From contig NC_049989.1 of NCBI RefSeq assembly GCF_000003815.2, positions 20,136,168-20,200,167 of the forward strand: a stretch of 64,000 nt of DNA, read 5' to 3'. Below, piece after piece: positions 1 to 64,000 of this stretch. Position numbers and translations under genes: made by a program. The notes under the pieces are model-generated. The model had not been told where the DNA came from. It saw only the letters and a program-made list of their open reading frames with translations, and ran no database searches. The stretch comes from Branchiostoma floridae. Its lineage: Eukaryota; Chordata; Leptocardii; Amphioxiformes; Branchiostomatidae. Every line of letters starts with the position of its first letter. The first letter of the stretch is position 1.

Positions 1-141
1 GCAACCAGCAAGCCCGGATGATGATGATAGTCGAGCTTGCTGAAGCTCGATGTTTCTGACTTAGGGAGATGAGATGCTGCTTCAGTGACTAGAAGTGATC
101 AATGGCCTTGCACTGAGCAAACCCGCTAAAACAATGTCCAT

Positions 142-2853
142 TCAGGCGTCTGACTCTGCCAGATACACGAGCAGCCTCCTGTTGCCGGTGAAGCCCAGGC
201 GGCCATGTTGGATGTACATGTTGTTCAGCACCAACACGTCACGTCTCTGCATCTGGAAACCCACTGCAGCCTGAAACAAACGAACATTTCTTAAGTATGT
301 TTACTGCAGTTTTCTTTTGGACCATCAGTAATACCTATCTCCTGATTATTAGACATCTTCCTCCGAGCTTCTGACTACTTCTGGTCGCCATAGCTCGTAA
401 CGTCTCTGCATCTGAAACCCAACTGCCACCTGTATAATGTACAAGGTATGCCATGTGTCAATTGTGCTTACTACAAGGCCGGAGTGTTGTATGGTTATTG
501 ACCGGTACACTAATTCTTGTTTATACATTAAACAAACTTGAAGCTACAGATGTCACAGTTCTCTAGTGTGTCAAAACAGGAAGGTAACACAAAATGCTGC
601 TTGTAAACTGGAATGACATTGGATAATCATTCACATGAATATAACTTTATAAATGATTTTATATTGAAGCCAGAATGATATTTAAAGTACAAACTGTTTA
701 AATTCATAGTGAAATACTTTCAAGGCTAGATGTCGCTGCTTACAACGCAGTCACACATACAACAGCGTTCCCAAATACAAAATATTGACATACATGTATT
801 TACATAATTGTATTTTATAAAATTCGATGAAATGATGTAGTCAATTAGCCTGGTACAGTGTATGATAAACGTCGGGGCGAACCATCCGAATGGTACCCAG
901 GCTAATAGTCAATGCCAATTTCTCCATTAGAACAGTGACCCCACCTGCCACGTCACATCCCGTATGTGCTGTAGTACTTCCGGTTCGATCTCCGAGCCGT
1001 CGCCATATTGGGTGTTAGCGTCTGTCATGTCCGGGGGGACGGGTTTGGTGCTGTCGTAGTCGGGATGGGCCGTGAGGAAGTCCGCGTTGTTCACGTGGGC
1101 CTGGTTAAACCATAGCCACTCTCCTACAGCAGACAGAGACGATTTTCATTGTTTGTTTTTTTGGGGGTGGAAATTTTTAGATAATGTCGCCTGTGCATGC
1201 GAAATTTCCGTCAACTGGCAAAGACGAGTTGGTCGGTCTTACATCGAGATACATGCTGTGGACTTTTAAAAAAAATCACTGAAGGCAGAAAAAGAGTGGG
1301 CGTCATCCGGTTGACTCGCCCGAAATATTGATACTAATGATACTAATGATGATGATACTGATGATGATGATGTTGATGATGATGATGATACTGATGATGA
1401 TGATGATGGCATCCCTCCCCCCAAATCACCAACAGAGGACTCCCTCTTTTTAATCTTTTTTTTAACTACTTGGTGAGAGATAGTCATGTAGATGGCTAGG
1501 CTATGCTCGAGAAGGGGTTAAAACGTAACATGTTTTCTGTCGACTACCTACACCCCACACTGAACTTTCGAATCCAATGACGTTGGTTTCGGTGTAGGTA
1601 GTCGACAGGAAACATTTGTCAGGGAGTGAAATCCTGTAATAAATTAACAGTCCGGGGAAAGGGGCTGAAGCTGTAGAAGGACTTTGAGATTTGTATGTGG
1701 ACAGTGCAATGATGTGAGCTAGAGGTGAACCTTAGTTCAATCCGGGACTCTGACGTTGCAAGTTGTCAAACGAAAACTATCGTAAGGACACAATCGTACC
1801 ATAGATACCAAAGTGTGAAAAATAGATCATATACAAAACACACACGATTAGTACTGCATGTATAAGATACTGTTGAGTTTACAATATTTGCCAATGCCTC
1901 ACCTTTATATAGAGTCATGGCGGGTAGATTGTACCACCAGCTGACCGACCCGTCCTGCCCCCATTGCCATGTCATACCCCGCGCACTCAGGTACCGCTCC
2001 ACCTTTTCCCGACTGTCCGTGCGGAACGTCTGTGATAAGAGAAGGGGTCATTTTAAAGAAAAATGTTATGATGTAAGGAATGATGTATATGAAAAACAGT
2101 TTTTGTGTTTTGTGTAAAATTGTTGTGTATGCAAGCTGTGGAACCGTGTAAAGTAGCAAATAAGTTCCACGAAGTCAATACAGAGAGTCCCATACCAGAC
2201 TGGTAACTTTAATGTTATGCTATTGCTGTGCTGGCTTAGAGAGTAAGATTGGGAGAGAGAAAGAGAGAGGGGGGGGGGCTTTTTCTCAGGACTAGCTTAA
2301 TCGATGGCTATCATAGAATACTTTGCCAGGGAAAGGACTTTGCCGACTGATATCCCCGACCATTTTTTTTTGTCGAATTCTACGATCCCCATACCCCCGT
2401 AGGATTAGTCTGGTGGAGGCTAGGACTTATGCTCACATACGCAGTCCTGGTGCACGACTCAAGCATGTTAGTCGCTGAGAGACTCCGAGGCGCTGGAAAA
2501 CCGTAGAAATGGAACAAATCTACGGTTTTCCAGCGACCCGGAGTCTGGTAGAGACTACATGAATGTCCAATCCAAGCAAATGGGGTGCATTTTCAAATAT
2601 GATAAATGATAAGCTTCACAAAACTCGCCTCTCTCCAGGAGTTATACCCATGAAAGAAGTCTCCTCTTTCCGGCATGTACCGGCAGTATCGGATTCCGAG
2701 TTTCCGGAACTTGCCGACGACAGCCGAGTCCAGTTTCCGTAAGATCTGGCGCACGTCCACCATGACGGTTTCCCCGCCCTGGTCCGGCTCGGCAGGCTCA
2801 TGGCAGTAGAATATGATCTGTGGGACATGCAGCAAGACAACGTTAATTGTGAA

Positions 2854-2907
<54 letters not shown>

Positions 2908-4318
2908 AAGAGAGAGAGGGAGAGAAAGAGAGAAGTGTGTGAGAGAGAGGGGGGAGGAGCGAGAAAGTCAATCACTCACTTATTCCTGTCACTCATTTGC
3001 CATCTATGTCACACACGTACACACACATACACACATAGCTATCTTTATCTATCTATCTATCTGAATAAGCTACTAGTAGATAGATAGATAAATAGGTAAT
3101 TTTCTCAATGAAACACGGAGATATAGATTTGGTTGTGTCTGTGTGTGTGTGTTTGTCTGTCTGCGTGTTTGGATTTCTGGATTTTTTTGTCAGCATAACT
3201 CAAGAACCTATGGATGGATTATGATGACATTTGGTTTGTAGGTATGCACTGGGAAGACAAAGGTCATCGATGATTTTGGGCCCTCTGGTATGGGACCGTG
3301 GTACTGCAGGAGAAGTTCTGCTTTTTTACCCGTTTGACCTGGACGTGCTATGGTCGTGATTTCTTGTTAATACATGCACCTTTTCCGGGTAGTAGTTGGT
3401 GTATGCCATCTCGTTGTGAGGTTCTATGGACATGGCGGGGTGCTCTTTACTCGCAGTGTCGACGTTTTCCCCGACGTTGTCTCTCTGAGCGGTTCCCCCT
3501 TCGTATGACATCGGCTTCAGGGACAGATTGTTCACAAACCTGAAATAAGAGTTCGAAGATGTCAGACCTCCGCTATGCATTTACAGTTTTTTCGTATTAA
3601 CATGCACCCTGCGCAAGGCATAGCGTCAGGGCACCATAGCTCACAAATTCAACAACACGTGTACGATGAACAAATACCAAAGGGGCTTTCATAAAAAACT
3701 TCAAAACGCTTGTAAACCCAGCCAGGGCCCTGGTGGCGTTGTAACCCTGTTAACTTTCAAATTGAGACCAATTTTGCAGTGACCTAGATCATACGTACAG
3801 TCATCTAGCCTGGTTACCAAACCCCAGGCCGAAAGATATTTGAGGTTGGGATATGGTATTCAGGCTAACAGTCATCACGCGTTAACGATGTATACAATTA
3901 AAGTCTACACATTTTAAGTCTGTTAATTATGAAAACGCGTCCCCAAAATATGTTACCTTGAAAAGTCTGAGTCTGTACGTAGTGGCAAACCCCGTAACAA
4001 CACGGCACCAACGCCTGTCCCGTCCACAACCTCTCGTGACACACACCGGGCCGCTACCGCCCAGTCCTCGGGCGAGAACTCCCCGCTCCCCGCAGGGACG
4101 TACACGGGCGGGAACCCCTCCCTCGGCGGCTGGAGGAGCTCCGGTACGCCGGGGCTGTCTGAGCCGACCAGGTACCGTCTCCCCCGGAGTCTAACCGGCG
4201 GCAGGCTGCTCCAGTCCACCGAGGTTTCCCGTAGCACCGGTGTGGCCGTAGATCCGACGAAACGGTAGAAACATGAAGGGTAGATGCTTTTCAAGCAGCG
4301 AAGCGACGATCTGATCAT
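142..4318 (-). CDS. TauD/clavaminate synthase-like Fe(II)/2-oxoglutarate dioxygenase, tandem copy 1 (6 exons)
   Basis: Exons in transcript order: 4318-3957, 3539-3380, 2817-2629, 2029-1903, 1123-945, 270-142. They join in frame to 381 residues ending in TGA. The family hydroxylates small substrates using Fe(II) and 2-oxoglutarate. Visible ligands are an H-x-E motif (HNE, H162/E164) in exon 2 and the distal His in the QHGR motif (H361) of the last exon, followed by Arg-rich TGNRR, a candidate 2-oxoglutarate contact. The IFYC...GGET stretch in exon 3 is also typical of TauD/TfdA folds. The N-terminus (MIRSSLRCLKS) is basic and could be a mitochondrial leader. All introns are GT-AG except the one after exon 3, whose homologous donor is GC. 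Exon lengths 2-6 are identical to the downstream-numbered paralogue at 5718-10266. The substrate cannot be told from sequence. Confidence 0.88.
398..436 (-). repeat. Degenerate copy of the start of the last oxygenase exon
   Basis: This intronic stretch resembles the region around the exon 6 acceptor (compare 240-277): both contain ACGTCTCTGCATCTG on the plus strand followed by a diverged AAACCCA..TGC..CCTG. The copy is short and frame-broken, so it reads as a decayed partial exon duplication. Confidence 0.5.
844..907. mobile_element. Short hairpin MITE (TTAGCCTGG... type)
   Basis: Arms read TTAGCCTGGTAC and GGTACCCAGGCTAA and pair with each other. A longer relative with the same ends sits at 13893-14171 and a weaker one at about 3806-3872. 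Confidence 0.5.
1330..1409. repeat. (GAT)n microsatellite
   Basis: Run of GAT/ACT-type trinucleotides in intron 4 of oxygenase copy 1. Confidence 0.9.
1532..1613. mobile_element. Hairpin MITE, about 80 bp
   Basis: The arm TGTCGACTACCTACACC at about 1538-1554 is the reverse complement of GGTGTAGGTAGTCGACA at about 1590-1606, with near-matching extension (TTTCTG / CAGGAAA) outside. No coding capacity. Confidence 0.65.
2472..2556. mobile_element. Hairpin MITE, GACTCC...GGAGTC family
   Basis: Arms containing GCTGGAAAACCGTAGA and TCTACGGTTTTCCAGC are perfectly complementary, and the outer ends (GAGACTCCG / CGGAGTCTGGTAGAGACTA) are near-complementary. A larger relative with the same core is at 12880-13085. 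Confidence 0.7.
2623..2631 (-). other. Candidate GC-AG 5' splice site of exon 3, copy 1
   Basis: On the minus strand the exon ends GAG and the intron begins GCGAGT, where the paralogue has GAC followed by GTGAGT. Using this GC donor keeps exon 3 at 189 nt, the same as the paralogue, and keeps phase 0 into exon 4. A GT nine bases further (after GCG AGT TTT) would also keep frame and add Ala-Ser-Phe, so donor choice is not settled. Confidence 0.55.
2858..2953. repeat. (GA)n microsatellite
   Basis: Long GA-rich run in intron 2 of oxygenase copy 1. Long apparent reading frames across it are low-complexity artefacts. Confidence 0.9.
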
Positions 4319-5717
4319 TTTGGCTGCGGAAGAAAAGTCTCAAATCTGTTTCTCAGCCACCCAGGACTTTGGACAGCCGCGTGCATTAGACAATTACAGA
4401 CAACGCACCTGTCGTCCGTCCGGTTGGTTTACTTCAAAGTAAAAAGAAGACAAAGGAGACTTTTAACGGTGGTACTGGTATTGAATTTTTAACAGTTGTG
4501 TCAGAACACAGCTAACTCACGGTGTCACAACTCATCGGCCACCATTATAGTGGTATCGCTTTTTATTCTGGTTCTCTGAACTATAATTTACATTCCAGTG
4601 GAGGAGCGATTCCAATATCTAGAAGTCTTGACCAAAAGTACCATTGTCACTGGACAAACGAACTAAGTTAAACTTAAAACTCTAAACTTAATGTTCATGT
4701 ATTTTCCAACGCCAGTGACACGAGCAGCCTCCTGTTCAGGGGTGCCTAAGCATTTGCACGAACCCTATGAAATTCGTACGAATATTATGTGATACACATG
4801 AATCACCATGCGAAAACGCACGAATATTATGAAATTCGCACGAATCACTATGTGATTCACACGAGCCTTATGAGATTTGCACGATCCTTATGCAAAAACG
4901 GCGGCCGGGAGGAGGTATGATTTTGAGCGTTTCTACCCATGATATTTATATTTCAAGGCATGGAATGGGCATTTACCGTCGCAAAGATGTATTTGATAGC
5001 CTATGAGTTACTGTTTTGCTTCATTTCGGCGTGTTACATCGTATTTCCGTCGCCGCCGATCGAAGCCGCCATCTTGAAAATCCCGCTCCGTCTGTCACGT
5101 GACCCCGGCAGTGGTTGCGCAATTTCGCATAAGGATCGTGCAAATCTCATAAGGTTCGTGTGAATCACATAGTGATTCGTGCGAATTTCATGATATTCGT
5201 GCGTTTTTGCATAGTGATTCGTGTGTATCACATAATATTCGTACGAATTTCATAGGGTTCGTGCAAATGCTTAGGCACCCCTGCTGTTGCCGGTTAAAAA
5301 CCTTTTTTTTTAAGGAACCACTGTTACTGGACAAACGAACAAACTTAAAACTATAAACTTAAGGTTCATGTATTTTCCAACGACAGTGACTCGAGCAGTC
5401 TCGTGTTGCCGGTTGAAAACCTTTTTTTTTCAAAAGTACCACTGTCACTGGACAAACGAAGAAATTTAAAACTCTAAACTTAAGGTTAATGTATTTTCCA
5501 ACGACAGTGACTCGAGCAGTCTCGTGTTGCCGGTTGAAAACCTTTTTTTTTTTCAAAAGTACCACTGTCACTGGACAAACGAACAAACTTAAAACTATAA
5601 ACTTTTTTAAACGTTCATGTATTTTCCACCGCCAGTAACACGAGTAACCTCCTGCCACTGGTTGATAAACTATTTTTCCAAAAAATAACACTGTCAAAGG
5701 ACAAACAAACATAAGGT
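4319..5717. other. Region between the two oxygenase genes
   Basis: No gene is seen here. It holds the 5' flank of copy 1, then an exon-tail tandem array (about 4630-5720) interrupted by a 546-bp MITE (4737-5282). Promoter elements could not be picked out with confidence. Confidence 0.7.
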
Positions 5718-5720
5718 TCA
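4630..5720. repeat. Tandem array derived from the 3' end of the last oxygenase exon (about 122 bp unit)
   Basis: Near-identical blocks carrying TTCATGTATTTTCCAACG, then AGTGAC.CGAGCAG and TGTTGCCGGT, recur at about 4692, 5366, 5488, 5616 and 5718. The last block is the genuine end of exon 6 of copy 2 (its stop codon plus the [15 protein letters not shown] tail). Between blocks lies a shared spacer with ACCACTGTCACTGGACAAACGAA. The array therefore copies the exon tail plus 3' flank, with decayed coding sequence. The 4692 copy is separated from the rest by a MITE insertion. Confidence 0.8.
4737..5282. mobile_element. 546-bp MITE with long repetitive terminal inverted repeats
   Basis: Ends are CAGGGGTGCCTAAGC and GCTTAGGCACCCCTG. 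The arms extend about 160 bp and are themselves built of a roughly 20-bp motif (ACGAAT..TATG.GAT.CAC) in tandem. It is flanked by a 5-bp direct repeat, CTGTT, matching an interrupted copy of the exon-tail array. No transposase is encoded, and superfamily is uncertain. Confidence 0.8.
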
Positions 5721-8700
5721 TGTATTTTCCAACGCCAATGACACGAGCAGCCTCCTGTTGCCGGTGAAGCCCAGGCGGCCATGTTGGATGTACATGTTGT
5801 TCAGCACCAACACGTCACGTCTCTGCAGCTGGAACCCAACTGCAGCCTGCAGAAAACAAATATAGAAAAGAAAACTTCTAATTTAAAAGTGAACTCCTCG
5901 TTGACATATTAATCTATCTATCTATCTGCTTTTAAATATTCCCCCTATTCTAGTACATGATGCTATCTGGCACCAATGGCTGACTTACGAATCATTTTAC
6001 AGGAGTCACAATATAAATCATTAAAATTGCAATAGACAGAAATCACAGACAGAAATATATACATGGCCACCTTCGGGCAATGTTTAATACAATTTATATG
6101 GCCATTGAAGAATCCTTTTGACATCAGCTCTAACACTTTGGCCATGACTAAATAGTTCTATAGGAGAAGGGCAATATACAATTATATACATGTAGTTGTT
6201 TTGATTGATGCGCATATCAGATATTGTACAAAGAGGGAGATAAATCATTTGAACTTTGCAAATTACACTTTTCAAATTAATCTTTTTCTATATTCAATGG
6301 AAAGAGCTTGAGCCGTGGCATCTATTCCCAAATGGATAGTTGCGGATGATTTCCTATCTATGGAAATCAAGCGAGATTTTTCTGAGCCAATGTCGACAAT
6401 GTGCGAATGTCATTCCTAATGCCAAGTGTTTTTTTTAATATTCATATCTATTTATATTCTTACATATTATATTCATTATATGTAGCTACAATTGGCTACG
6501 TCACCTGCCACGTGACGTCCCGGATGTGCTGTAGTACTTCCGGTTCAATGTCTGACCCGTCGCCATAGTAGGTGTGGAAGGGAGACAAGTGCGCAGGCGT
6601 GGAATGGGAGCTGTTGTACTCCGGATGTGACGCAATGTAGTCGGCGTTCAGTACATTGGCTTGGTTGAACCACAGCCACTCACCTGGTTTGAGAAATGAA
6701 TGAATGAATGGATGGATGGATGGATGGATGGATGGATGGATGGATGGATGGATGGATGGATGGATGGATGGATGGATGGATGGATGAATTTATGTGATTA
6801 ATTCCGGAGAGACCTCACTACATCCATGATACTAGCCTCCATAGCAGGCTCTATTGGCCTTCTTTTGGGTTATTATGGCCTTTTTGGTGATGAATTCTAT
6901 TTATACTGGGTAGCTTTTGCAGCCAACAAAAGGGAAATCATCAGCAAAAAGTGTATCATAACCTCAAGTAAGGCCTAGAAAGACTGATACGGACTGACTT
7001 AGTACTTGATGCCAGGTCAGACATAAAGAATCTTCGTCAACAAAGAACCTAACCTTTATACAGCGTCATGGCGGGCCGGTTGCACCACCAGGACAGGGCC
7101 CAGTCCTCAGCCCACCGCCACGTCATCCCTCGTGACGTCATGTACTTCTCCACGTCATCCCTGCTGTCCGTGCGGAAAGTCTACAGGGATTTGGACAAGT
7201 CTGATCATGGCTAATGAAAGCAACAAATCTCTCACCTCCGTGAAAAATTGGAGCTTCTTGTTTTAGTAATTACTGCGAATTCCTAGCTAGCCTGAGTATC
7301 ATTTCTCGCTAATTCTGCCCATGCATTTTCCTGACAGCCTACGGAGCAACTTTGGACCCGGGCCATGCCAGCCTTCCCATCCTGCTAGTCTCCCTTTCAC
7401 ACCTGGTCACTCCAGGACATTCAATTATGCACAAGACAAGCACAGAAGCTTTTGTAGACTACATGAAGGATAGCCTCTTATGAGGCTAATTGTGGATCTT
7501 AATAAACTGAAACTCAAACAGAACCGAAGCTGAAAACAATACCAGAAGATCGTTTGACGAAGGTAAAAAATCACGTTTTACTTCTTAAGTCGTTTTAAGA
7601 CTTGTGACTTAAAGAGTTCTTTTTTCAGTTGCTGCTCATTAAGCCACGTGTCTTAACCCTATTCAGACCGGGCTTTTTTGGTCATCCCTGGACCGGGGGG
7701 GGGGCTTTTGAGGCCCTCCACTTCTAAGTCCTATAACTCTAAAACGACGTGCCGTAGGGCCACCAAATTTTCAGGACATGACGTCGACATAATATCTGAC
7801 AAGTATGTGACGTTTGACGTTACGTTGAGGTAAGATGACGTAATTATGACGTCATCAATTTGATTATATTGGCCAAACCCATGAAAAAGGGTATTCTCAG
7901 AAAACTTCAAGTTATGCTACAAAAATGTAACAACAAGTGCAGATAACAGAATAATAATGTTTGTTACGCTTTGTGTTGCCAATAGCACCATCGATGACGT
8001 CAAAATGACGTCATAAAATGACGTCATGCACATCTAAGATACGAGTTGGGCTCCACCATATTATATCCACCACCTTGAATTTTTAAAAATACTTTTTATG
8101 CAACAAATAATCACAAAGGGCAATGGAAATAGACTAAATTAATTCATTTAGATGTTTTTTGATGAAAAAATACCAGGTAGTTACAAAATTTAAGGGATAA
8201 TTAGCTGTTATTCTTGATCTGGCCATTCGGTCCGCCATCTTGGATTTTGGGCTGATGACGTCATCAAATTAGCATGATTTATGCATATATAATTATGAAA
8301 AATATGCTAAATAATATAAGATTATATTTATGTAACAAAATCCCAGTAATATAGCAAATAAATGTGAAAAATACATTGTTAGAACCCAAAATAGTGATTT
8401 TTGGCAAAACTGCCTGTCAACAAACGGTTACCATGGCAACAAGAAAAAATGGAAAATTTGTCAAACTTCGTAGAATTGTTGCCAACAATATTTTAGGAAA
8501 ACTTACTAAATTTGGTGGCTCTAGCGTAAGCCGTTCTGGCGTTATAGGACATCGAAGTTAGCGCGGGCCTCAAAAGCCCCCCCCCCCCGGTCTGAATAGG
8601 GTTAAAACAATGGTCATTCGCATGTGAAGAGGGTGACGGTCATGATACAATGGATCCCTAAATTCTCTTTGACTATTCACCAATTGAGTTGCAACTCAGT

Positions 8701-9213
8701 TGAGCTATAGTCAAAGCAATGATCTAGCAAGATGCCTTGGAAGAAAAAGACTCACGTCTTTCCATGAGTTGAATCCGTGAAATGCTTCGGAACTTTCCGG
8801 CAGGTGTCTGTGATACCGGACGCCGAGACTCCGGAATTTGTCGACGACCGACGGGTCCAGTTTCCGGAGAATCTCCCGCACGTCCGCCATGACACTTTCC
8901 CCGCCATGTCCCGGCATTGCCGGCTCCTGGCAGTAGAACAGAATCTGAAAAAAAAAGTTTTTAAAAAATATTATGAAGCTTTCATACTCTATATTTTCAT
9001 GCCCAAAGTTTTAATCAACAGGCTTTTGACTAGGCCTCTAGTCCTTCTCAAGTTGAAATGACCCAAAGTCTATGTCACATGATCTGAATGGGAGTGTGAC
9101 GTCAGCAACGGACCAAAGGTACCGCAGTCTGTATCAGCCCCTGGATTGGTTGAAGGATGATTGGTAGCAAACAAAATGTATTGTACGATGGTGTCTGTGT
9201 TTGTTTGTGTGTT

Positions 9214-9246
<33 letters not shown>

Positions 9247-10266
9247 GTGATTTGGTTTTCAGTCTTAGATACATATGAAAAGTACCTTTTCCGGATAGGG
9301 CTGTGTGTAGGACATCTCGTTGTGCGTTTCCATGGAGATGGCAGGATGTTCTATACTCGCCGTGTCCACGTGATCCGTGACGTTGGTTCTCATCGCGGCT
9401 CCTCCCTCATACGTCATCAGACTCAGCCCGGCATTGCTCACAAACCTACAAAAAAAAGATTCAAAATGAAAATCGTTAGTTAAATACTAACTTAGTATTG
9501 TAATAATAATATCTTTCGAGTTCCCTTAACTTGACATAATTGAATTCCAAAAGGCGCTTCCCATTTCCTGAGACCCACAACGACCATTTTCATAACCTTA
9601 TTTCATTATCATTAATATCAGTTCATTTACATATATTTGTTTATCATTCGTCTGTTCTTTGTATTGTAATAGAAATTGAGTTATCATTACTTATTGACCC
9701 CTGTCGCTTTCCTCAACTCGACCTATACCAAACGAAAAGCGGCCCTGACAGCCGAATATAGCACTATTTGAGTCTAAATAAAGGCACAAATAATTTTTTT
9801 CTGGGCGTGCTTTTTTTATTTTATTTTTTATCATCTCATGATTTTCAACTTGTTTTCTTTTTCGAATTCGTTCTCCAGTCTACCTTGAGAAGTCTGCGGC
9901 TGTATGAAGAGGAAGACCACGGAACAGCACAGCCCCGATTCTTCCATCCACGACTTTCCCGATCACGTCCCGAGCGGCGGCCGCCCAGTCCTCGGGCGAG
10001 AACTCCCCGCTCCCCGCAGGGACGTACACGGGCGGGTACCCCTCCCTCGGCGGCTGAAGGAGCTCCGGTACGCCAGGGCTGTCTGAGCCGACCAGGTACC
10101 GTCTCCCCCGCAGTCTAGCCGGCGGCAGGCTGCCCCAGTCCACCGGAGTTTCCTGTAGCACTGGTGTGGCCGAGGCGACATGAGGTTTGGATGCGAAGGA
10201 GCTACAGCGAAGACGTGAAGCTTGGACTTGCAAGAGCTGGCGAGTCCACCTCTGCAGCATTTTCAT
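5718..10266 (-). CDS. TauD/clavaminate synthase-like Fe(II)/2-oxoglutarate dioxygenase, tandem copy 2 (6 exons)
   Basis: Exons: 10266-9884, 9445-9286, 8944-8756, 7180-7054, 6683-6505, 5846-5718, joining to 388 residues. All introns are GT-AG and phases match copy 1 exactly (2, 0, 0, 1, 0). The iron ligands are again HNE (H169/E171) and the His of QHGR (H368), with TGNRR after it. The N-terminus ([13 protein letters not shown]) is basic and amphipathic, which would fit mitochondrial import; a second ATG lies two codons later. Exon 1 after residue about 35 and exon 6 are nearly identical to copy 1, while exons 3-5 are clearly more diverged, so similarity is uneven along the gene. The two genes lie in direct tandem, so this is a local duplication. 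Substrate unknown. Confidence 0.88.
6695..6786. repeat. (GGAT)n microsatellite
   Basis: Near-perfect GGAT tandem run just outside exon 5 of oxygenase copy 2. Confidence 0.95.
7653..8605. mobile_element. PiggyBac-type non-autonomous element with TTAA target sites
   Basis: A 945-bp body (7657-8601) begins CCCTATTCAGACCGG and ends CCGGTCTGAATAGGG and is bordered on both sides by TTAA (7653-7656, 8602-8605). TTAA duplications and a CCC end are the hallmark of piggyBac insertions. The interior is AT-rich with scattered TGACGTCA motifs and encodes no transposase. Related fragments are seen near 29622 and 44344. Confidence 0.85.
9185..9249. repeat. (GT)n microsatellite
   Basis: TGTGTTTG/TGTGTG run in intron 2 of oxygenase copy 2, upstream of the exon 2 donor. 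Confidence 0.9.
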
Positions 10267-10446
10267 GAACTGCCGAGGAATTAAATTTTAGGTACAGATT
10301 AGAGGTAGAGGACATACAGTCAAAACTGCCCCAAGAAGACCGCACAAGAGACCACTAAAATCTTGTCTATGTCGACAGATGATCACCACTAAGCAGGAGT
10401 CAAAATATCCAATAAAGCGCTAACGTCTACGTCTACTGTATTCATG

Positions 10447-10625
10447 TACAGTAGAAGCCAGTTAATTGCACAACGGATTAACACACACTTCTGTTAACTG
10501 CACGGAATTCCTAAATCCCGAACCAGTGTGATCCGGCTAGGCAACTTCGCATTATTGTACCAGCCGAATAATTGCAAAAAAAATCACTGGCAAATAGGCC
10601 GTGCAATTAAGCGGCTTCTACTGTA
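10447..10625. mobile_element. Hairpin MITE, TACAGTAGAAGCC type
   Basis: Starts TACAGTAGAAGCCAGTTAAT and ends in an inverted version, TTAAGCGGCTTCTACTGTA. The terminal TA on both sides would fit a Tc1/mariner-like TA target. Confidence 0.75.
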
Positions 10626-12879
10626 CTATGTTTGCTGGCTGGAAAGGATCACAGCCTGGTCGAAGACCAAAGTCCATCGCGGTTACAGGCTGCTAAGTTG
10701 ACCGTTGCATCATTACTATTTTGATCACTGGCTATTGCATCATTGGTCTGTTGACTCTTGCATCATTGGTGTGTTGACTATTACATCATCTTTATTGACC
10801 CGAGGCTTTTACGCACGTGCCTCATGCGTGTAGAACTTTGAGTCCGTGGGTGATAGGAATGACCCAAAACATTGTCGCTCTCTGTTGCTGACAGGGTAAA
10901 TAAAATGTCCACAAAGCCATGCAAGACCCGACAATGATTGCATCATTTTGGACTAACATTCAGAGTCTCAATTAACCCTCATCCCGCTGAAGAAGCCGTT
11001 TGGCATCAATTTTGAATCAGTAACAGGGTTATGCAGCAAATTTAAGGTTAACTCATGATCAGTTCTGGCTGTTTTTTTTTTCAACCTCGGCATCATAAAT
11101 AACGTTGAACTCATTACAAGATCATGTCAGTATCATGCTTACTTATCACACTGGTATAAACAAACGTAACCAACAGACATATACAAACTCCTACCGATTG
11201 CACTAAATTGTATACAGTAGTAGTAAGTGCACCTCGTTCGGGGTCATTAACCGGGAAGACCGGTTTCCCGTTTGGGATACTGAATCTAGTATTTTTATCT
11301 AAAAAAAATAGAGAACCATAGATGACATGAAAAGGCAGACTAAAAAAAAAGACACTTAGCTTACCTGACATTCAGCAGCTATAAATCAGGCTGAGATTTC
11401 TTCGAAGAGGTTAGGAAAATACACGTGTTTCTCGGCGTCAGTCTAACGCGCTCTCGTGGCGTTCTGCAAGACTTCCGCTGTGAAAAAAAGCTCGTCTTCT
11501 ACTGGTCGCTCAACGTTGGCCAGGCGCTTTGTAGTGCTGGGTATATTCCCTGGTGGTTTCGAGTGAGGTGAGGCTATGGGACCGGTGAGGTGAGGCTATG
11601 GGACCGGTGAGGTGAGGTTTCGAGTAAGCACATTGAACAGCGAGCCTATCAAGGTGTCTCGTCCAAAGACTGCAAACCGTTGCTTTTGGCAGGTACAAGT
11701 CATGTGTAGTAGCACTGATTATTGCGGGGTCACTAATCATTGAACTATTTACCCTAAGGGTCAAGATCAAATGATGAGTGACATGCACGCAATGCACGCG
11801 CGACATCTAGCGGTGAATTTTGGAAGTGCTCCATTCGATCTTTAAACGTAACCAATTAATATCAAAACATGGACTGACACAGCCGCATCCATTTGAATAG
11901 ACCATTGACACCTTTTATTGACTAGTTCCACTCCAGGTATGTGTTAAACAGCTTTCAAAATATGATAAAATTATCTTTAGTTCTTAGATACAAATCATTT
12001 ATCATTGCTAACCAGGAATCCAGCCTCGTTTTTTTCCACTGCTGGAGGTTGCTATTCTGACAACAATGGTTGGACCAAAGCTAACAAGGCTAGATTCCAG
12101 GCTACTCATTGTGACCAAGGCAATAACCTCCTTGTTGTTTCGCACTTCCACTGATATTAGCCTTGTTTATGCCCTCTTATGCACCACACATAATGAAAAT
12201 GCACATTTTCAGTGATTTCTTGTCTACTTCTTACATATATTACAAGAACCCATGTTTAACCAGCGGTTACTCATAAAACAAACAGTGCTACACCAACGCA
12301 CATTTCCCTTACATCCAAATATCAAACTTGAGGTAGCTAGAAGATTTGCTGTCATACGTATACATTATTACTTGTGGTACAAATTCTATCGCTGTCAGGA
12401 GCTAAATAGGCCTCTATTGTAAGGCATGGACCCACTTGGAGTACAATGTCAGTTTGGTTAATTGGTTAGACATTTATGATTTAATATTGCTAGTTTAAAA
12501 CAGACCATTTGGTCCAAATAACCACATCACCTGTAGCAGTATCCACTTCAAGCCCCACCTGCAGAATTTCACGAAAGTGCCCAGTCACATGTCATGCAAT
12601 CCTTGTACGATTTCAAACTGACAGCAATGTTGGCACAGTCTTGCATGTGTCCTGCAAATTTCTACTGTCTTGTTAATACCAGGCTGTCTTAGATAATGAA
12701 AACATCAATGAAGATAAGTCATCGATATTGATGTAATAAGATGTACCAAATGTAGGTTTTATTAGCCTCCGTTGCAGACCTCGAGCGGGGATGGCTTTTT
12801 TTCTGCTTTATGCGATTTACAGTGTGGTCAAAAACATTTCTTCGTTAACGAAACAAAAATGAATACGCGTGCAGATGTC

Positions 12880-13085
12880 TAGTCTCTACCAGACTCCAGA
12901 TCGCTGGAAAAATCGTAGAAATGGAACAAATAGAGGAGTAAGCCGGCCAGAGGAATATAACCGGCCAGGGAACAGCACGCGATCTACGGATCCTAGGATC
13001 GCGAGCTGTTCCCTGGCTGGTTATATTCCTCTCTATTTGTTCCATTTCTACGATTTTCCAGCGATCCAGAGTCTGGTAGAGACTA
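12880..13085. mobile_element. Large palindromic MITE
   Basis: Outer ends TAGTCTCTACCAGACTC and GAGTCTGGTAGAGACTA are exact complements, and the arms continue through GATCGCTGGAAAAATCGTAG, TGGAACAAATAGAG and the CCGGCCAG/CTGGCTGG blocks to a CGATC.ACGGATC centre. Same family as 2472-2556. Confidence 0.8.
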
Positions 13086-13481
13086 GCAGATGTCATCCAT
13101 ATGACTAAATCAACAATTGGCTTTATCTCAAAAAATTTGATAGGCATTCAGGGCTCTAGCCAGCTCGACACTTTTTTCCGTCAGCCAATTCCCATTGTCG
13201 CGAAAACACTATTTCAGGAGATAGAGAGACTGAACTGAGACCTTGAAAAACGTGTTTTAATGAGATTATGGTGTGCGAAAGGGCACCGACACACATTGTC
13301 AACAATCATAACAATAGCAAAACAAACAGTGTGTGGCTTTTAAGGCCGCGGACGGCGTCCCCAAGCAGCCTGTAGCTTCCACCAAGGAGGTTTTATCAGA
13401 TTTTTGTCAGTCAAAGTTGACGGATTGGTTTTAAAATTTCCGTCAATTGATGGAAAAACGCTGGCTAAAGCGCTGTAGGCA

Positions 13482-16400
13482 TTACTGAAAGGCATCCCAG
13501 AACATCTGTTTTGCCGCCTGCATGTCGACTTTCTTCACTATCCTGATATTTGGTTCCTTCTTCCAGATTCCTCGGTAGTCGCACACCATCTGACCCCGCG
13601 TGACCTCCCCGCGTAGCTCCACCGTGGCGTAGACGTCTTCCGACTCGAGAACGATGTCGGGACGTGCTGCGACCATCAGCGCGAACGGATCGCAGGAGTG
13701 ATAGAAGTCGGAGAACACTTTCTGGGCTTTCTCGCGTGCAACGCCTTTGGCGAGGATCGAGGCGTGGAACTTTCCGCGCTCCGTGGGGATGGCCATGATC
13801 TTGTCCCACTCATCCTAGGATGAAGGAAAAAGAGGAAAATTAAGGAAAATGAAAATAAAATAAAGGAAAATTGAAATAAAAACTGACAGGATTTAGCCTG
13901 GGTACCATACCATTGAGGCGCTCGAGTTGCTCTTCGGCGGTGTAGGGGTGGCCGCCCGTGCATTTAATTGGTACAGGCCCAGGGAGTTCTTACGGGGTTA
14001 GGTTAATTTTGTCGCGCCCCAACGTTAACTCCAAAGGCTGGCTACAAGCTCTGGCGGCCAAATCTCAAAGGGCAGCTAATCAGACAGGCTGACAGATGCA
14101 GGTCGGTGCCTTAGCACTGGGCCGGGTAAAGCACCCCAAAGCCGACCAGCGGAGAATGGTACCCAGGCTAACAGGATTGGGTCTATGGGGAAATAATTTT
14201 AGAGACCACCTTTTAACAACAAGTGGCTACAATGGCCAATGCCAAGGACTGGGCCACTAATACACCATTCTCGTGCCATGGCCATGACATGTCAATGAGG
14301 CAAACAAAAGACTGTCCATCATAAATAGCAGTTCAACCAATGATAGCATGGCAATTAGGAAAGCGACCAATAAGAGAGTGGCTGCATGCATGTTTTTATT
14401 TTGTATCTCTTAATGGACTATGGGACCAGTCTAGGCTACATCTTTCAGTGCATAACACTTAATATATCTTTATCTATTGTTTGATCTAATATAATTGTGA
14501 AAACTTGTGTGAATTGGGGGAAAACTAAATGGAGCTGATTTTGATAGATAAATTTTGTCTGCTTGCTCATTGCATGACCTCGTTTTAGATTTATCATAGC
14601 TGCTGTGTGAGAAAGGGGTATACAGGTTTGGCTGCACAATACAGGAAGACATATACATCTTTCCAACACTGTAATAACTGTAGGGACTTACCGCTAAATT
14701 TCCGGTCAATCTCCGTCGACCTTGTTCACAGAATGACCCTTTCTATTTCCAGCAGTGACGTCAGGAAAGTATCAGAAAGTCTATGTTGCCCCCCCTCCTG
14801 CAAAAGTGGTGTCTTCCTGACATCATGCTGCTGGAGATAGAAAGGGTCCTTCTGTAAACAAGGTCGACTACTAAGTGTTACTAGGGTTACTAGTGTTGGA
14901 AGGAAAGTTTAACAATTTTTCTATAATGTATTCTACCAACACAGATGAACTTTCATGCTACATATACATCATGCTATACATCTACTTACATATGGTATTG
15001 CCATTGCATCAATGCAAGGTTCCCAGGGCACAATGTGAATACTTAGACCCTGGAAGCTGTTTAGAACCATGTTTGCTGCCTCAGGGTCGCAGGAGAAGTT
15101 AAACTCTGCTGAGGGGGTTATATTCCCAATCCCTGCAGGAAAACAGGAACACATGATTTTAAACTTTCATGTGGTTTGGTTTGGTTTGGTTATACAGATC
15201 TCCATTAGTGACTAATGTCACTATTCTTCCTGGAGTCCGGGTGATTTGTAGAGAATCATCAACTCTAGACAGAAGGATTTGCACCAACACATACCACACC
15301 ATCGCACGTGTGTGGGTTCTTTAACGTGCCTGGGGTATGGCTCTCCCCAAACACGGGACCTCCATTCAACGTCCTATCCGAGGGACGGCCCTAGCCGAAG
15401 CTAAGTACTCATTTTCACCTGAGTAAAGTGAGGAAAGTCGTGTAAAGTGCCTTTCCCAAGGGCACAAGATCGGCAGCACGGCAGCTGAATTCAAACCCGA
15501 GACCTCTCAGTCCCGAGCAGAACGCGCTACCTCTGCGCTATGCGGTCCCCGCAGGGGAATTTTTTTAGCCCCAGATTTACATGTATACCACTTATGGAGT
15601 AGGACAGCAGGGTGAAGGTAACAATATAAAAACTGGAGCGAACTTTTTGAGCTGGAACAGTTCCCTTCCCTGTGAAAGTGAAGAAAAGAAGAAAGGAGAA
15701 GGATCATGAAGATGTTTTGTCCATTGCACTGCAACCTGCCTGTAAACTTTAGCCATGTTTTAAATTGATAGATGATTTATTCATTGTTGCAGTGACCTAA
15801 AAAGGAAAAAAAGTCTTAATGGGATACAATTTTTGGATCCGTCTGTGGTCCTGTTTTCCTGCTATTTATACTGCCCTCTTTAGATCTGACTAACATGTAA
15901 GAACTGATCAGCAAGCAAAGTTTTTTTTTTACTAATTAAAAATATTCCTAGAAAGAAGAAAGTGTTCTGTTATAATCAGTTTGTGGTCACAACCATTTGA
16001 TATCAAACTTGTAAACAAAGTTTTTTTATAGCTACTTTGTCCTGTATCAAATCAGATTCATGTGTCCTCCTGACATACCCATGAAATGCCACAGTGAGCG
16101 CTGAAGCGACAAATCTCGTACGGTAAGTCTGTAACGGGACACGTAAAGCTGTGCAGGACCATGTGAGCCGCCTCGCTGTCGTACGCAAAGTTGAACTCTG
16201 CCGTTGGCGTCACACGTCCTCTGGCTTATTCAGTCAAGAAAAGGAGAGGAGATGTAGTAAAGTGAAATTCCATGATATCTTCATGTGCAGGGTTGGACAT
16301 TAGTCCGCTACCCAGATTGTCCTGGGCAAGCAGGGCTCGAAATACTGGGTGCATGTGCGCCCAGGTGCACCCAAAATTGGAACTGTGCACCCAATTTTTT

Positions 16401-19400
16401 TCAGTGGGTGCACAGGGTGCATCTAAATATTTTCTTAGGTTTATGTATGGAAAGATATTGAGTATACTAGTATACATCATATTCTTGACAAGTGTTAGAA
16501 AGATAATAAAAATGTCTGTCATGTTACTTGTTTAACTTAAGAATTTGATAGCTTATAACTAAGTTTTGTTATTTGACATTTTACTTAAATTTAAGTGGTG
16601 CACCCAAAAATTTTTTGGTGCACCCAATCTTTTCAGCTGGGTGCACCAGTGCACCTAATCCCAAAAATGAATTTCGAGCCTGGGCAAGTGAAAGCATATT
16701 GGGCGAGTGCATGTCCTACCCTACTCATCAGTCATCACTAATCTACATCTTCATGTATGAGTGAGATTTTGATGTACAAATGTACTTGTTACTTTTTGCA
16801 ATCATGGAATCCAGCATTGGTTGACACAGAAAAATGGTGCTTATGATAAAAGAATTTTATAGTTGGAAGTGAAAATGCATAGAAATTTAAAATGTTTTTA
16901 AAATGAAGAGTTGGTTTGGGCAAATAAATTTTTTACGTACTTGCCTGATAGGACAAGTGAATTTTAGAAAAGTTGTCCAACCCTGATGTGAAATGATCCT
17001 AGAATACTTATTAAAACTTACTTAATAAACAGGTAAAGATAGACAGATAAAATATTATATAAAGAGTACATTTAAGAATGATCTAAACTAAGTCAGATAT
17101 GCAGGGTCTTTGTATGATTTTGTTCTGTGTATAATCTAGAAGAAGACCTTTATTGTGTGTATATGTCCACTGGTTTCAGTACAGGTCACAACAAAAATAA
17201 TAGTTTACAGATAGGTACAATGTAAATCTATCACTAGAACTACAATCTACTATAAGTCCGAATGACAAAATCAACTGACAATTAACAATTAACAAAATCA
17301 ATCTTTTGAGTGGACTGGCCTGCCCCTTGCCATCAGCCAGGCGCTCAGCCCGCCAGACCAGGCACATGACAGGGGGAAATGGAGGGGGTCAGGGGGAGGG
17401 AGTTCTCTTCCGGAGCTGCGCACAGAAAGTGCCCGGTGCCTACCCTTAGCCTCTTCATTGATAATAATTTTTTTCCATGGGCAAATTTTGATCACAAAGG
17501 TCGAGATTTCTGCAAGAGGGACTGAAGCATGTATATTTTTAAAATCTTGCCAAAAATTGTGACCTTTGGCATGCTTTGACCTGTGGGTGACCTTCATATT
17601 TAATTGGGAGACATGGACTGATCCATTAGGAGAGGGGGTGAAATCCTGACATCATGACAATCATCTGGCTGTAGCTCGTTAAAACGCCGGAGTTGAACTC
17701 GGGCTTTTTCAACCAAAACAAACCTGACAAATCCAGCTTTGCAGTGGGGGTAAAAACTTGAGGTTTGAAATGTAGGTAATTGTGTTTTTAAGTGATTGTT
17801 TGGCATGGCTTAACCATGTAGGGAATGGGCAATTCGGTTTAGCAGCCCCTCCCCTCAGAGCAAAGCACCCCCAAGACCAGCCCCGGTCAAGGGACCGGTA
17901 AGCAGTAATCTTCTGGGACATTTGTCAAGGTTAGATATCAAGTTCCACAATGTTTCAACTTAAGGCAATTCAATCTGTACAATTGGACAAATATTTACTT
18001 CTGGATGTTTTGAGTGACATCCATCACTTAATTGTAATCATCACTAGAATGAAGTGGCAGGATAAATTATTCTAATACTAGTACACCTAACCGGGTAAGA
18101 CCAGTCCTATGGATAAACTGTGACTCATGGACCATACCATTGATGTTTCCCCCCATGATGACCAGCTCCTTCAGCCGTGCAGGGAATTCTGGGTCCATCC
18201 TAACAGCCAGGGCGAGGTTGGTGAGCGGCGCCACGGCAACAAGGGTGATCTCACCTGGAGTGGGAGATGTGACGTTACAATCAGTTCATTCATCAATCAA
18301 TCAATTAATCAATCAATCAATCAATTGATCAATTAATGCATTGATCAAATAATACAATGATCAAAACACCAATCACTTGTCAGTGCACTTATTGATAAAA
18401 AATAGCTGAGGGTTGAACTGTCTTGTACATATGCTTGTTGCACTTGGTGTATCTAACTGGGATGCTTCGAACGGTACCTCCCTACCTATCACACATGTTC
18501 TCGTGGATGCCTCCGCCAGTTCTGAGAGTGAGAAGGCGTTCTGCATTGAAGCTCTTCACAAGTTGGGACCCCCACTTACTACACATACCCCAGAGTAATG
18601 TGCAGTCGTTTAAAGGCAGCATACAACACTACGGTCCGACTCTCTGGAATGAACTTACCTTAGAGCAGAGGCGTTCCAGTAGTTTAAAGGAGTTCAAAGG
18701 ACTGATTCTGAACAAGGACTGATTTTAATCTAGTGAACTTTCCCATAGTTAAGAACTTATGTTGTATCATGCATTGTTGTTATTTTGTGACCATGTATAT
18801 GCTATTTATGTCGGAGTGAAGTTTGATGTACCAGGGTCTCCTGAAAATCAGGGCGCCCGCCCTGAGTGACCACACCTGACTAAATAAAGAAATGAAATGA
18901 AATGAAATGAAACATCTACCTTCATTCAGAGNNNNNNNNNNNNNNNNNNNNNNNNNNNNNNNNNNNNNNNNNNNNNNNNNNNNNNNNNNNNNNNNNNNNN
19001 NNNNNNNNNNNNNNNNNNNNNNNNNNNNNNNNNNNNNNNNNNNNNNNNNNNNNNNNNNNNNNNNNNNNNNNNNNNNNNNNNNNNNNNNNNNCAGAAATCA
19101 GCTCACTGGGAGCTGTTTTATATGTGTACAAAGAATTTAAGCATACAGTTTCACAATGTGCTTTCCTGTGAACTGTCAGCGCTTGAGTTAAAAGTAGTCA
19201 TTTTACAAGGACTATGTGTATGCAAGATATGATTCCTTTGCACAAAATAGATCTTTTTTTGTAGTACAGAACTGAACTGTAGAATCTGTGCGAACAGACA
19301 CAAGAATAAATACACGAACCTGGGTGCTCTTTGGACAGCCTCAGTAGGGCAGTGACTGCATGTTCAGACTGTACCAACTCCATTCCGGGGGGGTCAGGGT

Positions 19401-22400
19401 CGGGGACGTCCCCCATGCCGTCCTGCCCGTGCCAGTACCGCGCGTCCACGTGATTACCCAGGATGGGAACATCTGCTCCTCTGAACACAGGCACCTGGCA
19501 GAAAAAAAAAATAGGTAGGGCTTTTTTTTTAAAGAGGGGAAGAAGGGTGCGGTGCCATGGGTCCCTTACCATGGGGAGCATATATGGCATTGCTCTTTAT
19601 ATTGGGAACCACAGATACAAACATACATGCATCCACACACACAGACACACATACAAACACACAGACACGCACAATGACAGAAAAAAAAACACACACACAG
19701 TCACATACATGTACTTACAAACTCACATTCATTCACACACACACACACACACAAGTACATGTATACACAAACACAGTTCTACTTAGTCTAGTACATACTT
19801 GTATGGTAATACTAATACATCAGAGTAGTAGAGGTACTTACATCGAGTCTCCCGAACACCTTGAGAACCCTGAGGGCGTTCCTACACACCTGGTCCACAC
19901 CGACGTTACCTGCCACACAGGTGATCCCCAGCACCTGGACATTTGTAATGATCTCACCTTAGTTTACAAGTGGTTATAATCAATGTATATCAACATTGCA
20001 GCTAATTATATATCTAATGTATGACTTAATGTAAATTTAACCTTGTCTTCAATGTTTTCATGTATTTCCCATTTATTTACAATTGTAAATACATGGGAAA
20101 TTAAGCTTATAAGTTATAGTATTACATCATACATATTTTTGGTTAACACATACAATAATCAGGACTGTGTGGGCTGCTTCCTTGATATTGTGTACAGTAA
20201 CTTTAGTGGCTGGGGATAGGGAGTAGCTCACAGCCATCGATTCTAGCACTGAGAACAATGTTTTTCTAGTTAGCCTCTGAGTGATGATGGAATGTCAGCG
20301 GTTGACTGGTGTCCACTAAAGTCATTTAAGTCAAAAGGTACAGTCAGCAAATCAAGAATTGCAGTATTAGTACATCTGTGTATATGTTTGACAAGGCTGG
20401 CATATTGTGGGCACCTGCTATAGCAGCAAAGTTGCCTGCATTACCACTATGTAATATTGTTTTATTTAAATATTCACAATCACTAATACAAAAAGACACA
20501 TACCTGAACATTTGGGCGTGTGAGAGCCAGCATGATTGCCTGAGCATCATCACATCCACAGTCCACATCCAGGACCATCAGCTTCTTATTCTGTGTGCTG
20601 CTGCTGGCCATGGTCTGGTTATGGCGAGATACCTACAACAAGTNNNNNNNNNNNNNNNNNNNNNNNNNNNNNNNNNNNNNNNNNNNNNNNNNNNNNNNNN
20701 NNNNNNNNNNNNNNNNNNNNNNNNNNNNNNNNNNNNNNNNNNNTTGGTTGGGCTGCCTACTCTCTCATCACAGCCAGGGGCCGAATTGGGAGGAGCTTAC
20801 AACACGCAGGGCTAAATTGCAAGGGTCTGGAGCGAGCTGCCATTTGGTACCACTCAGATGACCTAAATACAACATTACAACAATAAATGCCCCAGGTGCA
20901 GTCATACACTTTTCTCACGCGGCGGCCATGATACATCTAAAACGAGTTCAATGAGGCAAACAAAAGACTGTCCATCATATTTAACAGTTCAACCAATGAT
21001 AGCATGGAAATTAGAAAATTGACCAATAAGAGACTGGCTGCATGTCCGTCAAATATTTGCATTATTATGTTTTTATTTTGCATCTCTTAGGGGAGCTATG
21101 GGATCAGTACGCGAGTCTAAATTGCTACATATTTCGCTGCATTACACTAGTTATAATATTTATTATTTGATCTTATAACGTAAAAAATGGTGTGGTCTGG
21201 GGAAAAACTAAATGGGAGCAGTTTTGTCTGTTTGCCTCATTGACCTCGTCTTTAATCTATCATGGCCGCCGCGTGAGAAAGGTGTATAGGACTGTAGGGT
21301 TGAACCACTCACACTGGAAGGACCCCTACTCTTTTCGATAAGTGTACGTGGTGGGATCTAGTTTCATGCTCAAGGTGTGGCTCTCCTTAAAGTTAAACAC
21401 AGGACCTGCATTTAGCTTCCTATTCGAGGGACAGGCCTAACCGAAGCTAGGCACTCATTTACACCTGCGTAAAGTGCCATTTCCAAGAGCACAAGATCAG
21501 TTAAATGCAGTATCAGCAGATTTATATTACAATTTGAACCCAGGACCTCTGGAGTATGGTCCAAACACTCTACTGCTGTGCCACATGCATGATCCCACTA
21601 AAGCCAGCGAAAGATTTAAAAAAAAATGGACAAATGTGACTTGCTCACCTATTAGGCTATATGATCAAACAATCACACAATGAGCACAATCCTGGTGGTT
21701 TGTTTACTCTGTAACTACTGGACACCAAACTTGGGCAGGACTGCACACAGCTCAACTCAGACTCCTTGACTACGTTAAGCCCTTCATGCCCTGGGCTATC
21801 ATCCTTTGCTATCTCCCTGTAGTGCCTGATCCCCAATGCAGATAAAGTCAGGCAGGTGGCTTGTAGCACTTACAGCAGTCATGGAAATTAAAGACCAAAT
21901 GCAGCAGTGGTCACAGTAACTAATGCCATTTGACCTATATTGTGAGTGTTGTAATTGGTAGAGTGATCGGCTTGGAACCTAGAGGTCCCGGGTTCGATAC
22001 TCGCTGTGTCATGACGTTGTGCCCTTGGGAAACTTTTCCTGGCAGTGGGGTGATGCCAGGCTTTTAGCTAGGATTTTTTCATAGGGTGTCCAAATTTCTT
22101 GCCATTAGGCGAGTGCTACAGGCGCGAGTATTGTAGGGGGTCTGGGGACATCCTCACTTAGAAAATTTTGAAATTTATAACTCTCTGAAACATCATTTCC
22201 CACATTTTGGGGTGCAAATTTGGGGGAATGAAGCAAATTTACTGTAAGACAGGCCACATGTGACCTGCAGCATCCCTGGTCAATCAGAATTTCATGCTTG
22301 TCATAGGATCTGCTCCCCAGTGTAAGGGTGTACAATTTGTGTTATTTTTTTAACAGGGTGTACATATTGTGTGTACATATGTGGGACCGCGTGGCACGAT

Positions 22401-23316
22401 CGGGAGCGCGTTGGTCTCAGGCCCGAGAGGTCCGGGGTTCAAATCCGCTTGCCGTGTCACCGATCTTGTGCCCTTGGGAAAGGCACTTTACACGACTTTC
22501 CTCACCTAACTCAGGTGTAAATGAGTACATAGCTGCGGCTAGTGGCAGTGACAGGCCTTTGTGGTGGTGACAGGCCATAGGGGCATGTTCGGGCATGACG
22601 CACCCGCCATGACACATGAGTCAGGGGTAGGAGGAACCCCTTGCATCCTTGGTCGGAAGTCCTCCTAGGAGACGGAAACTCCAAACAACAAACCTGCATC
22701 TGCTGGGGCCGTCTTACATGTTGCATACAGTTGCCCCTGTAGGACTAGTGCGCCAGTGGACGAGAGGGTGGAGAAGGAAGTGCACACCCCTCCTTCACCT
22801 TAAAAACCCAAGTGCAGGCTAGGCAGACGGGTCGCCTTAAACCCATCCGCCTACCAATTGTCTTCCGAGACAGACGGATGCCAACATATTGTACACCCTT
22901 ACACCTACTTGGCTAAAAGCCTGGGTGATGCCCATCAAGCTTCTTAAGGCAAATCAAAACTTACATTTGTTATCATCATTCTAAGATTTCGTCCTTCTAT
23001 TTTGGCTGGGTTAGTTAGCCTTGAATACATATTTCTTAACGAAGGTATCACCTCTTAGTATACGTAAGTTCATGAAAGGAAACGTTAATGCCTTCTACTA
23101 GTACTAGTGCTATATCTAAACCTTTGATCTACCGTAAAACTAAGGTAAGACAATTATTTAAACTTAGTTCAACTTTACCTGAGAAACCCGCTGTGTAACT
23201 AGTCTTCTGAGGATGCTCTGGTTTCTTCTCAGGTACTGCTGCCTGATGTAAAGTCCGGACAGAACTTTCCACAGTCTACCAGCGTTTCGGGTGATCAACA
23301 AATGTTGTAAAACCAT
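13482..23316 (-). CDS. Inosine-uridine preferring nucleoside hydrolase with alternative exon pair and N-terminal leader exon
   Basis: Hydrolyses the N-glycosidic bond of ribonucleosides (family role). Exons: 23316-23179 (leader), 20632-20504, 19934-19842, 19494-19320, 18254-18138, then either 16224-16079 (A) or 15132-14990 (B), then 13814-13482. Internal initiation at the ATG at 20611 gives 322 (B) or 323 (A) residues, the usual family length; the leader exon would give 375 or 376. The N-terminal DVDCGCDDA motif is the Ca2+/ribose-binding D-x-D-x-x-x-D-D signature, with Pro replaced by Cys. [12 protein letters not shown] and the MGGN stretch, then EFNF in both alternative exons, are further family motifs. 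All junctions keep frame. An N gap (20644-20743) adjoins the exon 2 acceptor, so the polypyrimidine tract there cannot be judged. Confidence 0.9.
13893..14171. mobile_element. MITE with TTAGCCTGGGTACC ends
   Basis: Begins TTAGCCTGGGTACC and ends GGTACCCAGGCTAA, an exact inverted pair, in the last intron of the nucleoside hydrolase gene. Confidence 0.75.
14265..14620. mobile_element. MITE family copy 1 (CTCACGCGGCGGCCATG type)
   Basis: Shares the interior (TCAATGAGGCAAACAAAAGA, AACCAATGATAGCATGG, ACCAATAAGAGA.TGGCTGCATG) with 20905-21287, but its terminal repeats are more decayed. Confidence 0.6.
14715..14868. mobile_element. Hairpin MITE, GTCGACCTTGTT type
   Basis: GTCGACCTTGTTCACAGAA and the 3' TTCTGTAAACAAGGTCGAC pair, as do the inner CCCTTTCTAT / ATAGAAAGGG blocks. 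Confidence 0.7.
14990..15132 (-). CDS. Nucleoside hydrolase alternative exon B (143 nt)
   Basis: Acceptor TCCTGCAG with a pyrimidine tract and donor TAT/GTAAGT. Joined to the preceding exon it reads [17 protein letters not shown] and ends in [14 protein letters not shown], then continues [11 protein letters not shown] in the last exon. It is homologous to exon A. Its length is 2 modulo 3, starting in phase 1 and ending in phase 0. Confidence 0.85.
15237..15550 (-). mobile_element. tRNA-derived SINE between the alternative exons
   Basis: On the minus strand a tRNA-like head (GGGACCGCATAGCGCAGAGG, A-box-like; GGTCTCGGGTTTGAATTC, B-box-like) is followed by a body with CTTGTGCCCTTGGGAAAGGC and ending near the conserved CGTTAAAGAACCCACAC. 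The same body occurs near 22455, 21370 and 63140. Confidence 0.75.
16079..16224 (-). CDS. Nucleoside hydrolase alternative exon A (146 nt)
   Basis: Reads [17 protein letters not shown] through [16 protein letters not shown], then DEWDKIM. It matches exon B at 17 of the first 27 residues, including the EFNF and EAA motifs. The donor is TGG/GTATGT; the acceptor AATAAG is preceded by a good pyrimidine tract. A CAG four bases downstream would break the frame, so use of the AAG is required for a functional product. Confidence 0.75.
16288..16990. mobile_element. Outer MITE, CAGGGTTGGACA ends, hosting another MITE
   Basis: Starts CAGGGTTGGACATTAGT at about 16289 and ends AGTTGTCCAACCCTG at about 16985, with ATGTG repeated outside both ends. 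It is interrupted by the element at 16331-16680. Confidence 0.65.
16323..16688. mobile_element. hAT-type MITE nested in the outer element
   Basis: The body 16331-16680 begins CAGGGCTCGAAAT and ends ATTTCGAGCC, with an exact 8-bp direct repeat TGGGCAAG on both sides (16323-16330, 16681-16688). Internal GGTGCACCCAA motifs are repeated in both orientations. An 8-bp target duplication with a CAGGG terminus is typical of hAT elements. Confidence 0.75.
17125..17420 (-). mobile_element. Probable LINE 3' end
   Basis: On the minus strand the segment ends CAATAAAGGTCTTCTTCTAG, a non-LTR retrotransposon style 3' terminus with a polyadenylation signal. No reverse transcriptase motif is preserved. Confidence 0.35.
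18415..18912 (+). mobile_element. Non-LTR retrotransposon 3' fragment
   Basis: A reading frame at 18423-18722 ends with [19 protein letters not shown] and [15 protein letters not shown], the W-N-x-L-P-like tail with following FK..L common at the C-terminus of LINE reverse transcriptases. It is followed by a 3' region ending in repeated AAATG units before the assembly gap. 5' truncated and inactive. Confidence 0.65.
18932..19091. other. Assembly gap (160 N)
   Basis: Run of N in an intron of the nucleoside hydrolase gene. Confidence 1.
20644..20743. other. Assembly gap (100 N)
   Basis: Run of N directly upstream (in transcript sense) of the acceptor of nucleoside hydrolase exon 2. Confidence 1.
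20905..21287. mobile_element. MITE family copy 2 (CTCACGCGGCGGCCATG type)
   Basis: Ends TACACTTTTCTCACGCGG and CCGCGTGAGAAAGGTGTA are inverted repeats, continuing into GCGGCCATGAT / ATCATGGCCGC. The interior matches the copy at 14265-14620. Confidence 0.75.
21330..21610 (-). mobile_element. Diverged tRNA-derived SINE
   Basis: Minus strand carries GGTCCTGGGTTCAAATTG (B-box-like) and body sequence similar to the SINE at 15237-15550, more decayed. Confidence 0.55.
22049..22931. mobile_element. hAT-type non-autonomous element inserted in a SINE
   Basis: The body 22057-22923 starts CAGGCTTTTAGC and ends GCTAAAAGCCTG, flanked by the exact 8-bp duplication GGTGATGC (22049-22056, 22924-22931). It contains a further SINE at about 22374-22735. 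Confidence 0.8.
22374..22735 (+). mobile_element. tRNA-derived SINE nested inside the hAT-type element
   Basis: Carries a tRNA-like head (TGGGACCGCGTGGCACGATC; GGTCCGGGGTTCAAATCC) and the shared body GATCTTGTGCCCTTGGGAAA. Innermost layer of a three-level nest. Confidence 0.75.
23179..23316 (-). CDS. Upstream leader exon of nucleoside hydrolase (46 codons)
   Basis: ATG at 23316 is directly preceded by an in-frame TAA. The 46 codons ([19 protein letters not shown]...) contain eight Arg, one Lys and no Asp or Glu, then a CAG/GTAAAG donor in phase 0. The acceptor TTGTTGTAG before 20632 continues in frame as [12 protein letters not shown]. This composition fits a mitochondrial targeting peptide. 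The 2.5-kb intron includes an assembly gap, so the join is inferred. Confidence 0.6.
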
Positions 23317-23354
23317 TTACAACAAAAATCGCGTATTCCCGATCACTTTTTTCT

Positions 23355-23373
23355 TCACACGTCGGCCATCTTG
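23355..23373 (-). promoter_or_regulatory. YY1-like motif and 4-codon uORF upstream of the leader
   Basis: The minus strand reads CAAGATGGCCGAC, close to the YY1 CAAGATGGCGGC core often found at transcription starts. Its ATG opens a uORF, Met-Ala-Asp-Val-stop (23369-23355), 38 bases before the leader ATG. If transcription starts above it, the uORF could favour internal initiation at the short-form ATG. Confidence 0.4.
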
Positions 23374-23399
23374 AAGTTGGACCAAACTATTCATATGAA

Positions 23400-26300
23400 G
23401 GGAGCACTTTGTATTATAATATATCTCAAAAGGTTATCTCGTATCTCTTAATAATGATATAGTTTTATCTTTGAATATTAGTTTTAGGTGCCTGTATACA
23501 GAATCAGCTCTCAAATACTGTAAAAAAATATTTTGAAAGGAAACCTCTTCCCCCCTTTGAGCAAGTATAACATTCCTATTCTGCGCGGGAATTTTAAAGT
23601 AATATACTCTCAGTTCAGTTCAGATCATCCTCTTTTGGGAGGTGACACCAGTGTCTCTGTCAGATATTAAAGACGTGCCATCATTGGCTCTATTTGCGGT
23701 GTTGACCAATCTTGATGCCCTGACTATGAAAAATTTCTATATCGAAATCTCACTTTTGGGTTAATCTTTGAATACTCGCCGCGGCCCAATCGGGCAGCTG
23801 TGAATGGCTTGCCCAATGGGCCCTGGACAATCGGGCTGGTGGATCTGGACTTGTCCACCCCTGCACGTGTACTACTTAACTATACTTGTGTACATATCAT
23901 GACCAACCGCAGCATGATGGGTAACGTTAAGGGTACGATTACTCGCAGACGATTCTGTGGGCACAACTTCATATGAACGGAGCTGCCTATTCACTACCTT
24001 ATCAAAATACAGTATTCTCCTGTGCAGTTCCTGCATTTTCTTTAAATTTACCATAGTCTGCCTACCTCTCAAAATGCAGGAAATAGCATGTTAGGGTCAA
24101 GATTTCAAATTTTCCCGGGAGCATGCCCCCGGACCCGGCCTAATAACGATGGGCGAGAGGAGGGGAGGGGGGGTTGTGTACTGACAACGATTTACGGTAA
24201 ATTCGGGATGGCTGTCTACGCTTTACGTTAAATTCACGAAGGCTACCAACGCTTTACGCTTCGTCCCACTACGAATTACGTACTAATAAAATAGCTTCCC
24301 TGCGAATTAGGGGAAATTAAAAAGGCTTGCCCACGCCTTACAGAAGAGAGCACCCAAACCCTCCTTGAGTTTGTCACGGCTTCGGCGTTCCATGTGCTGA
24401 AAATTTTGTCAGCAAATGTTCGCCACCCATACGAAATTTGCTGCGGCCGCCTCTGTGACTTGATTCAGGATTCTAGTATTGCTTAAAGCTTCCAATCAAA
24501 ATAAAACTAAATAAACTAAGTTGTGGTACATCTAATAATGAAGCACTTCAAATGTCGCGGTAAAGCCCCGTTTACAAATCAAGAATTCAGCTCGGCGACT
24601 TGTCAGCGAGCTCCAAATGGGCATTTTCGTCCGGAGTATGACTGGCGTTTGGGCGATTACGCGGGATTCGGACGATTTTTAGCAGCTCGGCCGGCGTTTG
24701 CAGGGCACTTGCAGCTGCGCTTAATTTCAGCGAGGCGTCGGCGGCGAGTGTTGAGCTCGGAGAGCTCGTCAATGGGTTGCCTGTAGCTCGACCGGAGCTT
24801 GGCCGAGCAATGACCAAGACTTGACCAATACTCGGACGGCAATCCGACGGTTTTAAAATCTTTTTTTCCGGTCGGAGCTTGCCCGAACTCTTCGGTCTCG
24901 CGCCAGCCTCGCTCGGGTTTCCTACAATAACCGGACGATATTCCGTCCGACATTGACAAGTTGGGTGCGCTTCGGGCGGGCGTCGTGCTGCTGTCGGTGG
25001 GAGCTTGGAAGGGCTCCGGTAGAATTTTTACTGTCACCTAATCAATTTCACACCATGGGGCAAGCAAATTTTGCATCAATTTTTGAGATTAATATTCTTG
25101 CACCAAGAATACTTTTCTTACATCAAGGGCAAAAATTCTTGTATTTCTTAAGAGTTATGAAAAAGAAAGCATTTCTAGAATTTTTATCTTGCATCATAAT
25201 AAAAAACAAGAAGATTTTGCTTAAAGTTCCAGAAAATTCTTAGGTGTGAGAAACATTTTCTTCACCAAAGAAGAATAAGAAAAATTTTTTGGTAGTTTCT
25301 TGTTTTGCTTGTTTTGCTTAGAATTTTATTCTACATTTTCTTCCTGTACGAATATTTTCCTTCATATAAGAATTGTCCATGGGGTAAGCAAAAACAAGCA
25401 AAAATCATTTTTGGTAGTGTTGTGCTGCTGTGCCGAAACGGTACACATTCGACAGTAACCTCTGGCAAACTACATTTCAGGGACATCCATTAGAGCCGGC
25501 TTTTAAAAGAAAATAACTCAAAATACTTCAATGTCCCCTTGATAGCACCAATTATGATACCTTACAACAATTGCCATTTGCTGGCAGTTTCCCTCTCACT
25601 CCTCAGATTTCACCCACGCCACCTGTCAATCAAAGACTACCTGATATGAAAGCGGGAGAAACTCAGTAAGTTTCATGTACTACAAAATAGCTGTTGTGTT
25701 GGGTTATCAAATGTTATGTTGTCATGGCAACAGTATAGACCAATCAAATCAAACAAAAACACCAGAAACACATCGACATTTACAATACCGTTGGCAAAGA
25801 CAGAATGAAATCATTAGCATTTTGCAGTAAATTCACTTAGCTTCCCAGAGGATACGAAAACTTCTAAGTCTAAGTGAGTTCTGCCCATGGATGTAGTGCT
25901 GCTGTGCCGTAACGTTTTCGATACAGCAACACGATGTTTTCGACAGTAACCTCTGGCAAACTGCATTTCAGGGACATCCATCAGAGGTAAGCATTCTCTT
26001 ATTAAGTATAAGTGAGTTCTGCCCATGGATGTAGTGCTGTTGTGCCGTAACGTTTTCGATACAGCAACACGATGTTTTCGACAGTAACCTCTGGCAAACT
26101 GCATTTCAGGGACATCCATCAGAGGTAAGCATTCTCTTATTAAGTATAAGTGAGTTCTGCCCATGGATGTAGTGCTGTTGTGCCGTAACGTTTTCGATAC
26201 ACCAACAAGATGTTTTCGACAGTAACCTTTGGGAAACTACATTTCAGGGACATCCATTAGAGCCGGCTTTTAAAAGAAAATAACTCAAAATACTTCAATG

Positions 26301-27598
26301 TCCCCTTGATAGCACCAATTATGATACCTTACAGCAATTGCCATTTGCTGGCAGTTCCCATCTCACTCCTCAGATTTCACCCACGCCGCCTGTCAATCAA
26401 AGACTACCTGCTATGAAAGAGGGAGAAACTTGATTATAAGTTTCATGTACAATACTCTTGGCAAAGATAGAAAGAAATCATTAGCATTTTGCAGTAAATT
26501 CATTTAGTTTCCCAGAGGATACAAAAACTTCTAAGTCTAAATGAGTTTTGCCCATGGATGTAGTGCTGTTGTGCCGTAACGTTACGTTATCGATACACCA
26601 ACAAGATGTGTTCGACAGTTACCTCTGGCAAAAACAAGCAAAAATCATTTTTGGTAGTGTTGTGCTGCTGTGCCGTAACGGTACACGTTCGACAGTAACC
26701 TCTGGCAAACTACATTTCAGGGACATCCATTAGAGCCGGCTTTTAAAAGAAAATAACTCAAAATACTTCAATGTCCCCTTGATAGCACCAATTATGATAC
26801 CTTACAACAATTGCCATTTGCTGGCAGTTTCCCTCTCACTCCTCAGATTTCACCCACGCCACCTGTCAATCAAAGACTACCTGATATGAAAGCGGGAGAA
26901 ACTCAATTATAAGTTTCATGTACTACAAAATAGCTGTTGAGTTATGCTATGCATGCAACAAACGCGGTAGAAAACCTGTCACATATATACGTATACACCT
27001 GCATCGACCGCATGTCAGAAACCGGGCACTCCTGCCCACTAACAAGGTAATATTATGGAGCGCCTCCCGCTTCCGCTTTGACTGAAATTATATCACCCTT
27101 ACCGCAACTATATACGTCCCCTCCTCAGATGACTGTACCCAATAGATGTAGCCTTCCACAAAGAATGCAAAGCATTTTTCTGTCGCCCGTTCTGAGAAGA
27201 TTTTAAGGCCCCACAAGGGGCGGGGCTTTTGGTGTTCGGCTGGAAGGGTCCATTAAGTTTTTTCTAAAGTTATTGTTAACGTTGGTATCCACTCATCATG
27301 TTAGAAGTATTGAAACATTTTCATGTCATGCAAAATTGCACAGACGTCAATATATATTTAGAAACTGAGCATGCTTTGTTACCCATGGTAACAGCCCACG
27401 TAAGTCTCACTGAGCAATAGCAAGCAAGCTCTATTGTGACGCTCTGCGCTCTCACACAGAATCAAACTCATCACGATCAGGTACAGCCGCGTCGTCGCTC
27501 CTGCCGTCTAGTCCCGCCACAAACTGCACCAGAGTCGTCCACAAGTCAGGAATCTCACAACCGGCCACCGCCCGTAGACGACCAGAATCAGCTCCACC
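23400..27598. other. Intergenic region upstream of the GPCR
   Basis: No gene recognised. About 24.5-25.0 kb is GC-richer with apparent reading frames on both strands that lack any family motif. About 25.4-26.93 kb is a complex repeat block. No promoter signal could be assigned to the GPCR. Confidence 0.65.
25409..26930. repeat. Complex tandem/dispersed repeat block upstream of the GPCR
   Basis: A 138-bp unit begins near 25871, 26009 and 26147 (AAGTGAGTTCTGCCCATGGA ... TTTCAGGGACATCCATCAGA). A larger segment from GTTGTGCTGCTGTGCC through TTAGAGCCGGCTTTTAAAAG to CAAAGACTACCTG occurs at about 25409-25670, 26230-26420 and 26655-26930. Copies differ by few bases, so the expansion is fairly recent. 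A repetitive frame on the minus strand across it is a by-product. Confidence 0.85.
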
Positions 27599-28822
27599 AT
27601 GTTCAACAACAGCTCCGACCCGTGGATGCTCGCTGAGCAGACAACTGCTCCTGAGTTTGCAAACATATTGTCCTGCTACAAGTGGCATCTGCAGAACAAT
27701 ACCGCATCCATCGCACAAGCCAACGAAGCCTGCTCCATGCACGAGGAACTTGTGACATTGGGAACAGGGACTGCCGTTATCTTTTACCTGATAGGACTTC
27801 TGAAAATCATCAGTAATGCTGTTGTGATCTTAGGAATCGTCGGTACAAAAGAACTCCGTAAACCAATCTACTTCTACTTGGCAAATCTGGCAATGGCAGA
27901 TGTCTTCGCAGGTATTGGATATCTGTATCACACAGTAGGCCAGCCTGGACACTATCTGTATGATTTCAATTTGATGTACTATAACTTCATTGTATTTAGT
28001 CAGCTGATGTCAGCATCGGCCCTATCTCTGTTGTCTGTAAATAGCTATGTTGGTGTTAAGTATCCCATATACTTCTACACCCATGCTCACAGTGCCAAAC
28101 TGCGTGCAGTTGTAGCTATGACTGTATCATGGATTGTTCTCTCCTTGCTTGCCTTCTCACCCAGTATGGGCTGGAATTGTCTCCATATGCATGCCCTGAC
28201 CACGGGTAACTGCGATTATTACTATCCCAAGGCCTTTGTCATCTTGTGTGGATGCATTCTGATCTTGCTGTGCATAGTCATATTGTTCACAAATATAAGT
28301 GTGTATGTAGCGATCAGACAACGAGAAAAGAGAAGGCTTGAACAGGCAGGGGTCCCCCCGGGGGCACCAGGAGAAAATGGTCCAGGACCTGTACAAAACA
28401 TGGAGGGGGGTGTTCAGCCAAACAATGCTGCACAAGAGGAGGCACAGAGGAAATATGAAGCTAGGGTACACAAGTCAAAGACTGTAATGATTCATGTAAT
28501 AGTGTCGTTTGTCTTCTGGTGGCTCCCCCTCCTGTTTTTGGCAGTGTGTAGGACTCGATGCGAAATTGGTCCGTTGATATTGTCATCTTTTTCTCTGAAC
28601 TCACTCATTAATCCCATGGCAACCCTCGTCCGCACAGAGGAGCTAAGAAATGCGATCTGGCAAAAACTGACAGGCATCCATCAGACACTTGTCACCGTGA
28701 TACGAGGAAACCGTGTGGACCCACAGGGAGACCAAGCTGGAACAAGAGATGCCCCAAACCTACAGGAAGGCCCTGCACATGGAGAGGGACAAAACGTACC
28801 GAGTCTCGTTCCAGTTGACTAG
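27599..28822 (+). CDS. Class A GPCR, S1P/LPA/cannabinoid-like, single exon, DRY motif replaced by NSY
   Basis: A 407-residue receptor in one exon; the start ATG sits in CTCCACCATG. Two N-glycosylation sites (NNSS, QNNT) precede TM1. Seen: N73 (1.50), LAMAD with D101 (2.50), W178 (4.50), the SMGWNC...C second-loop pair (C194, C205) with no TM3 cysteine, a third-loop CRTRC pair, P310 (6.50) in FWWLP, and N338-P339 in TM7. The GWNC loop and missing TM3 cysteine are hallmarks of the S1P/LPA/cannabinoid/GPR3 group. Unusually, the DRY position is N148-S149-Y150, so Arg3.50 is absent, and the NPxxY tyrosine is Thr342. Loop 3 is long and Gly/Pro/Asn-rich. The ligand is unknown, and canonical G-protein coupling is doubtful. 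An AATAAA lies at 29029, about 207 bases after the stop. Confidence 0.9.
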   Translation: MFNNSSDPWMLAEQTTAPEFANILSCYKWHLQNNTASIAQANEACSMHEELVTLGTGTAVIFYLIGLLKIISNAVVILGIVGTKELRKPIYFYLANLAMADVFAGIGYLYHTVGQPGHYLYDFNLMYYNFIVFSQLMSASALSLLSVNSYVGVKYPIYFYTHAHSAKLRAVVAMTVSWIVLSLLAFSPSMGWNCLHMHALTTGNCDYYYPKAFVILCGCILILLCIVILFTNISVYVAIRQREKRRLEQAGVPPGAPGENGPGPVQNMEGGVQPNNAAQEEAQRKYEARVHKSKTVMIHVIVSFVFWWLPLLFLAVCRTRCEIGPLILSSFSLNSLINPMATLVRTEELRNAIWQKLTGIHQTLVTVIRGNRVDPQGDQAGTRDAPNLQEGPAHGEGQNVPSLVPVD

Positions 28823-31338
28823 CCTCAACGATCCAGTGGGAAACGGGAACTGTCAAACCCATAGTTACCAAGGTATTCCAAGCTCCGAAAGAACTCCAAG
28901 GGGCAGGATAGGAATTCTACCAACATTGTGGAGAATGGCAAAATGGTACACATGTACAACAAACACCATGGGTATGGCGAACATGGCAAGTACAGTTTGA
29001 AATGTCATTATTGTAGTGTGATGACAAAAATAAAAAATGAGATCATCTTGCCCTCTTAGCAGCACTGTGAGTAACCCTGTAATACACAAACATACGTGTA
29101 ATTGGTGCACTGGAAGATCATGAATCACTGCATCCAATTGTGTCAGATATAAATTGCATAGTCTGTGTGATGAATATTTTGTTTTGCTTTTCATAGTGTA
29201 CTAGAAGATGATGTGAAGATGTTTGTGAGGCATTAAAGATATTTGAAATTGTAATCTGAAAAAGCTCCTTGTCTTCCTTGTTATCATAGTTCTGATCAAA
29301 GTGAATTGAAGGTTTGATTACTACTTATCTGTGGACATTGATTTGGCACAGCCTGTAACCATTCTCAGTGTCAGGCTGCTATGTTTTACCACGACCATTT
29401 TTGTTCAAACACCTGGCCTTTTATTGCGACTTAAATAGCCGAGTGGGGCCCAAACGGACCCCATGATATTTTGTTCAGTAAAATTTCCTTTCAATCTTTA
29501 TCGGTGATCATTAGACATGAATTGCTTCGTCAATGTAAGAGGAATATTTGACGTGTTAATGTATATAATTCCTGTTATCATGATTTACACAAAAGATAAA
29601 CGTTTTGTACAAACCCTATTCAGATCAGGAGGGGAGGTTTTGAGGCACGCACCAAAATTCTTTTAGCATAACTGAATTTATAATTCGACAAAGTACATCA
29701 TTCTTTAACCATTTAGTGGCCATACCATAAGTAATTAAGGGGTGAGTGTCAAAAGTTTGATTTAAAAGCTGCACATTTGACTAGGGTCCATGTATACCCC
29801 AGTAGGACTCAACACAGGCGTTCCTCTATTATATGTCCACAGTAGTGTGTCAATCTCTATAAAAACTTAGAGGAGCTTGCAGCAGATACTTACTAACAAA
29901 GTCACGGACGGAATTTTCAAATCAAAAGTGTTCATATGTCACTTCAAATTGTATAGCTGGGGTCCCCACTCGGATGTTTGATGGTTTAGAAAACAGTATA
30001 TCCTCTTACTGTAATTATCTATAGGACAACGCCTTTGTGCCATGGTGAAACGTTGGCTTCCTAGTTTTTCCCACCTTTATTGCACCGATGTACCTGCTCT
30101 GACAGCGCACAGACACAACGCATGCAAAACCCTGTTTCAGGGACAGACCATCATATTCATGCGCGGTGTGGAATTCTAACTAATAATTGTTAGTGTTCCT
30201 TGAAGAATAAAATAGTATTGCTGTTGCTACGTTAACAGCATCAACAGGTATCCAACGATACTCTGTATACGTACTCCGTCTTATTGAATAATTCCATTCA
30301 TACTTGCTACCTGCATGCGCCATCAAGACTGGCATTTCGGGGATATTTCTATGGAGAGACAGAAAAGCCAGCAGCACGCCATCTCTCAGCAGGACTGTGA
30401 TAACCCTGAGTGTGTGTGTAGTGAAAGCGTCGTTGATTGGTGAATTGGTTTCAAAGACGTCATGTTGCCATGGCAACAACACTAGCTAAAATCAAACCAA
30501 ATCGAGCCATCAGCAAATTATACATGTACTTTATTTGAGGAACGTTAAATTATACAAGGAATACAATCATGGTGTAGTTAGAGAGGATTTGATCTTCCGA
30601 CATAAAAGAAACAGCCCCAGGATCGCATATGCCTCTTCACGTGTTGTAGCTATATCCTGGGTTCTCTAAAACCATATGTTGTAGCTTTATCCTGCATTTT
30701 GTATATTATTGGAATTCAATAAAATATACAAATTTTGTCTCCTCACAATATCAGACATGTTTGCCAATTGATATCATTAAGTCTACGGTGTGTACATGAT
30801 CGATGTATTAAAGTCTACAGTGTGTAAATAATGAAGCATAGCATTAGTGACAGAAGATTTCTTACGTATTTCCCTTTTCCATCAATAGTTACATCAGGTT
30901 TGTAAATCACTGGGTACTAACTTCTATCGCCGCCGCCCGGACAAGACAAAAGACCATAAAAGCTTGGTCACATTTGGTACCGCATCCTTCTCACTTCCGC
31001 GACACCTCAGAATTGCAGTAAAACTCAGAATCGGTCAGTGTCACCACGAGAAAGGTAAAGAAAAACTACTATCGAAAAATTTAAACGTAACTTACATAGG
31101 GTGCGTTCACCCATTAGGCTAAGGTCACATTTCCACAAAGGGGCCCGGCCGGGCAACTTTCGGGAACAATAAGTATGATATAAAATACAACAAAAGCACG
31201 AAACGGACCGAAAATAATTCAGCAGCATGCATTTTGCATATTTATTGGCATAAACTTAAATTTTTCGTTTCCGCAAACAGCCCGGCCGGGCCCCGGGTAG
31301 GAAATGTGACCTAGGCCTAAGTTGTGTTCACCCAGAGT
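28823..31338. other. GPCR 3' region and intergenic sequence
   Basis: Contains the candidate GPCR polyadenylation signal (29029-29034), a fragment resembling the end of the TTAA element (near 29622) and a MITE at 31114-31320. No gene seen. Confidence 0.65.
31114..31320. mobile_element. MITE with GC-rich arms in the 3' flank of the monooxygenase A gene
   Basis: TTAGGCTAAGGTCACATTTCC pairs with GGAAATGTGACCTAGGCCTAA, and the inner GGCCCGGCCGGGC blocks also pair. It lies 19 bases past the stop codon of monooxygenase A; its interior carries AATAAA on the minus strand (31246-31241). Confidence 0.7.
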
Positions 31339-33684
31339 CTACAGTGTGTAAAGCATTAAGTACATGATAAGTAACAGAAGATGCAGCAATGTGCACATCT
31401 CAGGCCCGGCAGTCCCCGTAGATGTAGTGCAGGGGTCCTTTGGTGCGGGTGCTGGTACTGTTGCCTTTGGCAGGGGGCTCTCTTTCGTGTACTGGGACTG
31501 GGAGGAGAGAGACAGGGATAGGTTTTTTTATCAAAGATTGAAGAATCATATCTAATTTTTTTAGGATAAGCTGTTTTCAATATTGATGAAGAAGCAAGAA
31601 GTGTGAAGCAAAATAGGTTTCATCGTATGTACAAGACGTGTACGTGTGTAAACCGGTATTATCATTACACTCATGTGATATCATATGGAGAAATCAAACA
31701 GACAAAGATTGAGTTTAAGCATGAAAGTTCCTTTGTATTTGGTATATGATACTATAGAATTTGGTGAATCCAAGCTGGTTGCGTTGGTACTAGTTAACTC
31801 TTTTACAAAGGTTGATTTCTTGTAAAAGCATTAGCCACTCACCGTATCAATGCTTGTCTGCGTGTTTCCGCCGCACATGGAAACAAAGCTCCCCTCCCGG
31901 AGATGGTCCGAGAACCGCCGCGCCTTGTCCTTGTCCCAGGCGATGCTCCTCACCACATCCATGTAGGTCATGTTGGACATACTGGCAGGTTCTACCACTG
32001 GGATGATGTTGACCCATGCCGGGACATTGAAGTTGTAACTGTGGCAAACGCATCAGGAAATGTCATCTACAGTGAAACTGTACAACAAAGATTTTTTAAT
32101 GGGTGGATAACCTACAAACAAGTTGTTATTACACCAAAAGATTGTTGATGTATAAGGATTATATAACTGGCATAGTATACAAATTAGGTACTAAAACATG
32201 AAATGTTTTTCATTATATTTATTGCTCCATGCTGGAATGGCAAAAGGAAGATGCCACTGCTGCATGCAATAACCTGATAGGTAATTATAAAATGATATCA
32301 CTACGTCAGGATAACAGATATTGATACCTTCAAATTGGGGTATAAAACAAAATAATAACGGCTCTTAGTAGCAAATGTGTACATTACTGACGCACCAAAT
32401 CCGTGGGTACCCAGGTGTTTTTGGTACCTTTGGGACAGATTAGCCGTGCCTCGGCTGGTACGGTGGGTGTCACTCCAAAGTGATGAAGGGTATATCTTTT
32501 AGATGCATTTGGCGAGGATCAAAGTCGGAACATGGTATCAAACCTGGGACCTACTGATTCGGACTCCAACGCTCTAGCCGTTGCGCCACACAGACCCCAC
32601 AAAGACATTTACGCGTATGAAAGAAAGATCTTCACTGCTTAGTCTTACTTTATCTCCTGGACACCTGCGAAGCTGAGCACGTTAAGGGGATGGGGATGGC
32701 TGTCACAGAAGACGATGTTCATCCGCGGGTAGTAGAACAGCGTGCTCTGGCACATCTCATTGTTGGTCCCCAGTCCGCCCTAATAATGATGATAGTGATT
32801 GGTTTATTCAGTAAAAGCTACAGTCACTCATAAAAATCTAAACAACAAATTGAGATATCTCAATCCCAAGAGGATATATTCTTGTACCTTTGTCCAAATT
32901 TCAACTCAATCGATAAAAAATGAGCCTGTTACAAAACAATAAAATTGTATGGTAAGACTGCCACACAACACAGTAGCGTAGTCGTTTGAGTATCCAAGTG
33001 GTACGAGTACATAGTCCATAGCCAACGTGCTGTTACATTTCAGTGCTGTTTAGCAGGTGTACCATGTATGGCATTTAACTTCTTTTATATGTGTCTAACA
33101 AGGGAACGATAGCCAGCAGATAGTTTTCATGCATAGAGAAACATGGTCTTTAAATGGTTCGGTTATATATTACCTAAAATTCACTATTCAAAATAAAAGC
33201 TGTCATGATATAACGGATGATTCCAAACGATTTGGCTCTGTATAATGTGTCATTCCAGACATAAGTACCACTTGTTTATGAAAATATTACCAATGGCGTT
33301 CTAAATATGGACTTACGTAAACGGCCTGGTTGTTGTCCTCTGAGTTGTACGTGCATTCTGTCGTGATCATATCTCCCTGTAACGAACGACGCAGAAACAA
33401 AATCAGCATTTATCGAATTGTAGAACGGACACGTTTGTCCAAGATTGAATGAGAACATCTACCTATTGAAGTAATCAACCTTACATCCTTGGCGCCGAAC
33501 TTTAGTAATTGAGCACCTTGGTCAGACGAAACAGATTGCGTGGGTCTTCCATGTCTATTGGTGCTTTGGAGCGTACACTTTTACAAACTGGCTTAACATC
33601 GGTTAGAAAGAGTAACATCGGCTATTACATTTTACCATCACAAGCGAGAAGGCGAGCTCACTTGGTAGTGTACACTTCTTCTAG

Positions 33685-33734
<50 letters not shown>

Positions 33735-36700
33735 GATAAATAGATGCATAGATACATAGATAGATGGATAGATAGAGAGGATAGGGTAGGTTCAACCGAA
33801 ACACTTGCACAGAATTGAACGAAAGAGGAATGGAGTTGAACAGTGACTCCACAGTAACTGCCATTGAAATAACACCTATAGTAGTGACCTGTGTGCCCAA
33901 AGGGCTAAAAGAATAACAATAAAAACGTAGATTGGCAACGTCACTATACACCGAAAGGTTTGGGAAGAATTTTTTAAAAACTTGAACAATATACTTGAAA
34001 AAAAAAACCCAGACATTTGAACTATGACCTTAAAACATACATCAACCTTTCGAACTATGAACTTGGAACAAACAGCAATCTTTCAAACTTAGACCTTCAA
34101 ACATACACCGACCTTTTGAACGATGAAATTGAAACAAACACCGACCTTTCGAACTATGAACTTGAAACAAAGATCGACCTTTTGAACTCTGACCTTGAAA
34201 CAAACACCGACCTTTCGAACTGTGACCTTGAAACAAACACCGACCTTTTGAACTATGAACTTGTAACAAACACCAACCTTTTGCACTTTGAACTTGAAAC
34301 AAATACCGACCTTTCGAACTGTAACCTTGAAACAAACACCGACCTTTCGAACTGTGACCTCCTCATCCAGCATCCTGATGTGCTGCAGGTTGAAGTCGTA
34401 GTTGTCGTCACGTGACACCACGGTCTCCACCCCGTCCCTGATGACGGTTGTTTTCAGCTGGCTGGCCAGCAGGTGCGCGTGTAACATGTCCCCGAATATG
34501 TGGATAGGTTCTCCCGCTTCATCCAGGAACTGTGACACAATGGAGCAATGAAAGGATGTGTGACAAGTGCTAGATATATCAATGAGACTAGCAGAGACTA
34601 GCACGAATGTGTTAGCACTTAGGAGAGACTGAAGAGATCGACCTCCACTGGCAGAGAGTGGATAAGTTCTCCCGCTTCATCCAGGAACTGTGAGACAACG
34701 GAACAGTGAGAGGATGTGTGACAACCCTTGCAACCTAGGACTTATGAATTACTTAACATGGACCATAGTCCTCCTTTCATCCACAGTTAGTCTAATGGAC
34801 TGAAAATGCACATACTAAGGGAGGACTGAAGATGGACTTACTCTAGATAATCCTACGCACGCTAGAGAGACTGAAGAGATCGACCTTCACTGGCAGGTCT
34901 GCAGTGGGTGACCAAGAATAAATCGGCAAGCTCGCAGTTATCTCTAGACAAGTATCCACCAGATAGACAAGAATCCAGAGGCCATCAAGGAACATATGAC
35001 ATGGTGCCAGAAGTGGCATTCGAACATTTGGGACACTTAAGAAATAAAACAACAGCTAAGAGTCTAAGAATTCAATAAAAATCTAGACAGGGCCTACTGG
35101 TCCTGCCGGTCTATACATTCCTGAACAGAGACGTGGGGTACCATGAACTTCTTGCAACTTATGATCCACTGCTCACCAAGTCACTTGTTCCATCTGAATA
35201 ACTTGACGCCAAGGAAGCAGTAGATTGTTCACTACTTGAGTTGATCGGTTGAACTAATCGTATAAAAATATGATTTTATCGTGCAATTATATGATATCAT
35301 TTTATCTAGAATATTCAATATCTGAGGTGCTTTATTTTATCTTTGTCCCACCGCATCGAGGCACTCCTGGTTGCAAAAGTTGTCCATTTTGAAGCCGTCT
35401 GCATGAGGAGGCACGATGTGCGTGGCGTCAATGCGCTGCGTCACTACCAGGACTCCTGCGTCATGCTGACGTAGTTCAGGTGTGTACAGAAGCTTCAGGC
35501 CAGAGCTGTCAATCACACCTGACCAAAACAGAATAGTTCTGGTAAGTAGCCTTTACCAGGCTCCACAAGTTGCTCTAAAAATAGTAGATATTGGCCAAAT
35601 AAGACAGAAAATACGCCAGAGGAGTTAGATGGCCGAGGTCACAAATTTACTCCTTGGCCATCTAACTCCTCTGGCTTGATTTTTTATTGTCTAATTTGGC
35701 CAATTTCTACTATATTTTTAGAGACCTGTGGAGCCTGGTAGACGTAAAAGGCCTGGTAAGTGTCATTTCTTGCTTACAGAAAGCGACAAAAATGTTGACT
35801 CTAACCAACAAGTTTTTGTGGAAAACTCTAAGGACACTATTACGGATGACATTAAGTCGGCGTGGCCTTACACATACTACTTTTAGTTACAGTGAATTCA
35901 AACGAGTATCCTCACCTTCCTTCTGTTCGGGATTGTCATAGTGCACCTCCAGCAGCACCTGGCCTCCGTCATCCTCGTCACCGATGGGATACCCGACATG
36001 GCTGGGGAAGCTCAGGTCCTGATGGCAGACGAAATGTGCTCAAGTGATTCTCTACAAGTACATTGTATCATAGAGTGGAATCTGCACTGATACAGAGAGC
36101 AAGACCAGTATGTATGAGACAGAGATGAAGATGAGAGAGAGAGAGAGAGAGAGAGAAAAAGAGAGAGAGAAAGAGACGGATAGAGAGAAAAAGAGACAAA
36201 GCGAGTCAAAAACAGAAACTTTATTAAGCCCATTTAAGCTTAGTAATACCTACTTTTAAATGTAGACGGCTAATCTTCCTGGATTGTTAAAAACAAGACG
36301 TACAAACAAGATAAAATATTTACAGATACAGACTATATATAGTGGAAAAATACATACTACACTGTAGATAGATATTTGATAGAGAGATGGATAAAATATA
36401 GAAAAATTAATTAAGGAACCCTTAGTCTTACCCCTGTGCCGACTGCCCAGGCTCCTATGATGGACCCACGATAGCACTCACTCCAGTCTTGGGGCATGTT
36501 GCCATAGTGACACTGGTGTCCCGGATGGTCGGCAGGCGCCACCGTGCGGTTGGGATTGGCATGACACTTGTACACGAGCATGTGATGAACCATTCCTGCG
36601 TTGCCAGGGGTGATCACAGGTTGTACCTGGAACAGCATGCCGAGGTACATAATATATGGTAAATGATTCGCCCTAGGTGTATACGGTGCCATAATTCATG

Positions 36701-39700
36701 GCCTATTATATGGGATATTCATGACCTGGTTATGGAGAAATTGGAGCCTTCTTATTGGTCCACGCCTCCTGGCTATATGACTGAATCTATGCTAAGGGTT
36801 AACCAGGGTTAATGTATGTACCCCTAAGTTCGGTGCTGCTTTTTTTTTACAACAAAAGGGACATACAGTACACAGCGGTGTCGCACTCAAGCAAACCAGC
36901 TTATATCAACGGCACCACTGCACAAAACATGATACATGACATATAACAGAAAACATGTAAACGGAACGTCTGATGTACAGGAAAAGTGCCTGACTATTGA
37001 ATTACGACAAGAGAAAGTAAACAGTTGACATTGGTCATGATAGTGAAAATACTGATAAAAGATACCAAAGGAAATGCAATATAAATGAGTGTGGAAGCGT
37101 TTGGTTTCATGTAAGTATTTTTGAGATATGGTAAGAATTTGAGTGTTGACGATAACAAGGGGGATTCTTTCAGTTATAAGTTATAACAAAATGTTTTAAC
37201 ATCTAACACAGGAATGTTTCGGTTCTGTTGCTGCTTATGATGATAAAATCACAGTTGCACATGGTTGAATATGACACAACTTTGTAGAAATATGAAGAAA
37301 AAAAATTGTTCTTTTTTATCTGTGTATAAAACACTGAAAAATAGTACCATGAGTTAGTACATACGTTGTGAACTATTGATATCCCAAAGGCATCCATACC
37401 TTGAAAACATGATGTTTTGCTTGAAGTCTGGGCATGTCGACCAGCTTGCACCAGTAGGTTGTTCGTCTTGATGGTATGATCGCCTGAGGACGGGGAAAGG
37501 TTAGTTTTAATCCTATCGAGTAGGCAATTGCTAAGGAGAGCACACTAGCAACCATGTAGACCTTAACAATACTCAATATAGCGAGCCGCAGTTCCTGTAA
37601 GCGTATTGCAGATTTGGCACGTTTGGAACTATTCCCTTGATATTAAACACGCACGTGTGCGAATTTTATCACTTGAAGGGTGGGGCGCGAACAGCGATGG
37701 TAAACCAAATACAAGTCATAATAAACGTTCAAATATCTTCACTTTAAGGCGTTACGTGAAATACTTTTGAATCAACTACGAATCCATTGGAAGACGGGCA
37801 TTTGTAGCTTGGAAACTGCAATTCGCATACAGGGTCTTTAGCGCGCAACGAGTTACAGGTTTGTTGGGATATGACTGCCCAAATGTATCACCATAAGAAT
37901 AAAATCTTATCATAGAATATAATAGCATAAATGCCGTGTTTAAGGCCGTGGCGCATACTCTCCAAGCAGAGGTTAGGCTCCGGTTGTTTTTTGTAACGTT
38001 TTTTTAGTCGTTTATATCGATCGGGCTTTCTATTAAAATTTGTATTTTATCTTGCTGTGTCAAAACCTAACTTTGACTGGCGTACTTCAAGAAAAATGAC
38101 AAAATAGAAAGCCCGATAAAAACGACTAAAAAACGTTACAAACAGCCTCTGCTTGGAGAGTACGCGGCGTATACTCACGTTTGTCATCAGCACATCGTAG
38201 GACAGGATGTTGTTTGGTAGAGATTCCGTCTCTTCGTTGTTTTTCAGCAGCACAGTACTGCGCACCCCGCGGTTCAGCCTGTGGTAGGCCGGACCTGTGA
38301 CGTCATCTGGGTCCTGGTCATGCCACGCCCAAAGAACACGCATGGTGTCTTTCTGAGAGAAGTATACAGTTACGTTCAGTTTATTTGAGTTCAACTTGCA
38401 TGTACGCTATGCAAATAGGTACATGACTGAATCTGTAGATTAACAGAGGCGCTGCACTTATCGCACAAGCTAATGCCATACACATTAACTAGAACGGCAC
38501 ATGAACAGTCACTGCCACTATATAGATTGTCATATGACTAGCTTTATTGACGCTGTCATCTTTGGAACATCGACACAAAACCAACAAAACTATGGATACA
38601 TTTATGACGTCATTGCGTACAGACACGAACACTCACGTTGATGACGCGATCTCTGACGTCACACGTCTGTAGTTTCCGCTTGAACCTGAGGACGGTGTGG
38701 GTGTCGTTCTCGTACCCAGACAGAAGTTCCCAGTCCTGGCTCTCGTCCTCAGGGGGCAGTGCCTTCTCATCGGCATAACGGTCCTATAGGTCACGTGAGG
38801 ATATTTGATGTGGAGGTGACGAAATATATCTATATCATACAATAATATACATAAATCACTCATTATCTCTCTTTAAACATACATACATATATACAAAATA
38901 TATAGACTTCACGAAAGCGGTGGATTGTTAATTCCTTGACAAAGACTGGTGCTGTTCAGTCGAAACCCCAAAACACACTCAGTCTGATTTGAAACCATTT
39001 GTTTCTAGAGACTTAACATGATCTGAAAAATGTACACTCTACAGCTAGGCAATGGATCCCTGGACTGATAATTAAAAAAAAACATGCTACATACAGTCAG
39101 ATACGCCTGCCCTTCACCCAGCCGACATATTTGAAATGATTTGAAAACTGGACACCACATCTATATAGTTTCCATCAACAGTGGACAGAAACGACAATTC
39201 GAATTTACCGTGAGATACGCCTGCCCACCCTTCACCCAGCCGAAGCCGAAGCTGAAGCTTATTTAGGCTGAAAATGATCTGAATACTGGACATCTTATCA
39301 GATAATTACCATCAACAGTGGACTGAAACGATAACTTAAGTTGAATTTACCGTGAGATACGCTTGTCCGTCCTTCACCCAGCCGACATATTTGAAGGTTC
39401 TATTGTCTAAAAATGAACGAAAAACCGGAAAGTACCTCAGTCTATGAATTGCCATTAACAGTGGACTAAAACGATAAGTTGACCTTACCGTGAGATAGGC
39501 CTGTCCGTCCTTCACCCAGCCGATGACGATGTCCGATCCCGGCATGCCTCCGTTCGGGGACAGCCCGAGGGAGACGACATATTTGAAGATTCTATAGGCT
39601 GAAAACTGGAAAGTACATCTACAGAATTACCATCAACAGTAGACTGAAACAGTAAGTTGACTTTACCGTGAGATAGGCCTGTCCGTCCTTCACCCAGCCG

Positions 39701-40721
39701 ATGACGATGTCCGATCCCGGCATGCCTCCGTTCGGGGACAGCCCGAGGCCGACCCACCCTCGAGTCCTCACCCGGGCCTCCAGCTCGATCTGCGCATGCG
39801 CGTCATCAGACGTCCAGGACAGGAGGAAGTCCCCGTTCTCGTCCAGAACCTGAGTTTGGGGAAAAGGGAGGTTATAGGAGAATATATGAACATGGGAATA
39901 GAACAGACTCATAAAGCCTCCTTGTAAAGGATCGCATTCGTCATTTTTAAAAAGTTTTTTTTTTTTTTTTCCAAAAGGAAGGCTTTCTAAATCACTTGCA
40001 GTTTCCGGTCAAGGAGATATAGTAGTGGTCGGGACTTGTTTGTGCCAAAACGCGGGCAATCTTTTGGATTCCGTAAATGTTTAGTACCGCCTCCGTACAA
40101 ACTCGTACGGAATCCGACGGATTTTGGAGCACGCAGACACACCGCAGAACTTTACGTGCAGGCAAAACTTTGTGTGCCATCGGGCTGCGGATTGTGGCGG
40201 CGTATGTGCCAGTACGGGTGACGTGCCTGTCCTGTACAGCCTGAACGTTTTCAGAAATACGCGGCGGACGCAGAGTCGCTTAAGGTTGTTTGAGGTCGTT
40301 TAAGGTGTTAAGGCTGACCCGTCACACGATCGCCCCTCACAGTATGGTTTGGCTAAATGAACCTCGGTAAACAAACTGGGACATGTAGGATGCCAGTCAA
40401 AAACTATGAGAAAGAACCTAGCGGAACACGGCACTTGTCTACAGGCTTTTTATTGACGTCATGCTAATTATTTATTTCAATCCTCTGACGACCATGTTGG
40501 CGGGTAATTGAATTAAACAGAAGCATCTTCGCGTGGTTTACAGACGTACGCTGTAATCCAACATGGCGCACATGACGTAAAATGAAAAGCCTGTATACGG
40601 ACGTGAAGTTAGGATGACAACAACACAAAAACAGTACCTCGTGATGGTTGAGATAGGCCGCTGCTGAGACTGTGCCACTGTACAGCAGGGCGACCACAAC
40701 AGCAGCTAGAAGTACAGCCAT
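31339..40721 (-). CDS. DBH-like copper monooxygenase (MOXD1 type), copy A, 13 exons
   Basis: Exons: 40721-40638, 39849-39667, 38783-38637, 38352-38179, 37483-37400, 36626-36432, 36018-35916, 35518-35352, 34529-34344, 33376-33317, 32779-32649, 32038-31843, 31497-31339, joining to 622 residues. The family is Cu type II, ascorbate-dependent, and hydroxylates substrates in the secretory pathway. Domains: signal peptide (1 to about 21), DOMON (about 30-140), then N- and C-terminal monooxygenase lobes. Candidate copper ligands are KHH (H220/H221), VHH (H238/H239), HAH (H396/H398) and the Met of NEMC (M470). The C-terminus is hydrophobic (membrane tail or GPI signal). Exon 9 uses a weak donor (AAG/GTCGGT) at the start of a minisatellite. 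Length and layout match vertebrate MOXD1 (about 613 aa). Confidence 0.92.
32380..32605 (-). mobile_element. tRNA-derived SINE
   Basis: On the minus strand a tRNA-like head (GGTCTGTGTGGCGCAACGGC; GTAGGTCCCAGGTTTGATAC) begins at about 32600. Confidence 0.6.
33685..33776. repeat. (TATC)n/(GATA)n inverted microsatellite
   Basis: TATC repeats run directly into GATA repeats on the same strand, so the block is self-complementary. Intron 9 of copy A. Confidence 0.85.
34008..34344 (-). repeat. 33-bp minisatellite carrying the exon 9 splice donor, in frame
   Basis: About ten 33-bp units, with starts spaced exactly 33 bp (34341, 34308, 34275, 34242 ...). On the minus strand each reads GTTCGAAAGGTCGGTGTTTG followed by TTTCAAGGTCACA with variants. 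The first unit contains the last codons of exon 9 (VRK) and its donor, so each later unit repeats a donor-like AAG/GTCGGT. Translation stays open through about eight units (VRKVGVCFKVT-like), as 33 is a multiple of 3. Confidence 0.85.
35554..35740. mobile_element. Hairpin MITE, TACCAGGCTCCACA type
   Basis: TTACCAGGCTCCACA and TGTGGAGCCTGGTA pair; inner CCAGAGGAGTTAGATGGCC / GGCCATCTAACTCCTCTGG pair perfectly. Related to 60880-61062. Located in intron 7 of copy A. Confidence 0.75.
36130..36200. repeat. (GA)n microsatellite
   Basis: GA-rich run in intron 6 of monooxygenase A. Confidence 0.85.
37956..38162. mobile_element. MITE, TACTCTCCAAGCAGAGG family, copy 1
   Basis: TACTCTCCAAGCAGAGG and CCTCTGCTTGGAGAGTA form the ends; arms continue through GTTTTTTAGTCGTTT-like sequence and GGGCTTTCTATT. 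TA at both ends would fit a TA target. Lies 17 bases from the donor of exon 4 of copy A. Confidence 0.8.
39092..39663 (-). repeat. Tandem partial copies of monooxygenase exon 2 tail, copy A
   Basis: Behind exon 2 (39849-39667) lie four progressively shorter or more decayed copies of its 3' end (GWVKDGQAYLT plus donor) with intron start, at about 39488-39575, 39347-39385, 39208-39245 and 39092-39125, spaced about 115-180 bp. The nearest still includes GGMPGSDIVIGWVKDG. Inclusion would break frame, so they are read as non-coding duplicates. Confidence 0.75.
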
Positions 40722-41578
40722 TTTATTCCCGAGTACGTCACTGAAAATACCTGTCAGCAAACTGTTCAAAATGCCGGTCACTGCTTGAGGTAAACCTCAC
40801 GAGGCAGAGCTATAAGTTGTATTGTCCCGGTGCAGTGTTGCTGGGTTAAGTGAGCTGAGCTCAATACTAGCTGTGCTAAGGTACGAACCCTTGACATGAA
40901 TCCTTGAGATTTCACACGCTCCAAAGCTCACTGGCACAAACAATAGAAAGGTGAGCTCAGATCAAATTCCTTCAACAGCCGGCCCCGAACTCTGACCTCA
41001 CGGGGACCTTGCCTTCAAACTCGTAAATGCAGACGAACCGCTCTGTCTGTGTTTATTTTCACTTATCAATCTTGTAGGGTGGTCCCTTCAGTTGTCAACA
41101 ACTGATTTCCAAGGTAGCCTTAGGAAAAATTAATCAACATGAATTAACATTACTCATATTGGGTCCTGGCCCATGGCCTATGGATTATATGCCACAAAAC
41201 ATAAATGATCGAACATGGGGGTAATAACTTCCTTAACTCAAAATAAGTTAAACACTGATAACTCAAAATACTTAATTACAGAAGCTTATCACAACTATAA
41301 TCATATGAATAGAACAAATCAAAGCATAACTTTGAAACCAAGCTTATTTGAAAACAAAATACCAGGTCATCGTACTATAGGTCGCTCTTGTCTTTTCAAA
41401 TGTTCCGGAAGTGCCCTTAGTGGTGCGCGATTGGACCCTCTCCTCTCATCGTCACGGTGTCTTATATGTTTACCAGTTCGTTTATATAAACATTTCTGGA
41501 TTCCTGAGGGACCTATAGTACGATGACCTCATTTGGTGACACCTGGTCTCCAATTACAATCACAACACCCACAATGTG

Positions 41579-41774
41579 TACTCTCCAAGCAGAGGTTAGG
41601 CTCCGGTTGTTTTTTAGTCGTTTTTATTGGGCTTTTTATTTTGTATTGTATCTTGTATTGTCAAACCCTAACTGGCTAGCAGACTTCAAGAAACAGTACA
41701 AAATAGAAAGCCAGATAAAAACGACTAACAAAACATTTTTAAAACCAGCCGGAGACTAACGTCTGCTTGGAGAT
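41579..41774. mobile_element. MITE, TACTCTCCAAGCAGAGG family, copy 2
   Basis: Same ends and arm sequence as 37956-38162 (TACTCTCCAAGCAGAGGTTA ... CTGCTTGGAGATA). Confidence 0.8.
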
Positions 41775-42042
41775 AAAGACGTGTTCATTTAGGTGTAGGG
41801 CATATTTTTGGTTGAACGCTGTTCCCAAGACGGTTATAGACAAAGTTGCCTATTTATTACATCCTTGCTGTTTTAAGTCGTTAAAGGCCACTGAAGATGT
41901 AACGCTAGTTCACCTTTATTCGTGGGGTAACCTATATCCGTTGTTTTTAAATACAGGGTATTTAGAGATACCGAGTCGCAGGACTGTGCTTTATTTGGAA
42001 ATATTTTGAAATCGTTGCAGTTTGAAAGCACCATCCGTCGAC

Positions 42043-42359
42043 TAACCTGGAATCCAGTCTACTACTGGCTCGGCCTAACGTTACCGTAGTTAGTTTAGGC
42101 TCTCTACGGGGCCAGTGTAGCTCTCAGCCGCCGGGGTAATCATTCACACCCGGTAGGATTTTCACGCGGTTAGACTTGGCCCAGTGGGAGTTAATTGCCG
42201 GCCAGCCTATTGATTAACTCCCACTGGGCAAAATCCTACCGGGGAAAATGCTACCGGGTGTGAATGATTACAACGGCGGCTTAGAGCTGCACTGACCCCG
42301 TAGAGAGTCTATACTAACTACGGTAGGCCCGTGCCACAACTAGACTGGATTCCAGGTTA
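42043..42359. mobile_element. Large palindromic MITE
   Basis: TAACCTGGAATCCAGTCTA at the left pairs with TAGACTGGATTCCAGGTTA at the right. Inner blocks (TAATCATTCACACCCGGTAG, GGCCCAGTGGGAGTTAAT) also have inverted partners, leaving a short loop. Confidence 0.85.
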
Positions 42360-43525
42360 TCCGTCGACTCGATATCCCTGTTTTTTAAAACAACGGATAT
42401 AGGATATAGGTTACCCTATGGATAAAGGTAAACTGGTGTTACCGGTTAGAGGTTGGAGCCATGCATTTACTGTTTAAAAGAGTAGTAGGGCAGACGTCAG
42501 AGTTGCGTTGCGCAGTAGAAGGCACAAATTGCGAATATAGCGCCAACTAAAATTCTCTTTTACCTTGAACATTTTGGCCCAACCTTGAAACTTTTGGGGT
42601 AAGAAGGAATAGGGAGGGTCTAAGCTTTCAAATTTAGTTCGGCGTTGCTCAGTTTCTTTAAAATGATTATGAAATGGAGCATGGCTGCTGCCTTCATCTT
42701 CATGTAATTTGACCAAAAGTATCAGTTAAGCCTTTTCCTGATGCCAGTTTAGGTTTCAAAGGCTCCTGTGTTGCTTCTGTGTCCACTGTGTTGAACAAAG
42801 CTTAACCAATTTGTTTTCAACATTTTTTCCCAGATCAAGTCATTTGTTCAGCCTTTCTGACCACTGAATTTAATATCGAACGCAGCTTTTGTTCTTATCA
42901 TTCGAACACACGCATCGGTTTTAGGGGGTTCTCGAAGGATTTCGTTCATATATCAAATCAAATCAACATGGCCTTAGCTGTTGTAACAAGCAGGTTACCT
43001 AGCAAACATTGATGAAAATCCTACAGGTCATTGACTTACAGGTCATTGACATACTGGTGCTAGGTCAACAGCATGATACCGGGTAACAGAGTCAGACAAC
43101 AGTCACAAGTTACTGGCAACAGTGGAGAACTCTATTAACTATTAACTATCGTACAACACAGTTCAGATGTTACAATCGTTCAGTGCAGTTGTGAGCTTCT
43201 TTGTTGCGAAGAGCGTATAAACTGTTGTTAGCGACGCTCTAATAAACGGAAAATCTTCTTAAAAATGATCTGTTGTTGTTGTTGTCTCTCTAACCGCTTC
43301 AGTACGTCGGTAGTTGGTCAAATGATAAGTGAGTTGGAACGTATTTGCTGTGGAGAGGTTAAAACCCACGTGATCGTTCATTACTACATGTACCAGCAAG
43401 ACTAATGACCTCGATGCTGCTATACAAAGGTCCCGATCGGTAATAGGCTTACTTACCCATTAGCCCTGGACCTTTGATCGCTCGCTGTACACCAGTGTGT
43501 AACGAACCACCATAGCATAGGAAGT

Positions 43526-46500
43526 ATGTCCGTTCTTACAGTAGCTGTTGTGGTTGCCCTACTTTGCGGCGACTCAGCCTCCGCAGCGACGGATCTGATC
43601 CATCATGAGGTACTGTTGTTGTTCTTGTTTTACGGCTATTGACAGTATTGCTTTGCTAGACATTGTCTATAAGTTGTTTTTATGCTATGAAAACCAAACC
43701 TCAGCTGAGCAGCTGAACCTAAGCGCACTGACGTATGACGGTATGTCACTGGAGTGGTTTTTAGTACAAGTCTGGAACTTTTGACTTTCCCCGAGTAGAC
43801 TTGGACCCTGTTCACATGAGAAAATTGCAAGTGAGTTAAAAAAGGAATCCGATTGAAATTTTCTATCGGATTAGAAAAAATGTGTTCACATGAGTTTTAT
43901 ACAATCGGATTAGGTGATGAGGCAATGATGAGTTTAAGCCCCCTATCCCCCAGGCTGTTTATCTAATCTGATCAGTAGAACTTGACCTCTTCTGTGCTGA
44001 AGATTTACGTCCACAATCGATGCGTTTGGTGCAGTATGCCGGATTGAAGTGAGAAATGCCCCAAACCCGTTTAGATACCGAACCCACGGACAGGCATCAC
44101 ACATTTGCATCCCGTATATAGACGGGCTCAGCAGGACAAAGGCTTCCTAAGTGTCAGTCTGTTTTCAGTCAAGCTCACTGGGTCAAGTGTGTTTCCGGAC
44201 CTTTACATGTAGAGGGTTGACGCTTGACGCTTATGCCTGAAGCTCCCTCATACACGGGACCGCCAGCTTTACGTCACCAAGGTTAGGCAAGGATCTATTT
44301 TTAGCCCAGCACACTGGATGACCCCTACTCTCCACGATAACTTAACCCCTCTCCAAATTGGGCTTTTTTGGCATTCCCTGGACTGAGGCGGGGGGCTTGG
44401 TGGTTATTCGCCCCCCCCCCCCTTTGTATTTTCAAAACGGCTCACTACACGATCACCAAATTTGCAGAGGGTGATATGCTTGTCAAGTTTTATAATTCCT
44501 GAAAGTTTTATATCATTGTGACGTAAAATGACGTAATTATGACGTCATTAATTGATTTTTGGGCTAAAACGGGAAATTCCCATAATACCTAAATATTTCA
44601 CAGAAAAAGTTAGCAATAAAGGTTTCTTATCAATATTTAAGTGTTATAAGACTTCTGTTGTCAAAAGCCAACGCAACGATGTCAAAATGACGTCACAAAT
44701 ATCGTCTGTCCAAAAGCAAACAAAAAATGACGAATGTAATTCTTCCCTACAAGGAGGCCACATGTATATGCGCCTGTTCTATTCCCCATGTTCATATTTA
44801 TGGCCTCCTTGCTAACAAAACTCAGGTTCTGGACGAGAACGGTGACTTCCTCCTGTTCTGGACGTACGATGGCGCGCAGATCGAGCTGGAGGCCCGGGTG
44901 AGGACCCGAGGGTGGGTCGGCCTCGGGCTGTCCCCGAACGGAGGCATGCCGGGATCGGACATCGTCATTGGCTGGGTGAAGGACGGACAGGCGTATCTCA
45001 CGGTAAGGTCAACTTATCGTTTTAGTCCACTGTTGATGGCAATTAATAGACTGAGGTACTTTCCGGTTTTTCGTTCATTTTTAGACAATAGAACCTTCAA
45101 ATATGTCGGCTGGGTGAAGGACGGAAAAGCGTATCTCACGGTAAACTCAACTTGTCGTTTCAGTCCACTGTTGATGGCAATTCTGTACTAGTAAAATCTG
45201 ATGTACTTTCCACTTTTTAGATCATTTCAACATACAGAGGCTTCACTGTCATTCAATACAAGAAATTGCTCACCTCGAATTTTCGGTCGCACCCCCCCTA
45301 CGTCGACCTTCGTCAGGAGTGGTGATCCAATTACTCTGAGCACGTGACCTAGGGACACGTGACTCGAGTAAAGAATCGTAGATGCCAAGCAAGCGGTGTC
45401 GGCCCCCGTCTCACAAATGTCTGCCATTGTTGACTTCAAATATTAACCTTACCCACGTGACCCAGGACCGTTATGCTGACGAAAAGGCACTGCCCCCTGA
45501 GGACGAGAGCCAGGACTGGGAACTGCTGTCTGGGTACGAGAACGACACCCACACCGTCCTCAGGTTCAAACGGAAACTACAGACGTGTGACGTCAGAGAT
45601 CGCGTCATCAACGTGAGTCAGATTTGTCTACCCAAGGACATTACACATTGTCATTGGTCTACTGGTGCTTACGTATCATAAGTCATATTATTTATCATAT
45701 ATACGTATGTTGCGTATGTTGTTTTGTGCCATAGATGGCGTAGGAAATGTTTAGAAGTGAAAAACTTTCAAAAAGCATACCTGCATAGTAGAAAGTATAA
45801 TGAATAGTCACCAATACATGAACATTGAGCTAGAAATGATGTTGGCAAATAATTATCAAGCATGAGAAATCACAATGTTTTCATATGATATCCCGTAGAT
45901 AGATCTACACTATGTGATGCAAAAATGATCATTTCCTGAAATGCCCCACTTCTCTCTCCCATAAAGACGCGCAGCGCGAAGCTATACGCGGAAGTTTAAA
46001 TTACAGGTATGAAACAACATGCTCGTGATTCTTGAAATAGTTGAACTAAAATTCCCAACACAAAAATTAGACTCACCCAAACATGATTGTGACTTAACGC
46101 CTTGCAGACGGTAGTTGGACCGATAATTTTGTTTCCGCAATAAAGCCTACCTGGTTTCGAAATCGATGTCAAACAGTACATTTGAATGATTTGAATATTT
46201 TCCCAGAAAGACACCCAGCGCGTTTTGTGGGCGTGGAACGACCGTGACCCTGATGACGTCACGGGTCCAGCCTACCACACCCACCGCGGGGTCCGCAGCA
46301 GTATCCTCCTCAGGAACGACATCGAGGCTGAGTCCCTTCCCAACGTCATCCGATCACATGACGTGGTCATGACCAATGTAAGCATTATTTTATTTAGATT
46401 AAGGTCACGTGTGTTTGTTTTCGTTCTGACGTCATTATGACATCACCCATCTTCAAAAGTGCCCGAATGTGGATAAAGATGTCTTTGTGATACGCATGAA

Positions 46501-49500
46501 GTTCAGACGTTTGAAGGCGAAAATCATCCAGCGGACAAGTGAAAGCTATTGGAACAATTGATTTCGGGAAATATTCACCAAAGAAACCTGTGAGTAATCA
46601 TCTTTCCGACTGCTTCCTTCAAAGATGCCTGGGTGGCCTTCTCAGCAAAGGATGCTGATTTCCAAGTGGAACAGAAAACAGTATAAGATACTTCATCCCT
46701 CTAGTCAGGTAGAAATGAGTACCGAGCTCGGGTACGGGCGTCCTCTTGGATATGGGATGTAAAGACGATGTTTTATGAGAGCTACACATCGAGCGTGTTT
46801 AAGAATGAAAAAAATAGTATCATACAAGTAATATCAGTCCGATGCCTTTAAAAAAAACTGTTGGATTCTGTATCTGTATCTGTATCTGTATCTGTATCTG
46901 TATCTATATAGCCGGTATAACCGCCGTTCGGCGTAACACACCAGCTTTGCAGGCACGCGGCGCGGCAGCAGCTGGTTATATTACACCGAACGACTCGTTA
47001 CCCCTAACTTTTGCACATCTATCTGCAAGCGTTCTTTAAAGCCATGGTTGTGGGCGCCAACGTTCTTTAAAACTACCGAGAGAAGATGCCCCTACTGTAC
47101 TTGGTGATAACAAATTCCACTCTACGATAGTTCTGGGAAAGTACGAATTTTTGAACACATCAATCCTAGGTTGGTAACTCTGGTATTTGAAGGCATGACT
47201 GTTTCTTGTTCTTTTTTGAGCTGGTATTAGATACTTATCCGGTATGATTCTAATAATTTTTTCTCTACAGACAGCAATCCCGTCCAAACAAACAACCTAC
47301 TGGTGCAAACTGGTGGAGATGCCCCCACTGCAGACAAAGCATCACATATTCAAGGTAATGTCATATCATTACCATGTATTTCTCAGGTAAAATGGTCATG
47401 TTATGTCCCTTTCCACATGATGATTGCTGAGTGTCATGTTATGTCCCTTTCCACATGATGATTGCTGAGTGGCTGGGCAGCAACCAAAATTGGATTTGTG
47501 CTACAGTTGATTTCATAATCGATAAATTATACAAGATCTAAAAGTATGATTGTGTTACCATTCATTATGACATCCCGAATTTACATAACAATTTTACATA
47601 ATCTAAGATACAGATTTTGAATGGTGGACAGTACCCTTTACCATGTACCTTGTCATTGTCTTTGTATGCAACCTCAGTACCTTAACCTTAAACTGCCAGA
47701 GTTTCAGTCCTTTACAATGCTATCAGTGCTTCCAAAAAGAACCCCCCGAACAAAGCCGAAGTCTACAACTTCCAGAGTTTGTGAGCTACACGCCCGCAAA
47801 GCTGCTACTTCGGGGGAATACGCTATCCCGGATATATCCGGGCGCGGCACACAAGGCATGTTTATGTGTGCCGGATATATCCGGGCTTGGCAGTTTAAGG
47901 TTAAATTAATTAGTGAAAACAGTTTGCGTCATCTGTGTTTACTTTTGCGCATGTGTGTGTATGTGCTCAAGGTACAACCTGTGATCACCCCTGGCAACGA
48001 AGGAGTGGTTCATCACATTTTAGTGTACAAATGCCATATCAACCCCAACCGCACGGCGGCGCCCCAAGAACATCCGGGACACGAGTGCTTCACTCCTAAC
48101 ATGCCCCTCGACTGGAAAGAATGCTATCAAGGCAACTTAATAGCAGTCTGGGGTATCGGGACAGGGGTAGGTTTGGGCGTAAATTTTGAATGTTTTGGCG
48201 TACATTTACAACTTAAAAGTCTATCTGATTTATCTTTTATACATCGCAAACCACTGTAAATGCAGAAATATTCGCGGTGGATTGATGTTCGCGGTTTTCA
48301 CAGTGACCACTTTACCGCGAACTTTCTTTTTTGACGATGAGACAAGTCATTATAAGGGTCTGCCTAGGCAGATAGCTGCCGTGACCAGGCTGGTAGCGGC
48401 AGAACCTACAAAAATGTGGACTGACATACAAATAATTCATAACAACAAACAATACAATATATTGCAATAAAATAAGCAATAACTATAAAATGTCATGCAA
48501 CTACCGATATGGAAGAAATTGGTCTATACCATATAGTAATAGCATACTAAAAGATCGGAGTAGGTGAATTAAAACCACCGCGAACATTTTTCTATTATGG
48601 TATTAGACTGCAGTCTATGGTGTTACCGCGAACTTAAATCCACCGCGAAAAGTCCCTTTTCCCGCTACCGCGAACTTAAATGCATTTACAACATTACATG
48701 CGGGGGTAGTCGTGATAATGAACGACTCTTTGGGCAGATAGAAGAAAACATTGGAAAAGGCAACAATTGAAGCATTGCACGGTGAAATGAAATAAACAAT
48801 TAACCATTTCTTACAAAAATATAACGCAATGTTGAAGTCAAGACATTTCCGTAGAGTTCAAAGAGAACAATCGATTATTAGATCTCCTGCCTTTTTCATG
48901 AAGCTATCAACGTATACGTATTGGAATGAATGTCTGATACGTGTGTCCAGGATTTGTCTTTTTGGATGAAAAAGCAACAGAATTCAGGAAATTAAGTTGA
49001 ATACTTCTATACAATGAAACATGGAGTATCTTTTTGCTGATGCTATTGGTTGCTTGAATCAAAGTTAACGAAGTACATGATTATTATAAACATACTCAAT
49101 TTTGCCTATCGTTTATGGTCAGGACCTGAGCTTCCCCAGCCATGTCGGGTATCCCATCGGTGACGAGGATGACGGAGGCCAGGTGCTGATGGAGGTGCAC
49201 TACGACAATCCCGAACAGAAGGAAGGTGATTAAACCCACTTAAACTAAAAGTAGTATGTTTAAGGCCACTTGCTTTTATGTATGACATCTTCTGGAGACC
49301 CCAAAACTAATGTGCTCGGACGAAAAAAGAAAAATCCAGCAAAAATAAAAAGTGTTGCTAAACCTCAGGACTAAACATCCAGACCATTCATTTCCAGTCT
49401 TGGTTCGTCTTATGTTCAATTCTTTTGAACTAGACAGGCATCATTTGGGAGCAAATAGAGCATAATTCACTTATCTTCCTCCACATGCAAAGATTGACTG

Positions 49501-52500
49501 TTCCAAAAGTGAGTTTCAATAAAAAAACGTAACCCCCTAGAATGGACTCTTCTGGTGGCGTTTCCAGTTAAAATGGACCAGTTAAACCCGCTATAAAGTG
49601 GAGTGTACAATAAACCTCATTAAAGTAATGCTCGTCGATTAAGAGTATTATTAATGCTATTGTTCTAAGTCTTATCTCAATACCATCGCACGGCCATTCC
49701 TGACCAATAACAACCGCTAACTACCCAGTAATATTCAACAAAAATCCGGCCCCACACAATCTTATTTGCCCAGTCCGAAGATTGTTATCGATGCTATTGT
49801 TCTAAGTCTTATCTCAATTCCACAAACGGACATTTCCCAGGCATGACGGATAATTCCGGACTGAGGCTCCTGTACACACCGGAACTACGTCAGCATGACG
49901 TAGGTGTCCTTTTGGTGTCGCAGAGCGTCGACCACGCCCTCGTCATCCCCCCTCGTGCCGTGGAGTACAACGTGGACAACTTCTGCCACCAGGAATGTCT
50001 GGACACGGTACGACAAAACACATTTTGGTTCATCTGTAGAGCCACTTACGTATACACAACGAATACAATGATAATGGATAATCCGAAAACTATTATTTTA
50101 GATCTTGATTTCTGTGTTTGTTTAAAGCTGTGGTTGTTTAAAGCTTCTATTGATGACAAAAGCTATTTGGCGTCATAAACCGCTGCTATCATCATTATGC
50201 AGAATGAGGGTCGTCAGTTTCAAATTTGTTATTGGTAAGATTAGCCCCTGTCAAATGTTCTTGTTCCTCAGGTTTTTATTTAGGTTACGTGCCAAACCTC
50301 AGTCAGGAGGGAGGGGTGCTCTTGTATGGTACGGAGAGAATGGCAGCTGTTTCTTTATAGCCGAATTGTTGTGATCTGAGAGGTCCATGATTTGCAGGCT
50401 TCTTGCTCCTCAATGGGAAGGCATGCTACTCCCTGACAACCATCCTGAGCTAATAAAGATGGCAATGAGTACCATTTCATTGTATTCTTATGTAACAGTA
50501 AATATGCAATACATCCGCAGTTCCTGGATGAAGCCGGAGAACCCGTTCAAGTGTTTGGCGTCATGCCCCACGCTCACCTGCTCGCCAAGAAGATGAGAAC
50601 CACGCTGATCAGAGACGGCGTGGAGACGGTTCTGTCAAGTGATGACAACTACGACTTCAACCTGCAGTACATCCGGATGCTGGAAGAGGAAGTCACCATC
50701 AAAAAGGTACCCCAGCGGAACATTTCAAGAGAATATATGGCACCATCATACGTCGATGACGGTTAGACATCCAGGTATTTGGCATAAGATATGGCAAGCT
50801 GGTAGTCTCAGTGTTTTAAACAGAGGCTGGCAAACTGGAGTGACTGATTGATACCTTAGATTTATAGATGTATTCGTAATCTTAAATTGTATTCTATCAT
50901 TGTATTTTAATAATTGTACCAATTGATTTGTATGTATGTATTCATTTGTGGGCCACGACACCAGCATACCGTTGCCTGTGTCCCACGTGTATTGTATCGT
51001 TTGCAATCTCAATAAATCACAAAATCAAAATCAATCATAAGATATGCCAACTAGCAGTTACTCAGGCAAACTGGATTTTGGAAACGGTCAGACGTTTCAG
51101 AGGGCACTTACATCCACTTTTTCTTGTCAGTGACACTGAAGAGAAATGGTTGAACAGTAGGTTTTATACATCACCTCACCGGTCCGTAACTTCACAGGCC
51201 GTAGAAGCAGCAATACAATCCACATAGGACAGAAACTATGTAAAATTTGTCTTACCCTACTTTACACATCAGTACATACTTGGGGTATAGAATCTGCTGT
51301 CGAGGTCCATTCCAATATACCATGTCCGAAAAAAGGATGCTTTGCCCCATACTGTTGTGCACAAATTGATGTTTATTCTATAATATGCAGAACAATGATG
51401 ATGATGATGCAGGATAAGGTAGGTCATGTATTTGATTGTTCTGAGTGATAAGTCATCGGTTCCCCGTAATTAGTATCAGCCCCCGTCTCGGCTCAATGTA
51501 ATACTGCTTAGTAATACGCTTTAATATGAAAGTCGAAGGCCTATATATGATCATTTACGTTTCTCGAAGCAAGTACAACATATTTCAAAAGACTCGATGC
51601 TACAGACAGATTTGCACATTTATTTAGATGTCAGAACTCCCATAATGCAAAAATTGGCAAATATATCAAGGACTGCTTCGCTATTAGAAAGAATACTGAA
51701 TGATTAGCCTACTTCATTATTATACTATATGAATGAATTATGCATATTAGCCCTTATTGTTATGTTAACTATGATGTTAAGCTTTATCCTATACCTCTAT
51801 TTTGTACTTTATGTAATAGTTGTTGCCATACTTTGTACCATGTACAATTGTCGTGCAATAAAGTTCTTTTTTTTATGTAGCTACTCGACTGTATGACGAT
51901 TTCTACTCTTGTTTGTTTTTAGGGGGACACGATCATGACACGATGTACGTACAACTCGGAACACAAGACCGAGCCTGTTTACGTAAGTCCAACACAAATC
52001 TGTGCCATGCAGGAATTTTTTTTCGTTTACTTCAGGTCACCACAAAACAGGGCACATTGAGAACCACTCAAATGTTTTGAGTTGCGCTAACTGGACTGAT
52101 GACAGCTTTGTCTTTAAAAGTTTTAGGTTGTACCCAACAGCGAAGCAATCATGACAAAGCTACCGTAGTTCCATAAAGAGCTACGTATTTTAAGTATGAT
52201 TGCATCGAAGTGGAAATATAGGAGGCTTATCCATGAAAGTTAATGGTGATTAAGTACAATAATCATGATACATATCTAACATGTGTTTCCCAATTCCTGA
52301 TAAGTATGCATATCCTTACTTGCAAATGAGAGCATCTTTTAAATTATTTCCAGTTATGTCGTTGATCAGAAAAAAGTTAAGATGGATATAGTCACATCAA
52401 GGTTGAACAATTTCTAGACAATGATTACTTGGCTATTTAGTCACCAGTGGCAATATGTCTCACAACGTATATGTTTTTTTTTCTCCAGGGAGGACTGTCA

Positions 52501-53902
52501 ACCGAGAACGAGATGTGCGACAGTTTTCTCTTCTACTACCCGCGGATGAGTCTCCGCTGGTGTGAGAGCCATGCGCACCCGCTCAACATCCTCGGCTTCG
52601 CCGGTGTACAGGAGATCGGGTAATGCGGAAATCTAAGTCGTTAAGATCTTGGCCTCCGTGGCAGACTTTTCTTCTAGAGGGCGCTGGTTCTGTATCTGTC
52701 GTGTATCTATAGCCGGTATAACCCTGGTCATGTTACACTAGACGATTCGTCACATCTAACTTTTGCACATCTATCTGCAAGCGTTCTTTAACTATCCAGA
52801 GCTAGAGAAGATGCCCGCGCCCCTAATGTGCTTGGAAATAACAAATTCCACTCTACGATAGTTCTGGGACAGTACATGTTTTTAACACATCAATCCTAGG
52901 TTGTTAACTCTGGTACTTTCTGGTTTGCGATTTTCAATAATGGCTACTGGTAGGTTCTCTTATGCAGCTAAAGAGAGTTTGCAGTGAAAAAGACTTCGCC
53001 CCGTCTTGAGGTGGGCCAAACTCCTTTCCACGAACGGCAAATTCCCTTCCTCAGCAAACTCCCTTCCTCAATGTATTTGTATAACTCCCTTTATTAGTTA
53101 CAGCTCGGAGGCTCCTGTCTTTATTGATAGCATCCCTATCGTCAAACCAGCCAACATGTCCAACATGACATACTTGGATGTTGTCGAGAGCATTGTGTGG
53201 GGTCAGGATAAGGCACAGCAGTACTCCCAGCATCTCCGGAGTGGAAACTTCGTCTCTCGTTGTGGAGGCAAAATGCAGACAGATGGCGACACGGTGGGTG
53301 CTTACAGTTGAAACATCACACGTTCACGCTTAGTTAGTTAAATTCTATCATGGTGATTCCCTACATCATGTGTGTGTGTGGGCACATCTATTCTGCAGGA
53401 TAAACGTTAAACTTTGTAGTCAACACGTAAGTAGATTCTTTGGTCTACGGTACAGTAAGGGACTTATTGAAAATTGAAACGAAATATAACGTTGTAAAAC
53501 GTTACATAGATAAAGGGAATATGATAGCATATCTATGTTTACAAACACGCACACGCAACCACGTGGGTGCAAACACACCCACATTCACTTGTGTATATCG
53601 CTAAACGTATTTCAGCAACATCTCAGAAGTACACGACCTCAGGAAATTGTGTTGTTGGCACGTAATATTTGCATTATACTGCTAGTGTACTCATGAACAG
53701 GCAGTGCCCCGTGCCTGCCNNNNNNNNNNNNNNNNNNNNNNNNNNNNNNNNNNNNNNNNNNNNNNNNNNNNNNNNNNNNNNNNNNNNNNNNNNNNNNNNN
53801 NNNNNNNNNNNNNNNNNNNTAGAGAGAGAGCCGTGTAGTTCAATATGATTTAATATGTATATTGAGTGGCACGGCAGGCACGGGGCACTGCCTGTTCATG
53901 AG

Positions 53903-53978
<76 letters not shown>

Positions 53979-54371
53979 GAAAAAGACAGAGAGTCAGAAA
54001 GAGAGAGAGTCAGACAGACACAGAGAGAGAGAGAGAGGGAGAGAGAGAGAGAACAAGAGAGACACAGAGACAGGGAGACAAAGAGAGAGAGAGAGAGAAC
54101 AAGAGAGAGACAGAGACAGGGAGACAAAGAGAGAGAGAGAGAACAAGAGAGAGACAGAGACAGGGAGACAAAGAGAGGGTATAACCCGTGCCTATTTGAA
54201 TCTCCTCAGATTCTGTACACAAAGGAGAGCCTGCTGCCCCACCCGACAGTACCGGCCGCCGCACCAGTCTTCACCTGCAGCACGTCTTCGGGGACTGTTG
54301 GGCCTCAGCTGTCCGCACCACTGCCTTTCATGGCGGTCATGACTTCTTTGACAATCCTGTTCACACTGTAG
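43526..54371 (+). CDS. DBH-like copper monooxygenase (MOXD1 type), copy B, 13 exons
   Basis: Exons: 43526-43609, 44826-45002, 45466-45612, 46207-46377, 47271-47354, 47972-48166, 49123-49225, 49841-50007, 50521-50706, 51923-51982, 52489-52619, 53098-53293, 54210-54371, joining to 620 residues. Signal peptide (MSVLTVAVVVALL), DOMON domain with GWVGLGLSPNGGMPGSDIV, and both monooxygenase lobes are present. Copper-ligand candidates: KHH (H217/H218), VHH (H235/H236), HAH (H393/H395) and M467 in NEMC. The C-terminus is a short hydrophobic tail. Eleven of the 13 exons fit copy A in length; exons 2, 4 and 13 differ by whole codons. Exon 12 has a second acceptor 6 nt downstream that also keeps frame. 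An AATAAA lies at 54483, 112 bases past the stop. Substrate unknown. Confidence 0.92.
45055..45190 (+). repeat. Partial copy of exon 2 tail in intron 2 of monooxygenase B
   Basis: TTCAAATATGTCGGCTGGGT continues into KDG-AYLT codons and a GTAAAC donor, preceded by TTTTTAG. A 56-nt exon here would not keep frame. It shares the same junction sequence as the copy at 39347-39420 in gene A. Confidence 0.7.
46863..47290 (-). mobile_element. LINE 3' fragment with (TACAGA)n tail
   Basis: Minus-strand frame 47287-47036 contains TRNSHAFKYQSYQPRIDVFK and then YFPRTIVEWNLLSPSTV, a reverse transcriptase C-terminal signature. It ends at a (TACAGA)n repeat (46866-46906). It overlaps intron 4 and abuts exon 5 of copy B. 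Confidence 0.65.
47396..47472. repeat. Short direct duplication (about 39 bp x 2)
   Basis: TCATGTTATGTCCCTTTCCA followed by CATGATGATTGCTGAGTG occurs twice in succession. Confidence 0.85.
47682..47904. mobile_element. TTAA-flanked MITE (piggyBac type)
   Basis: A 215-bp body begins CCTTAAACTGCCA and ends TGGCAGTTTAAGG with TTAA on each side (47682-47685, 47901-47904). Inner GCCGGATATATCCGGGC motifs are themselves palindromic. Confidence 0.75.
48249..48692. mobile_element. MITE with repeated ACCGCGAAC motifs
   Basis: Ends TGTAAATGC and GCATTTACA are inverted. TTCGCGGTGGATT and AATCCACCGCGAA and several ACCGCGAAC motifs occur inside. A related fragment is near 61755-61845. Confidence 0.6.
50840..51040 (+). 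mobile_element. Probable LINE 3' terminal region
   Basis: AT-rich 3' region with TGTATTTTAATAATTGTACC and ending in CAATAAATCACAAAATCAAA-type tail in intron 9 of copy B. Confidence 0.4.
51590..51880 (+). mobile_element. LINE 3' fragment
   Basis: A short decayed frame (FAHLFRCQNSHNAKIGKYIK) is followed by TTGTCGTGCAATAAAGTTCT and a T-run in intron 9 of copy B. Confidence 0.45.
52690..52925 (-). mobile_element. LINE 3' fragment, relative of 46863-47290
   Basis: Shares CTAACTTTTGCACATCTATC, AATTCCACTCTACGATAGTT and ATCAATCCTAGGTTG with the segment at 46.9-47.2 kb and sits in intron 11 of copy B. Confidence 0.6.
53690..53905. repeat. Inverted repeat around an assembly gap
   Basis: CATGAACAGGCAGTGCCCCG and GTGCCTGCC end at the gap; after it GGCAGGCACGGGGCACTGCC and TGTTCATG mirror them. 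The stem-loop interior is unresolved. Confidence 0.8.
53720..53819. other. Assembly gap (100 N)
   Basis: Run of N in the last intron of monooxygenase B, inside a hairpin. Confidence 1.
53906..54180. repeat. GA/GACA-rich low-complexity tract
   Basis: (TA)n, then GA, GACA and mixed purine repeats, including an approximately 38-bp GAGACAGAGACAGGGAGACA-type unit, right up to the last exon of copy B. Confidence 0.9.
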
Positions 54372-57159
54372 CCGCCGCTAATTGCCGTCTCGTAAACGGT
54401 CAAGCGACGAGCCACATGCCACTGGTAATAAATCTGCCTGGAGATTATCAACTGTGTTGCTTCTGCTGGGCGTCTTGTCATGAATAAACTATGAACTTTT
54501 ATATTGCTTCCAGATAATTGTGAACATTTCCAGAAACAAGTGTTCTTAAGATGCCCTCACGGGACATTAGGGTAGCTCTGAGAAACATGACCCGAAGTTG
54601 TGATGGTAAAGAATACAAGTTTACATTGTGTCGTCGTCTATATGATGTCGTAAACCGCATTTGTGGTTATAGTTTGCATTTTTTTAAACCTTAATTACTT
54701 CTTAGGTTAAGTTCCAAACGTTTAAAAGTTCATGTTAGCTTTTTTACCGCTTTTTTGTTATCTTCTGTTCATCTTGTTGTCGCCTAGCAACATCGGTTGA
54801 ATTAACAACGAATTGTATCTTAACTGTAGTAACTAATGATATAAACCATGTAGTGCGAAGATCTTAGTTTTTTTTATGGATCTATTTAACCTAAAATATA
54901 TATGCCTTCTAGCATTTAGAGAAAGAAGGCTGGAGTATATAAGTGGCCACGTGGAGTGTTGATGTTTAAAACATGCACAAGTCAGTTAGGTGTTACAAAA
55001 CACGACCATCCAGGTGAAAACTCCTAATCAATGTCTCTTATACACAGAATTATGTTTATCGTGGTTTGCACGATGTAATTTTTTAATTGTTATTTTCTTC
55101 TACAAGCTTTTTTTCTATCATATAGCATGTTAATCGTGCCTTTCGTAATAAATCTATGAGCCTGGACAGGACTTTCGTTTTTTTTCTCTCCTTCGTCTAC
55201 CAGTTTAACGTTAAGTTTTTCAAGTTTGTAAATGCTGTGGGTGACAGGGACGTTTGGAGAGAGTAGACCTGGTCCGGGCAAGTAGCCCGCGACGATAGTA
55301 AATGCTGTAAAAAATTATCAACGTCAGGAAATATAGAAAGCGTAAGACTTTGTTCCGACGGTTTCATATTTTATTGTCGGTGAGTAGACTGGCGTCAAAC
55401 GGTAGTTGCGCTGACTAAGGCCCAATCTAGGCACAGTTTTTACCGATATCTGTGGAGATGTCGGGAGGGATCTAGAACGTAGGGGGTGGGACACCCGTGG
55501 CGCTTGCAGTCATAAACATATCGCGCGATTTTCAAAATGGCGTTGTATGCTAATGAGCCTTCCAGAAGTCGGGACGAATCTACACGCGCGCGAGGTTGTC
55601 GGGGACCCCTGCTAAGCTACCGGACCTTTCAGGAGAAATTTTACCGATATCTTGACGGCGAAATTGCTGTTCCATCTAAACGCTGAAAAAAAGCTGTCGG
55701 TGAGAGGTCGTCAGCTCACCGATATCGGGAAAAACTGTGTCTAGATCGTGCCTAAATGGCATTTTCTGCAGTAATACGTACGGCCGGTGCTCGAGAGATT
55801 ATTGAATGAATGAAAATCCTTTATTGTACATTAGGCTCAAACAAGCTAAGTACAGGTCGTAGTGACAAGGCACAATTTATTCATTATTATCATTGCGCGA
55901 TGTTCAGAGAACGAACCCCGTTCAATGTAATGGGGTTGATTGCAGGGATTTTCAAAGAGCCGGAAACATTGTTGGTGTCGGTTCCTATTTTGTGTTGCGT
56001 TGGTTATATTTTGTTCGTACAAGTGAATATCGATTAGGGTAATCAGGTTGCCCTTTAATTGACCTTTTCCATCTGACCTTTGACACGTAAGGACCACATG
56101 TTGTCAGCATCCCGGGAAGTGTCGTTTGACTCCTTGTTCATTGCTGAAAAAATGGGGAAAACCGTATGAGAGTTAAAACTTAGGAGAGGACCCTTCTCAG
56201 AGTTCAGAGACAGCTTTCCTGTACATGTGGAATCCAGATTCACTATATAGGTGAGCAACACTTTGTTTTCTGCTAAAAAGGCAGATATGGAGCTGAGAAA
56301 GATTGAGAAAGATGAAAAATTCTGTCAGAGATATTGTGTTAGAATTTTCTGCTTTTGGTAATTTTTTGATAGATTAATCTGTCATTTACGACCCTCTCTG
56401 AATATTTATGGTGTATACTTTTCTCGACCATGCTTCAACATGTCCAGAGTCAATTTGCATATATATATGATATATTCGTCAAGAGTCCGGTGGGTCGTTT
56501 GCATAACAATACCATTTCACTGAAAAGCATAACTCGAAAAGCCTTGCATGGATCTTGATGATATCGTTGGTCACGTTCGACAATGGCCCCCTACGTATAC
56601 CGGATTTAATACGTCGTGTTCTGATAGCATGCTATAGATTATAAGCTCTTGGGCCGAGAATAGATTTGGGCCCACAGTAGTTAGCTTGGCGACTGCAGGG
56701 GTCAGTTTAGTTTCAGCCTCTAAGTCGTTAGAAGGGATTGACGGATCGTCATCATTTTAGATATTGTGATAGTCTAGAAGTACTAGTGATGCTTGTTGAT
56801 AATAAATTGATTTTTTTTGCAAGGTCATATTCGGAGGCTAATTGCAAGTACATGATGGAAACAAAGGAGACAAACATGTGACAATGAACATTATTGCAAA
56901 AAGAAGCTTCTCGCGATCGAATAATTCGTTTACTATTTCTAATTGCATTCGGTTCGACTTCTTTTTAAGGAAGCAGAGGAAGACGAAAATCACAACTTTT
57001 TCTATAATTTGTGTTTTCTCAATTTTAAGAAGAAAGAGTCTTTGTGTTCGTCTGCGAATGTGGAGAAGTTGGAATGTGTCTATGTGGATTGTTTCGGTTT
57101 GGTTAAATGAATACTTGGAAATAGTGAACCTATTGACAGTATTTTTCCACCATTAGATA
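54372..57159. other. Intergenic region between monooxygenase B and zinc-finger gene
   Basis: Holds the copy B polyadenylation signal (54483-54488), a MITE (55416-55755) and a possible LINE 3' end on the minus strand (about 55800-56060, reading CAATAAAGGATTTTCATTCA at its end). No gene recognised. Confidence 0.65.
55416..55755. mobile_element. MITE, AAGGCCCAATCTAGGCACAG type
   Basis: TCTAGGCACAGTTTTTACCG and CGGGAAAAACTGTGTCTAGA form imperfect ends, with ACCGATATC repeated in the interior. Confidence 0.65.
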
Positions 57160-58944
57160 ATGGAAGCGACTGAAGTTGAGCATCTGAAGGCACTGGGGGA
57201 GACCAGCTGTCCTGAAACTAACAACGGAAGGACAGGAGAGGAACAACTGAAGACTCACAGTGGAGAGAAACCACACCAAGGACCTTCTAGTTCTACATCA
57301 AGGAGGCGTGACCTGAAACGGGGTCATGCACCAGGTAAAAGTGAAAGTGGGAAGAAGCGTAAGAGACACAGCTGTCCGTATTGTGAGTATGAAACAGACA
57401 TTAAAAAGACGATGACTTTGCACATCAGGACCCACACTGGTGAGAGACCGTATAAGTGTCAGCAATGCGACTACTCAGCAGCACAGCGGGGAACCCTGAA
57501 ACAGCACGTGCAGGCTGTGCACACCGGTGTGAGACCGTATCAGTGTCAACAGTGCGACTATTCTGCAGCACAGAAGGGTAGACTGAACCAGCACGTGAAA
57601 GCTGTGCACTCCGGTGAGAGACCTTACCGCTGTGGCCACTGCGACTACTCAGCAGTCCAAAAGGATGCTTTAAAAAGACACGTGGCCAAACACACAGGTG
57701 AAGGAAAAACTAAAGTTAGAAAGGAGCGGAAGAAACACAGATGCCCACACTGCGAGTATGAAACAATAAGAAAAGAGTCGATGACAGTTCACATCAGGAC
57801 CCACACTGGTGAGAGACCGTATCAGTGTCAACATTGCCACTATTCTGCCGCACAAAAAACTCAAATTGCAAGACACATCCAGAGTAAACACACCGGTGAG
57901 AGACCTTACCAGTGCGGCTACTGCGACTTCTCTGCATCAAGGAAAGACGGCCTCATCGTGCACATCCGGACGATACACGGCGGGGAGAGACCCTACCAGT
58001 GCAAGTTTTGTGAGTATTCAGCACAACAGTCCGGTCACCTGAAAGAGCACGTCATGGCCAAACACAGCAACAACAGGCCGCACAAGTGCACCAAGTGCGA
58101 CTTTTCGTCGGTAACCAAAAAATCGTTAAAGCGGCATATTATGACTAATCATACCGGTGAGAAACCTTACAGCTGTGAGTTGTGCAGCTATGCAGCCAGT
58201 GAAAAGAGTCTGTTAAAGCTGCACATGGCTAAACACACCGGGGAGAAACCTTTTAAATGCAAAGTCTGTGATTATTCTACTGCAGCAAAGTCATGTTTGA
58301 AATCTCACTCGGTCACACACACCGGAGAGAAGCCGTACAAATGCAAATTTTGTGATTATTGTGCAGTATCAATGTCTTATTTGAAAAGCCATATGGCCAA
58401 CCACGCCAAGGAGAAACCCTTCCACTGTGAACACTGTGGCTTCTCCACAGCGCGAAAAGAAATTCTGAGGGGACACGTGGCCACACACAATGTTGAGAAA
58501 CCATATAGATGCGAGCTTTGTAATTTTTCTACAAATCATAAGCACGACTTGAAGCGGCACATAGCCACGCACACCGGCGAGAAGCCATACAACTGTGATA
58601 TATGTGGCTATGCGACGTCACAAAAACACTACCTCAGGGACCACATGACAAAGCACACCGGTGAGAAGCCTTACCAATGTGAGCAATGCGGCTATTTCAC
58701 AGCCCAAAAAGCAAGATTGGCGAATCACATGAAAACACACACCGGTGAGAAGCCGCACAAGTGTGAGGTTTGTGATTATGCTGCAGCAGTGAAGGGTACA
58801 TTGAGGCAGCACATGGCCACACACGCTGTGGTGAAGCCGCACAAGTGTGACCAGTGCGACTACTCTGGAACGCTGAAGGCTCATCTAAAGAGACACGTCA
58901 AGACCAAACATGCCAAGGAGAAAAACGAGAGTGTAGCTGCCTAA
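57160..58944 (+). CDS. C2H2 zinc-finger protein, 18 fingers
   Basis: A 594-residue protein in one coding exon; the ATG is preceded by an in-frame TAG six bases upstream. After an acidic then Lys/Arg-rich N-terminus of about 70 residues (GKKRKRHSC reads as a nuclear signal), 18 C-x2-C-x12-H-x3-4-H fingers fill the rest, mostly with TGEKPY/TGERPY linkers. Fingers mostly begin C-x-x-C-[DE]-[YF]-S. Fingers 1-4 and 5-8 look like a block duplication: 1 and 5 share C-P-x-C-E-Y-E-T, and finger 5 is preceded by a long basic linker (GEGKTKVRKERKKHRC). No KRAB, SCAN or BTB domain. A nuclear, DNA-binding role is expected; no orthologue can be named. A possible ATTAAA signal is at 59672. Confidence 0.9.
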   Translation: MEATEVEHLKALGETSCPETNNGRTGEEQLKTHSGEKPHQGPSSSTSRRRDLKRGHAPGKSESGKKRKRHSCPYCEYETDIKKTMTLHIRTHTGERPYKCQQCDYSAAQRGTLKQHVQAVHTGVRPYQCQQCDYSAAQKGRLNQHVKAVHSGERPYRCGHCDYSAVQKDALKRHVAKHTGEGKTKVRKERKKHRCPHCEYETIRKESMTVHIRTHTGERPYQCQHCHYSAAQKTQIARHIQSKHTGERPYQCGYCDFSASRKDGLIVHIRTIHGGERPYQCKFCEYSAQQSGHLKEHVMAKHSNNRPHKCTKCDFSSVTKKSLKRHIMTNHTGEKPYSCELCSYAASEKSLLKLHMAKHTGEKPFKCKVCDYSTAAKSCLKSHSVTHTGEKPYKCKFCDYCAVSMSYLKSHMANHAKEKPFHCEHCGFSTARKEILRGHVATHNVEKPYRCELCNFSTNHKHDLKRHIATHTGEKPYNCDICGYATSQKHYLRDHMTKHTGEKPYQCEQCGYFTAQKARLANHMKTHTGEKPHKCEVCDYAAAVKGTLRQHMATHAVVKPHKCDQCDYSGTLKAHLKRHVKTKHAKEKNESVAA

Positions 58945-59981
58945 AGAAAGTTTGAAGAAATCAACAAGCAACCTCTACTACATTCCTTCCTTTTCTTTTG
59001 AGATGAGAGCTTTATTTTGGTCTTGGCGTTAAAAAACTGAAAGTTCAAAACAAACAACAATGGCCGTACGCTCGCCCGAAAGTAGCGTTTCATAATGAAA
59101 GTGTACATTTTAAAATTATGTTACAGCTATAACGAGAAAGTTACAGTTTGACAGAAGAAAAAACATTCGCTGTTCTCTAATTGATAGTATAAAAGTACGC
59201 CATTGAGCAATCCATCGTTTTGGTGGGAAAAAGTTATTATTTAATCCTGTATCAAAGAGAAGCCAAAGGCAAAAGCGGCTTCGTGTTTTGCCTCTGATGC
59301 ATTAGTGGATTTCTTACTCAGAAATGTAGAGAGATGTTTCTAGATATTTTGTTAGTTTTTCTAAGACCCTATTTCCTGTACATGCCCTCACAAGGGAATG
59401 GAAAACAAAGTAGCTTTAATACCAAGGAATCCGTCATCAAGGATTGGGTCGTGTGCAAACGGACAGGATTTGACTGAGTGCGAAATTAGAACTGTGAGAG
59501 CTGAAATTGATATCAGATTAACGTTACATAAAATACTGCTATAAGTTTATATTCATTCATTGTTATTATAACATGTTTATACTTTCAGTCTTTCTCCTAA
59601 GCCTCCCAAGTTTTATTACTGATGTAAAGCGTCGATCTGGTAAATGTACACAGGGAAATGTGAAGATGAGTATTAAAGGAACCTTCTTCTTTTTTCTCTA
59701 CCATCCAGTCGATATTTTGGATTTGTTCAGTTCTATTATCAGTTGAAATGGCACTTAGTATTGATGTAGTATTGTTGAATAGATCCCTCGTAAATGAGAA
59801 ATGACATCCAGTTCATTTAGCACTGTTGAGTCAATTCCTAACGTCGTCAAACCCCAAAATTCACCTTAAAGTTTGTTGCATTGCTACAGCCAGTATAGTT
59901 ACCCATGGGGTTAATGAATAATGATAGGACCCCCCCCTCATTTAAAATAAATGTCTTTGCCATTCATATCATTCATCGACA

Positions 59982-62111
59982 ATAGATCGTTTTCACAATG
60001 ACGTCACAGTCGCGTTCGAACGTTCGAACGGCCATGTTGGATGATAAGCGGCTCGATCTCCACACGGCTGTGTGTGCACGTGGTGGACTCGTACGTAGAA
60101 AGAAGCCTTTTTTTTATTCAGAAACAGACTGGATGTTTGCCGTGCTTACTGCGACTTCCATAAACACAGGACACGGCCTACTCACCGTTTCTATTCAACA
60201 ATATTACCTACAGTCCGTCGGCTTTTCAATAACTTGATTAAACCACTCTCCTAACAGCCCACCAACAGTAGCCCTGCCGCGGAGTTTGTGCATGCTTTCT
60301 TTTATTTTTTGGGAGAAAGTTGGTTTCTGGTACAGGGTATGTCATGGACGTATACCATGTTACACGAAAATGTCAGCAAGCTTGTTCTATTTCTTCTTCA
60401 TAAAACACGGCACATCGCGTCCTGAGCTGTGAATGATATTTTCACCATTACTGCCCCCGATGTTCTGTCGATAATCAAGCGAGGATTAAAAATTGTTTGG
60501 CTTGTTCACGAGGAACGAAATTCGAACTTTTTTTACCCACGATTGTGTAGCTGGTAGAACAAAACAAAAATTTCTTCAGTCGCAAACTTTACCTATTAAG
60601 TAAGGCAAGACAAAACATGTCAATACACCTCTCACGCGCATCTCAATCGTTGTGTCAGTTTTACGTTCAGCACGGCCCAGTACGCTTACCTAAAAGTATG
60701 AGGTGAGGTGTGTATTGTGCATACGACTGGTACATGATCATATGAAGAAAAATGTCAATACGGACCTCATATGGACTTGATATATACGCTCGTGTGACTG
60801 CACCTGAAGGATGCGGTCACACATGCGTATACATTCAAGTCCGTATGAGGTTCGTATGAAATTCTTAGCCCCCACCGTGCTCCACAGGTCGCTGGGAAAA
60901 TAAAATTGGACAAATATATACAGATAACATGCCAGAGGAGTTAGATAGGTCGCAAACATACTCCCTCGGCCAACTAACTTCTCTAGCATGTTATCTAAGT
61001 GTCTATATTTGTTTAATTCCTGCTTTTTCCCAGTGACATATGTGAAGCCTGATAGAGACAAATAGTCCATAGGGACCTCATATGAACTTTGATAAAGATT
61101 CTTTATTGAGACACGACAAAGGTACAGAGACTTTCGTAAGGTCTACATGTACAACAGATATACGCACGTGTGACGGCACCCCTACACAAAACTTTGACCG
61201 AATCTCGCACGATTTTAGTATTGAATCGACAAAGTGTGGTGTGTCTTCCAGCGAGCTTTGCACTTGTGGCGAGGGAAGTTTCTACAAGTCTGGTCGAGTT
61301 CTGTCACCTCCATGCCGCGACGGGCACTAAACGCAATTTGGCATCTGACTAAACATGTGCTAAGCATTCTCAGAGTTTGAATTTTCAGTATTAAGTGCAA
61401 CGTTACAGTCTGTCGCAATAACATCAGCGCTAGCAGCCCTGATTCGTATGTTAAACGTTATTTGATCAACTGAATAGTAATTTTGTAAACAGACCTTTCT
61501 AATACACATGTTGACAAAGCCAAAATACGGAAAAAAGACGCGCGCACGAACTTATTTACTACCACTATCCCGCTGGTCCCCACTATCCGCTTGCCTCACG
61601 GAGTTAGGGTCGGGGAAGCGCTAAATCTTGCCCCTTGTTAGGCAAGTGGACAGTGAGGGCCAGCTCGTGCGCACATGCGGTGGGGATTGGTAGCTAGTCC
61701 TCTGCACGCCGCCTGTCAGTAAAAAAATATCACCCAGGGTAGCGGGCCAGGTACAGTGAATGATCGCGGTTTTTGCGAGGCCGCTTCACCGCGAACTCTA
61801 AACCACCGCGAACACTCCATTTCCCGCTACCGCAAAAGTAAATCCAGGCGATCGGCACCAGCATTAGATCGTTGAAAAAATTGCCATTTTTAAAAGTATA
61901 TAGATCAAGACGTATTATTGCAACTTTGTCCTGATTATTGCAACCTTGGCTACATCACTTAATGATTCACAGAATGGAGACAAAACAGCACACTTGAACC
62001 CGCAAGTAACTTTGACAGCGCCGTTCTGTGTTCTAGTCATCCAGGTTATCATCCAACATGGCGCCCACGCGTGATCGAACGGTTTTCGAACGTTCTGTGA
62101 AAACGATCTAT
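59982..62111. mobile_element. 2.1-kb element with roughly 60-bp terminal inverted repeats
   Basis: Starts ATAGATCGTTTTCACA and ends TGTGAAAACGATCTAT. The arms continue through CGTTCGAACG-type motifs to CCATGTTGGATGATA / TATCATCCAACATGG. The interior encodes no recognisable transposase and hosts a hairpin (60880-61062) and CCGCGAAC-type repeats. Superfamily undetermined. Confidence 0.7.
60880..61062. mobile_element. Hairpin MITE nested in the 2.1-kb element
   Basis: ACATGCCAGAGGAGTTAGAT and CTAACTTCTCTAGCATGT arms flank a central loop. Same family as 35554-35740, which shares CCAGAGGAGTTAGAT. Confidence 0.65.
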
Positions 62112-62883
62112 CGAACAAACAATGGAACGATCCTGTCGAACGCCATATCGAACAAATAGAACCCCCTATTCTATTTCGAACACCTCCGTCAAAAACAGCC
62201 CCAGCGGGACAGAAATGGCTTTCTTTGACGGAGCTGTTTGAAATAGAACAATGATCGAACAGGGGGCGGGGCATCGGGATCGGTCCATTTCTTTCCCTCT
62301 TTTCTTATCTAATGGAGCTGATAGCATCATTAAATGTTTTGCCATGTACAGTCGGCGGTGATGGTTTAAAATAATGTACACCAAATATAAGCAGTGACAC
62401 CTAAAGCTACAGCACAATATGAACCAAAAGTGAAAGTACTAGTATACCATAGGCCATATACATGTGCATGATACAATGTATAAGGTGTCCTGTACTACTC
62501 ACCAGGGAAGCCGTTAGAACAAAGGGCACAGGTCATTAGTACTGGCCGCTGTGAGACCCCCACGACCACCGCGTTGGGTCGTGAGAGTGAGTGAAATACT
62601 AAATTTAGTATTTGCATAAATGCGTAGATAGATGTTTAGATAGAGATAGGTACTATGTAGAAATATATACAAACAAAAAAGCTTCATCACAATCCGTGGC
62701 GGCGCCATAAATCATATTCGTTAAGGTTCAGACTACTAGTCCTAATTAGATGTTTCGCCTCTGAGTGATCACCGCCTCAGGGGATGCGGGAATTAGTCAG
62801 ATAGCTATACGCTGTTCCATAAGTGCAAGCATTGTGACAACTATGCAGTGTGTTTGTATCCGTGTCTGTGCCCGTAGCGTCGT

Positions 62884-63235
62884 GTGTGTGTGTGGCGTAA
62901 CTGGCCTGGTAGAGCGTTCGGCTCGAAATCTCTAGGTCCCGAGTTCGATACACGCCGTGCCCCCGACTTTGTGCCTAGCCTCCATAGCAGGCTCTCTATG
63001 GCCTTTTGGGGAACTTTTGCTGGCCATTTCCATCTACATGGCCGGCTGTCAGAAAAGGCCAGCAATCAGCGACCCAATACAAAAAGAAATGGCCAGCAAA
63101 AGTGCCCAAAAAGGCCATAGAGAGCCTGCTATGGAGACTACTTTGTGCCCTTGTGAAAGACACTTTACACGACTACCTCACTTCTCCCAGGTGTAAAAAT
63201 GAGTACCTGACGTCAGTCGGGGAGGTAAAATAAAA
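62884..63235 (+). mobile_element. tRNA-derived SINE interrupted by a MITE
   Basis: Head TGGCGTAACTGGCCTGGTAG and AGGTCCCGAGTTCGATAC (B-box), then body GACTTTGTGCC; it resumes at 63141 with CTTTGTGCCCTTGTGAAAGA and ends near GGAGGTAAAATAAAAG. Confidence 0.7.
62967..63149. mobile_element. MITE, TAGCCTCCATAGCAGGCTC family, with target duplication
   Basis: The 165-bp body 62976-63140 runs from TAGCCTCCATAGCAGGCTCT to AGAGCCTGCTATGGAGACTA. CTTTGTGCC flanks it directly on both sides (62967-62975, 63141-63149). A partial relative begins at 6832. Confidence 0.8.
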
Positions 63236-63763
63236 GATTTCTGTCTGTATAAGCTACTAACTTGAGTGCAGTGACAACTACCCGCCTATTGTAAGCTCTT
63301 CGCAATTCAGCCCCTGGCTGCAAAGAGTGAGTAGTCGGCCCACCAAATAACCAAATAAGCAATAACCAACTACTCAGTGTGCTTGTATCTTCCATAGCAA
63401 GCAGTGGTACGGTCCCGAAAATGGCAGGCCCGTTGCGACCGCTGCGATTTAGCTTCTTAGTTCCGCACTGAAAATATGTGTGTAAATTTGTCCATCGTGG
63501 AGATTGCGTTGGTCAAGCGCTCGGCTGATGTCATAGCTAATACATTGACCAGAAATGCTCAATATTATAATTGTTGTTGTTGTGAGGGAAGTCGTGTAGT
63601 AGTGCATATTCCCAAGGGGGAGATCGGTACCACATCAACGGGTTCGAAACCAGAGCATCGGGGTATTAATCGAACACCTGTCGATTGGGCCACACAACCC
63701 CACAACCATACAAACATAAAGCCCTGCGTCTTGTCCGACTGGTTCTTCTTTGTCGGGTGAAAC

Positions 63764-63984
63764 ATGGAGACACTTGTCACTACTCGCGGCGTTCTCAAAG
63801 TCACAATATTTGCTGCTGTAGTCCATCTACTGGTGAAAGAGTTTCGGCATCGGCTGGACGCGGATGTGGCCGTGATGATCCCGCCGTGCGCGCGGCCACA
63901 GCCGGTCGGGGCGGATGTGACGGGAGGCCCGTACACACACGGGGCTGTCGCCGCCGACGCGCTGGAGTGTTCTGCCATCGGCAG
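63764..63984 (+). CDS. Gamma-glutamyltransferase, first coding exon (partial gene)
   Basis: 73 codons plus two bases, ending CAG/GTAGGT inside the codon for Arg. The C-terminal half reads TGGPYTHGAVAADALECSAI then GR, matching the start of the gamma-glutamyltranspeptidase fold (the A.D...CS.IGR stretch that precedes the glycine-rich region). The N-terminus has a hydrophobic stretch (VLKVTIFAAVVHLLV) with flanking basic residues, as expected for the type II signal anchor of this ectoenzyme, which cleaves and transfers gamma-glutamyl groups from glutathione. The rest of the gene lies past 64000, so integrity cannot be judged. The family call rests on one exon. Confidence 0.75.
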
Positions 63985-64000
63985 GTAGGTCACTGGAACC

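Follow-up and report, generated by a model that had tools for sequence, protein, structure and literature searches.

Two homologous exons in tandem, A and B, form a real pair in a gene for a nucleoside hydrolase (PF01156) that has seven coding exons on the minus strand of the window, and they are probably used in a mutually exclusive way. The window is the whole stretch of DNA analysed (64,000 nucleotides, C11:20136168-20200167). The best explanation, held here at a probability of about 0.6, would be the production of two isoforms by exclusive use of A or B, with an RNA stem masking exon B and with decay of the transcripts that carry both exons. Exon pairs of this kind are known; what is new in this case is the replacement of a ribose-binding Asn by Arg, together with a candidate acceptor-masking stem. 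It is unusual for mutually exclusive splicing to swap part of the catalytic region of a small metabolic enzyme. The isoforms differ in one segment only, of 48 or 49 residues, and a defined substrate-binding residue is affected, which makes the effect of splicing on chemistry testable; the stem offers a single-element test of how the exon choice is made.

Gene layout and the exon pair

The coding sequence was completed by exon 1, which was added in the present analysis and has a 100-N gap (20644-20743) directly upstream of it. The coding exons are as follows.

20611-20504, minus strand: exon 1, with the start codon and the metal-binding motif DVDCGCDD, followed by a GT donor
19934-19842, minus strand: exon 2
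19494-19320, minus strand: exon 3
18254-18138, minus strand: exon 4, upstream neighbour common to A and B, ending in phase 1
16224-16079, minus strand: exon A, 146 nt, AAG acceptor, Arg at the RihA Asn158 position
15132-14990, minus strand: exon B, 143 nt, TGCAG acceptor, Asn at the RihA Asn158 position
13814-13482, minus strand: last coding exon, downstream neighbour common to A and B, with HSCDP containing the last metal-binding Asp

When the two isoforms were scored against PF01156 with exon 1 left out, 260.8 bits (isoform A) and 271.2 bits (isoform B) were obtained (curated cut-off 34.2). Asp residues at RihA positions 10, 14, 15 and 241 are present in both isoforms and are encoded by shared exons; the calcium ligands of RihA include Asp 10, 15 and 241, according to the available part of the structural report (PMC2898832). 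Group III hydrolases (metazoan, Cys-type) are recognized by a Cys immediately before the last metal-binding Asp, as given in the accessible sections of a review (PMC8910321). The present gene has this Cys directly before the last metal-binding Asp when the HSCDP stretch is read from the sequence, and in the automatic alignment the RihA His240 column holds the His of that stretch and not the Cys. The metal-binding Asp residues and EFN are likewise shared with Group III, but exon A differs in having Arg in place of the O5'-binding Asn, and those sections mention no alternative form of the segment (PMC8910321). By its sequence, isoform A is a member of the nucleoside hydrolase family by descent. 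Four NCBIfam equivalog models were found per isoform, every score being below its cut-off.

As had been claimed in the original prediction, exons A and B are 146 and 143 nt long, have GT-AG borders, start in phase 1 and end in phase 0, and each is splice-compatible with the same flanking exons (18254-18138 and 13814-13482). Both carry the EFNF and D-x-E-A-A motifs described there (DSEAA in A, DPEAA in B). Their homology exceeds chance: 21 of 47 aligned residues are identical, and each exon peptide alone, scored with a few flanking residues, passes PF01156 (37.3 bits for A and 48.1 bits for B; cut-off 34.2). With just one of the two exons included, the frame runs through to the normal stop and a full-length protein results (323 aa with A, 322 aa with B).

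It had also been proposed that the gene structure enforces a choice between the exons. For the reading frame this holds, as inclusion of both exons leads to a premature stop after 217 aa and omission of both to one after 165 aa. The frame-breaking CAG named in the prediction does exist 4 nt inside exon A, and its use would give a stop after 167 aa. For transcript decay, however, the outcome differs between the two kinds of misspliced product. As a rule, stops well upstream of the last exon junction lead to nonsense-mediated decay. The A+B stop lies 128 nt upstream of that junction and the stop of A spliced through its internal CAG 131 nt before it, and the double-skip stop lies just downstream of it. 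Double inclusion should therefore result in nonsense-mediated decay, whereas the double-skip transcript should escape junction-dependent decay (unless the 3' untranslated region has an intron). A mutually exclusive pair backed by the reading frame, as first proposed, is the best reading.

Steric exclusion is not favoured, the A-B intron being 946 nt long. Nor is an incompatibility of U2 and U12 sites, as the borders are GT-AG and no U12-like donor was seen by eye. A haplotype or assembly artefact was ruled out: the DNA of A and B is 54 % identical and no second gene copy was found among the matches.

The pair resembles those of a human survey that describes mutually exclusive exons whose lengths are not multiples of three (PMC5740500): in both, the exons are in tandem, share phases and neighbours, and break the frame when included jointly. 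Unlike the human pairs, the present one lies in a nucleoside hydrolase gene and is known from sequence alone. Among the papers covered by a literature search, none joined nucleoside hydrolase with mutually exclusive exons and none joined nucleoside hydrolase with amphioxus. Papers retrieved for nucleoside hydrolase with alternative splicing and isoform concern other subjects, judging by titles and abstract openings, and those on mutually exclusive exons or splicing in amphioxus or Branchiostoma concern other genes, judging by the titles listed.

The whole genome (513 Mb, 431 contigs) was searched with PF01156, and at least 17 exon-level matches in at least four genes were observed (the present gene, one on C1 and two on C14); these gene and exon counts are lower bounds, as the search scores best candidates only. 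A genome search with the exon A peptide (E up to 10) returned exon A itself and four related exons. The other three genes (C1 and two on C14) have a single exon of 146, 137 and 137 nt, respectively, at the place of A and B, with borders placed by eye at AG and GT. Each of these lengths is 2 modulo 3, and each exon has an open frame when read from phase 1 to phase 0; among the five related exons every length difference is a multiple of three. Given this single exon of like length class and phase in the C1 and C14 genes, the exon boundary is inherited, and a second copy was seen in the present gene only, through gain here or loss elsewhere. No relative of exon B was found in the viral contigs searched (19 pattern matches).

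Compared with the C1 paralogue, 23 of 47 residues are identical in exon A, 26 of 48 in exon B (25 of 48 in a second alignment) and 167 of 274 in the shared gene body. Exon A is thus almost as similar to the C1 exon as exon B, which speaks for a functional exon A. The exon tree (13 rows, 50 columns; L017, L020 and 8db6 were dropped beforehand, and seven of 20 bacterial loci were in the alignment) rejected neither an A+B clade (p-AU 0.38) nor A+C1 (p-AU 0.22). The best tree has B+C1 with support of 60/0, and a codon model prefers A and B as sisters by about 2.9 log units.

In the case of the C1 paralogue (L031, C1:17656500-17664500), the last exon near 5385-5714 reads HTFDP, with Phe in place of Cys or His directly before the last metal-binding Asp, and Leu occupies the RihA His82 position. 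Because of these two residues, its leaving-group chemistry may differ. The two C14 genes (L029 and L030, C14:5096000-5114500) are arranged head to head on opposite strands about 6 kb apart, and in the exon that corresponds to A and B they are identical at 41 of 46 residues.

Active-site residues in the exchanged segment

In the RihA structure paper, Asn158 and Glu164 are described as binding ribose O5', Asp10 and Asn166 as binding the attacking water, and Ala78, Val81, Phe165, Phe223 and Lys228 as the contacts of the base mimic (PMC2898832). The E. coli K-12 RihA sequence has N158, E164, F165 and N166. When the isoforms were aligned to it, the E-F-N of both fell on RihA 164-166, and position 158 was Asn in isoform B and Arg in isoform A. 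This is the clear active-site difference between the isoforms, and it had not been named in the original prediction. Asn is found at this position in 47 of 50 distinct bacterial relatives (Glu in one, Pro in one, gap in one), and the Pro of DPEAA, which is Ser in exon A, is kept in 49 of the 50 (one gap); this sample (52 loci aligned) is narrow, being nearly all actinobacterial. Position 158 is also Asn in the C1 exon, both C14 exons, 3t8i, 3t8j, 8db6 and 5mj7, the last of which we take to be the C. elegans enzyme described in the Group III review.

The exchange would thus most directly alter the hold on the sugar end of the substrate, judging from the position of the Asn to Arg change. Isoform B looks canonical, and isoform A may be altered, dead or regulatory. 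A different nucleoside preference of the two isoforms had been suggested, and this part of the prediction is weakly supported. In its favour, a model of URH1p with nicotinamide riboside places Asn165 near the nicotinamide (PMC11241417); RihC N162 is placed in the ribose cavity (PMC10778931); by their spacing from the E-x-N motif, both residues are presumably the equivalents of RihA Asn158. Against it, four of the five RihA base contacts lie in shared exons. The only one encoded by the exchanged exons, Phe165, is the same residue in A and B, and a switch of base preference is accordingly not favoured as the main effect. A change in base preference is possible, but is not indicated by the other base contacts.

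Candidate stem at the exon B acceptor

An inverted repeat search of 13815-18137 returned four pairs, one of which links the acceptor tract of exon B to an element in the A-B intron. The predicted arms are as follows.

15844-15862, minus strand: upstream arm of the predicted stem, in the A-B intron
15135-15153, minus strand: downstream arm of the predicted stem, in the polypyrimidine tract of the exon B acceptor

The arms are 690 nt apart and complementary at 18 of 19 positions (duplex -31.5 kcal/mol), and the best pairing in 300 dinucleotide shuffles of the intron was 15 of 19. When pre-mRNA of 1.1 to 1.6 kb was folded, pairing probabilities were at least 0.86 for the first 14 of the 19 pairs and about 0.2 for the last four. 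The B acceptor tract had an unpaired probability of 0.07-0.08, which rose to 0.31 after a single shuffle of the arm. Corresponding values of 0.25-0.49 were obtained at five other acceptors in the gene (stretches of N were treated as A in two of these contexts), where at most 12-13 of 19 bases are complementary. Among repeats of at least 18 nt, one long-range stem falls on the exon pair, with no competing second pairing. A scan for intron-intron duplexes, in which the best real duplex beat all four shuffles in two of three intron pairs, used shuffles at a coarser step that kept base composition alone, and nothing was drawn from it.

The fold suggests an acceptor-masking stem which, if real, would favour exon A when formed. 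The prediction would resemble docker-selector control, as the accessible part of that report describes it, in that complementary intronic elements lie beside alternative exons (PMC6071210). It differs in that a single stem was found, placed on the acceptor tract itself, which would mask exon B.

The stem could instead be a chance inverted repeat, with the exon choice left to ordinary splicing factors and to the relative strength of the splice sites; we put this at somewhat short of even odds, and it competes with the stem part of the best explanation and not with the exon pair, which would be real in either case. Such repeats are not rare, as inverted repeats of comparable quality within 1 kb form 26 clusters in the window. 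They cover 1770 of 64000 bases (2.8 %), so that an arm would fall on a given acceptor by chance at a few percent, a figure to be read with more than one splice site having been examined for stem arms. Against a chance repeat, one arm sits exactly on the B acceptor tract, and the arms do not belong to a repeat family: across the genome the arm pattern is matched exactly at the two arms and nowhere else, and the 181-base stretch around the upstream arm has one genome match, itself, and is thus single copy. With one mismatch allowed, three further places were found, compared to two for a reversed control pattern.

In the best explanation, pairing of the B acceptor tract with the upstream intron element would hide exon B, and exon A would then be joined to the last exon. 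If the stem is open or passed over, B with its CAG acceptor would compete with A and its AAG acceptor, and transcripts containing both exons would be removed by nonsense-mediated decay. Isoform B would be the canonical enzyme. Isoform A, which keeps the metal ligands and the EFN residues and has Arg for the O5' Asn, would bind the sugar end differently and might be weakly active, specialised or a regulatory subunit. What speaks against two isoforms is that the acceptor of A is AAG and has a CAG competing with it 4 nt further on. In a far more speculative version, to which we assign very little probability, the stem would switch the gene between a normal hydrolase (B) and an isoform A whose Arg reads 5'-phosphorylated ribosides, such as nucleotides or related compounds, and not nucleosides. 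If that were true, splicing would decide whether the active site recognizes one end of its substrate or the other.

Between the stem arms, at about 15170-15550 of the window (minus strand), a tRNA-like or SINE-like stretch ending in AACCAAACC-type repeats was noted by eye. An ARAGORN scan of 13000-23000 detected no tRNA gene, and a search of Rfam gave no match. The intron after exon B contains a hairpin at 14715-14868 (41 nt, 93 % complementary, 72 nt between the arms), which is perhaps a relic of a small mobile element.

Constraint on exon A

The codons of A and B differ at third positions in 30 of 47 cases, at first positions in 18 of 47 and at second positions in 17 of 47, a pattern that favours a functional exon A. 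A branch codon model of five sequences was fitted on three topologies. Neutrality of the A branch (omega_A = 1) was not rejected (LRT 0.08, 0.69 and 0.69), whereas neutrality was rejected for B (LRT 5.43, 5.77 and 5.74; p about 0.02). The codon tests show constraint on B and are compatible with decay of exon A. Among the residues invariant in the other four exons, 5 of 19 are changed in A, 2 of 16 in B and 1 of 15 in the C1 exon. With the C1 exon as reference, six paralogue residues are kept by A and lost by B and nine are kept by B and lost by A; with the C14a exon these counts are four and five.

We consider the chance that exon A is a working coding exon to be about two in three. The alternative that it is a decaying relic of the duplicate, with its function lost and B alone in use, is unlikely in our view, although several observations point that way in addition to the branch test: A has lost Asn158 and the Pro of DPEAA, has Tyr in place of the Trp of PWE, scores below B against PF01156 and has an acceptor other than CAG. 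A relic, however, would be expected to carry 8.8 to 10.2 changes at the 19 invariant residues if neutral, compared to the five observed (P 0.06 and 0.015 for two fitted rates), and A retains residues that B has lost (alignment columns 32 and 51). Its frame and splice-site letters are also intact, with no frame-breaking indel, a state that survived in 0.2 to 14 % of runs when an A branch as long as the fitted one was simulated as neutral; this range is set mainly by the assumed indel rate (0.1 to 0 per substitution), the upper end corresponding to no indels. A recent loss of function of exon A is possible. The main role of exon A could also be that of a poison exon, in which case its inclusion alongside B or the use of its CAG would lower the amount of enzyme through nonsense-mediated decay. 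The positions of the A+B and A-via-CAG stops, where decay is expected, agree with such a role, but a poison exon has no need of an EFN motif, correct phases or a family score above the curated cut-off, and we regard it as improbable. Production of two isoforms is preferred to both.

Elsewhere in the window, a weak tblastn match (E 0.44) at 58276-58461 corresponds to a C2H2 zinc-finger-like reading frame (HTGEKPYK).
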